Source: Okeania sp. SIO1I7
GTDB taxonomy: Bacteria > Cyanobacteriota > Cyanobacteriia > Cyanobacteriales > Microcoleaceae
DNA: 64,000 nt
Reading direction: 5' to 3'
Assembly (NCBI GenBank): GCA_010672585.1
Contig: JAAHGF010000020.1
Span: forward strand, 1 to 64,000
A program made the position numbers and the translations under genes. A model generated the notes under the pieces. It was not told the origin of the DNA. It did no database searches and saw only the letters and a program-made list of their open reading frames with translations. Positions within the stretch are counted from its first letter, which is position 1; the number at the start of each line of letters is the position of its first letter. Below are positions 1-64,000 of the stretch, one piece after another.

Positions 1-1
1 T

Positions 2-343
2 ATAATAGCAACAATAATTCAAGAATTATTTAGCGGTCAAGTAGCAGAATTTATGGAATATGAAACCCTAATTTTGCCAGAAGCATTACAAGCAGAATTA
101 GAACAACAATTTGAGCATTTATCTCCTGTAGAAATCAGAATTATGGAGCAAATTGCCAATCAAAGCCAACCAATTTCAATAGGAGAAATAATTAGAAAAT
201 CAGAACTATCTATTCAGGAATCTGTAAACATAATTCAATCCCTAAAAAAACGGTTATTATTAGATGGGCAATTAGAGAATAATTTGACAGTATTTACTCT
301 GAATCCTGTTTGGATACAATATTTAATATCAAATAAAAAGTAG
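2..343 (+). CDS. C-terminal end of an NB-ARC/STAND-type ATPase (partial, runs off left edge)
   Basis: The reading frame is open to the window edge and continues upstream of the first ATG at 53, so this is the last ~113 residues of a longer gene. The stretch from LSPVEIRIMEQIA to FTLNPVWIQYL resembles the winged-helix segment that follows the NB-ARC ATPase core in cyanobacterial STAND proteins, where 'LS..E..VM..IA' and 'FTLQPV' are typical. In many relatives WD40 repeats follow this segment; here the protein stops right after it, so it is a short-form STAND protein or one that lost its sensor domain. Domain identity is inferred from the pattern only; the P-loop lies outside the window. Confidence 0.55.
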   Translation: MIATIIQELFSGQVAEFMEYETLILPEALQAELEQQFEHLSPVEIRIMEQIANQSQPISIGEIIRKSELSIQESVNIIQSLKKRLLLDGQLENNLTVFTLNPVWIQYLISNKK

Positions 344-579
344 AGAAACCGGGTTTGTATTAAATCCTTTACCATAGGAAATATATCTCTCACAAAATTG
401 AAGTCAGAAGTTTGAAGTTTGAAGAAAGACTTTTGCAAGAGATATAAAAAAGGAAACGGGAAAGGTGAACATCATCTCAATTCATCGATCCCGTTTTAGA
501 CAAATTAATATAAGACTTTAGTACAGGGTGGCGAAGCAGATACCATAAGCCATACAGTTTTCTGCCTTCTAGTACTAAA

Positions 580-860
580 TAGGGCTTGCTGATTAAATAT
601 CAAAGCATTGACATATAAAGACAAGTGCCTTTTTGGGGCCTTTAAAAAGTGCGCCTGTTTCAGTCTAAAACGCTCAAAAAGGAGGATATTTTAGGCCCAT
701 AGTTGGGCAGAAAAATCATTCTTACAATTCTTACTCCTACCTCCTCGCTCCCGACCCTTTTCTCCCCTCCTGGGAGGGGGAGGGGCTAGGGGTGGGTTGT
801 CTCCTGTCTCCTGTCTCCTGTCTCCTCCCCCTACTAAAAGACTTTTTCAGCAAACCCTAA
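580..860. mobile_element. MITE-like element, family F1 (AGGGYTTGCTGA ends)
   Basis: About 280 bp without coding capacity, bounded by inverted ends TAGGGCTTGCTGA (580-592) and the complement of TAGGGTTTGCTGAAAAAGTC (about 841-860). It is flanked by AAAT on both sides, a possible short target duplication. Inside are a run of the 7-mer CTCCTGT and the core AAAACGCTCAAAAAGGAG, both shared with the other F1 copies at 16.0, 18.7, 19.0 and 41.6 kb. It fills most of the gap between the STAND fragment and groEL; 344-579 shows nothing else recognisable. Confidence 0.75.
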
Positions 861-874
861 ATAGACAGACAAAA

Positions 875-2557
<1,683 letters not shown>

Positions 2558-2589
2558 TACTCTTTCTCCTATTACTTCCAAATAAAAAT

Positions 2590-2616
2590 TTAGCACTCGG
2601 CGAGGTAGAGTGCTAG
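2590..2616 (-). promoter_or_regulatory. CIRCE operator (HrcA binding site)
   Basis: Inverted repeat TTAGCACTC (2590-2598), a nine-base spacer, then GAGTGCTAG (2608-2616). It differs from the canonical TTAGCACTC-N9-GAGTGCTAA by one base. It sits 32 bp upstream of the groEL start, where HrcA would block transcription initiation or elongation. No hrcA gene is in the window. Confidence 0.93.
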
Positions 2617-2677
2617 TTCGTGGAAACCGTACATAGTTGAGAAAATTTGAGAATTATGGCCATGTAGGTGGTAGGTA

Positions 2678-2877
2678 TTATACCAATTTTAAAAAAGAAT
2701 GTTACGAATAATAAGTGCGATAAAGAGATTTTGCAGGAAATGTCCCTTTGAAAAAAAAGAGGATTTATGACCTAGAAACTGGTATTGAAGTAATTCATTC
2801 TGACTCCTGAGGACTGAGGACTGACTCCTAAGAAATAGCCTAACTATTTGTAGCAAACATTTATTAAATTGGTATTA
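2678..2877. mobile_element. MITE-like element, family F3 (ATACCAATTT ends)
   Basis: About 200 bp, starting ATACCAATTTTAAAAAAGAA and ending in the complement of ATACCAATTTAATAAATG, so it has imperfect inverted ends. Near full-length relatives occur at 21567-21766 and 59943-60141. Shared internal words are GGACAT.TCCTG and the 7-mer tract GAGGACT/GACTCCT. No ORF. Confidence 0.75.
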
Positions 2878-2953
2878 TGCCATTTCTCAAAAACTTTTCT
2901 ACATTTTCTTGAGCCGGGGAGTGGGGGAGAATTCAACAATTAATAATTAATTC

Positions 2954-3042
2954 AGGACTTACGCAAAGGCACTATTTATAGAGTCCAAGTACTATTGGAC
3001 AATAGTTTTGAGCGCTATATATGGCGTATCTGCGTAAGTCCT
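2954..3042. mobile_element. MITE-like element, family F4 (AGGACTTACGCA ends)
   Basis: An 89-bp element with perfect 12-bp inverted ends, AGGACTTACGCA (2954-2965) and TGCGTAAGTCCT (3031-3042). The same ends occur at 30231-30359, 32347-32435 and 46027-46224 with different interiors. There is no ORF. Confidence 0.8.
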
Positions 3043-3400
3043 ATAATTATTAATAATTAACAATTACTTCTCCTTGAAAAGAAGAGGATTGACACGGAGC
3101 GTGAAAATTTTTTCTTCTCTTGGTCGATTGGATATGATGAGGAGACCTGAAGAGTGAAAGAGGAGCTGCCTCTGAAAGAGGAGCTGCCTCTGAAAGAGGA
3201 GCTGCCTCTGAAAGAGGAGCTGCCTCTGAAAGAGGAGCTGCCTCTGAAAGAGGAGCTGCCTCTGAAAGAGGAGCTTCGCTAACGCTAACGCTAACGCTAA
3301 CGCTAACGCTAACGCTTTATATGTTGCGGAGCAAAACACCATCCCTCGACCGCTTTTTTTTCCTTTAAAGGAGAAGCTTTCAACCTTAACTATTAGGTAA
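3043..3400. repeat. Family C hairpin repeat carrying an expanded 18-bp tandem array
   Basis: This copy of the most frequent repeat starts in AT heptamers (AATTATT-type), then reads CTCCTTGAAAAGAAGAGG, the core CTTGGTCGATTGGATATG, and ends near CCTTTAAAGGAGAAGCTTT. The core holds six perfect copies of TGAAAGAGGAGCTGCCTC (3155-3262) plus a partial seventh, followed by a hexamer run of CGCTAA (3277-3316). Elsewhere in the window the core is not expanded. The interval 3401-3976 holds a half copy of family F3 (about 3515-3640) and a GATGAAACAGT inverted-repeat half site at 3869; I see no gene there. Confidence 0.8.
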
Positions 3401-3976
3401 ACACAATAATAATTAACATTAACTTAACTCAAATTAGCAAAAAAAAAAATTGCTTGTGTTAATTACTTAATAACTGAAGTGTTATTTCAGTATAGCATTA
3501 ATGCATGGGAATTAGTATAAGACCAATTTGGAAAAAATGTTACAAATAATCAGGGCAGTTAAAAGACAAGTGTAAAAGATGTCCCTGGGAATAAAAAGAT
3601 AAATTATGACCTAATAAATGGTATCAAAGCTATTCATTCTGTGCGTCGCCAATTCGGCAGAAAATAATAGTGGTAACTTATGAGTCAACAATTAAGTAAG
3701 TGTTTATGCTCTTAATATTTTCCTGAGGAATTTGACCAATTAGAAAGGTCAATGAAGATGATTTATATAGTATAAATACCTAAGCAGCTACCGATTTTTA
3801 TACTACTTTTAATGTTACAATTTGACGTGCGGAATGTGGGTTAAAAATTTGCTACTGCAACATTTAAGATGAAACAGTCGAGTACCACTATATTAGTATT
3901 GATGGAATGTACAACTGGGATTTTTTCAAATAAATTCCAGACAAAAAATATTACACATTCAACAACACCAAAACAT

Positions 3977-5254
3977 CTAAAGATTTTCAAAATTTAGATG
4001 TTCCGCAAAAACTTTAAAAATAGCATTAGTCCAACCAAAGCCATTAACAGATGGACCATAACAACCATCTCCAGCACTTTCCCCTATATTTACGACATTA
4101 TACTTTTCCCAGAGGCTGTGTTCCTTAGTTTCTGTTCCATCTTGATTTGTGATAGAAATACCTTGCTCATAAACAGTGAAACAATTTTGACACCATTTTT
4201 GCCGAATTCGCATTGCGTCATCGTCATATCCATATTTCTCTAATCCCTCAACCACTATCCACTGAAGGGGGGCCCAACCGTTAGGAAAAGCCCATTGCTT
4301 TCCTGATACTTCTTGCAGGGAAGTAACCAGGCCACCCTGATGTTCAAACACAGGTAACCACTTCCGTACCATTTTTTCAGCTTGGTCTTTTTCCATTAGT
4401 CCCGCCCATAGGGGAAAAAAGCCAGCTATTGATAAATGTGGATTGCGCCTTTTTTTCTGGTAATTATAATCAAAGAAAAACTGGCGATCGCCATCCCATA
4501 AATACTGATTGATGAATTCTTTTCGCTTTTTTGCCCTCTCTTCCCACTCATCTACAGAATCATTTTGTCCAAGAATTTTTTTAGCTTTAGCAATATCAAG
4601 TTCTCGAATATAAAGAATAGAATTTAAGTCTACAGGTATGTGGTCTAACCAAAGATCGTCACATCTTGTGGAATGATCCCAACCACTTTCACAACAAGCT
4701 AATTCGTGTAAATAATTTACATCAAAATAGCGGGATAATCCTATTGATGGTGAGTTTTTGTCAGGAAAAAAAACTAAGCGGTTATTATCTTTTGTTGTTG
4801 CCATCCAGACATTAATGTGTTCTTTTTCTGCTATTTTAGTCATCTCGGCTAAAAATTTTTTTGCCTCATCATCCCGCTTTTGAGATATCATTACGTCGTA
4901 AGCAAGCCACATTAATTGTGTAAAGAAAGGTGGTTGACTGCGAGAAGTAAAATAATATCTACTACCATTAGGAATAATTTCAAAACGCTCGAACAGAACA
5001 GCTAAATTTTTTGTCATATAAATAATGTATTCTTCGTACTCTGTTCCTATTAATCCGAGTGCTATAAAATAAGAATCCCAATAATACATTTCTTGAAACA
5101 TTCCTTGATGGCTAGGAACTAAATATGGATAAGGTAAATCAAGTAAAGTACCACCTTTTTTTTCTTGTTTCTTAGCTTCACGCTTTAAACTATGCCAATA
5201 GTTATTAATATATTCTAGTACTTGCTCAACTTGTTTTTTCTGTAAATTTTTCAT
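3977..5254 (-). CDS. Trehalase-family glycoside hydrolase (GH37-like)
   Basis: A 425-residue cytosolic-type protein without a signal peptide. It carries the two trehalase signatures in slightly diverged form: VPSHQGMFQEMYYWDSYF near residues 46-63 and QWAFPNGWAPLQW near 320-332. ESGWDHSTR (189-197) matches the region of the acid catalyst Asp (D193), and LWEKY around E383 matches the catalytic base region. It ends with the family GFGWTN motif. The likely reaction is hydrolysis of alpha,alpha-trehalose to two glucose, which suits compatible-solute turnover. It stands alone, so substrate preference is not supported by neighbours. At 425 residues it is shorter than E. coli TreA/TreF because it lacks N-terminal extensions. 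Confidence 0.85.
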   Translation of the reverse strand: MKNLQKKQVEQVLEYINNYWHSLKREAKKQEKKGGTLLDLPYPYLVPSHQGMFQEMYYWDSYFIALGLIGTEYEEYIIYMTKNLAVLFERFEIIPNGSRYYFTSRSQPPFFTQLMWLAYDVMISQKRDDEAKKFLAEMTKIAEKEHINVWMATTKDNNRLVFFPDKNSPSIGLSRYFDVNYLHELACCESGWDHSTRCDDLWLDHIPVDLNSILYIRELDIAKAKKILGQNDSVDEWEERAKKRKEFINQYLWDGDRQFFFDYNYQKKRRNPHLSIAGFFPLWAGLMEKDQAEKMVRKWLPVFEHQGGLVTSLQEVSGKQWAFPNGWAPLQWIVVEGLEKYGYDDDAMRIRQKWCQNCFTVYEQGISITNQDGTETKEHSLWEKYNVVNIGESAGDGCYGPSVNGFGWTNAIFKVFAEHLNFENL

Positions 5255-5433
5255 AATACTTACTTTGGTTGAAAAAAATCTTGCTTATGACTACTAAGAT
5301 AGTAATAGTAACATATTGTAAGCATTCAGCCGTCAGCAATCAGCTATCAGCTTGGGAGCATCTTGCTCCCGTACCAAGAATTTTTTTGTTCCTACCTACC
5401 ATTAAATGAGCAGTACCAAACCTTCTTCAAAAG

Positions 5434-5661
5434 TTACTCAGGTGTCTTCTGTAATTCTGGTCTTTCTTCGGCTAAAATTGCTCCTTCTACAGGACAAACT
5501 TGTAGGCAAATTCCGCAGTCAATACAGGTATCAAAATCTATCCAATACCAATCAGTTCCCTTGGTATTTTTACCAGGTCCTACGTGGATGCAAGCAACGG
5601 GACAAGCTCCAACACAGTCAGCAACACCTTCGCAAATATCAGTAACAATTGTATGTGGCAT
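5434..5661 (-). CDS. 2[4Fe-4S] bacterial-type ferredoxin
   Basis: A 75-residue protein with two cysteine clusters, CEGVADCVGACPVACI near residues 10-25 and CIDCGICLQVCP near 46-57, the pattern of small ferredoxins with two [4Fe-4S] centres. The first cluster has a longer spacing, as is common in seven-iron/eight-iron types, so one centre could be [3Fe-4S]. It is a cytosolic low-potential electron carrier. It lies 118 bp downstream of hisG on the same strand, but no histidine step needs it, so co-transcription is probably incidental. Confidence 0.9.
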   Translation of the reverse strand: MPHTIVTDICEGVADCVGACPVACIHVGPGKNTKGTDWYWIDFDTCIDCGICLQVCPVEGAILAEERPELQKTPE

Positions 5662-5779
5662 TTTAATTATGTTATCAATTCAAAACTAAAAATTTGTAGG
5701 GGATATTTCCCTGTTTTCAGAGGAGAGTTAAGTCGATATTTGTTTCTAGAAAATATAAACTTTCTCTACCAATAACAGA

Positions 5780-6796
5780 TTAATTTAACTTTTCCAAAAA
5801 TGCTTCATAAGTTTGAGATTTGGAGCCAAAAATATAATTAGGAGAAGAAACTGTAATATCTGTACCACCTACTTTTCTGAGATGATTAATTGCTGATAAC
5901 AACATTTCTTGTTTGACTACAATTGTCACAGCATACCAGTCATTTTTCTGCCCAGAATATACTTTAGCAATAGTCGGTCCTTGTAAACCGGTAATGCCAC
6001 TTAATCCACTTTTATTCATTAACAAATCACCTATTTCATCGGCCGATTTTCCATGCACATTTGCAGTTATTGACACATATTTTTTTGACTCCATCTGAGC
6101 TTCAATTAACTCTAAAAAGACTTTAGTTGTTTCCAACTTAGCTTCACTTTCTTGTAACAAACGTTTATTACCAATTAAACAAGCTTGAGACTTAAGAAGT
6201 GTGCCTCCTTCAATTCGTTTTAAACGATTTTCTCTCAGAGTTGTGCCAGTGCTAGTTACATCAGCAATCATATCAGCATATCCCATACTTGGTGCTGCTT
6301 CCATTGCACCTTGTACTGCTACTAAGGAAAAATGTACAATTAACTTTTCATACAACCATTTTCGAGTCAGGTTATTATACTTTGTAGCAATTCTGAGATT
6401 TTTGCCTTTCTCTTTAAATAATAGAGTTAGTTCTGCTAAATCTTCTATGGAAGAAACATCTACCCAACTCTCAGGAACAGCTAAAACAACTTCACATTTA
6501 CCATAACCTAATTTATCCCAAATAACTATTACATCATCATCGGATTGACTGTCTTCAGAAACTACGTCGTAACCTGTAATTCCTAAGTCAACACTTCCTT
6601 CTTCTACTTTTGTAAAGATATCTGCTGCCCTTTGAAATAATACTTTTACTTGTGGCAAGGCAGGAATAGAACCAAAATATTGTCTTTCATTGGGTCTAGA
6701 TACAGTTAGACCACAAGCTGATAATAAGTTCATGGCTCCTTTTTCTAATGCACCTTTACTCGGTAAGGCTATTTTTAAAATTTGATCTGCGGTCAT
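5780..6796 (-). CDS. hisG: ATP phosphoribosyltransferase, long form (HisG_L)
   Basis: First step of histidine biosynthesis: ATP + PRPP to phosphoribosyl-ATP. The start is taken at the ATG giving MTADQILKIALPSKG; a TTG 11 codons upstream is possible. The catalytic bilobed domain spans about residues 1-220, with VDLGITGYD and the PRPP-binding MIADVTSTGTTLREN. A C-terminal domain follows (about 235-335, with HGKSADEIGDLL and GLQGPTIAKVYS), matching the ACT-like regulatory domain of long-form HisG. Long-form enzymes are hexameric, inhibited by histidine directly, and do not need HisZ. That matters because the next gene upstream is a HisS/HisZ-family protein. Confidence 0.92.
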   Translation of the reverse strand: MTADQILKIALPSKGALEKGAMNLLSACGLTVSRPNERQYFGSIPALPQVKVLFQRAADIFTKVEEGSVDLGITGYDVVSEDSQSDDDVIVIWDKLGYGKCEVVLAVPESWVDVSSIEDLAELTLLFKEKGKNLRIATKYNNLTRKWLYEKLIVHFSLVAVQGAMEAAPSMGYADMIADVTSTGTTLRENRLKRIEGGTLLKSQACLIGNKRLLQESEAKLETTKVFLELIEAQMESKKYVSITANVHGKSADEIGDLLMNKSGLSGITGLQGPTIAKVYSGQKNDWYAVTIVVKQEMLLSAINHLRKVGGTDITVSSPNYIFGSKSQTYEAFLEKLN

Positions 6797-6828
6797 TTGA
6801 TTTAAGGGTATTAATTTTTCATTCAGCA

Positions 6829-7150
6829 ATTAACAATTAATAATTAATAATTATCTCTCCCTTTTAGGGAGAGAATTGACGCTTAAGGAAAAAAGTTTCT
6901 TTTTTTCCCTTGAAAGGAGAGGCTTTAAGAAAGTATCTGTAAAATAAATCTTATCTTAAGAGATGCTCAAAAGTTTACGTTTTACTGGGTTACGATGAAT
7001 CACAAAGCTAACTATTAACTTTAACCATGTAATCTGCGCAACCCACCCTACACGCTTGATTTAATATTTTATTTACAGATACCCTTTAAACCTAAATTAT
7101 TTATTTAATTATTAATTATTAATTATTAATTATTAATTATTAATTATTTG
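6829..7150. repeat. Family C repeat and AT heptamer array between hisG and the HisRS gene
   Basis: The 5' half has the family C words CTCTCCCTTTTAGGGAGAG and CCCTTGAAAGGAGAGGC. The 3' end is a run of the 7-bp unit TAATTAT (about 7100-7148) of the short-tandem-repeat type seen across the window. No gene is visible in this 326-bp gap. Confidence 0.7.
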
Positions 7151-7155
7151 GTAAT

Positions 7156-8688
7156 TCAACTATTTCTAACTTTTTTTACGACTTCATTTAATTCCAAATT
7201 TTGCTTTTCCCCAGATTCTAGGTTTTGCAAAAGCACCTTACTATCTTGTGGTTCTACAGAATTTAAAATAATTAAAAATGGAATATTATGCTGAATTGCA
7301 TACTCAATATTATTTTCAATATTTCTCCCGATAATATCAGTTTCTATCCGCAAACCTAGCTTTCTTAATTTTTCAGCTATTTCGACAGTATAAACATAAT
7401 CATCTGAACTAATACCAACTACCAAAGCTTCGACAAATTGATAATTGTTTATATTCAAATAAGATTTTTCAGCTAATACTTCTCTGAGTTCTTCCATTAC
7501 ATAAGAAAAACCAGTGGCAGGAGTTTCTTGTTCACCTCCTAAACTAACAACTAAATCATCATATCTACCACCACCACATAACTTTCTTTCTCCTAAGTTA
7601 CTGTCAGAAATTTCAAAAACCATACCTGTATAATATTGGAGACCCCGACTAATTCCGAGGTCAATACTAATGCGATTTTTGTCTACATCAAAAGCATCCA
7701 AACTTTTAAGAATATCTTGTAATTGTTTTAAGCCATAATCATCAATACTGTAAGCTAAAAGTAGTTTTTCTGTTTCCTTTAAAATAGCATTCGGCTCTCC
7801 TTGTAATTGACTCAACTCTGTCATAAATTCTAATGCTTGATTGAGCTGTTTAGTTTGGTTTTGATGTTTAATCTTAACTAACAAACGGTCAACTATTTCT
7901 TCAGGTTCGCGAGTGCTTGAGAGTTCAATATTCATACTTTCGAGAAACTCAAAAATGGCTGCCCTAGCCTCCTCTTCTTCTAAATTTTGTAGGAGGTCTG
8001 TAATTTTTTTTGTCGTAATATTTTTACCTGGTTGTTGTTGAGCAGAAGCATTTTTTTGAAACGCTGGATAAATTTCCGAGAGTAAATTTTCTACTGTTTG
8101 TTTACCTTCTTTTCTCAGGGTTTCCATCTGAGTAAGTAGAAAACTACGAAGACGAGTATCTAACTCAAGATGGTCGAGGAATTTGTTGATAACCCCAACA
8201 TGACCAATGAACATTTGATATTCAGTTAAACCTAAGCCGTCTAAACCTTGACAGGCCATAGAAATAATTTCCGCATCAGCGATCGCCCCTTTTGCCCCAA
8301 TTAACTCTATTCCCATTTGGGTAAATTGACGATATCTCTCTTTCTGGGGCTTTTCATAACGAAATACTGGCCCTGTATAATAAAGTCTTACTGGCAGGGA
8401 TATTTCTTGGAAGTTGTCCAAATAAGCGCGGACGACTGAAGCTGTAAATTCTGGTCTGAGACAGAGGCGACGGTTACGATAAATAAAATCGTAGAGGCGA
8501 GAAACTATCTCCTCACCAGATTTTTTCAGATAGAGTTCTGTGTATTCTATCAGTGGTACATCTATAGGTCGATAGCCATAAGATTCAAAACTATCACTTA
8601 GTGCATTTTTGATTTGTTTATCAATATGATAGGTGTTTGGCAGAATGTCCCTGACACCTCTGACTCGTTCTACTTTTGTGGTTTGCAT
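7156..8688 (-). CDS. Histidyl-tRNA synthetase family protein (HisS-like)
   Basis: A class II synthetase core. Residues that contact histidine and adenylate in E. coli HisRS are kept with a constant -3 offset: E80 in LRPEFTAS, R110 in GPVFRYEKP, Q124 and E128 in QFTQMGIE. Downstream are R348 and Y352/Y353 in SRGLQYYTG and the CGGGRYDD loop. The C-terminal 90 residues form an HGTP anticodon-binding domain (ALVVGISSDD onward). Complete active-site residues plus the anticodon domain favour a true aminoacylating enzyme over the HisZ regulatory subunit. It is about 85 residues longer than E. coli HisRS because of a helical insertion around 175-330. RPEFT replaces the bacterial RPEGT. It lies upstream of hisG on the same strand. 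Confidence 0.8.
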   Translation of the reverse strand: MQTTKVERVRGVRDILPNTYHIDKQIKNALSDSFESYGYRPIDVPLIEYTELYLKKSGEEIVSRLYDFIYRNRRLCLRPEFTASVVRAYLDNFQEISLPVRLYYTGPVFRYEKPQKERYRQFTQMGIELIGAKGAIADAEIISMACQGLDGLGLTEYQMFIGHVGVINKFLDHLELDTRLRSFLLTQMETLRKEGKQTVENLLSEIYPAFQKNASAQQQPGKNITTKKITDLLQNLEEEEARAAIFEFLESMNIELSSTREPEEIVDRLLVKIKHQNQTKQLNQALEFMTELSQLQGEPNAILKETEKLLLAYSIDDYGLKQLQDILKSLDAFDVDKNRISIDLGISRGLQYYTGMVFEISDSNLGERKLCGGGRYDDLVVSLGGEQETPATGFSYVMEELREVLAEKSYLNINNYQFVEALVVGISSDDYVYTVEIAEKLRKLGLRIETDIIGRNIENNIEYAIQHNIPFLIILNSVEPQDSKVLLQNLESGEKQNLELNEVVKKVRNS

Positions 8689-9073
8689 AAAAAAACTTGA
8701 GAAGGTTATTCTGAGTTTTTATCCCTAATAGGAGTTTATACGCAGTCGTTTCTTGAGCATTGGTATTCTACTACATTTAGCAAACCCTGGCAGAAACCTT
8801 AAAGTTATTATTAGTTCCTCTGTAAGTAGACTTAGGAGATAATTATTAGACATCTCTAGAAAAGGGGAAATAGGGAGTGGGGGGTAGAGGGAAAGAATTG
8901 ATGAATAAGAGTACGATAATTGATTTTATTTTTGATTATTGGTGGCACTTAGGAGTCAGGAGTCAGAATTTTAAAGGTTTTCATTTCAAATTAACTATTA
9001 TAAAAATTGTCACAACCAATGCGCGGATTGCTATTTTTATAGGAAACATTTATCAGTTTGGTATAACTAAAAT
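8689..9073. other. Intergenic region, no gene recognised
   Basis: The gap between the divergent HisRS and Rieske genes. It contains scattered repeat words (GGAGTCAGGAGTCAG near 8950) and a short plus-strand frame starting at 8877 with no recognisable family and repeat-derived sequence, which I do not call. The MITE-like element at 9074-9349 follows, then simple GACTCCT 7-mers and a HIP1 site near 9519 upstream of the Rieske gene. Confidence 0.5.
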
Positions 9074-9349
9074 GTAAGCATTTCCTACGGGATGCTGCGC
9101 AAACAGCCGTCAGCCATCAGCTAGCCTCCTCCGGAGGAACTGCGAACTTCAGCTATTGCTTTTAGTTTAGGGTCAAAGCAATATTTAACTGTCTTACTAC
9201 AAAAATTGCCTCTCTTACCCTTAAAGTAAGTTGTTAATTTAAACACTTTCCTTAAAGATAGAGTCTTGTTGCTGAAGTGCGCAGTTCCGACCTAGGAGGA
9301 TAGCTGACAGCTAATAGCTGTTTGCGCAATAGAACTCCGTTCCGCTTAC
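9074..9349. mobile_element. MITE-like element, family F2 (GTAAGC ends)
   Basis: 276 bp from GTAAGCATT to CGCTTAC. The arms mirror each other: GCGCAAACAGC, then TCAGC-type repeats and a CCTCCT word on the left; AGGAGGATAGCTGACAGC and GCTGTTTGCGC on the right. Comparable copies are at 10680-10862, 42333-42519 and 46854-47088. No ORF. Confidence 0.75.
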
Positions 9350-9578
9350 GCGTTAACAAAGTTTTGCGCCAGCAATCAAAAAACTTTCTCCTTTTCCTCC
9401 TTTGTTTCCTCCTGACTCCTGACTCCTCCGTCGTTTATTTATAAGTATTCAACCAAACATGATATGGTTCATATTTTGTCAATCAACTTTTATATTTTTT
9501 AATCTTTATCCTTGGCAAGCGATCGCTATCCTATTACACTAATAGCTGATTTTTGTCTACCTTTAACAACAAATAATT

Positions 9579-10538
9579 ATGTATTCAAACCTGCCCAATA
9601 GTTGGTTTCGCGTTGCCAGAAGTGAAGATTTATCTGCCAAAGGAGTCATGCCACTCCATTACTTCGGAAAAGACTTTGTACTATTTCGCACAGAAGATGG
9701 CAAACCTCATATTTTTGATGCTCACTGTCCTCACTTAGGCGCTCATCTTGCTCATGGAGGTAGAATACAAGGCCAAAGTCTGAGATGTCCTTACCACGGT
9801 TGGCTCTGGGATACAAATGGACAATGTGCTGCTATTCCTTATCCAGATAAACCCAAACCCAAAGCAAAAATACAGAGCTGGCCTGTACTTGAGCTTAATG
9901 GTCTGATAATGATGTACCATCACCATCAAGGAAAACTGCCAGACTGGGAAATACCTCAAATACCAGAACTCATTTCTCAAGAATGGACTCCCCTACGTTT
10001 AGTCCGTCAGTGGAAAGTACGTACTACCCTTCAAGATTATATGGATAACAGTGTAGATGTTTCTCACCTATACAATTTGCACAGCCGTACTTTTAAAAGC
10101 GCTCATAGTCATGGCGTACAAATTGACGGACCAATTTTAACTCATAGAATGTCTCAGAAATATAATTTATCTTCTTTAGCAGCAGGAAAATTAGTATTAG
10201 AAGATGGCTCAGTTACTACTATTTATTACGGACCTGCTTATGATGTGAGTTTTTACTGGACAGAAGGAAAATTAAAGCTAGGTTTGTTGACTATTTTTAC
10301 AGGCACACCTATAGATAATGAGTATCTTGATATTGCCATATTTTATAGTGTGAAAAAAGTTCTACCTTTTCCTTTAAGTTTGATTTTAAATAAGATGTTA
10401 AAACAAGATGTTTTAGAAACTTTTGAACAAGATGTTAGTATTTTAGAGAATAAAAAAGATATTCATAATCCACCTTTATATCAAGATGATGGTCCGGTGC
10501 GTCAGTCTCGAAGTTGGGCAAATCAATTCTACTCTTGA
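9579..10538 (+). CDS. Rieske non-haem iron oxygenase, alpha subunit type
   Basis: 319 residues. The Rieske [2Fe-2S] ligands are C50/H52 (HCPHLGAHL) and C70/H73 (CPYHGW). The mononuclear iron site is seen as N157-x2-D160-x2-H163-x4-H168 (DNSVDVSHLYNLH). The layout is that of single-component oxygenases of the KshA / cholesterol-7-desaturase (DAF-36/Neverland) class, which hydroxylate or desaturate hydrophobic ring substrates using electrons from ferredoxin and its reductase. The actual substrate cannot be read from the sequence. It is monocistronic, with repeats on both sides and no reductase nearby. Confidence 0.88.
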   Translation: MYSNLPNSWFRVARSEDLSAKGVMPLHYFGKDFVLFRTEDGKPHIFDAHCPHLGAHLAHGGRIQGQSLRCPYHGWLWDTNGQCAAIPYPDKPKPKAKIQSWPVLELNGLIMMYHHHQGKLPDWEIPQIPELISQEWTPLRLVRQWKVRTTLQDYMDNSVDVSHLYNLHSRTFKSAHSHGVQIDGPILTHRMSQKYNLSSLAAGKLVLEDGSVTTIYYGPAYDVSFYWTEGKLKLGLLTIFTGTPIDNEYLDIAIFYSVKKVLPFPLSLILNKMLKQDVLETFEQDVSILENKKDIHNPPLYQDDGPVRQSRSWANQFYS

Positions 10539-10555
10539 AAAAGGCAGAGGGTAGT

Positions 10556-10680
10556 TCAACAATTAATAATTAATAATTAATAATTACCTCTCCTTGAAAA
10601 GAAGAGGTAAGACTCAAAGGAAAATTTTTTCTTGTTTCTCCTTTATATATAAAGAGAGGCTTTAAACCTTAATTATTCGG
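10556..10680. repeat. Family C hairpin repeat (short form)
   Basis: AATTAATAATTA heptamers, then CTCTCCTTGAAAAGAAGAGG, and the closing AGAGAGGCTTTAAACC with ATTATTCGG. The CGATTGGATATGG core is missing. It joins directly to the family F2 element at 10680. Confidence 0.7.
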
Positions 10681-10862
10681 TAAGCAGTCAGCACTTCCCT
10701 GCGGGATGCTACGCAAACAGCAATTAGTAATGAATAATTACTTCTTAGGTTGAGAAATGGGACTTTGGCAGTAACTTTTTATTCTTTCTCAATTTCAAAG
10801 GTTGCTTTTACCTTCTCCAAAATTAATAGCTGATAGCTGATAGCTGACGGCTGAATGCTTAC
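10680..10862. mobile_element. MITE-like element, family F2
   Basis: 183 bp from GTAAGCAGT to AATGCTTAC, with ACGCAAACAGC in the left arm and repeated AGCTGATAGCTGATAGC in the right arm. It ends seven bases before the rplL stop codon, so any rplL terminator must lie inside the element. Confidence 0.75.
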
Positions 10863-10869
10863 CTTATAA

Positions 10870-11274
10870 CTATTTAATTGTCACCTTAGCACCTGCTTCT
10901 TCTAATTGCTTCTTAATATCTTCAGCAGCTTCCTTAGCAATACCTTCTTTAATTGGCTTAGGTGCAGATTCTACCAAATCTTTTGCTTCTTTGAGACCCA
11001 AACCTGTAATAGCACGAACCACTTTAAGAATAGCAATTTTCTTATCTGAAGGAAACTCTTCAAGAATAGCATCAAACTCAGTTTGCTCTTCAGCTTCTTC
11101 TGCGGGAGCAGCAGCACCTCCAGGACCAGGCATACCCATAGGCATCATCATGCCACCAGCAGGAGCAGCAGCACTAACACCAAAAGCTTCCTCTATTTGT
11201 GACACTAATTCAGATGCTTCGAGCAAAGAAAGAGACTTAAGTTGTTCTAGAATTTCGTCGGTTTTTGCAGACAT
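10870..11274 (-). CDS. rplL: 50S ribosomal protein L7/L12
   Basis: A 134-residue stalk protein that recruits translational GTPases to the ribosome. The N-terminal dimerisation domain ([16 protein letters not shown]) is followed by an Ala/Gly/Pro/Met-rich hinge (about 36-62) and the C-terminal factor-binding domain with the conserved KIAILKVVR and [12 protein letters not shown]. It is the last gene of the rplK-rplA-rplJ-rplL series, 145 bp after rplJ. Confidence 0.97.
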
Positions 11275-11419
11275 TAGTAATCTCCTATTTTTTGTTAGTT
11301 TGTAGTTATTTGGTCGCTAGAATTTTGACTTTTTTATTATCTTTAATATAGTTAAATTACTAGAATTATTCTCATAATAAAACTGATAGGATATTAGTCA
11401 AAAATTCATGCTGTTTGTA

Positions 11420-11992
11420 TTAGGCACCATCGCCTTGTTGTTCTTTTTCTGAGATTGCTTTGATAGCTCTATTTACAGAAGCTGGAACCTCATTAATACC
11501 AGTGGCAAGCTGAGTAGGTACAGCATTTAGACCAACAGCCAACTTAGTAGCTATACTGTTGAGAGCACCAGCTACTTTAGCAAGCAACTCTTCCTTGGAT
11601 GGTAGATCGGCGATCGCTTTAACCTGGTCTTGGTCTAGCAGTCGTCCTTCCATCACACCACCCTTAAATTCTGTTTTTTTGGTGGCTTTTTGGAATTCTT
11701 GGTAAGCTTTAATCGCACCGCCGATATCATCTTTTAGGAATAGGAAAGCATTAGATCCGGCCAACAACTGTTCCATAGGTTGCCAGTTGGCATCTTCTTT
11801 AACTGCTATTCCTATCAGAGAATTTTTAGCTACACTGCAACAGCTACCAGTAGGCAGTAATCGTCTGCGCAAGTCTGTAATTTCTGCCACGGATAGTCCG
11901 TGATAATCAATTACAAGTGCAAGCTGACTTTCACTCAAGTTTTGCTTGATGTCTGCCAACATCTCTTGTTTTTGTTCCTTCGTTTTGCCCAT
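11420..11992 (-). CDS. rplJ: 50S ribosomal protein L10
   Basis: 190 residues; it anchors L7/L12 dimers to the ribosomal stalk. MGKTKEQKQEMLADIKQNL at the N-terminus, DYHGLSVAEITDLRRRL and VAKNSL are family hallmarks, and the C-terminal helix would bind L7/L12. In bacteria L10 represses its own operon by binding the mRNA leader. The 540-bp gap upstream, with a strong hairpin, would be the place for that leader. Confidence 0.96.
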   Translation of the reverse strand: MGKTKEQKQEMLADIKQNLSESQLALVIDYHGLSVAEITDLRRRLLPTGSCCSVAKNSLIGIAVKEDANWQPMEQLLAGSNAFLFLKDDIGGAIKAYQEFQKATKKTEFKGGVMEGRLLDQDQVKAIADLPSKEELLAKVAGALNSIATKLAVGLNAVPTQLATGINEVPASVNRAIKAISEKEQQGDGA

Positions 11993-12141
11993 ATTTATAG
12001 CAGTACAAAAATAGATTAGGACGTTTATAAATCCTCTTTGCGAAGCATTTCCGCAGGAAAAACTGAGTCAGGTATTACTTCTGACTTCTGACTTCTAACT
12101 TCTGACTTGCGCGTAGCGCCATATCACCTCCTTGACAAACC

Positions 12142-12174
12142 AAAAACCCTGGCGGACTATACTATCTGCCAGGG
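12142..12174 (-). terminator. Hairpin with T-tract in the rplJ leader (attenuator/terminator candidate)
   Basis: On the minus strand CCCTGGC (outer stem) pairs with GCCAGGG, with further inner pairing to about 10 bp around an ATAGTATAG loop, followed directly by TTTTTGG. It is 150 bp upstream of rplJ and 360 bp after rplA. The position fits either a terminator after rplA or an L10-controlled leader attenuator; a covariance search with the Rfam L10 leader model would separate them. Confidence 0.65.
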
Positions 12175-12335
12175 CAAAGAATTATGAATCCAAAACAAGT
12201 AACTTATTAAAGATTTCGACAAAAATCCCTTATAACTGTTTTTGAATTGTTAATCCTTGAACCTCGGCAGGAAATTAAGCTATTAGCACCTGCTGTCTTA
12301 AGCTCTTTGATTTTGTTTTTTTTAGCTTTAATCTT

Positions 12336-12530
12336 ATTTAACTAGCTATCAGCAATTAGCTATCAGCCATCAGCTTTAATCTCCCTGGGTAAAAATACTC
12401 AGTTTCCCATCAACCTTATGGCCTTCCCAGGAATAAAAATCTCCTTTCCGTTCCGGAATGCTCTGCAAACGAGAGTGTTTCAAAAAAAACCTGCTGAAAG
12501 CTGACCGCTGACCGCTGACCGCTTATTTAA
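12336..12530. repeat. Degenerate family F2 element between rplA and rplJ
   Basis: It begins with repeated TAGCTATCAGCAATTAGC-type words and ends AGCTGACCGCTGACCGCTTAT, with GGAATGCTCTGCAAAC inside. It resembles the F2 arms but the GTAAGC end is lost. It widens a junction that is compact in most cyanobacterial ribosomal clusters. Confidence 0.55.
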
Positions 12531-12535
12531 ATAGA

Positions 12536-13252
12536 CTAAGCTTCTGCTTCTAATTTTAGATCCCGCAGGGCGCTAACTTCAATTTGAATTGATGGTCCCA
12601 TTGTTGCTGATACGAATACACTACGCCAATAGCGACCTTTTGCACCAGAAGGACGGTTACGGTCAATACAATCTTGTAAAGCCTTTAAGTTGATCAGTAA
12701 ATCTTCTGCAGAAAAAGAAGCTTTACCAAACATAACATGAACTATACCTGTCCGGTCAGCTCTAAATTCTAACTTACCTGCCTTAAATTCGTCAATAGCT
12801 TGTGCCAGATCAAAAGTTACAGTACCGCCTTTAGGGGATGGCATCAAACCTCTCGGTCCTAGTAAACGTCCTAGTTTAGCGACTTGAGGCATCACATCAG
12901 GTGTAGCGATCAACGTATCAAAATCCATCATCCCTTTGCTAATTTCTTCAATTAGCTCTTCCGACCCAGCTAAGTCCGCTCCTGCGGCCAGAGCTTCGTT
13001 AACTTTTTCACCTTTGGCAATGACAGCAATTCGGATTGTTTGACCAGTTCCTTTGGGTAGTGCTACTGTAGTTCTTAACTGTTGATCTGTATACTTAGGA
13101 TCTATCCCTAAGCGAATATGAGCTTCTGCTGCTTCTGAAAATTTTGCTGTAGCTGTTTCTTTTAAAAGTTGAAGCGCCTCTTGAGGTTCATAAGGTCGCT
13201 CTTCTACTTTTTTTCTTAGTTCTTGTAATCTACGAGAGACTTTTTTTGGCAT
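12536..13252 (-). CDS. rplA: 50S ribosomal protein L1
   Basis: 238 residues binding 23S rRNA at the E-site stalk. Recognised by the PEVM-type motif [19 protein letters not shown], the basic RADRTGIVH segment and a C-terminal TMGPSI. The start follows a GGAGA ribosome-binding site. It is third in secE-nusG-rplK-rplA, 115 bp after rplK. Confidence 0.97.
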
Positions 13253-13367
13253 TTTATTCTCCTGGGGTACTTAACGAAGCTCTGCTTCTCCCCCTAATAT
13301 CAGTTTACTTTTGTTTCTATTTCTACTGTAGAATGCAGATATTTCGGGACTGGATTAATTAATCAAA

Positions 13368-13793
13368 TCAATCTGCAATCGTAATACCCATATTTCTCGC
13401 TGTACCTGCTACAATTTTCATCGCAGCTTCAATGTCATTGGCATTGAGGTCTGGCATTTTTGTTTGGGCTATTTCTTGCAATTGAGCTTGTGTAATTGAG
13501 CCTACCTTTGTACGATTTGGTTCACTTGAACCACGTTCTACACCTGCTGCTTTTTTAATTAAGACTGCTGCAGGAGGAGTTTTCAGAACAAAAGTAAAAC
13601 TACGGTCTTCATAAACCGAAATTTCTACTGGAACTACTGTACCAGCTTGGTCTGCAGTTTTGGCGTTATACTCCTTACAAAACGCCATAATATTAACACC
13701 ATGCTGACCTAAAGCAGGACCTATAGGCGGAGAAGGGTTAGCCTTTCCCGCCGTAATAGCCAACTTGATCAGCGCCACGACTTTTTTTGCCAT
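13368..13793 (-). CDS. rplK: 50S ribosomal protein L11
   Basis: 141 residues, full family length. The N-terminal [18 protein letters not shown] proline-rich helix and the C-terminal rRNA-binding domain ending GTARNMGI are both clear. It forms the GTPase-associated centre. Its ATG overlaps the nusG stop codon by one base (TAATG), so translational coupling is likely. Confidence 0.97.
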
Positions 13794-14467
13794 TATTTAT
13801 GCTTTTCTACCTGATTAAATTCTAATTCTACTGGCGTATCTCGTCCAAAAATGGATAATAGCGCTTTCAATTTACCTCTTTCTGGACTTACTTCAATTAC
13901 ATCACCTTCAAAGTCTTTGAATGGCCCTGAGAGCACTGTAACATGATCTCCTTCTGTCACTGTCACCTTGAGCATTGGGTCTTGCTCTTGAGCTCGTTTA
14001 AAGACTCTTTCTACTTCTGAAGGACTTAGTGGTAACGGCTTAACATGACCACGACCCCTTCCGTAGCGACGCTTTTGTTCAGCCCCTACAAAGTTAATCA
14101 CATGTGGGGTACTTTTGACAACCTGCCATGCTTCGTCATCAATTGTCCATTTTTTTTGTTCCTCTATCCAATTTAGCCTCATTTGTACTAATACATAGCC
14201 AGGAAAAACCTTTTCATCACTATGTTGGCGACTGCCATCTTTACGAAGCTTAACTGCGGGTATATGAGGTATTTCTATTTTAAATATTTTATCTCCAACA
14301 TCAAGAGTTTGAATACGCTGGGTTAAATTAGCCTTAACTCGTTTTTCGCAACCAGAGGCAACTTGTACTGCATACCACCGTAATTCTCCTTTGAGAAACT
14401 CTCTGGAGTTTTCTTCTTCTTGGTTTGATTGCGTTGTATCTTGTGTTTCTTCTGGATATAATGTCAT
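13793..14467 (-). CDS. nusG: Transcription termination/antitermination factor NusG
   Basis: The NGN domain ([19 protein letters not shown]) and C-terminal KOW domain ([16 protein letters not shown]) are present; the protein also couples RNA polymerase to the ribosome. The ATG at 14467 ([10 protein letters not shown]) is chosen because it overlaps the secE stop as ATGA; a start eight codons upstream would lie inside secE. An N-terminal extension of about 30 acidic/polar residues precedes the NGN domain, as is common in cyanobacteria. Confidence 0.96.
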
Positions 14468-14688
14468 CCAAACACCACCCCAGCTGCCCAACTAAAGAAC
14501 TCATCTACTAGATAAATGATTGTTGCCGAGAGAATAACCATTAACAATACAGCAACAGACTCACTGATGAGCTGCTCTCTACTTGGCCATACTACTTTAT
14601 CTAGTTCTTCTTTTGTTTCTTTGAAAAAAGCTAGAAGCTGGAAACTTTCCTTGTTTTCTTGTACTCTAACTTCCTCTTTTTTGGCCAC
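14464..14688 (-). CDS. secE: Preprotein translocase subunit SecE
   Basis: 74 residues. The conserved amphipathic FFKETKEELDKVVWPSREQ is followed by a single membrane helix (VAVLLMVILSATIIYLV). It clamps SecY in the plasma and thylakoid translocon. The start codon is GTG, with GGGAG about ten bases upstream. The end overlaps nusG by four bases. Its 5' flank is taken up entirely by the structured element at 14710-15322. Confidence 0.95.
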   Translation of the reverse strand: MAKKEEVRVQENKESFQLLAFFKETKEELDKVVWPSREQLISESVAVLLMVILSATIIYLVDEFFSWAAGVVFG

Positions 14689-14709
14689 TATAAATTATCT
14701 CCCTAAGTT

Positions 14710-15322
14710 GTGACGTTCTCCCTAATTAAGCTAGCGCTATAACGAGGGCTTCCCTCCCTCACGGAAAAGGGCTTCCTGCTTTGCTGACGCAACGCTGCGC
14801 GAACAAAAGTTGAGCATCCTCTTCACCTCCACAGGCTCCAACGATGAGACCCACCGCCGTTTTGTACTGTCCAGTTCTGTACTCACCTAGCTACCTTCAA
14901 GATTTTACCTTTTCACGGAAATTACTAGGACTTCACCAGTTGACCCCCAGGGCTTGAGTTATCTAGATTCTGAAGTCAGGCGCGTATTACCGCTACTCCT
15001 GATGACATTAATTATAGCATAATTGAAGTTACTTTACTGTACAGATGAGTTTTTTTGCAGGTCGCGATTCCTCTCCCGTTAAATCGGAGATTATGAACGA
15101 AAGCGGCGGGAGCAGAGGACAGAGAGAGGGCAGAAGGAACAATTAATTGGATGGGGTTTTATACCCCAACAAGCTTGTAGACACTGCGAGTGACTATGGG
15201 GTATAAAACCCTTGTTCCCTTCGGTCACGGGCAGCGGAGCGGGAGCTGAAGACAGAATTCCTTTCTGCATAAGCGCCTCCTGCTCTCTGCCTTTCCTGAT
15301 AACGGGAGACCTCTCGCGACAT
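14710..15322 (-). ncRNA. Structured HEARO/omega-RNA-like element, copy 1, upstream of secE
   Basis: The minus strand runs from ATGTCGC (15322) to CGTCAC (14710). From about 15080 down to 14710 it is colinear and highly similar to 26965-27316, sharing words such as GGAGTAGCGGTAATACGC, GGCGGTGGGTCTCATCG, AGAGGATGCTCAAC and GGAAGCCCTCGTTATAGCGC. The 5' hairpin (GTCGCGA...CTCCCGTTA against TAACGGGAG...TCGCGAC) carries an extra ~210 bp in its loop (about 15086-15296). That insert itself folds by GGGGTTTTATACCCC (15153-15167) against GGGGTATAAAACCC (15198-15211). There is no nuclease ORF; secE begins 22 bases after the end. The family assignment to HEARO (IscB omega RNA) is from memory of its size and conserved words, not from a search. 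Confidence 0.5.
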
Positions 15323-15387
15323 TTAATTGGGTAGATATAAAAATATCTACGAATCAAAGAGTAACTTTATTAATTTTAAGGATTAAG

Positions 15388-15460
15388 CGCGCCCTGGAGG
15401 ACTCGAACCCCCGACATCAGGTTTTGGAGACCTGCGTTCTACCAACTGAACTAAGAGCGC
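15388..15460 (-). tRNA. trnW: tRNA-Trp (anticodon CCA)
   Basis: A 73-nt cloverleaf. The acceptor arms GCGCTCT and AGGGCGC pair with one G-U, and the discriminator base is G. The anticodon arm is CAGGT-CTCCAAA-ACCTG, giving CCA for UGG codons. The T-arm has GGTTCGAGTCC. The CCA end is not encoded. It sits between rplS and secE, a position shared with other cyanobacteria. Confidence 0.97.
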
Positions 15461-15560
15461 ATGGTTGAGGTCTTAGATTAAATCTTAATGACCTCTACTT
15501 AATCTAGTATAACATAACTTTTCATCAAGTTCCAAATAATTTCTTAAACCATCTTGGAGA

Positions 15561-15944
15561 CTATAAAGGACGATCGAATCTTTGCTTCACACGAGTGGCC
15601 TTACCAACACGATCTCTCAAGTAGTAGAGTTTAGCTCTACGAACTTTACCTCGACGGACTAATTTTATATTAGCAATCCTAGGAGAATGAAGCAAAAATA
15701 CCCTTTCTACCCCTACACCTTGGAAAACACGGCGAACTGTAATAGTTTTATTTATACCTCCATTCTGCATAGAGATTACAGTACCTTCATAGGGCTGGAC
15801 TCTTTCTTTTCCTCCTTCTATAATTTTGACTCCGACTCTGACAGTGTCACCTACATAAATTTGAGGCAATTTCTTTTTCGAGCCTTGTTTGAGGTTTTCT
15901 ATTTCCTCGGCTTCAATTGAGCGAATAATTTCTTGGGCTGTCAT
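15561..15944 (-). CDS. rplS: 50S ribosomal protein L19
   Basis: 127 residues, with [20 protein letters not shown] and the [20 protein letters not shown]-terminus typical of L19, located at the 30S-50S interface. It is first in the minus-strand series rplS-trnW-secE-nusG-rplK-rplA-rplJ-rplL. Confidence 0.97.
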
Positions 15945-16014
15945 AATACTCTTTAAAACTCACAATCTATAAGTATATATCAATGATTATGAGCAACGCA
16001 AGCAGCAAGCCCTA

Positions 16015-16252
16015 ATTTAGGGTTTGCTGAGAAAGTCTGATGAGTGAGGGTAGGACTCAGGAGTCAGGAGAAATAGAAATTATAGAGGAAGTAGTCAGAC
16101 ATATTTTTTGTCCCTTAATTTTTCTGTGCTTGTCTGCCCAAAATGCTAAAATACATCAGCTTTTTAGACGGAAAAGTCGGCACTTTTTTTCAAAAAAAAT
16201 GCTTTAGCCTTTATTTGTCAATGGTTTGATAGTTAATCAGCAAGCCCTAATT
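16015..16252. mobile_element. MITE-like element, family F1
   Basis: About 237 bp from TAGGGTTTGCTGAGAAAGTC to TTAATCAGCAAGCCCTAA. A second end, AGCAAGCCCTAA, abuts it at about 16002-16013, so two F1 ends meet head to tail there. The interior has GGACTCAGGAGTCAGGAG 7-mers and the AAAATGCTAAAA / TTTTTAGACGGAAAAG words of the family. Confidence 0.75.
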
Positions 16253-16811
16253 ATGAAAGACTGCCCATTGTCAGTCGAATATTACTTTTGCTAGTTTGAT
16301 GATTATGCTTTGGACATCTTATTCAGTATTTGAACCCACATTCCGCACCACAAAATGTAGTATAGAATCAGGAGTCAGGAGACAGGAGACAGGAGACAGA
16401 ATTTTAGAAGAAAATCATAGCTGCCGTGATTGAGTAATCATGTATAGCAAGTATTTATGCGTAAATTTTTTACTAGTAAGATCGATCGACGAAAAAAGTA
16501 ATTTTGTCTCGTGACAAAAATAATTACAATGCACAACCAATAGGAAAATTATCTCCGTTAAAAAATAAACTTTCCCCATTAAAGCTTAATCATCTTAATA
16601 TTAATGTGTAGATATTGTGGAGGTAATATGTCCCAAATTTTATAGAAGCCATTTGGTATCTTGATTTAAGCCATGGAGTCGTCCGTGGGATAGAGGCAAT
16701 AGGAGACAAAGGTGGAAAAATATTCCCAATATTTATTCATTCCCCCCCAATCCCAACGTACCTTATGGAGTGGGACTTTTCGCGGTATCAGTTAAAAGAG
16801 CTATAGGGAAA
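16253..16811. other. Upstream region of the EamA transporter gene, no gene recognised
   Basis: The TTGAACCCACATTCCGCACC word at 16331 is the reverse complement of one near 3824 and may mark another repeat end. A CAGGAGA 7-mer tract lies at 16375-16400. AT-rich sequence up to 16.8 kb probably holds the promoter, which I cannot place. Confidence 0.4.
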
Positions 16812-18572
16812 ATGAATAATCAACCCCCAAATTATGGAGCTGAAACTCCCAAATCACCAGAAGAAGTCCTGAAATTAGTGATTCAAGACTTAGATAGTTT
16901 TCGTCAAAATCTGACAAATCAGTTAAGCCAAGATATAGACAGACTGAGAATTGAGAAAGAACAGCTTAGTGAGGATGTAAGTAAATTACGAAAGCAATAT
17001 GAACAGTTGCAATCTAAACAGCTCGAATCTCTCTCTCAGCGACAAATAGCCCAGCAACAATTATGGCTTAAACAATTAGCCCAGGTTTTGGCTAATAACT
17101 TACAAAAACAGTTAGGCCAAAAAATTCGAGATTTAACGGAGAGCGTCGATCCGGGACTACAACAAGCTGGTATTCCTGGGGGAGAGTTACCAATGACTAA
17201 TCCTTCAAATAACTATTATGGGACTGCTAATGAATTTGCAGATTCTTTATCTGGTGTTCTGAGTGGAACATTTGAGGGATTAAAACAGGAGTTGGATAGT
17301 TATCAAAGTGACCTTTCTGTACAGTTAAATAGTATGCGTAGTATGGAACAGCAAGGAGAGGTCATTCTAGAAGCTTTGGTCAGTCGTCTTCAGGCACAAC
17401 TGGAAAATAATAGTGTAGTTTCATCTGGAAGTTATGAAACTTCTCGGTCTGAGTCTAAGAACTCAGTAAATACTGCTTCTTTAGGAAAATCAATGTTGAC
17501 TACACCTCCTGTGGAGTCCCCAGAAGTATCTCCTAAGTCCAAAACTGAGTCTACTGCCAAACCTAAAAAATCTGCTTCTCAAGTTCAGGTAGGTTTGATT
17601 TTGGCTTTACTTTCAGCAGCATTGTTATCTTTATTTAATGTTTGTATTAAAGTTATCCTCAATACGTCTCCACAACCTAGCACAATTTTAGGCTTATTTC
17701 CGGTAGAAGGATCGATCTATCCTAATGTGGGTAATTCTTTATTAATTTTATTTCTACGACTTATTGTAGTAGTATTGTTAATGCCTATAGTCGCAACATT
17801 TCTCTATCCTGCGGTTTGGAGCGATATTGAGCGGCTGATCAAATCCAAAGATTTTTCTTTATGGTGGAAGGTTATTGGTAGTGCTTTCTTTTTGTTCCTA
17901 TCTCAAGTATTGATATATGTTTCTATAGGTAATATACCTACTGCTATTGCTATTACAATTTTCTTTATTTATCCAATTATTACTGTTTTAGTATCTTGGG
18001 GATTATTTGGCGATCGCCCTTCTATGGTAAGAATTTTTGCTACGGTTCTGATTGTTATAGGAGGGTTTTTAGTGCTTCCTAGTGGAGAGGGTGATTATCA
18101 ACAAGGAATTTTGGCTGCTGTAGGCGCTGGAATTACTTTTTCTGGATATGTTATTCTCACACAAATGTCAGCAGGAAAACTTCATCCTATTCCTTTTAGT
18201 TTAGTGAACTTTGCCGGAATTTTTGTATTTTCTGCTTTAGGTTTGATGATGCCTTTACCTACAGAATGGTCGGTTAATATTAATATAGACCCTAGTGTGA
18301 ATGTGTGGTCTGGTTTAATTGTTGGTGGTATTATTCTGGGGATTTTAACACTTTCTAGTTATGTATTAAATAGTTTTGCTATTAGATTTGCTGGAGCTGC
18401 AAGAGCATCTATAATTGGTACTTCTGGTCCGGCTTTAACTGCTTTATTTGCTCTTTTGGTTATTGGAGAAGTTTTATTATTCAAACAAATTATGGGAATG
18501 TTATTGGTGATTATTGGTGTTGCTGCGATGAGCTTTGAAAGAATGTTTACAGCAAGGCAAAAAACAAGTTAG
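16812..18572 (+). CDS. EamA/DMT-family transporter with a long coiled-coil N-terminal domain
   Basis: The ATG (MNNQPPNYG) is preferred to a GTG 14 codons upstream. The first ~255 residues are soluble: a Gln/Leu/Lys-rich coiled coil from about 35 to 95 and a Ser/Thr/Pro-rich linker near 205-250. About ten hydrophobic helices follow (VGLILALLSAALLSLFNVC onward), with two EamA-like halves, the second ending IGEVLLFKQIMGMLLVIIGV. DMT carriers usually export metabolites and are about 300 residues; the near-doubling by a cytosolic coiled coil is the oddity. The substrate is unknown. Confidence 0.85.
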   Translation: MNNQPPNYGAETPKSPEEVLKLVIQDLDSFRQNLTNQLSQDIDRLRIEKEQLSEDVSKLRKQYEQLQSKQLESLSQRQIAQQQLWLKQLAQVLANNLQKQLGQKIRDLTESVDPGLQQAGIPGGELPMTNPSNNYYGTANEFADSLSGVLSGTFEGLKQELDSYQSDLSVQLNSMRSMEQQGEVILEALVSRLQAQLENNSVVSSGSYETSRSESKNSVNTASLGKSMLTTPPVESPEVSPKSKTESTAKPKKSASQVQVGLILALLSAALLSLFNVCIKVILNTSPQPSTILGLFPVEGSIYPNVGNSLLILFLRLIVVVLLMPIVATFLYPAVWSDIERLIKSKDFSLWWKVIGSAFFLFLSQVLIYVSIGNIPTAIAITIFFIYPIITVLVSWGLFGDRPSMVRIFATVLIVIGGFLVLPSGEGDYQQGILAAVGAGITFSGYVILTQMSAGKLHPIPFSLVNFAGIFVFSALGLMMPLPTEWSVNINIDPSVNVWSGLIVGGIILGILTLSSYVLNSFAIRFAGAARASIIGTSGPALTALFALLVIGEVLLFKQIMGMLLVIIGVAAMSFERMFTARQKTS

Positions 18573-18655
18573 TTTTGTAATTTTGTTTCAAAAATCCTGA
18601 AAATTACATCAGAACCAAGATAGTATTTAGGTGTTCCTGTAATGGTAATAATGTT

Positions 18656-19013
18656 TAGGGTTTGCTGAAAAAATTTTTTAGTCAGGGTAGGAGTCAGAAC
18701 TCAGAACTTAGAACTTATGAGAAATGGGAATTAATTAGGGTTTGCGCTCATAAAGCTTTTTGGTAGGGTTAGCAGACAACCCACCAGCGAGTCCCTCCCA
18801 GGAGGGGAACACAGGAGATAGGAGACAGGAGAAATGGGAATGAGCGAGAAGGTAGGAGCTAAGTTTTGTTCCTCAATTTTTCTGTCCGAAGGTTTGCCTT
18901 TTATGCTAACTTTTTGAGTGTTTTAGACTAAAACAAGCGTACCCCTTGGGAATTTTTTAAAAAGCTCGAACCTTTACCTATCAATGGTTTTAGGATTAAT
19001 CAGCAAGCCCTAA
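18656..19013. mobile_element. MITE-like element, family F1 (enlarged copy)
   Basis: About 358 bp from TAGGGTTTGCTGAAAAAAT to AATCAGCAAGCCCTAA. An internal second TAGGGTTTGCGC near 18738 suggests one copy inserted into or fused with another. It holds the family words GTGTTTTAGACTAAAAC and CCTTTACCTATCAATGG. Confidence 0.7.
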
Positions 19014-19291
19014 TTAGGAGATAGTCGGATATATTTGTCCTTAGATTTTTCTACCCTTGTCTACCCAAAATACTAACTTTTTGGGCGTTGCTGAATGGTA
19101 ATGATTTTTAGACTAAGTATCAACGTAAAACATAAGTTTTTCAATTGTTATCTCTAGCTACTTACCATTACATTTCAGCAACGTCACTTTTTGAGCTGTT
19201 TAGACCGAAAAGCTGGCAATTTTTTCTACCGAAAAAGGTACTTACCTTTATCTGTCTAATGCTTTGAGAGTTAATCAGCAAGTCCTATTGA
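19014..19291. mobile_element. F1-type element interrupted by a 102-bp F5 MITE (19084-19185)
   Basis: The right part ends TTAATCAGCAAGTCCTA and carries F1 words. Between two copies of ACTTTTTG (19076-19083 and 19186-19193) sits a 102-bp insert with inverted ends GGCGTTGCTGAA and TTCAGCAACGTC (11 of 12 paired). Removing insert and one duplicate restores ACTTTTTGAGCTGTTTAGAC, which matches other F1 copies. This is a nested insertion with an 8-bp target duplication. Confidence 0.85.
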
Positions 19292-19357
19292 GACTTACAC
19301 GCTCGTAGAGCCATAAAATAGTCTCAAATATATAAAGGTAAATGGAGGACAATAATT

Positions 19358-19429
19358 ATGGGAAGAGGTCGCAGAGATGAAGTTTATCTGACGGTAGAAC
19401 AGAAAGATCACCTAGTGGACTGTTTCAGC
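19358..19429 (+). pseudogene. Possible N-terminal fragment of a transposase
   Basis: A short frame, MGRGRRDEVYLTVEQKDHL followed by a stop, is preceded by GGAGG. It resembles the first residues of transposase-like helix-turn-helix regions (LT.EQ...L) but is far too short for a domain call. It lies directly beside the GTGGAC inverted end at 19414, which suggests a decayed insertion sequence. Confidence 0.25.
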
Positions 19430-19532
19430 TAAAATAGTGGATTAGGCTTTTTGATAATCACCGGATCACCCGGTCATTACAATCCTCCACCCCCCATTTT
19501 CTAATGCACATTTTTAGATGAAACGATCCACT
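19414..19532. mobile_element. Short inverted-repeat element (AGTGGAYYGTTTCA ends)
   Basis: Ends AGTGGACTGTTTCAGCTAAA (from 19414) and the complement AGTGGATCGTTTCATCTAAA (to 19532), with TA outside both, as expected for TA-targeting transposons. Half sites with the same word occur at about 3869 and 60228. No ORF inside. Confidence 0.6.
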
Positions 19533-19614
19533 ACAATAATGCTAACAGTCTACGCTAACAGTCTACACTGAAATCTTTGTCTCAGCGTAGGTAGTTAACC
19601 CCCGCTCCTCAAAT

Positions 19615-21426
19615 TTACGATGCTACTTTTGCAGTAGACCGACGTCTCCGTCTTCCCACTGGTTTGACTATAGGCAGTTCTTTTTTCTGTTCTACTTTCT
19701 CTTCTACATTTCTATCTTCTATATCTTCTGCTTCTGGAGTTTGCATTAAGAAAACTAGCAAGGGTTGACCTTGAAGTTCTCGTCTCAACATTCGCTGAAC
19801 AGCACATTCAAGCTCATTTTTCAACCCAGACCAATCAACTTGAGTATTGTTTGACTTAGCATACTCAGACCAGTTATTGCTCAAACTTTTTTCTAATGTC
19901 TTGATCACCAGTTCACGCATTTGTGCTTTTTCCATAGCACTTACCACACCACGCAAATGTAACTGAGGTCTATCAATCAATTTACCATCCGAATTCACCG
20001 CCAACGCTACAGTCACAACACCATCCTCTGCCAATTGCTGTCTTTCTTTCAGGATGTTGTCTTCAACCATACCAGAACGAGAAGAGTCTACCAGTTCAAT
20101 ACCAGAAGGTACTTGAGCTGCAACACGGATAGAATCTTGAGTTAGTTCCACCACATCACCATTTTGTACCACTACCATATTTTCTGGAGAAACCCCCATA
20201 CTTTGAGCAGTTTGACTATGTTTAACTAACATCCGATGCTCGCCATGAAACGGTACAAAGAATTTAGGACGAGTAAGTGCCAACATTAATTTTTGGTCTT
20301 CCTGACAACCATGACCAGAAACATGGATACCCTTATCTTTACCATAGATCACATTTGCTCCTAGCATCATTAGTTTGTCAATGGTGTTAACAACAGCGAT
20401 CGTATTACCGGGAATAGGGTTAGCAGAGAATACAACTGTATCTCCTTTACGAATTTTTATTTGCCTATGTTCGCCCTTAGCAATACGAGTTAGTGCTGAC
20501 ATTGGTTCGCCTTGAGAACCTGTAGTCAGAATCAATAGTTTCTCATCAGGTAAACTTCGGACACTATGCAAAGGTACAAACAAACTATCTTCACACTTAA
20601 CATAACCAAGATTGCGAGCATGAGCAATCACATTCAGCATCGATCGCCCTACTGTTGCCACCAACCTACCATGTTTTTTTGCTAGCTCTAGAACTATTTG
20701 TAATCTATGTACGCTAGATGCAAAGGTTGTCACCATTAAACGTCCAGGTGCATTAGCGAATACTCGGTCTAAATTTGGATAAACTGACCTTTCTGAAGGA
20801 GTGAAACCGGGTACTTCTGAATTTGTGGAATCACTTAATAAGCAGTGAACTCCCTTTTCTCCATACTCTGCTAATCTTTGAAAATCAAAATTTTCTCCAT
20901 CTACAGGAGTATGGTCAATCTTGAAGTCACCTGTATGGATAACTACTCCTACTGGTGTTGTGATGGCAACTGTAAAGCTATCCGCCATTGAGTGAGTATT
21001 ACGAATATATTCAACACTGAAATATTTACCTAACCGGACAGTATCGCGGGGACGAACAGTCCTCAATTCTGTGCGATTTTGGACTCCTGCTTCCTCTAGT
21101 TTTGGGTAGAGTAAAGCCATTGCCAATCTTGGTCCATAAATGACAGGAATTTCTACATTTTTCAAATGGAAAGGAATACCACCAATATGATCTTCGTGAC
21201 CATGGGTGACAATCATACCTTTGATTTTATGGCGATTTTCAGTCAAATAAGTTACATCTGGTAAGACTATATTTACACCATGCATTCCATCGGTAGGAAA
21301 AGCTAATCCTGCATCAAGCAGAATAATTTCGTCATCGTATTCAAATACGCAGGTGTTTTTACCAATTTCATGTAGTCCACCTAGAGGAATAATTTTTAGG
21401 GCAGATGATGATTTCTTTCTTGTCAT
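19615..21426 (-). CDS. rnj: Ribonuclease J
   Basis: 603 residues. The metallo-beta-lactamase core has H75-x-H77-x-D79-H80 (VTHGHEDHIGG), followed by the beta-CASP domain with LLILTTGSQGEPMSAL and the C-terminal VSGHGCQED / FFVPFHGEHRML segments. RNase J acts as a 5'-3' exoribonuclease and endonuclease in mRNA decay and rRNA maturation. The last ~50 residues form a charged, basic tail (GRRRRRSTAK) beyond the core. Order asd-dapA-rnj on one strand is a conserved cyanobacterial cluster; here it is opened up by repeats. Confidence 0.95.
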   Translation of the reverse strand: MTRKKSSSALKIIPLGGLHEIGKNTCVFEYDDEIILLDAGLAFPTDGMHGVNIVLPDVTYLTENRHKIKGMIVTHGHEDHIGGIPFHLKNVEIPVIYGPRLAMALLYPKLEEAGVQNRTELRTVRPRDTVRLGKYFSVEYIRNTHSMADSFTVAITTPVGVVIHTGDFKIDHTPVDGENFDFQRLAEYGEKGVHCLLSDSTNSEVPGFTPSERSVYPNLDRVFANAPGRLMVTTFASSVHRLQIVLELAKKHGRLVATVGRSMLNVIAHARNLGYVKCEDSLFVPLHSVRSLPDEKLLILTTGSQGEPMSALTRIAKGEHRQIKIRKGDTVVFSANPIPGNTIAVVNTIDKLMMLGANVIYGKDKGIHVSGHGCQEDQKLMLALTRPKFFVPFHGEHRMLVKHSQTAQSMGVSPENMVVVQNGDVVELTQDSIRVAAQVPSGIELVDSSRSGMVEDNILKERQQLAEDGVVTVALAVNSDGKLIDRPQLHLRGVVSAMEKAQMRELVIKTLEKSLSNNWSEYAKSNNTQVDWSGLKNELECAVQRMLRRELQGQPLLVFLMQTPEAEDIEDRNVEEKVEQKKELPIVKPVGRRRRRSTAKVAS

Positions 21427-21566
21427 AATTATCCTATTTTTCTTGTTGTTAACTGTGAAAGATTTTGAATGATTGTTATAGCAGGGAACAGGAAACAGTG
21501 GGAAAAGCTTTTCTCTGTCTCAAATTCATCTTCAATATAAGTCAAACACCAACTTGTTTCTTGCCA

Positions 21567-21766
21567 TATACCAAGCGTGATAAATATTTGCTATAAATAG
21601 CTAGGCTATTTCTTAGGAGTCTGGATTAGCGAGTCAGGAGTGATAATGAATAGCTTTTATACCATTTTTTAGGTTGTAATTCATTTTTTTAGTCAAAGGG
21701 ACATCTCCTGTAAATTATTTTTATTACCCTGAATTATTCTAAACATTCTTTTTTAAACTTGGCATT
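21567..21766. mobile_element. MITE-like element, family F3, between dapA and rnj
   Basis: About 200 bp from ATACCAAGCGTGATAAATAT to ACATTCTTTTTTAAACTTGG, with AGGAGTC 7-mers and AAAGGGACATCTCCTG inside. It lies within the dapA-rnj gap and has no ORF. The rest of this 490-bp gap is AT-rich with nothing recognised. Confidence 0.7.
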
Positions 21767-21915
21767 ACTGATTTTTAATACCCATTAGTTAAAAGCAGAA
21801 AAACTAATCTCTTAAAAATTAAATATTTTAGGGATTTAGTGAGGGGGTAACTAAATCATTATTCAGATTGATTATATTTAATTTTCTGAAAAACTTTATT
21901 CCCCGTGAAATTGAC

Positions 21916-22800
21916 TCATAATAAACCTAGTTGACCCATTTCTGCTGATAATTTTTCAGTTACTTCAGTGGTCGGGTCGCATAGTGGAGGGCGAGTAGAG
22001 CCTACTTTCCAGTTTAGCAGATTTAGTGCTGCTTTTACAGGAATTGGGTTAGTTGTTGCAAATAAAGCTTTGAATAAGCTGAATAGTTTTAGATGAATTT
22101 CTGTAGCAACTTGTACCTTACCTGTTTCAAATGCTACTATCATCTCTTGTAGCTGTTTTCCTACTAAATGACTAGCTACACTAACAACACCACTACCACC
22201 AACAGCCAAGAGTGGTAAAGTTAGGGAATCATCTCCAGAATAAATCTTAAACTCTGGTGCAGTCAAGTGCCTAATCTGACTTACTTGATCTAAGTTACCA
22301 CTGGCTTCTTTAATCGCAACAATATTAGAAATTTCGGCCAGTTTTGCTACAGTTTCAGGAATCAGATTTTGACCAGTACGCCCTGGTATATTGTATACCA
22401 TTATTGGCAATTCTGGGGTGGCTTGAGCGATCGCTTTAAAATGTTCATAAAGTCCTGACTGTGGTGGCTTATTGTAATAAGGCACCACCTGTAATGAACC
22501 ATCTAACCCTAATTTAGCAGCTTTTTCGGTGGCTGCGATCGCTTCTCTTGTTGAGTTTGACCCTGTACCAGCTATTACTTTAGCTTTTCCTGCTACTGCT
22601 TTTTGAACTACTTGAAATAGTTTATATTCTTCGTCCCATGTTAAGCTTGGAGATTCTCCTGTTGTTCCACATATTACTAATGAGTCTGTTCCATTTTCTG
22701 TCAACGATATAGATAGCTTTTCTACTTTTTCATAGTTAACGCTACCGTCTGAATTAAACGGTGTAATCATTGCAGTTATAACTTTACCGAAATCTACCAC
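21916..22800 (-). CDS. dapA: 4-hydroxy-tetrahydrodipicolinate synthase
   Basis: It condenses aspartate semialdehyde with pyruvate in lysine/diaminopimelate synthesis. 294 residues, with the Schiff-base lysine K164 ([10 protein letters not shown]), Y136 (VYNIPGRTG) and T47 (CGTTGES) of the catalytic triad relay in the normal spacing. The start codon is GTG. It is downstream of asd, which makes its substrate. Confidence 0.96.
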
Positions 22801-23404
22801 ACTCTTTGCACTCCTTATGGGTTTTTTATAGCTTTGTTAGGTCTTATTCTTTTTTTTGGCCATCTTACTGGGCCTAATTTTTTTCAGATTAACATCCCTT
22901 TTGCTTTACAGTCTCTGTGCAAATTTTTTTTTACAGTCTCTGTGCAATTTTTTTGATTTTTGTATGACTGAACTATTGTTAATTACCCATTTTATTACAT
23001 TGTAGAAATAGGGTAAGCATTTCCTGCGGACTGCTGCGCAAACAGCTATTAGCTATCAGCAACAAGACTCTCTCATCTTGGACAATGTTTAGATTAAAAT
23101 ATATTTTAAGGGCAAGGGAGGCAACTTTTGAGTCAATCCTCTCCTTGAAAAGAAGAGTTCATTAATTGATAATGGATAATTGATAATTACCTCTGGTTAA
23201 AACCCTTAAGGAATTGAATATAAGGAAATATTATTTCTTCTCTTGGTCTATTGGATATGGCTCCGAGAACTAGCCATCCCTCGACCGCTTTTTTACCCTT
23301 AAAAGGGGAGGTTTTAAACCATAATTATTTAATTATTAATTATTAATTATTAATTATTAATTATTGAAGGTTCTTTTTTTTCTTTTGTTTTTTGCACCCT
23401 GAGT
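22801..23404. repeat. Gap between asd and dapA with F2 half-element and family C repeat
   Basis: A direct repeat of TTTTTACAGTCTCTGTGCAA occurs near 22900-22945. From 23013 a left half of family F2 (GTAAGCATTTCCTGCGG, GCGCAAACAGC) is seen. From about 23140 a family C copy follows, with the CTTGGTCTATTGGATATGG core and a closing AT heptamer array (23330-23366). No gene. Confidence 0.65.
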
Positions 23405-24442
23405 CTAAACTGTTGCTGTTTCTACCCTCAACCAATGTTTTTCCACCAATAACTCAGCTATTTGTACTGCATTCAAGGCAGCTCCTTTTCGGATCTGGTC
23501 TCCACTTAACCATAATTCTAATCCACAAGGATGAGAAATATCTTGACGAACTCTCCCCACTAATACATCATCTTTACCACTTGCTTCTATTGGCATTGGA
23601 AAATAATTTTTTTGCCAATTTTCTACCAGTTTTACTCCAGGTGCTTGACTTAATATTTCCCTTGCTTTATCTACACTAAATGGTTGAGCAAATTCTAAAT
23701 TAATAGCTTCTGAATGGGCGCGTAATACTGGCACCCTGATACAAGTTGCTGTAATCCCGATCTCGTTAGTTTCTAATATCTTACGAGTCTCATTAACCAT
23801 TTTTATTTCTTCTTGACAATATCCCTGCTCATTCAGTGGGGAATTGTGTGGGAACAAATTAAATGCTAATGGATAGGGAAAAATCTCTTTTCCAGGAGTT
23901 TTTCCTTCTAAGATTTCTTTGGCTTGAGTTTTCATTTCTTCCATTGCCCTTGCCCCTGCCCCACTTGCTGACTGGTAAGTGGCCACTACCAATCTTTTAA
24001 TTGGCTGGACTTGATGCAAAGGCCATACAGCTACACACATTAATATTGTTGTGCAGTTAGGATTAGCTATTATACCTTGATGTAGAGCCGCAGCTTTTGG
24101 GTTAACTTCTGGAACTACAAGAGGCACTTTAGGGTCCATGCGAAAGGCACTGGAGTTATCAATTACTATAGCACCAGCTTCTACTGCTTTCTTTGCCCAT
24201 TCTTTTGATGTAGATGCACCTGCTGATGCTAGCACTAAATCTACGTCTTTAAATGAATCATCTGTTACAGCTTCTACTTGTAAGTTTTGTCCTTTAAATT
24301 TTAGAGTGTTACCTGCTGAACGGGGTGATGCTAGTAGTTTTAATTCTGCTACTGGAAAGTTTCTAGTTTGCAGTAATTCTAACAACTCTGTTCCTACAGC
24401 CCCAGTTGCTCCTAATATTGCTACTTTGTAAAACTCTGACAC
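23405..24442 (-). CDS. asd: Aspartate-semialdehyde dehydrogenase
   Basis: An NADP-dependent step from aspartyl phosphate to aspartate semialdehyde. N-terminal Rossmann motif VAILGATGAVGTELL; catalytic cysteine in IANPNCTT; substrate-binding YQSASGAGARAMEE. The GTG at 24442 (VSEFYKVAILG) is chosen because a full AAGGAGG lies eight bases upstream (24451-24457); the ATG at 24460 overlaps that site. It is first of asd-dapA-rnj. Confidence 0.95.
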   Translation of the reverse strand: MSEFYKVAILGATGAVGTELLELLQTRNFPVAELKLLASPRSAGNTLKFKGQNLQVEAVTDDSFKDVDLVLASAGASTSKEWAKKAVEAGAIVIDNSSAFRMDPKVPLVVPEVNPKAAALHQGIIANPNCTTILMCVAVWPLHQVQPIKRLVVATYQSASGAGARAMEEMKTQAKEILEGKTPGKEIFPYPLAFNLFPHNSPLNEQGYCQEEIKMVNETRKILETNEIGITATCIRVPVLRAHSEAINLEFAQPFSVDKAREILSQAPGVKLVENWQKNYFPMPIEASGKDDVLVGRVRQDISHPCGLELWLSGDQIRKGAALNAVQIAELLVEKHWLRVETATV

Positions 24443-24450
24443 ATTTTTGT

Positions 24451-24457
24451 CCTCCTT
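24451..24457 (-). promoter_or_regulatory. Ribosome-binding site that sets the asd start
   Basis: AAGGAGG on the minus strand, eight bases before GTG. It argues against the longer ATG start, within which it would be coding. Confidence 0.7.
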
Positions 24458-24460
24458 CAT

Positions 24461-25332
24461 TTTTCAATAATTTGATTTTTTTATAATGTTTGTAATTAAG
24501 TTTAATAGTTTTTTTATGGTCATTAATTTTACCTATTAATAGTTTGATCTAATTTGTTGATCTTCTGAATAACATATATTTTTTATTTTTATTAAACTTG
24601 ATTATCATCTAGATTCTCTAATCTACACCCCTCTTACGACTAGGTTAATATATATAATTTTCATCAACTAAGGATTAAAAAATAACTTGATATTTCATAT
24701 ATCACAGACATTCTATTTTATTAGTTTATAATAAATTGGATTAATACCATCAAATATTTAATCAAACCAATATTTTTTTATACTACTAAGTTAATTCTAT
24801 ACCTACTGACTGACTATCGTCAAATAAAATTAAAATATTCTTATAGATTTCGGTTTAATTCTTTAGATAGAGTAGTTTTAGGTAATTATATTACTGCGGA
24901 TATCTATATAAATAAAAGTATTAACATATCAATATTCAGACAAAATACAGGAAAATCTAGAAAAATTTATCTTGAAATTGTTATCTAAATTTAATCAGTA
25001 TAAATTATGATTATAGTGTAACAACTTGAGAATACTCAAATAAGAACTCAGAGTCATTTTATCTTGAAGTAAGTTGATTATAATACCATAATATGGTAGT
25101 TTTTACAAATAAAATGTATTAACTTATTTTGCCAATAGCTAGGAAAAAATAAAGTTAAAAAAGTCCTAAAATTAAAGCATTATTGGCGAAGGTAGAGACT
25201 TATAGTAGTAAGCCAAAAAGTATAGTGCAAGAAAAAGCAAGAATATTAAGATTCCCATAAATAATTATATAGCTTAATAGAATCATAGCCTATAATCATA
25301 AACTTAGTTCTAACTAACTTAAACAAAAGCCG
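24461..25332. other. AT-rich divergent intergenic region between asd and tig
   Basis: 870 bp, unusually free of the dispersed repeats that fill other gaps. It must contain the asd and tig promoters. I see neither an ORF nor a hairpin I can defend. It is very AT-rich, with many short A/T runs. Confidence 0.5.
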
Positions 25333-26790
25333 ATGAAAGTTACCCAGGAAAAACTTCCAGCTAGCCAAATAGGTCTGGAAATTGAGATTACACCAGAAAT
25401 GTCCAAGAATGCCTACGAACAGGTAATTCAGAAATATATCCGTACCGCCAATATTCCTGGGTTCAGAAAGGGCAAGGTACCTAGACAAATATTGATACAG
25501 AGGCTGGGTAACAATTATGTTAAAGCTATGGCCTTAGATAACCTCATTAATGATTGCTTAGAAAAAGCAAGGGAACAAGAACAAATCAATGCAATAGGCC
25601 AATTTGAGCTGGCTACAGAATTTGAAGAGTTAGTAAAAGATTTTGAACCAGGGAAAGAAATGGCCTTCTCAGCTAAAGTGGATGTAGAGCCAGAGGCTAA
25701 AGTTAATGATTATAAAGGATTGGTGGTCAAGGCTGAAGAAGCTAAATACGACCAGGCTCAATTAGATGAATTTCTGGAAGAACGTCGCTCTGAAAAGGCC
25801 ACACTAATTCCCGTAGAAGGAAGAGCTGCTCAGTTAGGAGATGTGGCAATAGTAGATTTTGAAGGTATAATCCCATCTGAGACAGAGGGAGAAGAGCCGA
25901 AAGAAGTTCCAGGAGGAAAGGCTCAAGACTTTCAAATGGAGTTGAAAGAAGGACAATTTATCCCTGGGTTCATTGAGGGAGTAGTAGGCATGAACCTAGA
26001 GGAAACAAAAGAAATTTCCGTTCAATTTCCTGAAGAATATGGTGAACCAGATTTAGCAGGTAAGCCAGCAGTATTTACAATTACCCTTAAAGAACTCAAA
26101 GAAAAAGAATTACCAGAGTTGGATGATGATTTTGCTCAAGAAATTAGTGAGTTTGAAACATTAGTCGAATTACGGGAGTTCTTGGAGAAAAAATTTACTA
26201 AAGAAAAAGAAGAACAAACAAAACAAAATAAAGAAATTGCCATTGTCAATGAGCTGGTGACCCATCTGGAAGTAGAATTACCAGAAACTTTAATTAAAAA
26301 TGAAGTTCAGCAGATGTTAGCCCAAAGTGCCATGGAGTTGAGCCAGTATGGAATAGATGTTAAAGAATTGTTCAGTAGCGATAAATTGCCAGAAATGCAA
26401 GAGCGATCGCGGCCAGAAGCAATTGAGCGATTGAAAAGAGATTGGGCTATTAAAGCAGTGGCCAAGGAAGAGTCAATCGAGGTAAGTGAAGAAGAGATTG
26501 TAGCAGAGTCAGCCAAAGTAATGGGACAGCTCCAAGGAAAGGATGTCGATCCAGATAGATTAAGAGAAGTAGTCACAGAAGACTTACTGAAAGAAAAAAC
26601 AATCAAATGGTTGGAAGAAAATGGCACAGTAGAGTTAGTACCTGAAGGAACTCTAACTCAAGATTCAGAAATAGATGAAACTACAGAAACTCCTGTAGAA
26701 ACTGAGTCAGAGTCAGAAATAGATGAAGCTACAGAAACTATTGTAGAAGTTGAGGCCGAACCGGTAGCTACTGTGGAAAATCCTCAATAG
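25333..26790 (+). CDS. tig: Trigger factor (ribosome-associated chaperone / prolyl isomerase)
   Basis: 485 residues. The ribosome-docking signature GFRKGKVP is at 43-50, an FKBP-type domain is around 160-245 (AQLGDVAIVDFEGII, GFIEGVVGMN), and the helical chaperone arms follow. An acidic, repetitive tail of about 55 residues (ETTETPVETESESEIDEATE) extends beyond the usual end. tig-clpP-clpX is a classic order linking folding and proteolysis. Confidence 0.95.
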   Translation: MKVTQEKLPASQIGLEIEITPEMSKNAYEQVIQKYIRTANIPGFRKGKVPRQILIQRLGNNYVKAMALDNLINDCLEKAREQEQINAIGQFELATEFEELVKDFEPGKEMAFSAKVDVEPEAKVNDYKGLVVKAEEAKYDQAQLDEFLEERRSEKATLIPVEGRAAQLGDVAIVDFEGIIPSETEGEEPKEVPGGKAQDFQMELKEGQFIPGFIEGVVGMNLEETKEISVQFPEEYGEPDLAGKPAVFTITLKELKEKELPELDDDFAQEISEFETLVELREFLEKKFTKEKEEQTKQNKEIAIVNELVTHLEVELPETLIKNEVQQMLAQSAMELSQYGIDVKELFSSDKLPEMQERSRPEAIERLKRDWAIKAVAKEESIEVSEEEIVAESAKVMGQLQGKDVDPDRLREVVTEDLLKEKTIKWLEENGTVELVPEGTLTQDSEIDETTETPVETESESEIDEATETIVEVEAEPVATVENPQ

Positions 26791-26944
26791 TGAGCAAGAG
26801 TAACTAGACTAAAATTAATAGACATTTCCAATATTAAAAAATAAGATCGATTATCTTAGGACCTGTCATCAATTCTTTCCTTCTACTCCCTACTCCCTAC
26901 TCCCTCTTTTCCGGAGGAGTCGAATGGTTGGGTAATCCCAACTA

Positions 26945-27316
26945 AATGTCGCTCTGGGTCTCCCATTATAATCTCCGATTTAACGGGAGGGGAATCGCGA
27001 CCTGCAAAAAAACAATTAACAAGAATTATGCTATGATTCTTCTCATCAGGAGTAGCGGTAATACGCACCTGACTTCAGAACCGAGACAACTCAAGATATG
27101 GGGTTCAACTGGTGAAGTCCTAGTAATTTCTGTGAGAAGGTAAAATCACAGAAGGTAGCTAGGTGAGTACAGAAATTTCAGTACAAAACGGCGGTGGGTC
27201 TCATCGTTTCTGCCTGTGGAAGTTAAGAGGATGCTCAACCTTGGAAGCAGGAAGCCCTTTTCCGTGAGGAAGGGAAGCCCTCGTTATAGCGCTAGCTTAA
27301 CGAGGGAGAACGTCAC
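26945..27316 (+). ncRNA. Structured HEARO/omega-RNA-like element, copy 2, upstream of clpP
   Basis: 372 nt from ATGTCGC to CGTCAC. It begins with a hairpin (CTCCCATTA against TAACGGGAG, with outer GTCGC/GCGAC), contains TTCTGTGA...TCACAGAA (about 27128-27152), and ends with a perfect 8-bp stem CCCTCGTT/AACGAGGG (27279-27307). It is homologous to 14710-15322 on the other strand but without that copy's loop insertion. Several helices are intact here and mismatched in copy 1, so this copy looks better preserved. There is no ORF; clpP starts 97 bp later in the same direction. The HEARO label is provisional. Confidence 0.5.
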
Positions 27317-27413
27317 TATTAGTAAAGCTAAGTAATAATATTCAGCTTGGATTGATACTAATCAAAAATGAGTAAGTAAAAACAAAATTTGTTTATATAT
27401 AAACTGATGTACT

Positions 27414-28100
27414 ATGGTTATATCTCAATATTCTGATGATTTAGTTAATATCTATAACAAGTTACAAGTTTACTCCGGTCCTAGTAACATTGTGCCCATG
27501 GTTGTAGAACAATCAGGGATGGGAGAAAGAGCTTTTGACCTCTACTCACGGCTCCTCAGAGAAAGAATAATTTTTTTGGGGACTCCAGTAGACGATAATG
27601 TAGCTAATACCATTACTGCACAGATGTTATTCCTGGATGCTGAAGACCCAGAAAAAGATATTCAACTCTATATCAACTCCCCTGGAGGCTCTGTAACTGC
27701 TGGAATGGCTATATATGACACCATGCAGCAGGTACGGCCGGATGTTGTCACAATTTGTTACGGTTTGGCTGCAAGTATGGGAGCTTTTCTTCTTTCTGGT
27801 GGGACAAAAGGTAAAAGGATGTCCCTTCCTAGCTCTAGAATAATGATTCACCAGCCTCTAGGTGGGGCTCAAGGTCAAGCAGTAGATATTGAGATCCAAG
27901 CTAAAGAAATCTTATATCATAAACGTAAGCTGAATGAACTTTTATCAGCTCATACAGGCCAACCTCTAGAAAAAATAGAAGTTGATACAGACCGCGACTT
28001 CTTTATGTCCGCAGAAGAAGCCAAAAATTATGGCCTGGTCGATCAAGTGATTACTAAACAGAATCTTCCTGTACCAGGAGAATCTGTTCCTGCAATGTAA
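27414..28100 (+). CDS. clpP: ATP-dependent Clp protease proteolytic subunit
   Basis: A serine protease ring subunit. The catalytic triad S121 (GLAASMGAF), H146 (MIHQP) and D195 (DTDRDFF) has the E. coli spacing. About 30 extra N-terminal residues precede [13 protein letters not shown] and may be a propeptide. clpX follows after 12 bases, so the two are surely co-transcribed. Confidence 0.96.
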
Positions 28101-28112
28101 TAAGAGGAAGTT

Positions 28113-29459
28113 ATGTCTAAATACGACTCCCATCTAAAATGTTCATTTTGTGGCAAGTCTCAGGAACAGGTCCGCAAGTTAATAGCAGGTCCTGGAGTTT
28201 ATATTTGTGATGAATGTGTAGAGTTGTGCAATGAGATTTTAGATGAGGAGCTTTTTGACTCTAACACAACAGGGCCACAGCCTCCAACGCAAAAAGCAGC
28301 AAACTCTACTCAAAAGCAAAATAGTGGTGCTAAAAGAGTGTCGGTTGCTCAACTTCCTAAACCTAGAGAAATTAAGAATTATCTAGATGCTCATGTTATT
28401 GGTCAGCAGGAAGGTAAGAAGGTGTTGTCAGTGGCAGTTTATAACCACTATAAACGTCTGACCTTTGTAGAAGCTAAAAAAAGTGGCAAGTCCTCCCCGG
28501 ATGAGGTGGAATTACAAAAATCTAATATTTTATTGATTGGGCCGACTGGTTGTGGTAAGACATTGTTGGCTCAAACTTTAGCAGAATTATTGGATGTACC
28601 ATTTGCTGTGGCAGATGCGACAACATTAACAGAAGCTGGATATGTTGGGGAAGATGTGGAGAATATTTTGCTGCGACTTCTGCAAGTGGCAGATTTAGAG
28701 GTAGAGGAAGCACAACGGGGTATCATATATATAGATGAGATAGATAAGATAGCTCGCAAGAGTGAGAACCCTTCCATAACAAGAGATGTGTCTGGAGAGG
28801 GTGTACAGCAGGCTTTATTAAAAATGTTAGAGGGAACAGTTGCTAATGTCCCGCCTCAAGGTGGCCGGAAACATCCCTATCAAGATTGTATTCAGATCGA
28901 CACTAGCAATATTCTATTTATATGTGGTGGGGCTTTTGTTGGTTTAGATAAAATAGTAGAGCAGAGAAACGGCAAAAAGTCAATGGGCTTTGTTCAGCAA
29001 GCAGGAGAAAATCAGTCCAAGGATAAAAAAGTCATAGATTTAATGAAGCAAATGGAACCGAATGATTTGGTGAAGTTTGGTTTAATTCCAGAGTTAATTG
29101 GGCGAATACCAATGGTGGCGGTAGTTGAACCTCTGGATGAGGAGACTCTGATGGCAATTTTGACTGAGCCTCAAAATGCTCTGGTGAAGCAATATCAAAA
29201 GTTGTTGCGGATGGATAATGTACAGTTAGAGTTTGAGGAAGAGGCAATTCGAGCGATCGCGAAAGAAGCGTTTAGGAGAAAGACGGGAGCACGAGCGTTG
29301 CGGGGTATTGTGGAGGAGTTGATGTTGGATGTGATGTATGAATTACCTTCACGGAAGGATGTGACTCGGTGTACTATTACTAAGGAAATGGTAGAGAAGC
29401 GATCGACTGCAGATTTATTAGTGCATCCATCATCGTTGCCAAAACCTGAGTCTGCTTAA
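28113..29459 (+). CDS. clpX: ATP-dependent Clp protease ATPase subunit ClpX
   Basis: 448 residues. An N-terminal C4 zinc-binding domain (C10, C13, C32, C35) is followed by the AAA+ core with Walker A GPTGCGKT (143-150), Walker B IIYIDEID (204-211) and the sensor-2 [10 protein letters not shown]. The pore loop GYVGEDVE is at 177-184. It unfolds substrates for the ClpP chamber encoded just upstream; AGAGGAAG precedes the ATG. Confidence 0.97.
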
Positions 29460-30029
29460 CTAGCGAACGGCATTTTTCGTACCAAAACGCTTTTTAAAGG
29501 AAGGCAGGAGTTTACTGGTTCAGATGGGGAATTTCTGCCAGGAACTAACGAATAACTCAGACCTTCTACTTTCAAGGCGAAGACCTGTTAACACACTTGT
29601 GGTTGAATACCCTTGAAGAAGGCATTTATGCTGTTGGCGTTAGCATTATGTTTGCGTTTTATGTATGCAGCAAGATTTTTCCTTCTTCCTTCTTTCTTCT
29701 TCCTTCTGCTATAACAGTTATCAGTAGTTCTGGTTCCGAGTTACAGTTTGTGTGTGCAGCTTGCCTGAAAACAAATAATTTTCCCCAAAGTTGACTGATG
29801 AGTGTTAACTATTTTAATTTGGCGTTGGTGATTTGAGGTATGATATGATATATTGTCGTATTGTCCGGATAAGAGCGCGATATAGCGCTACGGGTAAGTT
29901 AGAAGTTAGAAGTCAAAAGTCAAAAGTAATTTCTGATGCCAGACTTGTAAATCCCGATAACTCTGAACTTTAACCACTTTGCTGACTCTTTCTCCAAAAA
30001 CTTACAATCTACCATCTAAGACCTTCTTC
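29460..30029. other. Intergenic region after clpX, no gene recognised
   Basis: 570 bp. A short plus-strand frame near 29597 has no family resemblance and overlaps a TTCTTCC 7-mer tract. ATATGATATATTGTCGTATTGTCCGGATAAG near 29842 is written here in part only: its TGTCCGGAT word also occurs at 49265 and may be a repeat end. Nothing else is supportable. Confidence 0.4.
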
Positions 30030-30164
30030 CTAATTCAACAACCGAATTTGCGCCAAAACAAAAACAGCAGGGATTACACGGCCATAGTTTGTGGCGATCG
30101 CTCTCCAACCCAAATCGGCCAAAAACCAAGTCCAGAGAAGCGGGGCTAAGAATCCTAAAGCTGT
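30030..30164 (-). pseudogene. C-terminal remnant of a second YaaW-family gene
   Basis: The minus strand encodes about 44 residues, TALGFLAPLLWTWFLADLGW onward to AQIRLLN and a stop, nearly identical to the end of the YaaW protein at 31479-32300. In the last ~28 codons all seven nucleotide differences are synonymous. That points to a once functional paralogue that diverged under selection and was then truncated, not to a recent partial copy. An in-frame TAA lies just upstream. Confidence 0.85.
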
Positions 30165-30230
30165 TAATTAAACAAATATAGATATTCTCTGTTTCTTTTG
30201 CTTCTAAGTCGATCTGAAGTTCACACAAAC

Positions 30231-30359
30231 AGGACTTACGCATGAGAAAGGCAATTTTGACGTTTTAGATTACTATCCTGACGGACTGCTTTGCTACGCA
30301 CATGAAACGCAAACGCTTTCGCTGGCAATGACAGAAATATCTTATTTTGCGTAAGTCCT
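30231..30359. mobile_element. MITE-like element, family F4
   Basis: 129 bp between perfect AGGACTTACGCA and TGCGTAAGTCCT ends. The interior is unrelated to the copy at 2954. It ends eight bases before the stop of the next minus-strand gene. Confidence 0.8.
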
Positions 30360-30367
30360 AAAAAATT

Positions 30368-31117
30368 TTAAGTAATTAAGGTACTTTGTTCAACATTTAT
30401 CATCCTTGCATAGAGAATTTGCTCATTAATTTCTAGATTATTAATTAAGCTTAAGGAAGTTACAATACCATTGCCTATTAACTCTCCTTCTATCTCTCCA
30501 TACTCCACCTGCAAAATAATATTATCTGCCCGTGAATCATTAGATACACTATCAGGATCTTGCCAGGTTCCCAAACCACTAATTTCTGTTGTTGCTTTCA
30601 TAAAATTTAATGATTCAGATTTGAATCTGGGTACAGTTAATGTTAATAATTCCTGTTCAATTCTAGTAAATTTTACATGATTACTTTCATCTCCAAATAG
30701 TAGTGCAAAAAGCACGTCTTTAGCTAGAATAAGTAATTCATTACCCTGGTTACTCCGATATTTTTCTGTTATTAAGTCAGTTCCTTTTTCCGGAGGATTA
30801 TTAATTAAATATCCAGCTTCTATTAGTTGATTGCGGTCTCTTATTTCATACTTTTTGAGGAAATTATCTAATTTTTCTCTATCTAATGCCATATCTTTCA
30901 GGCGTTCTATTCTTGAAAGCCTCTCTTGAGCTTTTTGTTCTTGAATAGCTTTAATATCTTTCTTTTTTATATATAAAGAATCTAAAGTTAAACGTATAAT
31001 TTGCTCAATTAACCATTCTCGATCTTGTTGTACTAAATAACTGCGTAATTTTTCCTCAAACTGAGGAGCTAGCTCTTCTTTAACAGAACTAACTATACCT
31101 TGAATATTCAAACTCAT
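30368..31117 (-). CDS. Protein of unknown function
   Basis: 249 residues from MSLNIQGIVSSVKEEL; AGGAGA six bases upstream decides this start over one 11 codons earlier. It is charged and mostly helical in the first half, with a Lys/Glu/Arg-rich stretch (about 60-110) that could be a coiled coil. The second half is mixed, with no membrane helix or signal peptide. I recognise no catalytic motif. It lies between the YaaW remnant and the intact YaaW gene; no functional link can be argued. Confidence 0.65.
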   Translation of the reverse strand: MSLNIQGIVSSVKEELAPQFEEKLRSYLVQQDREWLIEQIIRLTLDSLYIKKKDIKAIQEQKAQERLSRIERLKDMALDREKLDNFLKKYEIRDRNQLIEAGYLINNPPEKGTDLITEKYRSNQGNELLILAKDVLFALLFGDESNHVKFTRIEQELLTLTVPRFKSESLNFMKATTEISGLGTWQDPDSVSNDSRADNIILQVEYGEIEGELIGNGIVTSLSLINNLEINEQILYARMINVEQSTLIT

Positions 31118-31478
31118 TTCTGTTCTCCTAAACACTGGTAATTCAAACAATAGATTTGTTTGGTATTTTACTCCTTCTATAATATAGAGCCACTTTATAG
31201 ATATTGATTGATAATTTTAAATTTCTTCTACTATAATTTTATTTTCTAGTTCAATTACTCTAATGGCAATTTTCTCTAATTACTAAATTGAACTGCTATT
31301 CTATTCAACTATATGTATATAGTTCTAATAATAATTAAATTGTTTTAGAGCTTTATATAACTCTAAAATAAAACATAAAGTATAACGCATCCTTCGCTCT
31401 CCAACCGAAATCGGTATTTTTGCGGAGGTTTATTATCCATCATCCGTACATCCGTGCCATAATCAGTGTCTAGCCACC
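31118..31478. other. Intergenic region, no gene recognised
   Basis: AT-rich gap of about 360 bp between two minus-strand genes. It has no dispersed repeat copy that I can see. Confidence 0.4.
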
Positions 31479-32300
31479 CTAATTCAACAACCGAATCTGG
31501 GCCAAAACAAAAACAGCCGGAATCACACGACCATAATTTGTGGCGATCGCTCTCCAACCCAAATCGGCCAAAAACCAAGTCCAGAGCATCGGGCCTAAAA
31601 GTCCTAAAGCTGTCCGCGCTGCCCCATAACGAGCTGCACTTATGGCCATACCTCGATTAGCCATCTGCATAGTTATGTGACTTTGAAACTGAGCTGCTGC
31701 GGTTGCCCCACCCCTAACTAATGCTGCTTTTGTCACTTGATATTTAGCAAAATGAATGGCAAACTGGCGGGCAAATTCCTTGAGTAAAATGGGTTTCAAA
31801 ATCGAACTCACGGCCAAAGCACTACCACCTTTCAATAGTAAACTTAATGGATTTTTTTGTATTAATATTGGTAAAGGCTGAGGCACATTAGATTCGGCAA
31901 GGGATCGACATATACTTTGGCTTAAGACCTCTTGTTCTGATTTTGGTAGGCGCTTCCATGCCTGACCTAAAACATGGAGAAATACCTCTGCTTCTAAATC
32001 TATAGTTGAAAGCTTTTGAGAGTAGGAGATTTTCAGATACCGACAAATTTTGATTAAAGCTTGCCGATAGGTTATTTGTTGAGTGCGCCCTCGCAATACT
32101 GTCATGCCATCTGCCACCAAATAACAAAATCTTTGCTCTAGGGCGTCTAACCAGGCATCGCGATCGCGACTTTGTACATCTATGGGTAGAGGAGTCTGGA
32201 AATAATCCAAAGGATTAATCCCGCGCCCAAACAAAAGTTCTGTTAACTGTTGTAACTCCTCTTCTGTTGCTAATTCCAGTGCTGCTCTTAGTTCATTCAA
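31479..32300 (-). CDS. YaaW family (UPF0174-type) protein
   Basis: About 273 residues. The TTG at 32300 (giving MNELRAALELATEEEL) is preferred because GGAGG lies nine bases before it; a GTG six codons upstream overlaps that site. It starts with ELRAALELATEEELQQLTELLF and has hydrophobic glycine/alanine-rich stretches near 165-185 and 240-275, so it is probably membrane-associated. The family is widespread but uncharacterised. Its C-terminal 44 residues are duplicated as a remnant at 30030-30164. Confidence 0.75.
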   Translation of the reverse strand: MNELRAALELATEEELQQLTELLFGRGINPLDYFQTPLPIDVQSRDRDAWLDALEQRFCYLVADGMTVLRGRTQQITYRQALIKICRYLKISYSQKLSTIDLEAEVFLHVLGQAWKRLPKSEQEVLSQSICRSLAESNVPQPLPILIQKNPLSLLLKGGSALAVSSILKPILLKEFARQFAIHFAKYQVTKAALVRGGATAAAQFQSHITMQMANRGMAISAARYGAARTALGLLGPMLWTWFLADLGWRAIATNYGRVIPAVFVLAQIRLLN

Positions 32301-32346
32301 CTTAGGTTTCCTCCACACCCACTAAGCATGAGTTAGTTATTTTATC

Positions 32347-32435
32347 AGGACTTACACAAATTGACTTTTAAACCACCATCTGTAGGGGCGAATGGTATTC
32401 ACCCTCTCTTTATGTAGAGTCTCTGCGTAAGTCCT
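32347..32435. mobile_element. MITE-like element, family F4
   Basis: 89 bp between AGGACTTACACA (one mismatch) and TGCGTAAGTCCT. It contains a common cyanobacterial palindrome word GGGGCGAATGG. It lies between the divergent YaaW and FAD-oxidoreductase genes. Confidence 0.75.
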
Positions 32436-32504
32436 GAAGCAAATTACCAAATTAAGGTTGAGTGCCAGATTATTATAACATAACTATTTATTGTCGCCAG
32501 GAAA

Positions 32505-33620
32505 ATGATCATGGGATCGCAACAATTTGATGTTACAGTAATTGGTGCTGGTATGGCTGGTTTAGTCTGCGCTCAACAACTCCAGCAGGCTGGTTATTCG
32601 GTGGTGGTACTGGAAAAGTCTCGGGGATCGGGGGGACGGATGGCAACTCGCCGAGTATCAGGAACTCGTGTAGATCATGGGCTACGTTACCTCGAACCCA
32701 CAGGTAAATTTTTGCAACAATTAATTAATTATCTGGAAAGAGAAAAAAATGGCCTTTCTTCTCAGCACATTCTCCAACTTTGGACTGATAAAATTTATGA
32801 ACTAACTCAACCCCAGGGGCTAATACTTCCTCTTACCAAACATTGTTATATTGCGCCCCAGGGAATGAACTCTGTGGGTAAATTTCTTGCCCAAAATTTA
32901 GAGGTTTGGTTTAGTAGGCGAGTGGAAACTATGCACCCAACAGTAGAGAAAAATTGGCATCTGACTTTGGAAGTTATGAATGATGCTGCAACTGAAAAAC
33001 CGACAGAAGTAATATCGAAAGCAGTTGTTGTAGCTATTCCTGCACCTCAAGCATTAATGATTTTAGAAAAACCTGTTGCGGAAACGCCACCGGAATTTCT
33101 CAATAATTTGCGTTTTGTGGAATATGACCCCTGTATTACTGTGATGGCGGGATATTCTCCAGCTCTACAGGAAAATTTACCGGAGTGGCGATCGCTTGCT
33201 TTTCCTAATGATGACTATCTTGCCTGGGTAGGTGTTGATAGCAGTAAACGTCCCCATTCTACTCAACCTGTGTTTGTCATTCAAAGCAACGCCAAATTTG
33301 CCACTACCCACCTCGACACGACAGACTTACAACCAGTAGGACAAGAATTACTAGAGTATACAGCGCAACAGTTAATACCATGGTTAAAATCTCCAGAATG
33401 GTTGCAAGTACATCGGTGGCGTTATGCTTTTTGTCGTCAACCTTTGGCTATTTCTTGTCTGACTACAGAATTGCCGTTGCCATTAGTAGGTGCAGGTGAC
33501 TGGTGTAGTGGAGATAATATTGAGGGTGCTTTCGCTTCTGGGTTAGCAGCAGCAAGTTGGGTAAATAGTAAACTACAAAATTTGTTGTTATCAGGAGAGA
33601 GTTTTTTGAGGGGAATTTAA
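32505..33620 (+). CDS. FAD-dependent oxidoreductase, renalase-like
   Basis: 371 residues. The dinucleotide-binding motif VIGAGMAGLVCAQQLQQAGY is at the N-terminus, followed by EKSRGSGGRMATRR, a hallmark of renalase-like amine-oxidase-fold proteins. The C-terminal FAD motif is GDWCSGDNIEGAFASG. The substrate may be a reduced nicotinamide isomer as in bacterial renalases, but this is inferred from the family only. It stands alone. Confidence 0.85.
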   Translation: MIMGSQQFDVTVIGAGMAGLVCAQQLQQAGYSVVVLEKSRGSGGRMATRRVSGTRVDHGLRYLEPTGKFLQQLINYLEREKNGLSSQHILQLWTDKIYELTQPQGLILPLTKHCYIAPQGMNSVGKFLAQNLEVWFSRRVETMHPTVEKNWHLTLEVMNDAATEKPTEVISKAVVVAIPAPQALMILEKPVAETPPEFLNNLRFVEYDPCITVMAGYSPALQENLPEWRSLAFPNDDYLAWVGVDSSKRPHSTQPVFVIQSNAKFATTHLDTTDLQPVGQELLEYTAQQLIPWLKSPEWLQVHRWRYAFCRQPLAISCLTTELPLPLVGAGDWCSGDNIEGAFASGLAAASWVNSKLQNLLLSGESFLRGI

Positions 33621-33690
33621 TTCTGTGTTTTGAATAAATAGGTGTATTTTTCATGGGAAACCCACCTATTTATTACTTACGAAGTTATTT

Positions 33691-35361
33691 TTATGCTCTA
33701 ATTATAAAATCATCTACTGTCAAAGAAGCATCATTAGAAAAGATTGCAAAGCGATCGCCATTTCCTAAACCATCTTCACTACCATTAGGATTATAATATA
33801 ACGTACTATTGGCAGAGTCATAAACAATTATTGCTTCACTACCAAAGACAAGACCCTCACCCTCAACTACAGCAAATTCATCACCAAGACTAAAACCTGC
33901 CTCAGTTGTAATGGCAGCAAATGTTGTTAAGTCTAGTAGAATCATATCCTGACCGGAGACAAAATCAGTAATTTCATCCACACCTAACTCCACTTCAGAG
34001 AATGCTTGGTTAGCAGCAAAGATAAACTTATCCTTACTAGCGCCACCAGTGAGAGTATCATCACCTTCACCACCATTGAGGCGATCGCGACCTTGACCAC
34101 CACTGAGAGTATCTTCTCCGTCACCACCTAATAGAGCATCATTACCTATCCAACCAATGAGATTATCATCACCACTACCACCCTTGAGAGTGTCGTTTTC
34201 ATAACCACCTTTAAGGGTATCATTACCAGCACCGCCATTAATACTATCGTTACCACGGTTGCCCAAGAGTTCATCATCGCCAGCAAAACCAAGAACAGTA
34301 TCACTGCCACCGAGACCTTGGAGAAGATCGTCCTCTTCGCCACCTGGAATTAAATCATCACCAGAAGTAGCTTTTGGCGCTAAAGCAGAGAAAACTTCGC
34401 TAGCATCAAATGAAAGATTATCAAAACTAGGGTTTAGGGAAACATTAACATTTGGAGTTCCATCAGCAACGACAATCATATCCCCTTGAGTGTCACCTGG
34501 GTCTGAATCTGTATCTATCTCAATGCGCAGGGGAGTTTCTTCGGAAAATTCTGGTTCGGCGAGATTAATAGCTGCTACTAAATCCCACACTGGATTAGGA
34601 TCGTTGTCACTTTGAATAACTTCCAAAGCAAAATCTAAAAATTCTGCAGCAATTAAACTTTCTGGAGTATCTGTATCTAACCAAGCTTGATAATCATCAG
34701 CATCGAACTCTATTTGATTAGTAGCATCTAGTGGGGTAAGTAGAATATTTAACCCATCATCCCCAAATTCAAATACTTCCTGAGCAGCTACAGGATCAAT
34801 CCAAATATTAAATTCTGCCTCTAAGTTGGTAGAAAAAGGAGGATCGGGCAGCACGGGTAGATTTCCTTCTACGAAAACTGCACCACCCATGATTTGCAGA
34901 ACCGAAATATTATCAACGATAGTGGGGTCTATTCGGAGAGCTTCCGCAATGTTAGTCATTGGACCAGTTGCTAAAATAGCTACCGGTTCGGGAGAATTAT
35001 TAATAGTTTCGACGATTAGTTCTGCTGCAGAGCTAGTTTCAATAGGTGGAGCTTCATCAGGCAATGTGACAAAAGGTGCCCAAAAAGTATCTGATCCATC
35101 TCGGATAAAATCAGGAAAAACATTATCACCCTCTAATGGATCGGAACGACCAACACCTACAGGAATACCTGTTACACCAAGTCTTCCCAGCATTAGCTCT
35201 ACATTATCAACGAAGATTTCCGGGCGAGCAATACCTTGGGCAATAGTAATAGCTTGAACATCATATTGAGGGTTGCCCAGCACATAAGCTAATGCGGTCA
35301 TTCCATCTTGACTACCGTCATCATCAAAAATTAATGGGGTTGAGCTAACGTTGTCTATCAT
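33691..35361 (-). CDS. Nucleoside hydrolase domain fused to RTX calcium-binding repeats
   Basis: 556 residues. Residues 8-320 match the inosine-uridine nucleoside hydrolase fold: N-terminal D13-x-D15-x3-D19 (FDDDGSQDG), [22 protein letters not shown] and [10 protein letters not shown]. The usual DD pair of the calcium/catalytic loop reads D-G here (G20). Residues 345-460 hold about a dozen GGxGxDxLx nonapeptides, and the C-terminus resembles RTX exoprotein tails (DKFIF...ITDF). There is no N-terminal signal, as expected for type I secretion. Predicted role: exported, Ca-dependent hydrolysis of nucleosides or related ribosides. No type I secretion genes are nearby. Confidence 0.85.
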
Positions 35362-35514
35362 AGAGATGCAAAAATTAATAAATTAACTGGGGAATATTAC
35401 AACTATATTGGTTTTGTAGGGTATTTCTTAAATAAAAATTAATAACTTTCAAGTTAGAGCTATGATTTTCACTTTCTGAAAATTGCTACAATGAAAAAAA
35501 TTAGGAGAAATATG

Positions 35515-35892
35515 ATGAATTTTAATTTGACTAACGAAGCAGAAAATTCCATGAAATTAAATTATCCAGTTTTGATTGAAGCTATAGAAACTGGTGAATA
35601 TCGAGCCACAATATTAGGATGGCCGGAATGTCAAGCGATAGGAAAAAACCGCGATCAAGCACTTATCCAGTTGCGTCAGATAGTGACAGCACGTTTAGAA
35701 AAAGCAGAAATTGTTTCTCTGGAAATTGAACGCCCGAAACCAGAGCATCCTTGGATGAAATTTGCAGGAATGTTTAAAGACGATCCAGATTTTGATGAAG
35801 TACAAGCTTTTATTGAAGAAGACCGTCGCCAACTTGATGCAGAGATGGAAGTTTATTATCGTCAACTTGATGCAGAGGAAAAAATAAAATGA
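35515..35892 (+). CDS. Antitoxin-like protein paired with a VapC toxin
   Basis: About 125 residues. The start follows AGGAGA; two adjacent ATGs at 35512 and 35515 are possible. The N-terminal half (YPVLIEAIETGEYRATILGW, then a KNRDQALIQLRQIV helix) resembles the partial RNase-H-like fold of HicB. The C-terminal half is acidic and contains two copies of RQLDAE. Its last four bases overlap the VapC gene, the usual antitoxin-first order. Confidence 0.7.
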   Translation: MNFNLTNEAENSMKLNYPVLIEAIETGEYRATILGWPECQAIGKNRDQALIQLRQIVTARLEKAEIVSLEIERPKPEHPWMKFAGMFKDDPDFDEVQAFIEEDRRQLDAEMEVYYRQLDAEEKIK

Positions 35893-36311
35893 GTTTGTGG
35901 GTACTTGATACCGATCATGTCTCTCTATTTCAAAGGGGTCATCCAATTTTCACAAGGCTTATCAATAGAGCTAAGGCTGAAGAAGTTGCAGTCACAGTGG
36001 TTACAGCAGAAGAACAATTGCGAGGACAACTTCATATTGTTAGAAGGGCAAATTCCGCAGATGCGCTGGTATCTGCTTATGCAAAATTAAGAGCTACATT
36101 AGATTATTTTAGAACAGCTAATTTGCTTAATTTTGATGAAAATGCTTACTATTGTTATGAAAGTTTAGTAACTCAAAAAATCCGCATTGGTACACGAGAC
36201 TTGCGAATTGCTGCTATTGTAATTTCTCAGAATGGGATTCTACTAACTCGCAATAGAAGAGATTTTGAAAGAGTTCCTGGTTTACAATTTGAAGATTGGA
36301 CAATTGAATAG
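35889..36311 (+). CDS. PIN-domain ribonuclease toxin, VapC type
   Basis: 140 residues. The PIN-domain acidic residues are visible: D7 in VLDTDHVSLF, a central Glu in VVTAEEQ, D in GTRDLRIAAI and the closing TRNRRDFERVPGL. These toxins cleave RNA (tRNA or rRNA) and are held in check by the upstream antitoxin. ATGA overlap with the antitoxin indicates translational coupling. Confidence 0.88.
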   Translation: MSLWVLDTDHVSLFQRGHPIFTRLINRAKAEEVAVTVVTAEEQLRGQLHIVRRANSADALVSAYAKLRATLDYFRTANLLNFDENAYYCYESLVTQKIRIGTRDLRIAAIVISQNGILLTRNRRDFERVPGLQFEDWTIE

Positions 36312-36351
36312 TTTTGTGGAACAAGAGTGGCGATATTGTTTTCTAAATAGG

Positions 36352-36390
36352 ACGATCGCTCTTTCTTCAAGGAGGGCGATCGCCTTTTTT
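36352..36390 (+). terminator. Rho-independent terminator after vapC
   Basis: CGATCGCTCTTTC pairs with GGAGGGCGATCG (with G-U pairs) around a TTCAA loop, followed by CCTTTTTT. The stem contains HIP1-like GCGATCGC sequences. It is 40 bp after the vapC stop and just beyond the end of the convergent minus-strand gene. Confidence 0.75.
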
Positions 36391-36398
36391 AATGCTCC

Positions 36399-37232
36399 CT
36401 ACAAATTTTGCTGTTTGTTGGGCAAATTACTGTTAATTCCCTGGGATAAAATCCCCAATATTTTTTCTAAGTTATTAATAAAGTATTCAGTTAGATCGAT
36501 GTGAACTTCTGTATTTTCTAATTGTAAGAATTTCCAAATATTTCCAGTGGTGACGACACCGTAAATGGTGGAAATTTGATTGCCTTGTTGTTGATTAAAT
36601 ATTTGTGCTGCTATCATTTCTGCCAGACATTGCCCTAATCCGGCGTTTAAGTTTTCTTTTTTAGCTTCTACAATGGCAAAAACTGGAGATTTGATAAATA
36701 GTTGTTCTGGGTCTAGACTAATGAGAAAGTCACAAGTACCGTTTAATCTTCTGGTGGTATCGACATTAAATTCTGTTCCGGAAAACAGGCTAATTTGATT
36801 ATTCAGGATTTTTCTGAATTCTATTAAAATTGGGGCAATAATCATTTCGGAACGGGCTTTTTCTGTATTAATTGCTAAGGCTAATGGTAAGTTGTTTTGT
36901 AATGTTTGTTTTAAAAATTCGCTTGGTGTAACTTCTGAAATGTTGGCAAAAAAATCGACTTGTTCATTGATTTTTAAGGAAAATTCTTGTTGGATTTTGG
37001 GTAATGTTAAATCGCTGTAAGGCATTTGATTTTTGCTCCTTGAATGTGTGGTGTTTTGTTGTATGATAAACTCTTCAAATTCCTCTAATGTAGGTTCCTC
37101 TAATTGATATTTTTCCTTGGTATAGTCTCCAGAACCTGCATCAAGTTCTTGGAGAAAACGTAACATTCCTACAACACCTAATGAATCTATTAGTGCTTCG
37201 TATCCTTGTTGTCTAATTTCTGTTAATTTCAT
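36399..37232 (-). CDS. PD-(D/E)XK-like nuclease-fold protein with a fused N-terminal helical module
   Basis: 277 residues from [19 protein letters not shown], preceded by AGGAGG. Residues 1-70 are a small helical module that looks like a stand-alone antitoxin-sized protein. After residue ~70 a second domain starts at [15 protein letters not shown] and holds the nuclease-like pattern: an Asp in GTCDFLIS, then IVEAKKENL (E-x-K), then helices [14 protein letters not shown]. An AAGGAGC ribosome-binding site lies before that internal ATG at 37025, so the shorter form may also be made. The gene overlaps the upstream NACHT gene by 20 bases. Confidence 0.7.
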
Positions 37233-39483
37233 CATTTTCCTCCTGAAAATATTCACTAAGCAAAATAGAAAGTTTAGATCCTGCATCTATAGCATTACGC
37301 AAATTTATTAACGCTTCTTTCGCAAACAAACATACTTGTGAATCACGATCTTGAAGAAGATCTAAAATGGCTTGCACTACTGCATCAGAAGCATTACCTA
37401 ATTTGCCTAGCGCCTCCACGGCAGAAGAACGCAAGCTTGAATATTCATCTTGAAGTTGGATTAATAGAGGTTGCACCACTGGTTCAGAAGCATTGCCTAA
37501 GTTGCCCAACGCCTGTGCAGCAGAACGACGCACCTCCTTATCATCATCTTTTAGACATTTAACAATATCAAGAGCAACAAATTTAGCAACCGAACCACTA
37601 TCTCCTATTTTTTGAAGATCGTCTAGCCGATCGCTTACCGTTGCACCTGGAGCAAACAAGTTGCGGACAAGCCTTTTAATTCTTTGCCTCTCTAGCTCTT
37701 TTTCTAAAGCCTCCAAATCCAATCCTGCAAGTTTCCCAATTTCATCTGCTACAAAATTCGGTACTCTAACCTCTGAACCTTTTGCTAAACAACAATCTCT
37801 CACTGCCAGCAAAAAGCCTTTAATTTCTTTCTTACTCGACTTTTCCTGTGCTTTTACCAGGAACTCCCGCCACTTTTCCTCATCATCTTTATTCTCCTGT
37901 ACCAAATATAGTGCAGCCAAATATTCCGCCAACGGATCGAGAGCAAAGCGGATTTTATTTCTGTCTTTTCTTTCACCATATCCAATAAACTTAAGCAGTC
38001 GCAGGTGTTTCTCAAAATACTCAAGACATGATATTGCATCATCTCTCCCCAAACTGGAAAAAGCCTCAACTACTTCTTTGCGCTCTGCATAGAATGGTTT
38101 ATAATTTTGCTCCAAACACTTCCAAGCAATTAGTTGAGCATCCTCTTTAATAGTAGGATATTCACTTTTAGTCTCTCTTTCACCTTGACGGTTCAACTTT
38201 TCTAAGTGGTTAAGTATCAGATCGGGAATATTGTCAAGAGAACGCTCGGAGGTAAAATTATTCTCCTTACTATTAATCATCTTCTCAGCATAAAGCTTTG
38301 CTAGCAAAACAGTAATAGTCTTCTGTTCCCCAACAATGCGTGCAAGTTGAGCGCATTCCTGTAAAAATTCTTCTTGATCTGCTTCAAACAAATGCCACTT
38401 ACCGCACTCCTTCAAATATTGCTCAATAAAGTAAGCTAACTTTCCTCCATCAAACCGGAGAGTTTTAATTTTGATATCAATACCCCGGAAATTTTCCTCT
38501 ATTCTAGAAGTGACAATTAAAGCATTTGCCGGAAACTCCTTCGGGTCAGGATTAATTTTCTTTTGAGTTTCTTGACTCAGTTCCGAGTAACCATCTACTA
38601 TCAATAAAATTCGGCGCTGTCGCAGGAGTTGTTTAACCAATAACTCATCAACTATCATTTGTTCCTTGTCAATCAATTCCTGAATTTCTGCCATTATTGC
38701 TTCCATTATCGGTTTGATGCCATCTCCAGTATTATCAATTTCCTTCTCAATTAAAACTGGTAACATCAAATGTTTGGCTAAAGCTTTAGACTGATGCTGT
38801 TTTGTCATTGCCCATTTAGCAATTTGACAAGCAATAGTTGTTTTTCCTGAGCCTCCTTCACCCCTAATTAACAGTCGCACTCGCTTGTCTGTTTTAAAAG
38901 GTTCGCTCAAAGTTTCCGCTGTCAGTTCATCAATTTCCTGACTGTTTAATTCAACCGGAAGCGAAACATAATCTTTTCGTTCCTCAACAGTTTCATTCTC
39001 CAGAAACTTCTGTTGAAAAGTCTCCAGATGTTTTTCAACCCAAGCATCTAATACCCTGGGGCGATACTTGAGAAAACGTAGGATACCAACAGGTAGTTTA
39101 ACTTCTGGAGTTATTGGTGTTTTCGGTATCTTTAATTCCGCAGGTAGCAGCAACAACCATAGGGGACGAAACCAGAGAATTCCCAAATACAAACCCATCA
39201 GCCCAGAGATTAAAATTAACCACCCTTTCCACCCTTTCTCATCATCAGAATTTTCCGATTTTTCCTGTGTTTTTTGTTCGGTGGGTTGACTTGTCTTTTT
39301 TGGTTCAAGACTAGCAGTAGGTTGAGGGCTAGGTTCAACATTTTCTTGGGCAAAGACTAGACTATTAATTTGTTTAGTGCCTGGATGTAATGGAGAAAAA
39401 ATTGTTACTATTAAAGGCAAAGAAGTAGACACCAGAGCTATTTTCAGCACAGCTAATAAGGTCTGTTTAGGTAGTTTTACCAT
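37213..39483 (-). CDS. Membrane-anchored NACHT NTPase with C-terminal HEAT repeats
   Basis: 756 residues. Hydrophobic helices at about 8-30 and 88-113 flank a Pro/Lys/Gln-rich linker, so the ATPase would be tethered to the membrane. The P-loop is GEGGSGKTT (208-216) and Walker B is LLIVDGYSE (293-301). NACHT sequence follows with [11 protein letters not shown] and a winged-helix/helical region. HEAT repeats from about 655 to 740 ([40 protein letters not shown]) would sense a ligand. Bacterial NACHT proteins are often anti-phage effectors. Overlap with the nuclease-fold gene downstream makes a two-gene unit. Confidence 0.85.
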
Positions 39484-39716
39484 AAATTAGAATACCCAAA
39501 AAGAGAATTTTTGAGCGTATATTATAGCAATTATTCATTGTAAATAAATCGGTTATTATACGGGACTTAAGCACCTCAGCGATCGCCCCTCAGAGGTGGT
39601 TGGTTTTGGAGAAGCGATATTGCATCCCCAACCCTCCGGGAACGCTTTGAGGTAACTATAGAGTCACCCACTCATCAAGGGAAATAGAAGGAGAGGTAAT
39701 TATTAATTATTAATTA

Positions 39717-40001
39717 TTAATTATTAATTTTTGAAAGGGTGTCCACCGGCTCACGGGTTGGCTCCTCGTTCAAATTGATGTTGTTAATAACTGGCAGAGT
39801 ATGACGGAGTTTCAACCCTATTAGAATCCAATCTTCTAAGGTCGAGCGTAACTCATTCTCGCACTGGCGCAGTGTGGGTGCAAATGCGATAACGCCTTTG
39901 CAGGATGGAATTCTACCGACGAAAGCGCCATCTTCGAGTTTATCGTAAACTGCTTCGGACATTGCTTCGTCATATTGGCTTAAAATGTAATTTACGCTCA
40001 T
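39717..40001 (-). CDS. HicB-like antitoxin-family protein, without visible hicA
   Basis: 94 residues. Y-D-E-A-M-S..-K-L-E-D-G-A-F-V-G-R-I-P and APTLRQCENELRSTLEDW match the HicB partial RNase-H fold. No HicA double-stranded-RNA-binding toxin frame lies on either side. An AT heptamer array and family C tail touch its 3' end. It is probably an orphan antitoxin or has another role. Confidence 0.75.
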   Translation of the reverse strand: MSVNYILSQYDEAMSEAVYDKLEDGAFVGRIPSCKGVIAFAPTLRQCENELRSTLEDWILIGLKLRHTLPVINNINLNEEPTREPVDTLSKINN

Positions 40002-40217
40002 TACCGAACCTCTTTTAGTTTCCTGCTAAGTTTGGGAATATCCATCGGTTGTCTTAGAGAGATTACTACAATATTAGTTCTAGCATGGGGGAGAAGATTT
40101 GGGAACGGGAGATTTTTGGCGTTGCATAGTAGGAATTTTTCAATAGACCTCTCCATAATGATAACTGCAAAGTGGTATCCTAGATAAAAGTCACTAACTT
40201 TAACAAATCAATTTTCC

Positions 40218-41423
40218 ATGACTATCTCAACTCCAAACACCCCTAAACACAAGAAAGCTAAAGCTCTCAGACCAGGTGCGCGTCGCCCCGCTAAAGAACT
40301 CTGTAGCGAATGTGGTTTGTGCGACACATATTATATCCATTATGTCAAGGATGCTTGTGCATTTCTTAACCAACAATTTGACAACCTCGAACAAGAAACT
40401 CACGGACGCACCCGCAACCTAGATAATGAAAATGAGACTTATTTCGGCGTTCATCAAGATATGATGGCAGCTCGGAAAAAACAACCTATTGAGGGCGCAC
40501 AATGGACTGGTATTGTGAGTACGATCGCCTGTGAAATGTTGAATCAAGGTATTGTGGAAGGTGTTGTCTGCGTGCAAAATACTAAGGAAGACCGCTTTCA
40601 ACCGATGCCAGTTATTGCCCGGACTCCAGAGGAAGTATTGGCAGCAAAAGTGAATAAACCGACTCTTTCTCCTAATCTTTCGGTATTAGAAGAAATTGAA
40701 AATTCTGGGATGAAAAAACTGTTAGTAATTGGGGTTGGTTGTCAGATTCAAGCATTACGAGCGGTGGAAAAACAATTAGGTTTAGAAAAGCTCTATGTTT
40801 TGGGAACTCCTTGTGTGGATAATGTGACAAGAGAGGGTTTGCAAAAGTTCTTAGATACTACGAGTAAGTCACCAGAAACTGTTGTGCATTATGAATTTAT
40901 GCAAGATTTTCGAGTACATTTTAAACATGAAGATGGGTCGATAGAAAAAGTGCCATTTTTTGGGTTAAATACTAAAAAGTTGAAAGATGTTTTTGCTCCT
41001 TCTTGTATGAGTTGTTTTGACTATGTAAATGGTTTGGCAGATTTGGTGGTTGGATATATGGGAGCGCCTTTTGGTTGGCAGTGGATTACTGTTAGGAATG
41101 AGACGGGAAAACAAATGTTAGATTTGGTGATGAATCAGTTAGATACTCAACCTGTAATGTCTCAGGGTGATAGAAAAAATGCTGTTCAACAAAGTATTCC
41201 TGCTTATGACCAAGCTGTTACTTTGCCGATGTGGGCTGCACAATTAATGGGAGTTGTAATTGAAAAAATTGGTCCTAAAGGTTTGGAATATGGGCGGTTT
41301 TCTATTGATTCTCATTTCACTCGCAATTATCTTTATGTGAAGCGGAATTATCCAGAAAAATTAGAAGCTCATGTGCCGGAATTTGCCAAGAGAATTGTAG
41401 GGCAATATAAGTTGCCGAAATAA
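40218..41423 (+). CDS. bciB: Ferredoxin-dependent divinyl (proto)chlorophyllide 8-vinyl reductase, BciB/FrhB family
   Basis: 401 residues. The N-terminal iron-sulfur motif C29-x2-C32-x2-C35 (LCSECGLCDTYY) is followed by the F420-hydrogenase beta-like FAD domain and a second cysteine group (PSCMSCFDYVNGLADLVVGY). This family includes the cyanobacterial 8-vinyl reductase, the last reduction before monovinyl chlorophyll a, and plant 7-hydroxymethyl-chlorophyll reductase. In cyanobacteria the BciB role is the usual one. Confidence 0.88.
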   Translation: MTISTPNTPKHKKAKALRPGARRPAKELCSECGLCDTYYIHYVKDACAFLNQQFDNLEQETHGRTRNLDNENETYFGVHQDMMAARKKQPIEGAQWTGIVSTIACEMLNQGIVEGVVCVQNTKEDRFQPMPVIARTPEEVLAAKVNKPTLSPNLSVLEEIENSGMKKLLVIGVGCQIQALRAVEKQLGLEKLYVLGTPCVDNVTREGLQKFLDTTSKSPETVVHYEFMQDFRVHFKHEDGSIEKVPFFGLNTKKLKDVFAPSCMSCFDYVNGLADLVVGYMGAPFGWQWITVRNETGKQMLDLVMNQLDTQPVMSQGDRKNAVQQSIPAYDQAVTLPMWAAQLMGVVIEKIGPKGLEYGRFSIDSHFTRNYLYVKRNYPEKLEAHVPEFAKRIVGQYKLPK

Positions 41424-41561
41424 TTTTTTGTTTGTAGTTTTGCTCTAGCCCTTTATACCAATTTGATAAATTTTTGCTACATTTTCTTGAGCGGGGGAGT
41501 GAGGGAGTGGGTAGGGAAGTTGCATGCAACGTCCCTACAGAGAAGTAAAAATAAGAATAAT

Positions 41562-42073
41562 TAGGGTTTGCTGAAAAAGTCTTTTTTCTGGGGTAGGAGA
41601 CAGGAGACAGGAGACAGGAGACAACCCACCCCCCGACCGTGGAGGGGAAGACAGGAGAAATGGGAATGAGCGAGGAAGCAGGATTCATTAATTGATAATT
41701 GATAATGGATAATTGATAATTACCTCTGGTTAAAACCGTCCTTGATTGAATATCAGGAAATATTATTTCTTCTCTTGGTCGATTGGATATGGCGAGGAGA
41801 CCCGCTCTTATCAGAGCCGCTCCGCTAACGCCATCTCTCGACCGCTTTTTTCCCCGATCAAGGGGAGGCTTCAAGGCGCGAATTATTTAATTATTAATTA
41901 TTAATAATTAATAATTCGGTAAGAATTGTAAGAATGATTTTTCTGCCCAACTATGCGCCTAAAATACGCTCCTTTTTGAGCGTTTTAGACGTGATACCAG
42001 GTACTTTTTAAAGACCCCAAAAAGGCACTTTTATTTATATGTCAATGCTTTTAGATTTAATCAGCAAGCCCTA
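41562..42073. mobile_element. Family F1 element interrupted by a family C element
   Basis: F1 ends are TAGGGTTTGCTGAAAAAGTC at 41562 and AATCAGCAAGCCCTA to 42073. Compared with the uninterrupted copy at 580-860, this one has an extra ~237 bp (about 41684-41920) that is a complete family C repeat, from TTCATTAATTGATAATT to AATAATTCGG. The sequence resumes with TAAGAATTGTAAGAATG, as in the empty copy. This shows family C can insert. An F3 half-copy lies just before (41455). Confidence 0.8.
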
Positions 42074-42332
42074 ATTAATAATAACTAGCTAATAATTATC
42101 AAAAAAAGTTATTCAGTCTGTGTTAATTACTTAAGAATTGAAGTACCACTTAAGTATAGTATTCTTTTTTCAAATTGGTATTAAATACCAATACAGTTCA
42201 GTTAAGGATTTTTTTGGGCAGTTCTGTAATACCAATTTTATAAATCTTTGCTACAAATAGCTAGTGCAGGATGGCGGAAATAACTAACCAGTTAAAAAAG
42301 GTTCAAAAGCTTGTATAATAACCTTTATTCCC

Positions 42333-42519
42333 GTAAGCATTCAGCTAGCTTGCTGTCAGCTATCAGCAACAATACTCTGTCATATAGGACAGTGTTGAAA
42401 TTAAAATAGACTTTAAGAAGAACAAGAGAAGCAACTTTTGTAGTAAGACAATTAATAAAGCTTTTATCCTAAACTAAAAGCAATAGCTGATAGCTGATAG
42501 CTGATGGCTGATAGCTTAC
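42333..42519. mobile_element. MITE-like element, family F2
   Basis: 187 bp from GTAAGCATTCAGC to GATAGCTTAC, with AGCTGATAGCTGATAGC on the right arm. Nearby, an F3 half copy lies at about 42230 and a GGACAAATGGCCGTTTGCCC palindrome near 42580. No gene occurs in 42074-42748. Confidence 0.75.
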
Positions 42520-42748
42520 TTCTTCCCTCCTGCCTTCTGCCTTTTTGCACTAGGTTATTTCTTAGGAGTCAGTGGTAGGGACAAATGGCCGTTTGCCCCT
42601 ACAGGAGTCAGAATCAATTAAAACATATTTATTATGGCTAATTAATGGGACTTGATATTAGGGCTAAATATTAGGGCTAAAGCAAAACTACGAGCCTAAT
42701 AATAACTGTTTTACCAGACATTATATAAAACTGAAAAATCAAGAAAAT

Positions 42749-43204
42749 ATGATGAACAATTATTTTGAATTTGAGCAAGACTTTGTAGAATCTCTACGGT
42801 GTATTCCCATGATAGTCCGTTATAAATTAGATACCTGTGGAGTTAAATTAAAATTATCTCATTGGCATCAATTTAATCATTTAATTCGTCAAGAGCTAGT
42901 AGATAAATCTTGCAGTACACCAGAGGAAATTAAAAATTATCGACAGTGGTTGTATGAGTTAGTAATTCAACATACAGATACCCCTGCTAAAGAATTATCT
43001 ATAGAACTAAATCCAGCTTGGATGGATGACACAAAAATTCCGGATATAGTTCAAAGTAAAGCTCAAGAAACAGGTTTTGAAATTAAATTAGAACAATGGA
43101 AAAATCTAACTCCACTACAAAGATTTGTTTTGATTAAACTGAGTCGTCCAAGCCATGAAAATAGAAACTTTTTACCTGCTATTAAAGAATTTCAACTGAT
43201 GTAA
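42749..43204 (+). CDS. narM: Nitrate-reductase-associated protein (NarM-like)
   Basis: 151 residues. The conserved block FEFEQDFVESLRCIPMIVRY followed by KLDTCGVKLKLSHW is the signature of the nitrate-reductase-associated family; in Synechococcus NarM is needed for active ferredoxin-nitrate reductase. No narB or nrt genes are in the window, so the link rests on the family only. Confidence 0.8.
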   Translation: MMNNYFEFEQDFVESLRCIPMIVRYKLDTCGVKLKLSHWHQFNHLIRQELVDKSCSTPEEIKNYRQWLYELVIQHTDTPAKELSIELNPAWMDDTKIPDIVQSKAQETGFEIKLEQWKNLTPLQRFVLIKLSRPSHENRNFLPAIKEFQLM

Positions 43205-43412
43205 TTTTTTAGGGAGCATCTCATATTTGCAAAAATACTTTTTTCCTATATATTCCCTGTTGCCTGTTGCCTGTTGCCTGTTGCCTCTCTTGGTGCACGT
43301 TCCCTCTCTTGGTCGGCGTTCCCTTGCGCCTGTCGGCGGCGCGGGGTCGCACCGCTGTTGCCTAAAAGCGATAATTTTTTGGCTTTATTCAAAATTGAGA
43401 TGCACCCATTTT

Positions 43413-44042
43413 TTATAAGTCAATTAACCCTAATGGGGGAACAATTTCAATGATACCTTTTTCAAAATCAACTACAGGAACAATTTCTTTCACAAAAGGA
43501 ATTAATAGATTTTGAGGAGGGGAAGATTTAGGCTTTTTCTGATGTTTTTTACCCCTACTTATCCCACTTTCTTGTGGTGGTTTATCTTGAGTAATAGCTT
43601 CAGCAATAATAGGAGTATCTGTAGATATTTTTTCTACCTCTAATAAATCGTTTCCTGCTGAAATCATACTCACAACTTTACCAACCATTTCACCATTTAA
43701 TTGATTAATAACTGTCAAACCAATTAAGTCTGGTAGATAAAATTCATCCTCTGCTAGTTGGGGGCGATCGCCTCGTTGGATGAACAAATGACTATTCCGT
43801 AATGCTTCAGCTTGTTCGCGATTTTCAATCCCTGCCAACTGTATCACATATAAATCTTTACCAGGAAGATAACGACCACCCAGTAACTCAATATCTTGGG
43901 GGTCTACCTGACCTGGTTGTAATAACCATCTTTTTCCTGGTTCTAAGAATCTTTCTGGAAAGTCAGAGTTAGGGTATACTCGCAACTCTCCTCTCAAACC
44001 TTGAGGAGCAACTATTCTACCAATTTCAATCCATTCAGACAT
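43413..44042 (-). CDS. rimM: Ribosome maturation factor RimM
   Basis: About 209 residues from MSEWIEIGRIVAPQGLRGEL; the frame could be extended 18 codons upstream but that part is repeat-derived. The N-terminal RimM domain and the C-terminal PRC-barrel (DEFYLPDLIGLTVINQLNGE) are present. A Lys/Ser/Pro-rich insertion (SRGKKHQKKPKSSPPQ) interrupts the barrel near 165-182 before the final IPFVKEIVP.VDFEKG. It helps 30S head assembly with S19. Confidence 0.94.
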   Translation of the reverse strand: MSEWIEIGRIVAPQGLRGELRVYPNSDFPERFLEPGKRWLLQPGQVDPQDIELLGGRYLPGKDLYVIQLAGIENREQAEALRNSHLFIQRGDRPQLAEDEFYLPDLIGLTVINQLNGEMVGKVVSMISAGNDLLEVEKISTDTPIIAEAITQDKPPQESGISRGKKHQKKPKSSPPQNLLIPFVKEIVPVVDFEKGIIEIVPPLGLIDL

Positions 44043-44358
44043 TATTAAGTCAAAAGTCAACACTAAAAAGTCAAAAGTTAAATAAGCGGTCAGCACTCAG
44101 CACTCAACAATCAGTATAATCATTGCCAGAAGAGGATTTTAAGCCCTCCTCAACCATCCAGTGCTTGAGATTGCTGAGGATTTTAACCCAGAGCTATAAA
44201 AGCTGAAGTCCGCAGTTCCGAAGTTCCGATCTAGGAGACTAGCTGTTTGCGGAGCATTCCGTCAAGAAATGCTAAAAGCTGATAGCTAGTTAAAAGTTTA
44301 CTATTTCTATCATGCTATAGGTAGAAATATTATCAGTTTATCTGTATTTTTAGAAGCT
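44043..44358. repeat. Degenerate family F2 element between rimM and the TPR gene
   Basis: Words CAGCACTCAGCACTCA, GCAGTTCCGAAGTTCCGATC and AGACTAGCTGTTTGCGGAGC resemble F2 arms, but clean GTAAGC ends are missing. No gene. Confidence 0.5.
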
Positions 44359-45687
44359 ATGAGAATTATCAACATGGTAGAGTTTTGCCACAAGCAAATG
44401 TTAAAAAAACTAAGCAAAGGCTTACCAAAGTCGATTTCTATTTTGATTATAGTCCTAATATTGTCTATTAGTGGAAATTCTGCATATAGTCAAGGGACAA
44501 AGGATAAATTTAACGATAATTATCAACAAGAAAATGATTTAAAGTTATTATCTGCATTCCCAAAAAATCCAAATTTAGCAACTCATCCAATTGATAGTTT
44601 ACTAGCTCAAAATCAGGAACAAGTAGCAGATTTTAAATTGAAAGAAGAAATTAGTATTCGCGTGCGAGAAGAAGTAGATTATACATTTCGTCATGCCACT
44701 TCATTACTCAGTATCTTTTTGATTTTGTTAACTTTATTTCCTGCTTCTGCAGCAATTTGGATTTGGTTTCTTCAGACAAAGTTATCTAACAAAATTTTTC
44801 TTACAGAGCAAGAAATTGAAAGTTTTAAATATGACACAATATCTCAGTTAAAAGAAATCGTCAATGAAGCTCAAATAATATTAGATGAACTGCAACAACA
44901 AAGTAAACAAGCTGATGAAAAAATAGAACAACTGCAAAAGGATACGTTGATTCAATATTCTGATGCTAAAACTGATAATTCTGAGCCGTTAATGATGGCA
45001 AATGATTATGCTAAACAAGCAGATAAATTTTTCTTTGCAGGTAGACTCAAAGAAGCTGTTTCTGCTTACAATCAAGCCTTAAAAATTCATCCGGAAATGG
45101 CAGATACTTGGAATAACCGAGGGGTGGTATTGACAAGATTGAAAATGTATGATGAGGCCATAGTTTCTTATGATAGAGCGTTACAAATTCGCGCTGATTA
45201 TGCTGATGCGTGGAATAATCGTGGTGTTTCTTTAATAGAATTGCAGCATTATCAAGAGGCAATTAATTCTTTTGAACAAGCTATTAAAGTCAAAGCTGAT
45301 TATGCTGATGCGTGGAATAATCGTGGTGTTTGTTTAGCAAAAATTCAAAAATATCAAGAAGCAGTTAAGTCTTATAATCAGGCAATTGCTATTAAAAATA
45401 ATTATAGTGATGCGTGGAATAATCGAGGGGTTGCTTTGATGAAGTTAGGTATTTATGGAGAGGCGATCGCTTGTTATGATAATGCAGCAAAAATTAAACC
45501 TGACTTTTTTAGTGCTTGGTATAATAAGGCTCGTTGTTGTGTTCTGAAAGGTGAAGTTGAAGCCGGTTTAAAAAGCTTGAAAAAAGCAATTAATCTCAAT
45601 CCTAGTAGATGCAAGGAAATGGCAAAAAATGAACCTGACTTTGATGATCTTAGAAATAACGAACTGTTTAATAAATTGATTGATTAA
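44359..45687 (+). CDS. Membrane-anchored tetratricopeptide repeat protein
   Basis: 442 residues. An N-terminal hydrophobic segment (ISILIIVLILSISGNSAYSQ) looks like a signal peptide or anchor. A second helix is near 118-138 (LLSIFLILLTLFPASAAIWI), then a coiled coil to about 190. Five or six TPRs follow from ~215 (AYNQALKIHPEMADTWNNRG and near-identical DAWNNRGV units). The TPR DNA is itself repetitive. TPRs mediate protein contacts; the partner is unknown. Confidence 0.85.
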   Translation: MRIINMVEFCHKQMLKKLSKGLPKSISILIIVLILSISGNSAYSQGTKDKFNDNYQQENDLKLLSAFPKNPNLATHPIDSLLAQNQEQVADFKLKEEISIRVREEVDYTFRHATSLLSIFLILLTLFPASAAIWIWFLQTKLSNKIFLTEQEIESFKYDTISQLKEIVNEAQIILDELQQQSKQADEKIEQLQKDTLIQYSDAKTDNSEPLMMANDYAKQADKFFFAGRLKEAVSAYNQALKIHPEMADTWNNRGVVLTRLKMYDEAIVSYDRALQIRADYADAWNNRGVSLIELQHYQEAINSFEQAIKVKADYADAWNNRGVCLAKIQKYQEAVKSYNQAIAIKNNYSDAWNNRGVALMKLGIYGEAIACYDNAAKIKPDFFSAWYNKARCCVLKGEVEAGLKSLKKAINLNPSRCKEMAKNEPDFDDLRNNELFNKLID

Positions 45688-45769
45688 TAAGTAGTATATT
45701 TGAGGCTTTCAATCAATCATAATTTTACCAGCGGAACGAATTAAAAAACTCACACTCTATTAGTATATT

Positions 45770-46026
45770 GTTCATTAATTGATAATTGATAATGGATAAT
45801 TACCTCTGGTTAAAACCGTTACGGAATTGAATATAAGGAAATATTATACCAATTCCTATGCATTATTGCTATACTTGGGCAATACTTCAGTTGTCAACTG
45901 ATAGGTACAAGCAAAATCACTTTGCATACTAATTTCAGCTTGCGTTAATGTTAATTATTCTGATGTTTGCTTCCCCTCCACGGTCGCAGGGCTAATTCAT
46001 TACCTGGGGAGAATATTTACAACTCC
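45770..46026. repeat. Partial family C and F3 repeats after the TPR gene
   Basis: TTGATAATTGATAATGGATA and TACCTCTGGTTAAAACCGT, the left half of family C, are cut at ATATTATACCAATTCC, where an F3-like end begins. No gene lies between 45688 and 47258. Confidence 0.6.
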
Positions 46027-46224
46027 AGGAATTACGCATTTTCATGGGTTTAAACACTATATAGCAATGTGCGTTGGCATATTTACAAATTACAAAAACT
46101 GTCCAATAGCTAAAAATCTTAATATTATCGGTTTTTTATTCCTCCTGTTGCCTGGGCACAGCGCTATATATACCATAGTGCTATAGTTTTTATCTACTAT
46201 ATGTAGTGTCTTTGCGTAAGTCCT
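46027..46224. mobile_element. MITE-like element, family F4 (long copy)
   Basis: 198 bp between AGGAATTACGCA (one mismatch) and TGCGTAAGTCCT; the interior has ATATAGCAATGTGCGTTGG and short palindromes. It is followed by an 8-mer tract CTCCCCTA near 46318-46350. Confidence 0.7.
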
Positions 46225-46439
46225 GAACTCTATATTTTTGGTTAACTAATCCTAGCAAGATGTACGAAATTTCAAAGGATACAACTTTTCGCTCGCGTGA
46301 CAATAAATTGACCCTACTCCCCCGCTCCCCTACTCCCCTACTCCCCTACTCCACCACTCCCTTTTTCTCTGGTGACAATAAATAGACCCTGGGGGTTAGG
46401 GGTGGGTCCCCTGGTCAACAAAGTGTAGAAAAGTTTTTG

Positions 46440-46600
46440 AGAAATGGTATTATTTCTTCTCTTGGTCGATGGTCGGCCAGCGAGGAGACCCGCTCTGATC
46501 AGAGCCGCTCCGCTAACGCCATCCTTCGACCGCTTTTTTTTCCCTTAAAAGGGGAGGCTTTAAACCAGAATTATTTAATTATTAATTATTCGGTAAAATT
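46440..46600. repeat. Family C hairpin repeat (core copy)
   Basis: It contains TTCTTCTCTTGGTCGATGG, the palindromic GCTCTGATCAGAGC, CGCTAACGCCAT and CGACCGCTTTTTTTTCCCTT, then GGGGAGGCTTTAAACC and AT heptamers to ATTCGGTAA. The core is shared with copies at 3.1, 23.2, 41.8 and 63.8 kb. Confidence 0.75.
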
Positions 46601-46853
46601 ATTTAATCATGTTTGCTATAAGAGCAACTCCCATACTTTAATGCTTAACTTAGGTAACACTTCAGTTATTAAGTAATTAAAAAGAACCGAAGATTTTTTT
46701 TGCTAATTTGAGCAAAGTTAATGTTAATTATTCTTATGTTTATTTCCCCTCCTGGGAGAGGTTAGGGGTAGACCCCCTGCAATGCGAAAATGTAGAAAAA
46801 TTTTTGAGAAATGGTATTACTTTTTTTGGAGGAGATGTCTATTTATTGATAAG

Positions 46854-47088
46854 GTAAGCATTTCCTGCGGAATGCTCCGCAAACAGCTATTAGCATTTCC
46901 TATGGAATGCTCCGCAAACAGCATTTCCTGCGTAATGCTCCGCAAACATATGTATGAATGTAATAACTTACTAAGATTAGCTGATGACTTTTTTCTTAAT
47001 AATTTTTAATTCTCCTTGAAGACTAATTCTTCCTTCCAAAATAATGAGTGAATAGCTGATAGCTGATAGCTGACTGCTGAATGCTTAC
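46854..47088. mobile_element. MITE-like element, family F2
   Basis: 235 bp from GTAAGCATTTCCTGCGG to TGAATGCTTAC. The left arm contains three tandem variants of GCATTTCCTGCGGAATGC followed by TCCGCAAACA. It lies about 170 bp before the ion channel gene. Confidence 0.75.
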
Positions 47089-47258
47089 TTTATAAGTATT
47101 CAACCGAAGATAATCTTAACAAATAGTTAAGTACCCGTGTTGATTTTTTTTAACATACATACATTCATTCATTGTATAATCATCAATGATAAATAAATTT
47201 CTGTTTATCCATATTCAACCACAGGCAAAATAGTTATATTAATTTGAAGAAAAAATCT

Positions 47259-49226
47259 ATGTCTGCTCAAAGTAAATTTTCCTGGCAAGAACGCTTTCAA
47301 TATAAATTTGACAACTTTATGTCAAGAGGTGGATTTTCTGTATTTCTAGCATTGGTCTCTGCTTTTTTTGGGGCCTTTTTATTAATGACTGTTCTACGTT
47401 ATATTTCTGAGTGGCTATTCCCAAATACAGATTTAGAAAGCGATTTACTTTGGGATGTATTTGTTCAACTCATAGGTCTCAGAGATACCGGAGACGAAGC
47501 AAATTTCTCCACTAAAACTGTAGGAGTATTAACTATTTTTGTAGGTTTAGTACTCTTTTCTAGCTTAGTAGCTTTTATTACTCAAGAATTTGAATCACGA
47601 CTGACTTTACTGAAAAAAGGTAAAAGCTTGGTAGTAGAAAAAAACCATACTTTAATCTTAGGCTTTAATGACAGAATTGTAGATATTATTAGTGAGTTAG
47701 TAATAGCAAATGAATCAGAATCTGATGCAGTAGTTGTGATTTTATCAGCACAAGATAAAGAAAAAATGGATGATTTTCTCCGCGATAAATTAGGAGATTT
47801 AAAAACTACTAGAGTAGTTACTCGTAGTGGAACAGTAACAAATATAAACAATCTGAACAAAGTAGGAATCAAAGTTGCTAAATCGGTAGTTATTTTAAAT
47901 GATGCTAAAGGAGCAGACCCACAAGAGTTGAAAAAATTATCTGATGCCAGAGTTGTCAAAACAATTTTAGCCACTGTAGCAGCTAATGAGGATCAGAAAT
48001 CATCTTTACCACCAATAGTAGCTGAAATTCACTCAGAACAATATCGCATTTTAGCTCAAAGCATTGCTCCTGAAGCTGTAACAACTTTAAATGAAGCTGA
48101 TATTTTAGGTAGAATTTTAGTCCAAACTTCACGATCTGTAGGGCTAGCAACAGTATACTTAAATGTAGTAGGTTTTACTGGAAATGAAATTTATTTTTAT
48201 CGCCCTGAAAGTGATTGGCAAAACCTCCGCTTTAGTGAATTACAATTTCACTTTTATCAAAGTATTCCTTTAGGTGTACAAGATAAAAATGGCAATGTAA
48301 TTATCAAACCAGATAATAATTACAACTTAATAGATGCTGAATCAATAATTGTTTTGGCTGAAGATGACTCCCAAATTAAATTTTATCGAGAACCTTTCGT
48401 TAAACCTCAAGTTTTAGGTTATGTTGACTCCCGAAAAACTCTTGCTAGAGAAACAGAAAAACATTTAATTATTGGTTGGAACTCAAAAACTAAAATCTGT
48501 CTCCAAGAATATGCTAAATATGTACTTGAAGGCTCAGAAATAAATCTAGTTACTCACAAGTTAACACAAGAAATTGAAGATCAGTTTGATGAAATTCGCG
48601 ACGCTTATCCTGAAGTTTTAATGCAAATTTGGCAAATAGATGTAGATGTTGTTGAGGAACTTCAAACACTCCTACCATATCAATATAACAGCATCTCAAT
48701 TTTAGCCAGTAAAGGTAAAAACTCTGAAGAAATAGATGCTAAAACTCTGACAATATTATTAGAAATTAGGCAAATATTTTTGCAATATACAGAGCAAACT
48801 GGAAACCTAGTTACAACTGAATTAGTAGTAGAGCTGGCTGACTCTGAAGAAACCGATCTGGTAATTAAAGCTGGAGTTCAAGACTTCCTACTGTCTAATC
48901 AATTTGTGTCGAAAATTTTAGCCCAGGTATCTCAAGAACCAGGGGTAATGTCAGTCTATCGTTATTTATTTTCGGCAGAAGGTAGCGAAATGTATATTAA
49001 ACCTATAGAGCTTTTCTTCCCTCCTGAAAAACTTGGTAAATTATCTTTTGCTGACTGTGTATTTGCTGCTCAATCTCGTAATGAAATTTGTATTGGAGTG
49101 AAAATAACTTCTCAATCTCAAGATAAACAAAAGAATTTTGGTATCTATATAGCACCAAGTTTGGAGACTCAATTTGACTTAACTATTGAAGATGAACTAA
49201 TTACGATTGCTGAAGATGAAATTTGA
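47259..49226 (+). CDS. CASTOR/POLLUX/SYM8-type ion channel protein
   Basis: 655 residues from the ATG (MSAQSKFSWQERFQYKFD); a TTG five codons upstream is the only alternative. Two hydrophobic helices near 27-50 and 85-110 flank a pore-like region (WDVFVQLIGLRDTGDEANFS). Two RCK-like Rossmann units follow (HTLILGFNDRIVDII; KHLIIGWNSKTKICL). This is the layout of the CASTOR/POLLUX family, gated cation channels studied in plant nuclei; bacterial members are probably K+ or Ca2+ channels in the plasma membrane. It is monocistronic. Confidence 0.87.
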   Translation: MSAQSKFSWQERFQYKFDNFMSRGGFSVFLALVSAFFGAFLLMTVLRYISEWLFPNTDLESDLLWDVFVQLIGLRDTGDEANFSTKTVGVLTIFVGLVLFSSLVAFITQEFESRLTLLKKGKSLVVEKNHTLILGFNDRIVDIISELVIANESESDAVVVILSAQDKEKMDDFLRDKLGDLKTTRVVTRSGTVTNINNLNKVGIKVAKSVVILNDAKGADPQELKKLSDARVVKTILATVAANEDQKSSLPPIVAEIHSEQYRILAQSIAPEAVTTLNEADILGRILVQTSRSVGLATVYLNVVGFTGNEIYFYRPESDWQNLRFSELQFHFYQSIPLGVQDKNGNVIIKPDNNYNLIDAESIIVLAEDDSQIKFYREPFVKPQVLGYVDSRKTLARETEKHLIIGWNSKTKICLQEYAKYVLEGSEINLVTHKLTQEIEDQFDEIRDAYPEVLMQIWQIDVDVVEELQTLLPYQYNSISILASKGKNSEEIDAKTLTILLEIRQIFLQYTEQTGNLVTTELVVELADSEETDLVIKAGVQDFLLSNQFVSKILAQVSQEPGVMSVYRYLFSAEGSEMYIKPIELFFPPEKLGKLSFADCVFAAQSRNEICIGVKITSQSQDKQKNFGIYIAPSLETQFDLTIEDELITIAEDEI

Positions 49227-49255
49227 AGATAGGAATAGGGATTTTGCATTAGGGA

Positions 49256-50186
49256 GTGATATCATGTCCGGTAGCATCGGTATTGTAAAAGGGTAAGAAT
49301 TCAGAATTTAGAATGCGCGAATTTAGAATTCATAAATTTGGGATGAAAGCTTTAGTATTCTTGGAATTAAGGGTATTAATCCCGAAACAACTTAAATTTC
49401 CTGTAGATATTCACCCTTTGGTTTACACAAACGATACCAGCGGACATGATATGATACAGCAGATTCCATCAGGCGTGAGATACTAGCGGGCAAGATGCAC
49501 ACACTGTAGACATTCCCTTCTTCGCCGACGCGGGGTCGCACCGCTATTACCTATGGATATAAATTGATTGGACTTATGTGCAATTAAACGGATTTTACAT
49601 AACTTCTATCCACTAAAAATATTGGTACTCCTGCATAGTAATGGTATACAACACAAAAGAGGAATATTTGACACAGGAGCAAGATGCTCCCACTGTTCTC
49701 GTAACAAACATTGCCGGACAATGTACGACCATTACAATACGCCACCACCAAAATATTGATAATAAACAGTAAAATATGTCAACTTATAACTGGAGTTTAA
49801 TCAAATATTAAAAGTTGATAATTAATCAAAAATATCGGGAAGAGGAGAGACAATTTCAAAGGTTATTTTTAGTTGAAAAACTGCAAATTGTTTATTATAT
49901 CAAATCAGTTTAATTCGGCACTTCAATAATGAATAATTAATAATTAATAATTAATAATTACCTCTCCTTGAAAAGAAGAGGATTGACTAATCATGAAAAT
50001 TTTTATTTATTATCCCCTTAAAAGGGGAGGCACATACCCACAATTTTTCGGTAAAAAATGTTCCATCTTCAACCATTACCAAATATTTCCCCTACTCCCC
50101 TATCTCCCTAACTCCCCTATCTCCCTAACTCCCCTACTCCCCTACTAAACATCTAATTACACCGATGCTACCGGATTTGATATTAC
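49256..50186. repeat. 931-bp interval bounded by 26-bp inverted repeats
   Basis: The left arm 49256-49281 and right arm 50161-50186 match as inverted copies at 23 of 26 positions (shared core TCCGGTAGCATCGGT). Inside are TAGAAT-type short repeats, an inner CGGACATGATAT word at 49440, a family C copy (about 49925-50055) and an 8-mer CTCCCCTA tract (about 50090-50145). No convincing ORF exists between the channel gene and the HEAT gene. It could be the shell of a decayed transposon. Confidence 0.55.
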
Positions 50187-50262
50187 TTCTTCCTTCTTCC
50201 TTCTTCCCTCTTCCTGGTTAACTATAATAACAAATGTAAAGTTTTACAAATAAAGGCCAAAT

Positions 50263-50940
50263 ATGCAAAATATGAGTTTAGAGCAAATATCTGTCCAACT
50301 AGATAGTGAAAATTCTCGCGATCGCCTCCTTGCCCTGGCCCATCTAAGAGAAGTATCTGCTACTAAGGCAGTACCTTTGATAAAAAAAGTATTGAATGAC
50401 CCAAATTTACCAGTACGCTCCATGGCAGTATTTGCCCTGGGTGTAAAACAGACAGAGGAATCTTACCCAATTTTAGTAGAATTGTTAGAAAAAGATGCAG
50501 ATTATGGCATTCGCGCTGATGCTGCGGGGGCGTTAGGTTATCTAGAGGATATTAGAGCTTTTGAACCTTTAGCGAGAGCATTTTATGAAGATACCAGTTG
50601 GTTAGTACGTTTTAGTGCTGCAGTTTCTCTAGGAAACCTGAAAGATGCGCGTGCCCATGATTTATTGATAGAAGCTTTAGAGAATCCGGAGATGGTGATA
50701 CAACAAGCAGCGATCGCCGCTTTAGGAGAAATTGGAGACTTAGAAGCAGTGGAACATATTCTCAAGTTTGCCCTTTCAGAAGATTGGTTAATTCGCCAAC
50801 GTTTAGCAGAAGCTTTAGGAAATATGCCTACTCCTAAGAGTATATCTGCCTTGAAATATTTAGAAAAAGATAGCCATTCTCAAGTATCTCAAGCAGCAAG
50901 CATATCTCTGCAACGTTTATCTACAATGGAGAACAGTTAG
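50263..50940 (+). CDS. HEAT-repeat protein of the NblB / PBS-lyase-like family
   Basis: 225 residues, almost entirely HEAT units of about 31 residues (LLALAHLREVSATKAVPLI, VRSMAVFALGVKQTEESYPI, IRADAAGALGYLEDIRAF, VRFSAAVSLGNLKDARAH, IQQAAIAALGEIGDLEAV). Length and repeats match NblB, which takes part in phycobilisome breakdown during nutrient stress, and the related bilin-lyase-like HEAT proteins. I cannot tell these apart by eye, so no symbol is given. Confidence 0.8.
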   Translation: MQNMSLEQISVQLDSENSRDRLLALAHLREVSATKAVPLIKKVLNDPNLPVRSMAVFALGVKQTEESYPILVELLEKDADYGIRADAAGALGYLEDIRAFEPLARAFYEDTSWLVRFSAAVSLGNLKDARAHDLLIEALENPEMVIQQAAIAALGEIGDLEAVEHILKFALSEDWLIRQRLAEALGNMPTPKSISALKYLEKDSHSQVSQAASISLQRLSTMENS

Positions 50941-51268
50941 CAGATAGTAGACAACAGTGAGAAAAACATTTCTTAAGTAGGTCTAGTAACTGTTGGTTAT
51001 AATCTGGTATAATCTATAATAATTTCTAATTATCTGTTTTATGCTACTTGGATTCAAAACCGAATTATTTATAGAAAATCATAGATTTTTGCAGATAATC
51101 GTAGGTTTCTAAGAACGGTACAGCGCTGCTCAATCAGGTCTTTACAACTTCCAGCTCAAAGTGCAGTAAGAGAAAAGGTTTACAAAAAAATAATGTCTAA
51201 ATATGCCATAATGCACTTTTAGTCATGGCAATAACATAGGGGCGAATGGCCATTCACCCCTACTGACT
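50941..51268. other. Intergenic region between convergent genes
   Basis: 328 bp. At 51239-51260 a palindrome built on GGCGAATGGCCATTCAC lies eight bases past the methyltransferase stop; it also occurs in part at 32388 and 42580. It may end transcription of the minus-strand gene, though no T-run follows. Nothing else is seen. Confidence 0.45.
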
Positions 51269-52024
51269 TCAGATATACTCAGGTTTAGTTGCTGTTATAA
51301 AAACCATACGATCGCTAAATTTCAAAACTGATTTATCCTGATATTTCTCTTCCATTTCCTTTAAACCTGCTGCTAATTCAGTATCATTAAATTCAGAAAG
51401 CAAAAACATATAACGATTTTCTACCATTTCAAAATACTGACTTTTTGGCAATTCTAAAGGGTACTCTATAATATCAGAATCGACAACAAAACCTACTTTT
51501 TGAAGTAAATCAATTAGTTCTTGATAGTGAGGTTGTTTTTTTTCGTACAATTCTAGTGCTTTAGCAAATAAAGGATACTCAATAGTGGGTGGTAAGAGCA
51601 ATAACAAGAAAATTCCTCTAGGAGTTAGTCTTTGCCATAAATTCTGGAATAGTATAAATTTTTCCTCTATATAATGGATAGCTTCTTTTAAGAAAATTTT
51701 GTTATAAATTCCTGGGTTTTTAGAGAATTTTACTCCATCCATTTCTATGGGATTTAATCGACTATTTGCCGGAATTTTTTCTAGCATTTCAGCAGAAGGA
51801 TCGACGCAAATAATCGGTTGCTGTAATTGAATGTGATTGAGAATTTCTTTGCTATAAATTCCTGTTCCACAACCAATATCTACCAAAGTATCTGTGGGAG
51901 TTAGGTGTAGATATTCGATGATTTTTTGAGTTGTAAATTTAATATATTCAGGAGAGTATGACCAGAGATTATCGTAAATATTGGCGATATGTTTGTAATG
52001 ATTTTCGGAAGGGTTATTCAGCAT
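51269..52024 (-). CDS. Class I SAM-dependent methyltransferase
   Basis: 251 residues. Motif I is LVDIGCGTGIYSKEIL (about 44-59), followed by an acidic loop (ICVDPSAEML) and motif-IV-like FLKEAIHYIEE. The substrate is unknown. The gene is followed upstream by the ectC remnant on the same strand; there is no evidence that they work together. Confidence 0.85.
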   Translation of the reverse strand: MLNNPSENHYKHIANIYDNLWSYSPEYIKFTTQKIIEYLHLTPTDTLVDIGCGTGIYSKEILNHIQLQQPIICVDPSAEMLEKIPANSRLNPIEMDGVKFSKNPGIYNKIFLKEAIHYIEEKFILFQNLWQRLTPRGIFLLLLLPPTIEYPLFAKALELYEKKQPHYQELIDLLQKVGFVVDSDIIEYPLELPKSQYFEMVENRYMFLLSEFNDTELAAGLKEMEEKYQDKSVLKFSDRMVFITATKPEYI

Positions 52025-52186
52025 AATTAAGATTTTTGCTCAAATTTTTGACAAACTTTTGATATTATAAAGAATTTAATCCCTGTTGTAAAATTGCTAA
52101 TACTTGGGTTAAATTACCTCCAAGTCAAGCCTCTCGATCTAACTATAAACCAGGGAAATATTCACTACAAATAATACTTTTTTCAT

Positions 52187-52399
52187 TTATTCCTTAAACT
52201 CCTTCAAAATGGTACTCGCCGCTCTCCAACTTTTGAATCGCAGCGGACTTGATTTCAGGCGGGCATAAACGAAACACTTTCCTACCGGGATTCTCAAAGT
52301 TCCCTCTTTCAAGATTAACTGCCGACTCACCCAGTTTTTATTCTCAGCAAATACCTCATGTTCGGTTCCGATAATCTCTTGCAAACGACGTAATATCAT
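52187..52399 (-). pseudogene. ectC: Ectoine synthase remnant (N-terminal ~33 codons of ectC)
   Basis: The frame starts MILRRLQEIIGTEHEVFAEN and continues NWVSRQLILKEG, closely following the EctC N-terminus (IIGT.REV.AENW.SRRLLLK). After that the frame no longer resembles EctC (missing the cupin core) and stops after 70 codons; a full EctC is about 130 residues. The ATG overlaps the ectB-like stop as ATGA, so the native operon junction is preserved. It is not a functional synthase. Confidence 0.85.
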
Positions 52400-52530
52400 G
52401 CTTGCTCCTCTTGTGATTCAAACGATTGCTTAACTGATTTTTCAATAATATCAAGACCTTCAAGGAGCAACTCATCTTCAATAGTTAAAGGCGGCAGCAA
52501 CTTTAGAACCTCATTGTACGGTCTGTACGA
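52396..52530 (-). pseudogene. ectB: 3' remnant of ectB (diaminobutyrate aminotransferase)
   Basis: The minus-strand frame reads EVLKLLPPLTIEDELLLEGL then DIIEKSV and ends in TGA inside ATGA. 'K.LPPLTI..E.L..GL.I' is the C-terminal motif of EctB-type class III aminotransferases. Only about 44 codons remain; the pyridoxal-phosphate part is gone and the FGE gene starts right beyond. Together with the ectC stub this is the junction of a lost ectABC operon. Confidence 0.8.
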
Positions 52531-52547
52531 ACCTTCATTATCACTAT

Positions 52548-53549
52548 TCAACTGGATGATATAATTAAGCGAAACCCAATATGAGTTGTTCCAGTATCAG
52601 GAGCTTGAGACTCTCTGGCAGCAGGTCGATAACGACTACAATAATTTTTAGCACAGAGGTAAGAACCTCCTTTAATAACGTGCAAAGCTCCTTCCTGGGG
52701 TTTGATGGGATCGAAACTGGCGGTTTTGTCTGGTCCGACGGGGTTTAAACTATGGTCTTTGCCGGAATGTCCGACTTGATACCAATCTGAGGTGAGTTCC
52801 CAAACATTTCCGGTCATCTCATACAGTCCGTAACCGTTAGGAGGAAAAGATTCTACAGGTGCAGTACCTAAATAGTTATCTTCTTTGGTATTGAAAAAGG
52901 GAAACATCCCTTGCCAAGTATTAGCTTTCTTTGCAGAATATTGATTCCCCCAAGTAAATTCTTGCTCTTGAAGACCACCCCGCGCTGCATATTCCCATTG
53001 AGCTTCTGTGGGGAGAGATTTACCCGCCCAATTAGCATAAGCAACAGCATCTTCATAAGCGATGTGAACCACAGGATAATTATCTTTGCCTCTGATGTTA
53101 CTCTTCGGACCGTAGGGATGTTGCCAATTAGCACCCACTGTCCAATGCCACCAGCTTAAATAAGCAACTTGTTGAATACCTTCAGAGGGAGGTTGAAATA
53201 CTAGGGAACCAGGTTGTCTTTGCTCGTCAGTTAGATTGGGAAATTGTGATTTCGGTAGGGGACGTTCGGCAATAGTTTTATAGCCTGTTGCCTTGACAAA
53301 TTTGCGGAATTCTGCGTTGGTGATTTCGTGGCGATCGATGCAAAAACTATCTACTGTGACGTCACTTGCAGAAATTTCTGATGGATAATGACTATCCGAT
53401 CCCATTGTAAAAGTTCCTCCAGGAATAAATACCATTCCCTCTGGACAACTATTATCTGTAGAGGATGCTTGTGCTGGTGTGGAGAAAGGGAAAATCAGGG
53501 ATATTGTTAAGAAAAAGATAATAATTGATTTTAACCAAAAAGTTTTCAT
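52548..53549 (-). CDS. Exported formylglycine-generating enzyme (sulfatase-modifying factor)
   Basis: 333 residues. A signal peptide (MKTFWLKSIIIFFLTISLIF, cleavage near AQA) is followed by the FGE-sulfatase fold (GMVFIPGGTFTMGSD, PVVHIAYEDAVAYANWAGKS, LPTEAQWEYAARGG, GNVWEL). The active-site cysteines C299 and C304 (SYLCAKNYCSRYR) match the Cu-binding pair of aerobic FGE. It would convert the sulfatase Cys to formylglycine. It is third in sulfatase-HAD-FGE. A Sec-type signal on an FGE is noteworthy, since bacterial FGEs usually act in the cytosol on unfolded sulfatase. Confidence 0.92.
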   Translation of the reverse strand: MKTFWLKSIIIFFLTISLIFPFSTPAQASSTDNSCPEGMVFIPGGTFTMGSDSHYPSEISASDVTVDSFCIDRHEITNAEFRKFVKATGYKTIAERPLPKSQFPNLTDEQRQPGSLVFQPPSEGIQQVAYLSWWHWTVGANWQHPYGPKSNIRGKDNYPVVHIAYEDAVAYANWAGKSLPTEAQWEYAARGGLQEQEFTWGNQYSAKKANTWQGMFPFFNTKEDNYLGTAPVESFPPNGYGLYEMTGNVWELTSDWYQVGHSGKDHSLNPVGPDKTASFDPIKPQEGALHVIKGGSYLCAKNYCSRYRPAARESQAPDTGTTHIGFRLIISSS

Positions 53550-53640
53550 AAAATGCCTGAGACTTGAATAATATAAGGTATTAATAATTTAATTTAGTAT
53601 CAGGTGAGCAATGCTCACCCTACCGACTACTGATTAAAAT

Positions 53641-54651
53641 TTAGTTACACACTGGTGCAGGTGTTCTTGATAGATCTGACTCAAAAATAGTATCGAAATC
53701 GTCTTTCATACTGACTACGATCCAATTTTCACGATTTTGGGCTTCATCAAGAGATTCATTATCAGGTACTGATTTGTACTCGTACTCATTTGGTTGACAT
53801 TCTTGATGTGTGCTTCCAGGCACGTCATCGTATTTATATTCTCTCTCACAATCATCGTGATTAATGAGCACGATCAAGGATTTATCAACCCCAGCATCAG
53901 TGTATTGAAACATTTCAAAATCACCGCTAGAGTTACCTACAGCTATGATGGGTCGTTTGCCAATATGATTTTGAATCCCTACTGGTTTACCTTCTTGATC
54001 GTTATACTGAGCTAGATCCTCATGGTTCTTCATTCCTGCTAAAAAAGCTGTATCACGTGTTATGTTTCCTCCAAACTCTAGATCGAAGCTTGTTTTGACG
54101 GCAGTACCAATCACTTGTTCAGGGGGAATACCATAAGCTTCATCAGAAAAGGAACGAACAAAATCAATATCACCTCCGGAACAAATATAGACTTTGAAAC
54201 CGTTAGCTTTGAGGTATTTAACTAACCCAATTACAGGTTTATAGACGAGTTGTCTATGTGGAACACCAAAATTTTTCTGATTTACTTCATAGACAAATTG
54301 ACGAGCTTTCTCTATATACTCGTCTGTTGTTAAGCCAACAAGAGGAGTTCTAAAATTTTTCAGTTCAAACTTAATTGGGAAGTACAGAGGCTTTTCAGAC
54401 CATAGAGTTCCATCGTTATCGAATACAGCAATGCGATCTTTTGGTTTAACATAGTTATCGCCACGAGTAGTGACTTTTTCCACAAACTTTACAATATCTT
54501 GTATCGTGCCATCCTCATTCCAAGAATTTAAGTGATATTCACCAGCAGCATTAGCAGGAAGACAACCTAAAGTACCGCCTAAACAAAAGATTGAGAGCAG
54601 AACCGAAAGAAAAAATGAGATAGTTTTTCTGTTGATATTGAGAAACTTCAT
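53641..54651 (-). CDS. Exported HAD-family phosphatase
   Basis: 336 residues. Signal peptide with FLSVLLSIFCLGGTLGC; the Cys30 could be a lipobox, or cleavage may follow ANA. HAD motif I is VFDNDGTLW with D78/D80, motif II CSGGDIDF, and motif IV AVGNSSGDFEMF. The substrate is probably a phosphomonoester in the periplasm. It lies between the sulfatase and FGE genes, so a combined role in releasing sulfate and phosphate from esters is plausible. Confidence 0.85.
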   Translation of the reverse strand: MKFLNINRKTISFFLSVLLSIFCLGGTLGCLPANAAGEYHLNSWNEDGTIQDIVKFVEKVTTRGDNYVKPKDRIAVFDNDGTLWSEKPLYFPIKFELKNFRTPLVGLTTDEYIEKARQFVYEVNQKNFGVPHRQLVYKPVIGLVKYLKANGFKVYICSGGDIDFVRSFSDEAYGIPPEQVIGTAVKTSFDLEFGGNITRDTAFLAGMKNHEDLAQYNDQEGKPVGIQNHIGKRPIIAVGNSSGDFEMFQYTDAGVDKSLIVLINHDDCEREYKYDDVPGSTHQECQPNEYEYKSVPDNESLDEAQNRENWIVVSMKDDFDTIFESDLSRTPAPVCN

Positions 54652-54845
54652 AATTGATTTACAAACCTTTAAATAAAGTAGGTCAAATTGTTGTTAGGAG
54701 AAATAGGAGGATCTATCTTCAACAAGAGTCTTTCAAAGATCCTCCTAAATTCTACTTGTGTGTACACCGTAGTGTAGTCATGGAATTAATATCGCAGTCA
54801 ATTTTAATTGCCTGGAAAATCACTGATGGGCAAAGTTCCCACGGA

Positions 54846-56591
54846 CTAATCAATAGCACCCTGATATAAGTGAGTACGGACTTTTCCTTCCTCATTAGGG
54901 ATTTTATCGATTATTTCTTCAACAATTATGTTGGGATTAGCCTTGAAAGGAGGCTGACTAGGGGGATACTTGTCAAAAGTATCCAGGTACTTCTGAACAT
55001 ATGTGGCTGCAGGTAGCATTAAGTAGCTACGGCGAACCCACCATGGGTTATAGTTGTTTGAATCCGTATCTGCTCGCTCGTAGGGGTCTCGACGCAGGTT
55101 AAAGATCTTTGGAATCCGCAGGGGTACAAACTCTTCCCGCCAAACATCGAAATAGTGGGCTCGTTGCTCCATATAGACCACTTTCCAGTCACCAACGCGA
55201 ACCCCTGGCAATTGACCCTCATCGTTGAAGTAGATGAAGCTCTGACGCGCTCCATTGGCATCTTCTTCATCTGCAGTTTCCAGATAGGGCAGTTGATTAT
55301 ATCCATCCAGGTGAGTACCGCAGAATTTCGTACAGTTATCCTTAAGGCAACCCTGAAGAAGGATTTCCTTGATATCGTCTTTACCTACAGCCGCCATCAG
55401 CGTCGGCACCCAATCCAAGAGGGAGAAAATCTCGTGGGAGACCACGCCTGCTGGAATACGAGCTGGCCAGCGCACCAAACCTGGAACGCGGTAGCCGCCT
55501 TCCCAGTTGGTGTTCTTCTCGCCCCGGAACGGGCTCAGGGCACCATCGGGCCATTCGTTGTAATGGGGGCCGTTGTCGGTGGTATAGATCACAATCGTGT
55601 TTTCAGCGATCGGAACGTCGTTTTCATCTTTCAGGGTATCAAGCAGCTCAAGCAGCTCGCCCACATGACCGTCGTGCTCCAACATACCATCGTTGTAGAA
55701 ACCCTGACCGCTGATGCCTTCTACCTCATCGCTGATGTGGGTGTAGAAGTGCATACGGGTAGAGTTGAACCAGGTGAAGAAAGGCTGTTTTTTGTTGACA
55801 GCGTTGGTGATGAAATCCTTGGTGTGATTGAGGAATTCGCGATCCACGCCCTTCATACGTTCGATAGTCAACGCGCCCGTATCTTTGCAGAACTGATAGC
55901 CCAATTTATCGAAGCGCTTGAGATGTATATCCCTGAGTTCACCAGAAATCGGCTCTCCATATTCGTCGAAAATTGGTTCTGTATACTCAACATCTGATGC
56001 TTTGCAATGTAGCACCCCACGCGGGCCAAAATTGTTGTAAAATGCTGGGTCTTTGGGGTAGTCCACATTTTCTGGTTCTTCTTCCGCATTCAAATGGTAG
56101 AGGTTGCCAAAAAATTCATCAAAGCCATGAACTGTAGGCAGAAACTGGTTTTTATCGCCCAGGTGGTTTTTGCCAAACTGGCCTGTGGCGTAGCCCAAAG
56201 GCTTGAGCATTTCTGCCAGGGTGGGGTCGTCGTCTTGGATGCCGAAGTCCGCACCAGGGAAACCCACTTTCAGCAGACCGGTACGCAAGCCACTTTGCCC
56301 GGTGATAAATGCTGCTCGACCAGCGGTACAGCTTTGCTCGGCGTAGTAGTCGGTGAACAGCACGCCTTCGTTGGCAATACGGTCGATATTAGGGGTGTCG
56401 TAACCCACAATACCTTTTCCGTAGGCGCTGACATTTGTCAAACCAATATCATCTCCCATAATCACCAAAATGTTAGGAAGCTGAGTCGTTTCGGCAAATG
56501 CAGCAGATGTAGGGAGCCAAGGTAGTATCCCTGACACCCAAAGTATTAAGGACATCGCTATAGCGATCGCCATTTTTATGGCTCGTTGCAT
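54846..56591 (-). CDS. Exported arylsulfatase-type sulfatase
   Basis: 581 residues with a signal peptide (LILWVSGILPWLPTSAAFA). The metal ligands D47/D48 (IMGDDIG) and the formylglycine site C88-T-A-G-R92 (EQSCTAGRAAFITGQ) are intact; the sequon is CxAGR instead of the common CxPSR. Later motifs include GKNHLGD and TDNGPHYNEWPDG. It hydrolyses sulfate esters, perhaps of algal polysaccharides. The coding DNA is clearly GC-richer than all neighbours (about 55.4-56.5 kb), and a long open antisense frame is a by-product of that composition. The FGE for its activation is in the same cluster. Confidence 0.93.
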   Translation of the reverse strand: MQRAIKMAIAIAMSLILWVSGILPWLPTSAAFAETTQLPNILVIMGDDIGLTNVSAYGKGIVGYDTPNIDRIANEGVLFTDYYAEQSCTAGRAAFITGQSGLRTGLLKVGFPGADFGIQDDDPTLAEMLKPLGYATGQFGKNHLGDKNQFLPTVHGFDEFFGNLYHLNAEEEPENVDYPKDPAFYNNFGPRGVLHCKASDVEYTEPIFDEYGEPISGELRDIHLKRFDKLGYQFCKDTGALTIERMKGVDREFLNHTKDFITNAVNKKQPFFTWFNSTRMHFYTHISDEVEGISGQGFYNDGMLEHDGHVGELLELLDTLKDENDVPIAENTIVIYTTDNGPHYNEWPDGALSPFRGEKNTNWEGGYRVPGLVRWPARIPAGVVSHEIFSLLDWVPTLMAAVGKDDIKEILLQGCLKDNCTKFCGTHLDGYNQLPYLETADEEDANGARQSFIYFNDEGQLPGVRVGDWKVVYMEQRAHYFDVWREEFVPLRIPKIFNLRRDPYERADTDSNNYNPWWVRRSYLMLPAATYVQKYLDTFDKYPPSQPPFKANPNIIVEEIIDKIPNEEGKVRTHLYQGAID

Positions 56592-56791
56592 GAAAATAAA
56601 CTCCTTAACTTTCAGATAAATTCAAAAACTAATTTTCATAAGCAAAAATCAAATTTGTGACTTTGGTATTCAACTCTAGTAGTCATCTGATTCTTCAAAC
56701 ATTCAAAAATTCCAACTTTTTGAGTTATAATTTTGAAAAAACTAATTCGAGTCAAACATGAATTTTATTTATCAAAACTTTTTTTCAGGTG

Positions 56792-57814
56792 ATGAGTGTA
56801 AAAAAGAATAAAATTAACCAGGATAAATCTGGGACAGATAATCAGCAGATTATTTCCATTTCCTTTACTGATGTGGATCATTTCACTGAGTTTTTCTCCT
56901 ATAGCAAAATGCAAATGATACAACTCACTGCTGAGTTTTTCCAAAGTGAATTTTTGTCGATCCAGATTGGTAACTTATATTTCATACGCCATCATGGAAA
57001 TCAAGGAATTCAAGTTTGCGGTGAGAACTTGAATAAATACCGAAATTTTGTGATTATCTGCTCTGAGAATGAAGAAGAATTTTACTCCCACCGTCGCCCT
57101 ATCGATCCTCAAAGGACTATTTTTGGTTTCCACAGAGGAGAAGTAGACTTTATAGTTCCTCAAGGTGGAACAATTGTAAACATTTTAATCCCTGTGGAAA
57201 TTTTTCATGCTTATGCAGACCAATTACAACGCCACGATCTCGACGATAATTTCCTGAATAAAAATTATGTGAATTTATTACCCACTGGAATGAGGGAAAT
57301 TAAAGATTACTTGAAGGAAATATTTTGGTTAGCAGAACATAAACCAAGTTGGTTACAACAAGATCATGTTGTGGATATTGTTAATAATGATTTTCTGCCT
57401 TTGTTAATTAGTAAGATTCCCACTAAGTGGAATTCTAAGAGTTCCCTCAAACCTTCCCGACGAGCTAAGTTGATTGCTCAAGCAGAGCAAGAAATGTTAG
57501 CCAGCTTTGAAAAACCTCTGACCTTAAAACAACTAGCTCAAAAATTAGAGTCTAGCAGTTCTGCTTTATCCTATGGTTTTAAGGAGTTATTTGGCATGAG
57601 TCCAATGCGCTATCTCAAGGTGCGAAGACTTAATGCAGTACGGCAACGCCTAAAAGCAAGCGAACCGGAGAACTTTACTATAACTATGCTTGCGAGTCAA
57701 TTTGGGTTCTGGAGTGCAGGTCATTTTGCTAGAGATTACAAAGCTATGTTTGGGGAGTTACCTTCAGATACTTTGCAAAAGACTGCAAAAGTTAGTTTGG
57801 GTGTAGATGGATAA
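56792..57814 (+). CDS. AraC-family transcriptional regulator
   Basis: 340 residues from the ATG; a GTG one codon upstream is an alternative. The C-terminal ~110 residues contain the two helix-turn-helix motifs (LKQLAQKLESSSSALSYGFK; SQFGFWSAGHFARDYKAMFG). The N-terminal ~200 residues form an effector domain of the PqrA/FeuR-like kind. It is divergent from the sulfatase gene (200 bp apart), so the sulfatase cluster is its probable target. Confidence 0.88.
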   Translation: MSVKKNKINQDKSGTDNQQIISISFTDVDHFTEFFSYSKMQMIQLTAEFFQSEFLSIQIGNLYFIRHHGNQGIQVCGENLNKYRNFVIICSENEEEFYSHRRPIDPQRTIFGFHRGEVDFIVPQGGTIVNILIPVEIFHAYADQLQRHDLDDNFLNKNYVNLLPTGMREIKDYLKEIFWLAEHKPSWLQQDHVVDIVNNDFLPLLISKIPTKWNSKSSLKPSRRAKLIAQAEQEMLASFEKPLTLKQLAQKLESSSSALSYGFKELFGMSPMRYLKVRRLNAVRQRLKASEPENFTITMLASQFGFWSAGHFARDYKAMFGELPSDTLQKTAKVSLGVDG

Positions 57815-58017
57815 AGTTTCTGGAAGTTATATCATTTCGGGTTAAATACTTAATAAATATACTTATCTGACAAATAAACGGTATATTACACAAACCTTTT
57901 TTCCAACGATTTTTTAGCTTTGTCATCCGCCAAACAATAAATTTATTTGTTCACCACATAAATATCTTTGTTTAATTTGGTATTATCTAGTTACAGAGAT
58001 ATATCAATTACCTCAAG

Positions 58018-59793
58018 ATGATTAACTTTAATACCCAAAAAAATAACTTCCGTAAATTAGCAATTTTATTCACTGTTATTTTAATATTTTTACTTAGCGC
58101 TTGTAGACCAGCACCATCAAATTATCAATCTCGTATTGTTGTACCTACCCCTAGTGATGCCTCTACTTTTAACTATCCATTAAATCAGTCAGCATATAAT
58201 GTTTTTGGCTATCTATATGAGGGCTTAATTATTGAAAATGGTATTACAGGAGAATTGGAACCAGCTTTAGCGGAATCCTGGAAAGTTTCTGATGATGGAC
58301 AAATAATAATTATTACTTTAAAAGAAGGGTTGAAGTGGTCAGATGGAGAACCTTTAACTGCTGATGATGTAGTTTTTTCTTATAATGAAATATACCTCAA
58401 CGATAAAATTCCTACTAGCTTTAAAGACATTCTCAGAATAGGCAAAAGTGGAGCTTTACCAACTGTCAAGAAAATCGATAATCGCCGTATAGAATTTTCC
58501 ACACCAGAACCTTTTGCTCCTTTTATTAGATATGCTGGAGGATTACCTATTTTACCTGCTCATGCCTTAAAAGAATCAGTTCGTACTACTAACTCTAAAG
58601 GAGAATTAAACTATCTGACAAAATGGGGAACTGATACCCCGGTAAGAGAAATTGTTGGTAATGGTATGTATCGCCTCAAAAGTTATACAGCAAATCAGCG
58701 AATTATTTTAGAAAAAAATCCATTTTACTGGCGTCAAGATGAGCAAGGAAATAATTTACCTTATATTGAAAATATTGCCTGGCAAGTAATCGAAAATACA
58801 GACAATCAACTCTTAAATTTCCGTTCTGGCGAACTAGATACAATTAAGGTAGAGCCAGAAATGTTCCCTCTATTAAAACGAGAAGAAAATCGCGGTCAAT
58901 ATACTATTTATAATGGCGGTCCGACATCTGCTTCTAGCTTTATTTCTTTTAATTTGAATGAGGCAAAGAATGCTCAAGGACAACCATTTGTCAAACCCTT
59001 TAAATCTCGATGGTTTAATAATAAAACTTTTCGGCAAGCGATCGCCTACGCAATTAATCGGGAAGCAATGACCAATAATATATACCGTGGATTAGGTGCG
59101 CCCCAATATTCACCAATTCCGGTCACCAGTCCTTTTTATTTATCTCCAGAAGAAGGCTTAAAGGTTTACAATTATAACCCAGAAAAAGCCAAAGAACTTT
59201 TACTGAGTGCTGGCTTTAAATATAATCAAAACGGTGAATTATTAGACAGTGAAGGTAATCGAGTAGAATTTAATTTATTATCAAGTGCGGGTCGGAAAGT
59301 TAGAGAACAAATGGCAACACAAATTAATCAAGATTTAGACAAAATAGGTATTAAGGTAAATATGCAGTTTCTCAGTTTTAATACTTATGTAGAAAGACTA
59401 TCTTTATCCAGAGATTGGGAAGCTTATCTAGGAGGTTTTCTTGGAGGAGGTATTGAACCTCATGGTGGTTATAATATTTGGTCTGTTAATGGTAGATTAC
59501 ACACTTTTAATCAAGGACCTCAACCTGGAGAAGACAATATAGAAGGTTGGAAAATTAATGATTGGGAGCAAGAAATAGACGACCTTTATATTAGAGCGTC
59601 TCAAGTGCTAGATGAAGAAAAACGAAAAGAAATTTATGGTCAAGCACAGCAAATTATTGCTGAGGAATTACCTTTTATATATATGGTTAATCCTTTAGAA
59701 TTTGAAGCTATAAGAAATCGGATTAAAGGAATTCAATATACTGAACTTTCCGGAGGTTTTTGGAATTTATATGAACTGCAAATTTCTGAGTAA
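58018..59793 (+). CDS. ABC transporter substrate-binding lipoprotein (SBP family 5, peptide type)
   Basis: 591 residues. The lipobox FLLSACRPA places a lipid-anchored Cys at 29. The SBP_bac_5 signature FGYLYEGLI...LEPALAESWKVSDDG is near 60-90, with GLKWSDGEPLTADDVVFSYN after it. It binds oligopeptides or similar solutes for an ABC importer. No permease or ATPase genes are adjacent, which is common for scattered cyanobacterial transporters. Confidence 0.92.
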   Translation: MINFNTQKNNFRKLAILFTVILIFLLSACRPAPSNYQSRIVVPTPSDASTFNYPLNQSAYNVFGYLYEGLIIENGITGELEPALAESWKVSDDGQIIIITLKEGLKWSDGEPLTADDVVFSYNEIYLNDKIPTSFKDILRIGKSGALPTVKKIDNRRIEFSTPEPFAPFIRYAGGLPILPAHALKESVRTTNSKGELNYLTKWGTDTPVREIVGNGMYRLKSYTANQRIILEKNPFYWRQDEQGNNLPYIENIAWQVIENTDNQLLNFRSGELDTIKVEPEMFPLLKREENRGQYTIYNGGPTSASSFISFNLNEAKNAQGQPFVKPFKSRWFNNKTFRQAIAYAINREAMTNNIYRGLGAPQYSPIPVTSPFYLSPEEGLKVYNYNPEKAKELLLSAGFKYNQNGELLDSEGNRVEFNLLSSAGRKVREQMATQINQDLDKIGIKVNMQFLSFNTYVERLSLSRDWEAYLGGFLGGGIEPHGGYNIWSVNGRLHTFNQGPQPGEDNIEGWKINDWEQEIDDLYIRASQVLDEEKRKEIYGQAQQIIAEELPFIYMVNPLEFEAIRNRIKGIQYTELSGGFWNLYELQISE

Positions 59794-59942
59794 AGAAGAA
59801 GGAAGCAGGAAGAAGGAAGAAGGAAGAAGGAAGAAGGAAAATTTTACGTTGTCTTAGTTTTAAGTTTTTGATTTTTCCGCGCCCTTTCCTTCGACTGCTT
59901 ATAGATATAATTGCTTTGATTTTTGACTTTTGGATATGTCTA
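59794..59942. repeat. GAAGGAA heptamer tract after the solute-binding gene
   Basis: About seven imperfect copies of the 7-mer AGAAGGA start 5 bp after the stop codon (59796-59840). The same unit is found inside larB near 61286. Confidence 0.7.
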
Positions 59943-60141
59943 ATACCAATTTGATAAATGTTTGCTACAAATAGTTAGGCTATTTCTTAGGAGTCAGTCC
60001 TCAGGAGTCAGGAGTCGTATGGGAATAGTTTAAATAGCAGTTTTGAGCTAATAAATTCTATTTTTTGTCAAAGTGAGACCTCCTGCATTTGTCTTTTTCT
60101 CATGCTTATTATTCGTAACATTCTTTTTTCAAAATGGTATA
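59943..60141. mobile_element. MITE-like element, family F3
   Basis: About 199 bp from ATACCAATTTGATAAATG to TAACATTCTTTTTTCAAAAT followed by GGTAT. The interior has TAGGCTATTTCTTAGGAGTC and AAAGTGAGACCTCCTG, as in the copy at 21567. Confidence 0.75.
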
Positions 60142-60240
60142 ATATATCAATGATTAATTTATAGCACTTTGCAAAAATGATTAGGTAAAATTCTCAAAGT
60201 AATAAATCAGTTCAGTCTAGTAGTAAACTGTTTCATCTTA

Positions 60241-60392
60241 GAGGTTGTCTGAGAAGTCCCATTTGCTACATCCAAGCCCCCTAAATCCCCCAATTTTGGG
60301 GGACTTTTAGAAGCCAATTGACTTTTGTTCCCCCCAAAGTTGGGGGGTTAGGGGGGCAAAATTCAGTATCAAAAAACTTTTCAGATATCCTC
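60241..60392. mobile_element. MITE-like element (GAGG..TCTGA ends) with G/C hairpin cassette
   Basis: 152 bp with inverted ends GAGGTTGTCTGAGAAGT and the complement of GAGGATATCTGAAAAGT, flanked by TTA on both sides (60238-60240, 60393-60395). The interior is a hairpin cassette AGCCCCCTAAATCCCCCAA ... TTGGGGGGTTAGGGGGGC, the same cassette as in the unrelated F5 element at 62102. The 120 bp left before larB have CTCCCTA tracts only. Confidence 0.75.
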
Positions 60393-60515
60393 TTAAATGT
60401 TGCAATAGATGTAGGTTGGGTTGAGGAACCGTTAGCGCCAGCTTATCCGTAGGATAAACCCAACAACAATCTTTCTCCCCTACTCCCCTACTCCCTACTC
60501 CCTAATTTAATTCTA

Positions 60516-61358
60516 ATGAAATCAGAAGATTTAAAACAGTTATTAACAGCAATTTATACAGGAGATATAACTCCAGAGTCAGCTTTAGAAAAGCTCAAGA
60601 ATTTTGACTTTGAAAATGTCGAAAATTTTGCCAAAATTGACCACCATAGAAATATCAGAACAGGCTTTCCTGAAGTTATCTGGGGACCAGGAAAAACACC
60701 AGAACAAATTGTCAAAATCATGGAGGTAATGAGGAAGAATAATCCTGTAGTAATGGCAACAAGAATTGAACCAGAAATTTATGAAGAGTTGCAGGATAAA
60801 ATTGCTGGTCTTTATTATTATCGAGATGCAAAAATCTGTGCGATTATTTCTGATTTTCCTACTCCAAAACATCAAGGTATAATTACAATTGTCAGTGCTG
60901 GTACTGCTGATTTAAAAGTAGGAGAAGAAGCAGCAGTTACAGCTACTCTTTGTGGTTTTTCTGTAAAGCGACTTTGGGATGTAGGGGTAGCAGGAATACA
61001 TCGTTTATTAAGCAATAAACATTTAATTGCAGAAGCAGATGTACTAATTGTAGTAGCAGGAATGGAAGGTGCTTTGCCTAGTGTAGTTGCAGGTTTAGCA
61101 GATTGTCCTGTTATTGCAGTACCTACAAGTGTAGGTTATGGGGCTAATTTTGATGGTTTAGCTCCACTATTAACAATGTTAAATTCTTGTGCGCCAGGAA
61201 TAGGTGTTGTGAATATTGATAATGGTTTTGGAGCAGCTATTTTAGCAGGGCAAATTATTAGGACAGGAGAGAAATTAGCTATTGAAGAAGGAAGAAGGAA
61301 GAAGGAAGAAGGAAGAATAAAGAAAGAAGAAGTGGATGGGGACTCAAACTCCAAGTAA
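60516..61358 (+). CDS. larB: LarB, nickel-pincer cofactor biosynthesis carboxylase/hydrolase
   Basis: 280 residues. AIR-carboxylase (PurE)-like core with IVSAGTADLKVGEEAAVTA, DVGVAGIHR, VAGMEGALPSVVAGL and SVGYGANFDGLAPL. LarB carboxylates and hydrolyses nicotinate adenine dinucleotide in the pathway to the Ni-pincer cofactor of lactate racemase-type enzymes. larC, larE and larA are not in the window. The C-terminal ~25 residues (EEGRRKKEEGRIKKEE) are encoded by an AGAAGGA heptamer tract and look like a repeat-driven extension. Confidence 0.9.
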   Translation: MKSEDLKQLLTAIYTGDITPESALEKLKNFDFENVENFAKIDHHRNIRTGFPEVIWGPGKTPEQIVKIMEVMRKNNPVVMATRIEPEIYEELQDKIAGLYYYRDAKICAIISDFPTPKHQGIITIVSAGTADLKVGEEAAVTATLCGFSVKRLWDVGVAGIHRLLSNKHLIAEADVLIVVAGMEGALPSVVAGLADCPVIAVPTSVGYGANFDGLAPLLTMLNSCAPGIGVVNIDNGFGAAILAGQIIRTGEKLAIEEGRRKKEEGRIKKEEVDGDSNSK

Positions 61359-62101
61359 TTGCAAACACCCCGCCTTCTACAGGGTGTTAAACCCAAAAGA
61401 AAATGATCAAAAATTTAGGTAATTAGTAATTGCTGAAACGACTTAAAAATTTATCTTTTAGGAGGAGTCAGGAGTCAGGAGGGAAGAAGAAGGAGTTGGA
61501 AGGTATAAGGAGGAGAAAGTTTTTTTGTCACCCTCTCATCCGAATATAGTATTATACCGATTTGAAAAAAGAATGCTACAAAAAGGTATATTGATCGGAT
61601 ATGCTTAAAAATAGCTTATCCAGTTCATTTACAGCGCTTTTCAAGTCGATGAACCACATCTTCACAAATAAAACCTTGTAGGGACGTTCCATGGAACGTT
61701 CCTACTGTGGTCTACTAATCATGAAAACCGCTGTAAGATAGTTATCTCTATCTTTTTTCCATTTTTTTCAATATTTACCTCTTCTTCCTTCTTCCCTCTT
61801 CCTTCTTTCGTACGGACGCCCTTATGCAACGTCCCTACCATTTGTAACAAATAATAAGCGCCATTAAAAGACTTTATCTGAAATGTCTATTAAACATCTC
61901 CAAAAATCAAAAATAAAATCAATTCTTACCCATAAATTATCAATTATTCCTCCCTGTTCCCTGTTCCCTCTTTTCTGGAGATGTCTATTTGACAAAAAAG
62001 ATAATTTACGACATCAAAACTGGTATTAAACTTGTTCATTCTGACTTCTCCTCCTGGGAGGGGTTATATCATGTTCGGATAATCAGTTATAAATAAAATT
62101 T
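61359..62101. repeat. Intergenic region with interrupted F3 repeat
   Basis: An F3 left end appears at about 61555 (TATACCGATTTGAAAAAAGA) and right-side F3 words reappear near 61850 and 62010-62040, so one F3 copy seems split by other sequence. GTAGGGACGTTCCATGGAACG (partly palindromic) lies at 61678. AGAAGGA/CTTCCTT tracts are present. No gene. Confidence 0.5.
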
Positions 62102-62249
62102 GGCGTTGCTGAATTGAAGTATGAATGCGCGATTGTTTGTTTCTGGTCAAGCCCCCTAAATCCCCCAAAATTGGGGGACTTTTAGAGTTTGATTCCCCCC
62201 AAAATTGGGGGGCTAGGGGGGCAAAATCATACCCAGAATCAGCAACGCC
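62102..62249. mobile_element. F5 MITE with 8-bp target duplication
   Basis: 148 bp with ends GGCGTTGCTGA and TCAGCAACGCC, flanked by perfect TAAAATTT duplications (62094-62101 and 62250-62257). The ends match the nested element at 19084-19185. The interior is the G/C hairpin cassette found also in the element at 60241. No ORF; 62258-62471 holds GACTCCT tracts only. Confidence 0.88.
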
Positions 62250-62471
62250 TAAAATTTAAGGACTTACAGTACTGACGGTACAAAAAAAATACTGAAATTA
62301 TCAATACTCCATCTCCAATATTTCCTATTTTCCCCCTTTCTTCCCTCCTGACTCCTGACTTCCCCTCCTGGGAGGGGTTAGGGGTGGGTTGACTCCTGAC
62401 TCCTCCATCATTTATTTATAAGTATTCAACCGAACATGGTATTAGGGGTGGGTTGACTCCTGACTCCTGAA

Positions 62472-63170
62472 CTATGCTAAATCAAATAAAAGAATTTCTG
62501 CATCTGACTTAGCTGTAATATAAACATCATTAACTTCGCTTAAAGCAGCACCATCACCTGCTTTTAAAGATAAATCATTAAGGTCTATTTCCCCACGAGC
62601 AACTTGAACCCATCCGTAACGTTCAGAATCAAAAGAATAAGAAAAGCGATCGCCCTCTTTCAAAACACCTGCAAATAAATCAACATCCTGATTAATTTTT
62701 AGTGCGCTATTTCTACCATCTTTCGCAACTATTAAATTTAATTTACCAGAGTTTTTTTCTATATCAAAATAACGTTGATTATATGTTGGTTTTAAACCCC
62801 TATAATTTGGTAGTAACCAAATTTGTAAAAAGTGAACCTCCTCAGATTTTGAGTAGTTATATTCGCTATGCATAATTCCTGTACCCGTACTCATGTGTTG
62901 TACTTCTCCAGGATAAAGTACAGCAGTATTTCCTGTACTATCTTTATGTTCTAATGCTCCTTCTAAAACATAAGTAATAATTTCCATATCTCGATGTCCA
63001 TGAGTTCCGAAACCATTACTAGGAGAAACTCTATCTTCATTAATTACTCTGAGAGAACGAAACCCCATATATTCACGGTCAAAATAGTTGGCAAAAGAAA
63101 ATGTATGATAACTATCGAGCCAACCATGATTTGCGTGTCCTCTTGCTTCAGCTTTTCGTATAGAAATCAT
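62472..63170 (-). CDS. Pirin family protein
   Basis: 232 residues, preceded by GGAGG. N-terminal cupin with the metal-binding pattern FGTHGHRDMEIITYVLEG (His residues near 58-60 and Glu) and VQHMSTGTGIMHSE, then a second, degenerate cupin. Bacterial pirins of the YhaK/YhhW type can act as quercetin dioxygenases or as redox/metal sensors; the role here is unknown. It stands alone at the window end. Confidence 0.9.
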   Translation of the reverse strand: MISIRKAEARGHANHGWLDSYHTFSFANYFDREYMGFRSLRVINEDRVSPSNGFGTHGHRDMEIITYVLEGALEHKDSTGNTAVLYPGEVQHMSTGTGIMHSEYNYSKSEEVHFLQIWLLPNYRGLKPTYNQRYFDIEKNSGKLNLIVAKDGRNSALKINQDVDLFAGVLKEGDRFSYSFDSERYGWVQVARGEIDLNDLSLKAGDGAALSEVNDVYITAKSDAEILLFDLA

Positions 63171-63776
63171 TATTACTACCTCCGATAAAATTTGATTTTT
63201 TTGTGAAAATTAAACTTTCATTACTAACATTAATTTAATCTAAAAAATTAATAACTACGTCGAGTAGCTAAAATTATTTGATGGTTCATATTTTATTACT
63301 CCCAACTAATGTTACATAATTATGATTTTATAGACATTAGTTTTTAGTCAAAATAATTGGTTCACTCATGGTCTTTTTCTCTATTGAATTAATCTCTGGA
63401 TACAAAATCTATAGAAGTTAATAACTGAGATTTTGTTTTGACATTTATAATCTAGCTTAAGTTAGGTTAATATGTGTAGTATGCACTTTAAAGTTAGATA
63501 GTACCTAAAAAGATACTATGAGTGGAGGTAGTAGACAAAAAAGTAAAAATATTGGTTCTTATACAGCAGTTTCCCAAGTTATGAAGTACAGAGATTAACA
63601 ATTGAATGTTTGTAGTGCGGACATCTTCCCCGCCATGGGTATACTTCACCCTTAGTGTTCTGCTGTATCGGTCGAATGGCTTTCATAAAAACTGGTAGCT
63701 TTAATATAGAACCCCCGATCATATCTTCATAAATATGCGCGTTTTTTTAGCTAGTCCTCAGGAGACAGGAGACAGG
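63171..63776. other. AT-rich intergenic region upstream of the pirin gene
   Basis: About 600 bp without ORF or known repeat apart from a CAGGAGA tract at 63758-63777. It should include the pirin promoter; no box can be assigned with confidence. Confidence 0.4.
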
Positions 63777-63942
63777 AGTTCATTAATTGATAATTGATCA
63801 TGGATAATTGATAATTACCTCGGGTTTTAACCGTTACGGAATTGAATATAAGGAAATATCCTAGCACTTTTTTTTCCCCTTAAAAGAGGAGGATTTTTAC
63901 CTTAATTCTTTAATTATTAATTATTAATTATTCGGTAAGAGG
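63777..63942. repeat. Family C repeat (core-deleted copy)
   Basis: TTCATTAATTGATAATTGAT start, ACCGTTACGGAATTGAATAT, CCCCTTAAAAGAGGAGG and closing ATTAATTATTCGGTAA. The CGATTGGATATGG core is missing. The remaining 58 bp to the window edge are unremarkable. Confidence 0.7.
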
Positions 63943-64000
63943 GAAGAGGGAAGATGTGGGAGAGATAATACAAAAAAATCAACACTCCTTCAGATGATTT

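Follow-up and report, generated by a model that had tools for sequence, protein, structure and literature searches.

A repeated, gene-less element with a putative TnpB-type guide RNA upstream of secE in Okeania sp. SIO1I7

The element in front of secE and its second copy

In the marine cyanobacterium Okeania sp. SIO1I7, a repeated, structured, non-coding element lies between trnW and secE, and a second copy lies upstream of clpP within the same window (the whole stretch of 64,000 nucleotides that was analysed; Table 1). The original prediction had described the trnW-secE interval as almost wholly one element homologous to 26945-27316, which is confirmed by an identity of 81% over copy-2 positions 24-372 (E 2.8e-108), and had placed its end 22 bases before secE, which is right to within a few bases (14710-15326 and 21 nt after refinement, the 3′ junction being set by the empty sites of two congeners, loci L112 and L113). 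Its further statements, that the element runs sense to secE and holds no ORF, agree with our reading: the RNA strand of copy 1 is the secE strand, and the only frame of at least 80 aa in the copy-1 region (15091-15357, 88 aa, TTG start) crosses the left end and a private insert, outside the part common to both copies.

Copy 1 departs from a simple copy in that its left-end hairpin is interrupted and host DNA is missing beside its left end. The private insert of about 200 bp, which with its inverted repeats resembles another small repeat, is not present in L110, the copy at the same site in the congeneric genome G042. Elsewhere in the operon, an L10 leader (RF00557, 69 bits) is located as expected between rplA and rplJ (window 12132-12320, minus strand).

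Table 1. Coordinates of the two element copies and adjoining features in the window
Feature	Position	Strand	Remarks
Whole element, copy 1	14710..15326	-	617 bp including the insert of about 200 bp; left end 15326, right end 14710
Conserved RNA region, copy 1	14710..15002	-	293 nt; 5′ start at hairpin UCAGG...CCUGA; from alignment A2 and covariation
TnpB-reRNA-like scaffold, copy 1	14710..14860	-	R1 model match, 102.4 bits; homology to tnpB 3′ ends
Right-end hairpin, copy 1	14719..14748	-	sequence and helix 9 of the tested structure
Extended -10-like TATAAT after TGC, copy 1	15011..15016	-	14 nt 5′ of the conserved RNA start
Left-end hairpin, 3′ part, copy 1	15078..15094	-	alignment, locus comparison
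Private insert, copy 1	15095..15300	-	breaks the left-end hairpin; inverted repeat around GGGTTTTATACCCCA; borders approximate
Left end, 5′ part, copy 1	15301..15326	-	adjoins flank CTACCCAA
secE leader	14689..14709	-	first 16-20 nt a putative guide by the reRNA layout (PMC8612924, accessible part)
secE start codon GTG	14686..14688	-	21 nt from the element 3′ end
trnW	15387..15460
Element, copy 2	26942..27316	+	375 bp; clpP follows at 27414; site empty in G040 and G041
Conserved RNA, copy 2	27046..27316	+	271 nt
Extended -10-like TATGAT after TGC, copy 2	27032..27037	+

Ends, insertion sites and distribution of the family

The search for further copies that had been proposed with the prediction returned 42 places in the genome at E≤0.001, of which 13, counted by hand, hold interior sequence and most of the others match the first 72 bases only. 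Among 61 genomes of the taxonomic family, 11 match at E≤1e-10, including all five of the genus; at most 11 candidates were scored per genome, so that copy numbers there are lower bounds. Given the 42 places in its own genome and the 11 matching family genomes, this is a repeat family far beyond chance expectation. Relatives occur by the dozen elsewhere in the genus, and a scan of named genomes for the exact pattern (from which the records of the window's own genome were perhaps excluded) yielded 23 stretches, all in Okeania or Hydrocoleum, while one scan of viral contigs gave no match.

The ends were analysed in 56 aligned rows, some of them partial and one element counted twice (L088 is L097). 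The aligned 3′ end is GAACGTCAC in 41 rows and another sequence ending in GTCAC in nine, and it differs in the remaining six, some of which are partial copies; the flanks beyond it vary from site to site, except at shared sites. On the 5′ side a fixed target motif is present. Left ends were recognised by script in 35 rows, four of them false hits inside long copies and 21 further rows having no hit, and CCAA adjoins 27 of the 31 genuine ones (the exceptions being CTAA twice, ACAG and CCAG), as it does those four long copies when read by eye. Hairpins are present near both ends, and no target duplication was seen at the element sites, which fits the expectation for IS200/IS605 elements.

Congeneric genomes supply both occupied and empty sites. 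At secE, the element is found at the same place in G042 and only as its 3′ part, beside a broken tnpB, in G043; in G040 and G041 the site reads uninterrupted as AAAATCCAA/AACTTAGGG, and CCAA precedes a match to 15 of the first 16 guide bases there. In these two genomes, 324 bp of host DNA that are missing from the window genome lie between two CCAA sites, and the left end of copy 1 adjoins another CCCAA site; recombination between two left ends would explain the loss. At clpP, copy 2 is present in G042 (97% identity), an element lies nearby in the opposite orientation in G043, and the empty site in G040 and G041 is CCCAACTACCAA/TATTAG, which differs from the occupied one by a 7-bp CTACCAA, one such unit being missing when the element is there.

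Neither window copy contains a transposase gene, and the ends are common to elements that carry one: a Y1 tnpA at C16:134583-134948 adjoins such a left end and a tnpB. By sequence comparison, with terminal hairpins, a mostly CCAA flank and empty sites in two congeners, the element is a gene-less transposon of the IS200/IS605 type, similar to PATEs, under which name gene-less relatives of IS605 are known (PMC3119063, PMC7290912, both in their accessible parts). PATEs of Haloquadratum are likewise gene-less, with near-terminal palindromes, no target duplication and kinship to IS605-type elements; what the accessible part of PMC3119063 describes is their ends and core deletions and not a covarying guide RNA, whereas here a structured RNA of about 270 nt is kept.

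This mobility also bears on the idea that the element is a cis-regulatory leader of the secE operon, a riboregulator of the ribosomal-protein type that is repeated by chance. It stands 21 nt from secE in sense orientation and persists there in G000 (the window's genome), G042 and partly G043; however, it precedes many unrelated genes, and secE of two congeneric species lacks it, which makes this explanation very improbable. From their protein sequences we take the genes beside copies to be secE-nusG-rpl, clpP, prk, atpF, ndhN and porins.

Several observations concern variation within and around the family. In two cases, L103/L214 and L235/L098, copies that by eye appear to be of different subfamilies precede the corresponding gene at an identical position in different species. 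In the long copies L087, L140, L143 and L012, the opposite strand of the segment from left end to RNA holds a small ribbon-helix-helix-like frame, which is open in L087 and apparently broken in the others, with weak Pfam matches (DUF6290 and NikA-like) below the cut-off. A second gene-less family (L020 1160-1560, minus strand, and L022 1480-1740) has a similar right end, scores 39.8 bits (L020) and 37.1 bits (L022) with the R1 model introduced below, and shares a TATC flank with the RHH-tnpB elements L167 and L173.

A covarying RNA related to tnpB 3′ ends

The original prediction had depended on base pairing being conserved among genome copies, and across 39 copies the aligned sequences do have a conserved secondary structure whose stems covary. 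RNAalifold gives 34 pairs, 13 of them with changes on both sides. In the named structure 95.0% of cells pair, versus 87.8% in shuffled alignments and 33-51% with slid partners; the structure was partly derived from the same sequences, which flatters these figures, and relatedness inflates the shuffle control. Much of the covariation is carried by the right-end hairpin. When it is removed, three of five measures exceed every shuffle, with 62 cells changed on both sides versus 22.8 in shuffles (none of 500 as high); the other two are unremarkable, since 43 of 500 shuffles equal or exceed the seven pairs with both-side change and 391 of 500 the 25 further pair types. A further helix differs in its arms among copies (CCUAG/CUAGG, UCUAG/CUAGA, CCUGG/CCGGG; permutation p 1.5e-4 over 24 distinct arm pairs with kinship ignored, two of the 39 copies being unparsed and several pairing poorly), so that three subfamilies keep complementarity with different letters. 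Known reRNAs need a pseudoknot that joins the scaffold 3′ end to an upstream segment (PMC10711439, PMC10097598, accessible parts); a candidate helix here, 58-65 with 320-327, is 94.1% paired and nearly invariant, with one position unpaired. A pseudoknot formed by loop-tail pairing was unsupported in the TnpB group by eye.

Both the left end and the RNA lead to tnpB. The left end (copy-2 positions 8/12 to 54/64) is common, at 84-95% identity, to TnpB elements of the same genome (L013-L016, L018, L019, L023 and L024), whose flank is CCAA in seven of eight cases (TCAA in L019); the left ends in L092 and L099, from other genomes, have CCAA as well. The RuvC motifs GIDVG, VE(D/N)LN and DRDENAA, with their D, E and D, occur in all ten TnpB-group rows, a count in which some rows are one element taken from two loci, the L019 frame spans 231 residues only, and L013, L165, L167, L173 and L174 contribute no rows. 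An HMM of the 39 copies finds tnpB 3′ ends with its positions 143-273 (E 2.8e-12 to 2.2e-16). The match begins just past the zinc-ribbon codons and extends to the right end, which is the transposon boundary. For positions 1-142 a clear tnpB counterpart is missing, save in L024, where one begins at position 88.

A covariance model of the tnpB-matching part, the last 131 positions, was built from 34 of the 39 copies, five longer ones being dropped (model R1). In the TnpB group that shares the left end, six complete tnpB 3′ ends score 82.7-103.9 bits with R1, and the tnpB end of L023, which is truncated by the locus border, scores 49.4 bits. Among 30 tnpB loci (L043-L072), 23 are matched at E≤0.001 and seven do not reach it, versus none of 20 nusG control loci (20 of 26, with L109-L113 of the genus and L134 left out), where the best score is 17.6 bits (E 0.012, L114). 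In the window genome R1 has 74 matches; among the 24 listed, 13 lie away from tnpB and 11 at tnpB ends, as placed by hand against the best 150 of 293 tnpB candidates scored.

The 3′ part of the element thus matches a tnpB 3′ end plus right end, the region that encodes the TnpB reRNA. As given in the accessible part of PMC8612924, the reRNA is about 150 nt long and consists of the tnpB 3′ end, the right end and about 16 nt of flank, and the TAM equals the insertion target. No tnpB is found in either window copy, and the guide-RNA-like region is not encoded together with tnpB.

Apart from this, TnpB zinc-ribbon domains were located at no fewer than 150 places in the 9.5-Mb genome G000, where 150 of 293 candidates were scored; many of the frames are short or broken. 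The nusG control match in L114 (1036-1177), from another genus (G056), lies just upstream of secE and may be the decayed remnant of an old copy at this site.

Some tnpB genes were considered as parents and rejected. In G043, the broken tnpB that lies upstream of the secE copy (L111) was set aside because it is of a different TnpB type and its frame ends before the shared part. The RHH-tnpB elements L165, L167, L173 and L174 are more distant than the L014 group since R1 gives them only 22-37 bits; the HMM search found a weak match to the right end alone in three of them, with L173 not among the matches listed, and the left ends of L167 and L173 have a TATC flank.

The HEARO/omega-RNA character named in the original prediction is supported in part. 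What stands of it is a structured, covarying RNA of a mobile-element guide type; what falls is the HEARO/IscB identity, since RF02033 matches neither window copy at E≤10 and the kinship is to tnpB. TnpB reRNA is also called omega RNA. Genuine HEARO RNAs and IscB-type (RRXRR) genes do exist in this genome, where RF02033 finds eight places, three above the cut-off; yet the copies in seven other loci have no RF02033 match at E≤1, none of the four RRXRR places coincides with an element copy, and no iscB or relative was found downstream of the element, nor any sequence kinship to iscB loci. Looking for iscB or tnpB genes with matching RNAs, as had been suggested, gave the R1 matches at tnpB 3′ ends and no match overlapping HEARO in any of the ten HEARO/IscB loci analysed, out of 12; in one such locus, L035, a 29.6-bit R1 match sits just after a tnpB. 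An origin as HEARO/IscB omega RNA is hardly credible.

In L004 (G000:C17), an element copy is followed, after about 500 bases that include a tRNA-like sequence (by eye), by a HEARO match of 49.6 bits, which is below the cut-off. With the window copies Rfam gave a single match at E≤10, L17DE (14.5 bits); this and ar14 in other loci (23 bits) are both below their gathering scores and were taken as chance.

The guide-RNA homology could still have been inherited idly. As an ordinary PATE, the element would be a deletion derivative with an inert tnpB-tail interior, its structure coming from the parent and the end hairpins; a gene-less IS605-related class of this kind is described in the accessible part of PMC3119063, the weight of the right-end hairpin in the covariation suits it, and a retained reRNA could be passive baggage. 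The covariation that remains without this hairpin argues against it, as do the complementary helix kept with different letters in three subfamilies and the retention of the same 270-nt region in five congeneric species and other genera with the tnpB coding sequence gone. We consider an ordinary PATE improbable, though worth serious attention.

A proposed stand-alone guide-RNA transposon

We put at roughly 70% the probability that the element is a stand-alone transposon for a TnpB-type guide RNA that depends in trans on TnpA for movement and on TnpB for function, the secE leader acting as its guide. Mobility, gene loss, retained guide-RNA homology and covariation are evident from the comparisons above; transcription, the action of TnpB in trans and retention through cutting at CCAA plus guide we infer. 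A non-autonomous element of the IS200/IS605 type would have lost tnpA and tnpB and kept both hairpin ends together with a complete TnpB-type guide-RNA gene. TnpA from related elements would transfer it in single-stranded form to sites 3′ of CCAA. The RNA would start at its own putative promoter, pass the right end and take up 16-20 nt of flank, here the secE leader, as guide. TnpB in trans would bind this RNA and cut chromosome copies that have CCAA and the guide sequence without the element, and the element would be copied back into the cut, empty chromosome copy and so be retained. As a side effect, secE-nusG-rplKAJL would have acquired the element as its leader and perhaps also as its promoter.

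Promoter-like sites are consistent with the start assumed for this RNA. Among 38 copies with upstream sequence (the 39th row, L147, has none), the best -10-like hexamer lies 13-15 nt 5′ of the RNA in 21 and elsewhere in 17, and secE-type copies have a TGnTATAAT-like site in front of the RNA; in copy 1 a recognisable -35 is absent, and a sigma-70 scan did not call the TATAAT site. In the long-flanked loci, a co-oriented start codon is found no more than 60 nt away in 12 collapsed events, versus two events in mirror orientation; these counts rest on simple ORF calls. By hand reading, 22 of 35 events face the 5′ side of the next gene (one a tRNA, by eye) and 13 its 3′ side, the 35 having been obtained from 43 rows by omitting L217 and L220, where no nearby gene was assignable, and by collapsing six orthologous rows by hand.

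Such a pattern would also be left by a mobile promoter that survives by driving the downstream gene, the guide RNA being secondary. The 12 versus two events, the hexamers at a fixed place and the loss of the 324 bp of sister-species upstream DNA speak for it. The 13 events that face a 3′ side do not fit, and the bias is weak (nine versus two) once three events without a recognised left end are removed. We see this as a minority reading. Combining both aspects, a broader proposal is more doubtful than the stand-alone guide-RNA transposon itself and is offered tentatively: stand-alone TnpB guide-RNA genes that transpose by their own ends may have their guide rewritten at each jump, act with TnpB in trans as a gene drive in cyanobacteria with multi-copy chromosomes, and become promoter and leader of core genes again and again, their guide targeting the start region of the gene they drive.

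Among known systems, the preferred reading is close to the ISDra2 TnpB reRNA as set out in the accessible parts of PMC8612924 and PMC10097598: there, too, the scaffold is formed by the tnpB 3′ end and the right end and stops at the transposon boundary, the flank serves as guide (a role that is putative here), and the target motif lies 5′ of the insertion. Unlike ISDra2, the present element is without tnpB, has a promoter-like site before the RNA in many copies, is flanked by CCAA instead of TTGAT, and has a longer 5′ part without counterpart. HEARO (RF02033) is likewise a mobile-element guide RNA, with its guide in the 5′ spacer (PMC9755519, accessible part), and some HEARO copies in this genome also lie away from RRXRR genes; the element differs in having no match to the HEARO covariance model and in that its relatives are tnpB, not iscB. 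RAGATH-18 of IS607 TnpB is another TnpB guide scaffold of which many do not stand beside tnpB, 64% (10,258 of 16,029) adjoining IS607 TnpB according to the accessible part of PMC11061315; L17DE being the only Rfam match at E≤10, the element would differ from it as well, on the assumption that the Rfam library includes RAGATH-18. TnpB, which is regarded as ancestral to Cas12, is able to derive a guide from its own mRNA (PMC10278001, accessible part), and the accessible part of a preprint (PMC11870625) reports a gene drive by TnpB on multi-copy plasmids.

A literature search by title and start of abstract, with few subscription papers covered, found no stand-alone TnpB guide element among the entries listed. 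Altae-Tran 2021 reportedly described stand-alone IscB omega RNAs, and Meers 2023 is said to treat IS605 relatives and TnpB retention; either may already describe guide-only relatives.

If the proposal is true, a guide-only transposon would separate the guide from the nuclease, much as crRNAs are separate from Cas genes, and would illustrate the way in which an element that carries only a guide can spread. The paired occupied and empty sites would be natural material for testing TnpB-driven retention, and the secE locus would be a case of such an element taking over the leader of a core operon.
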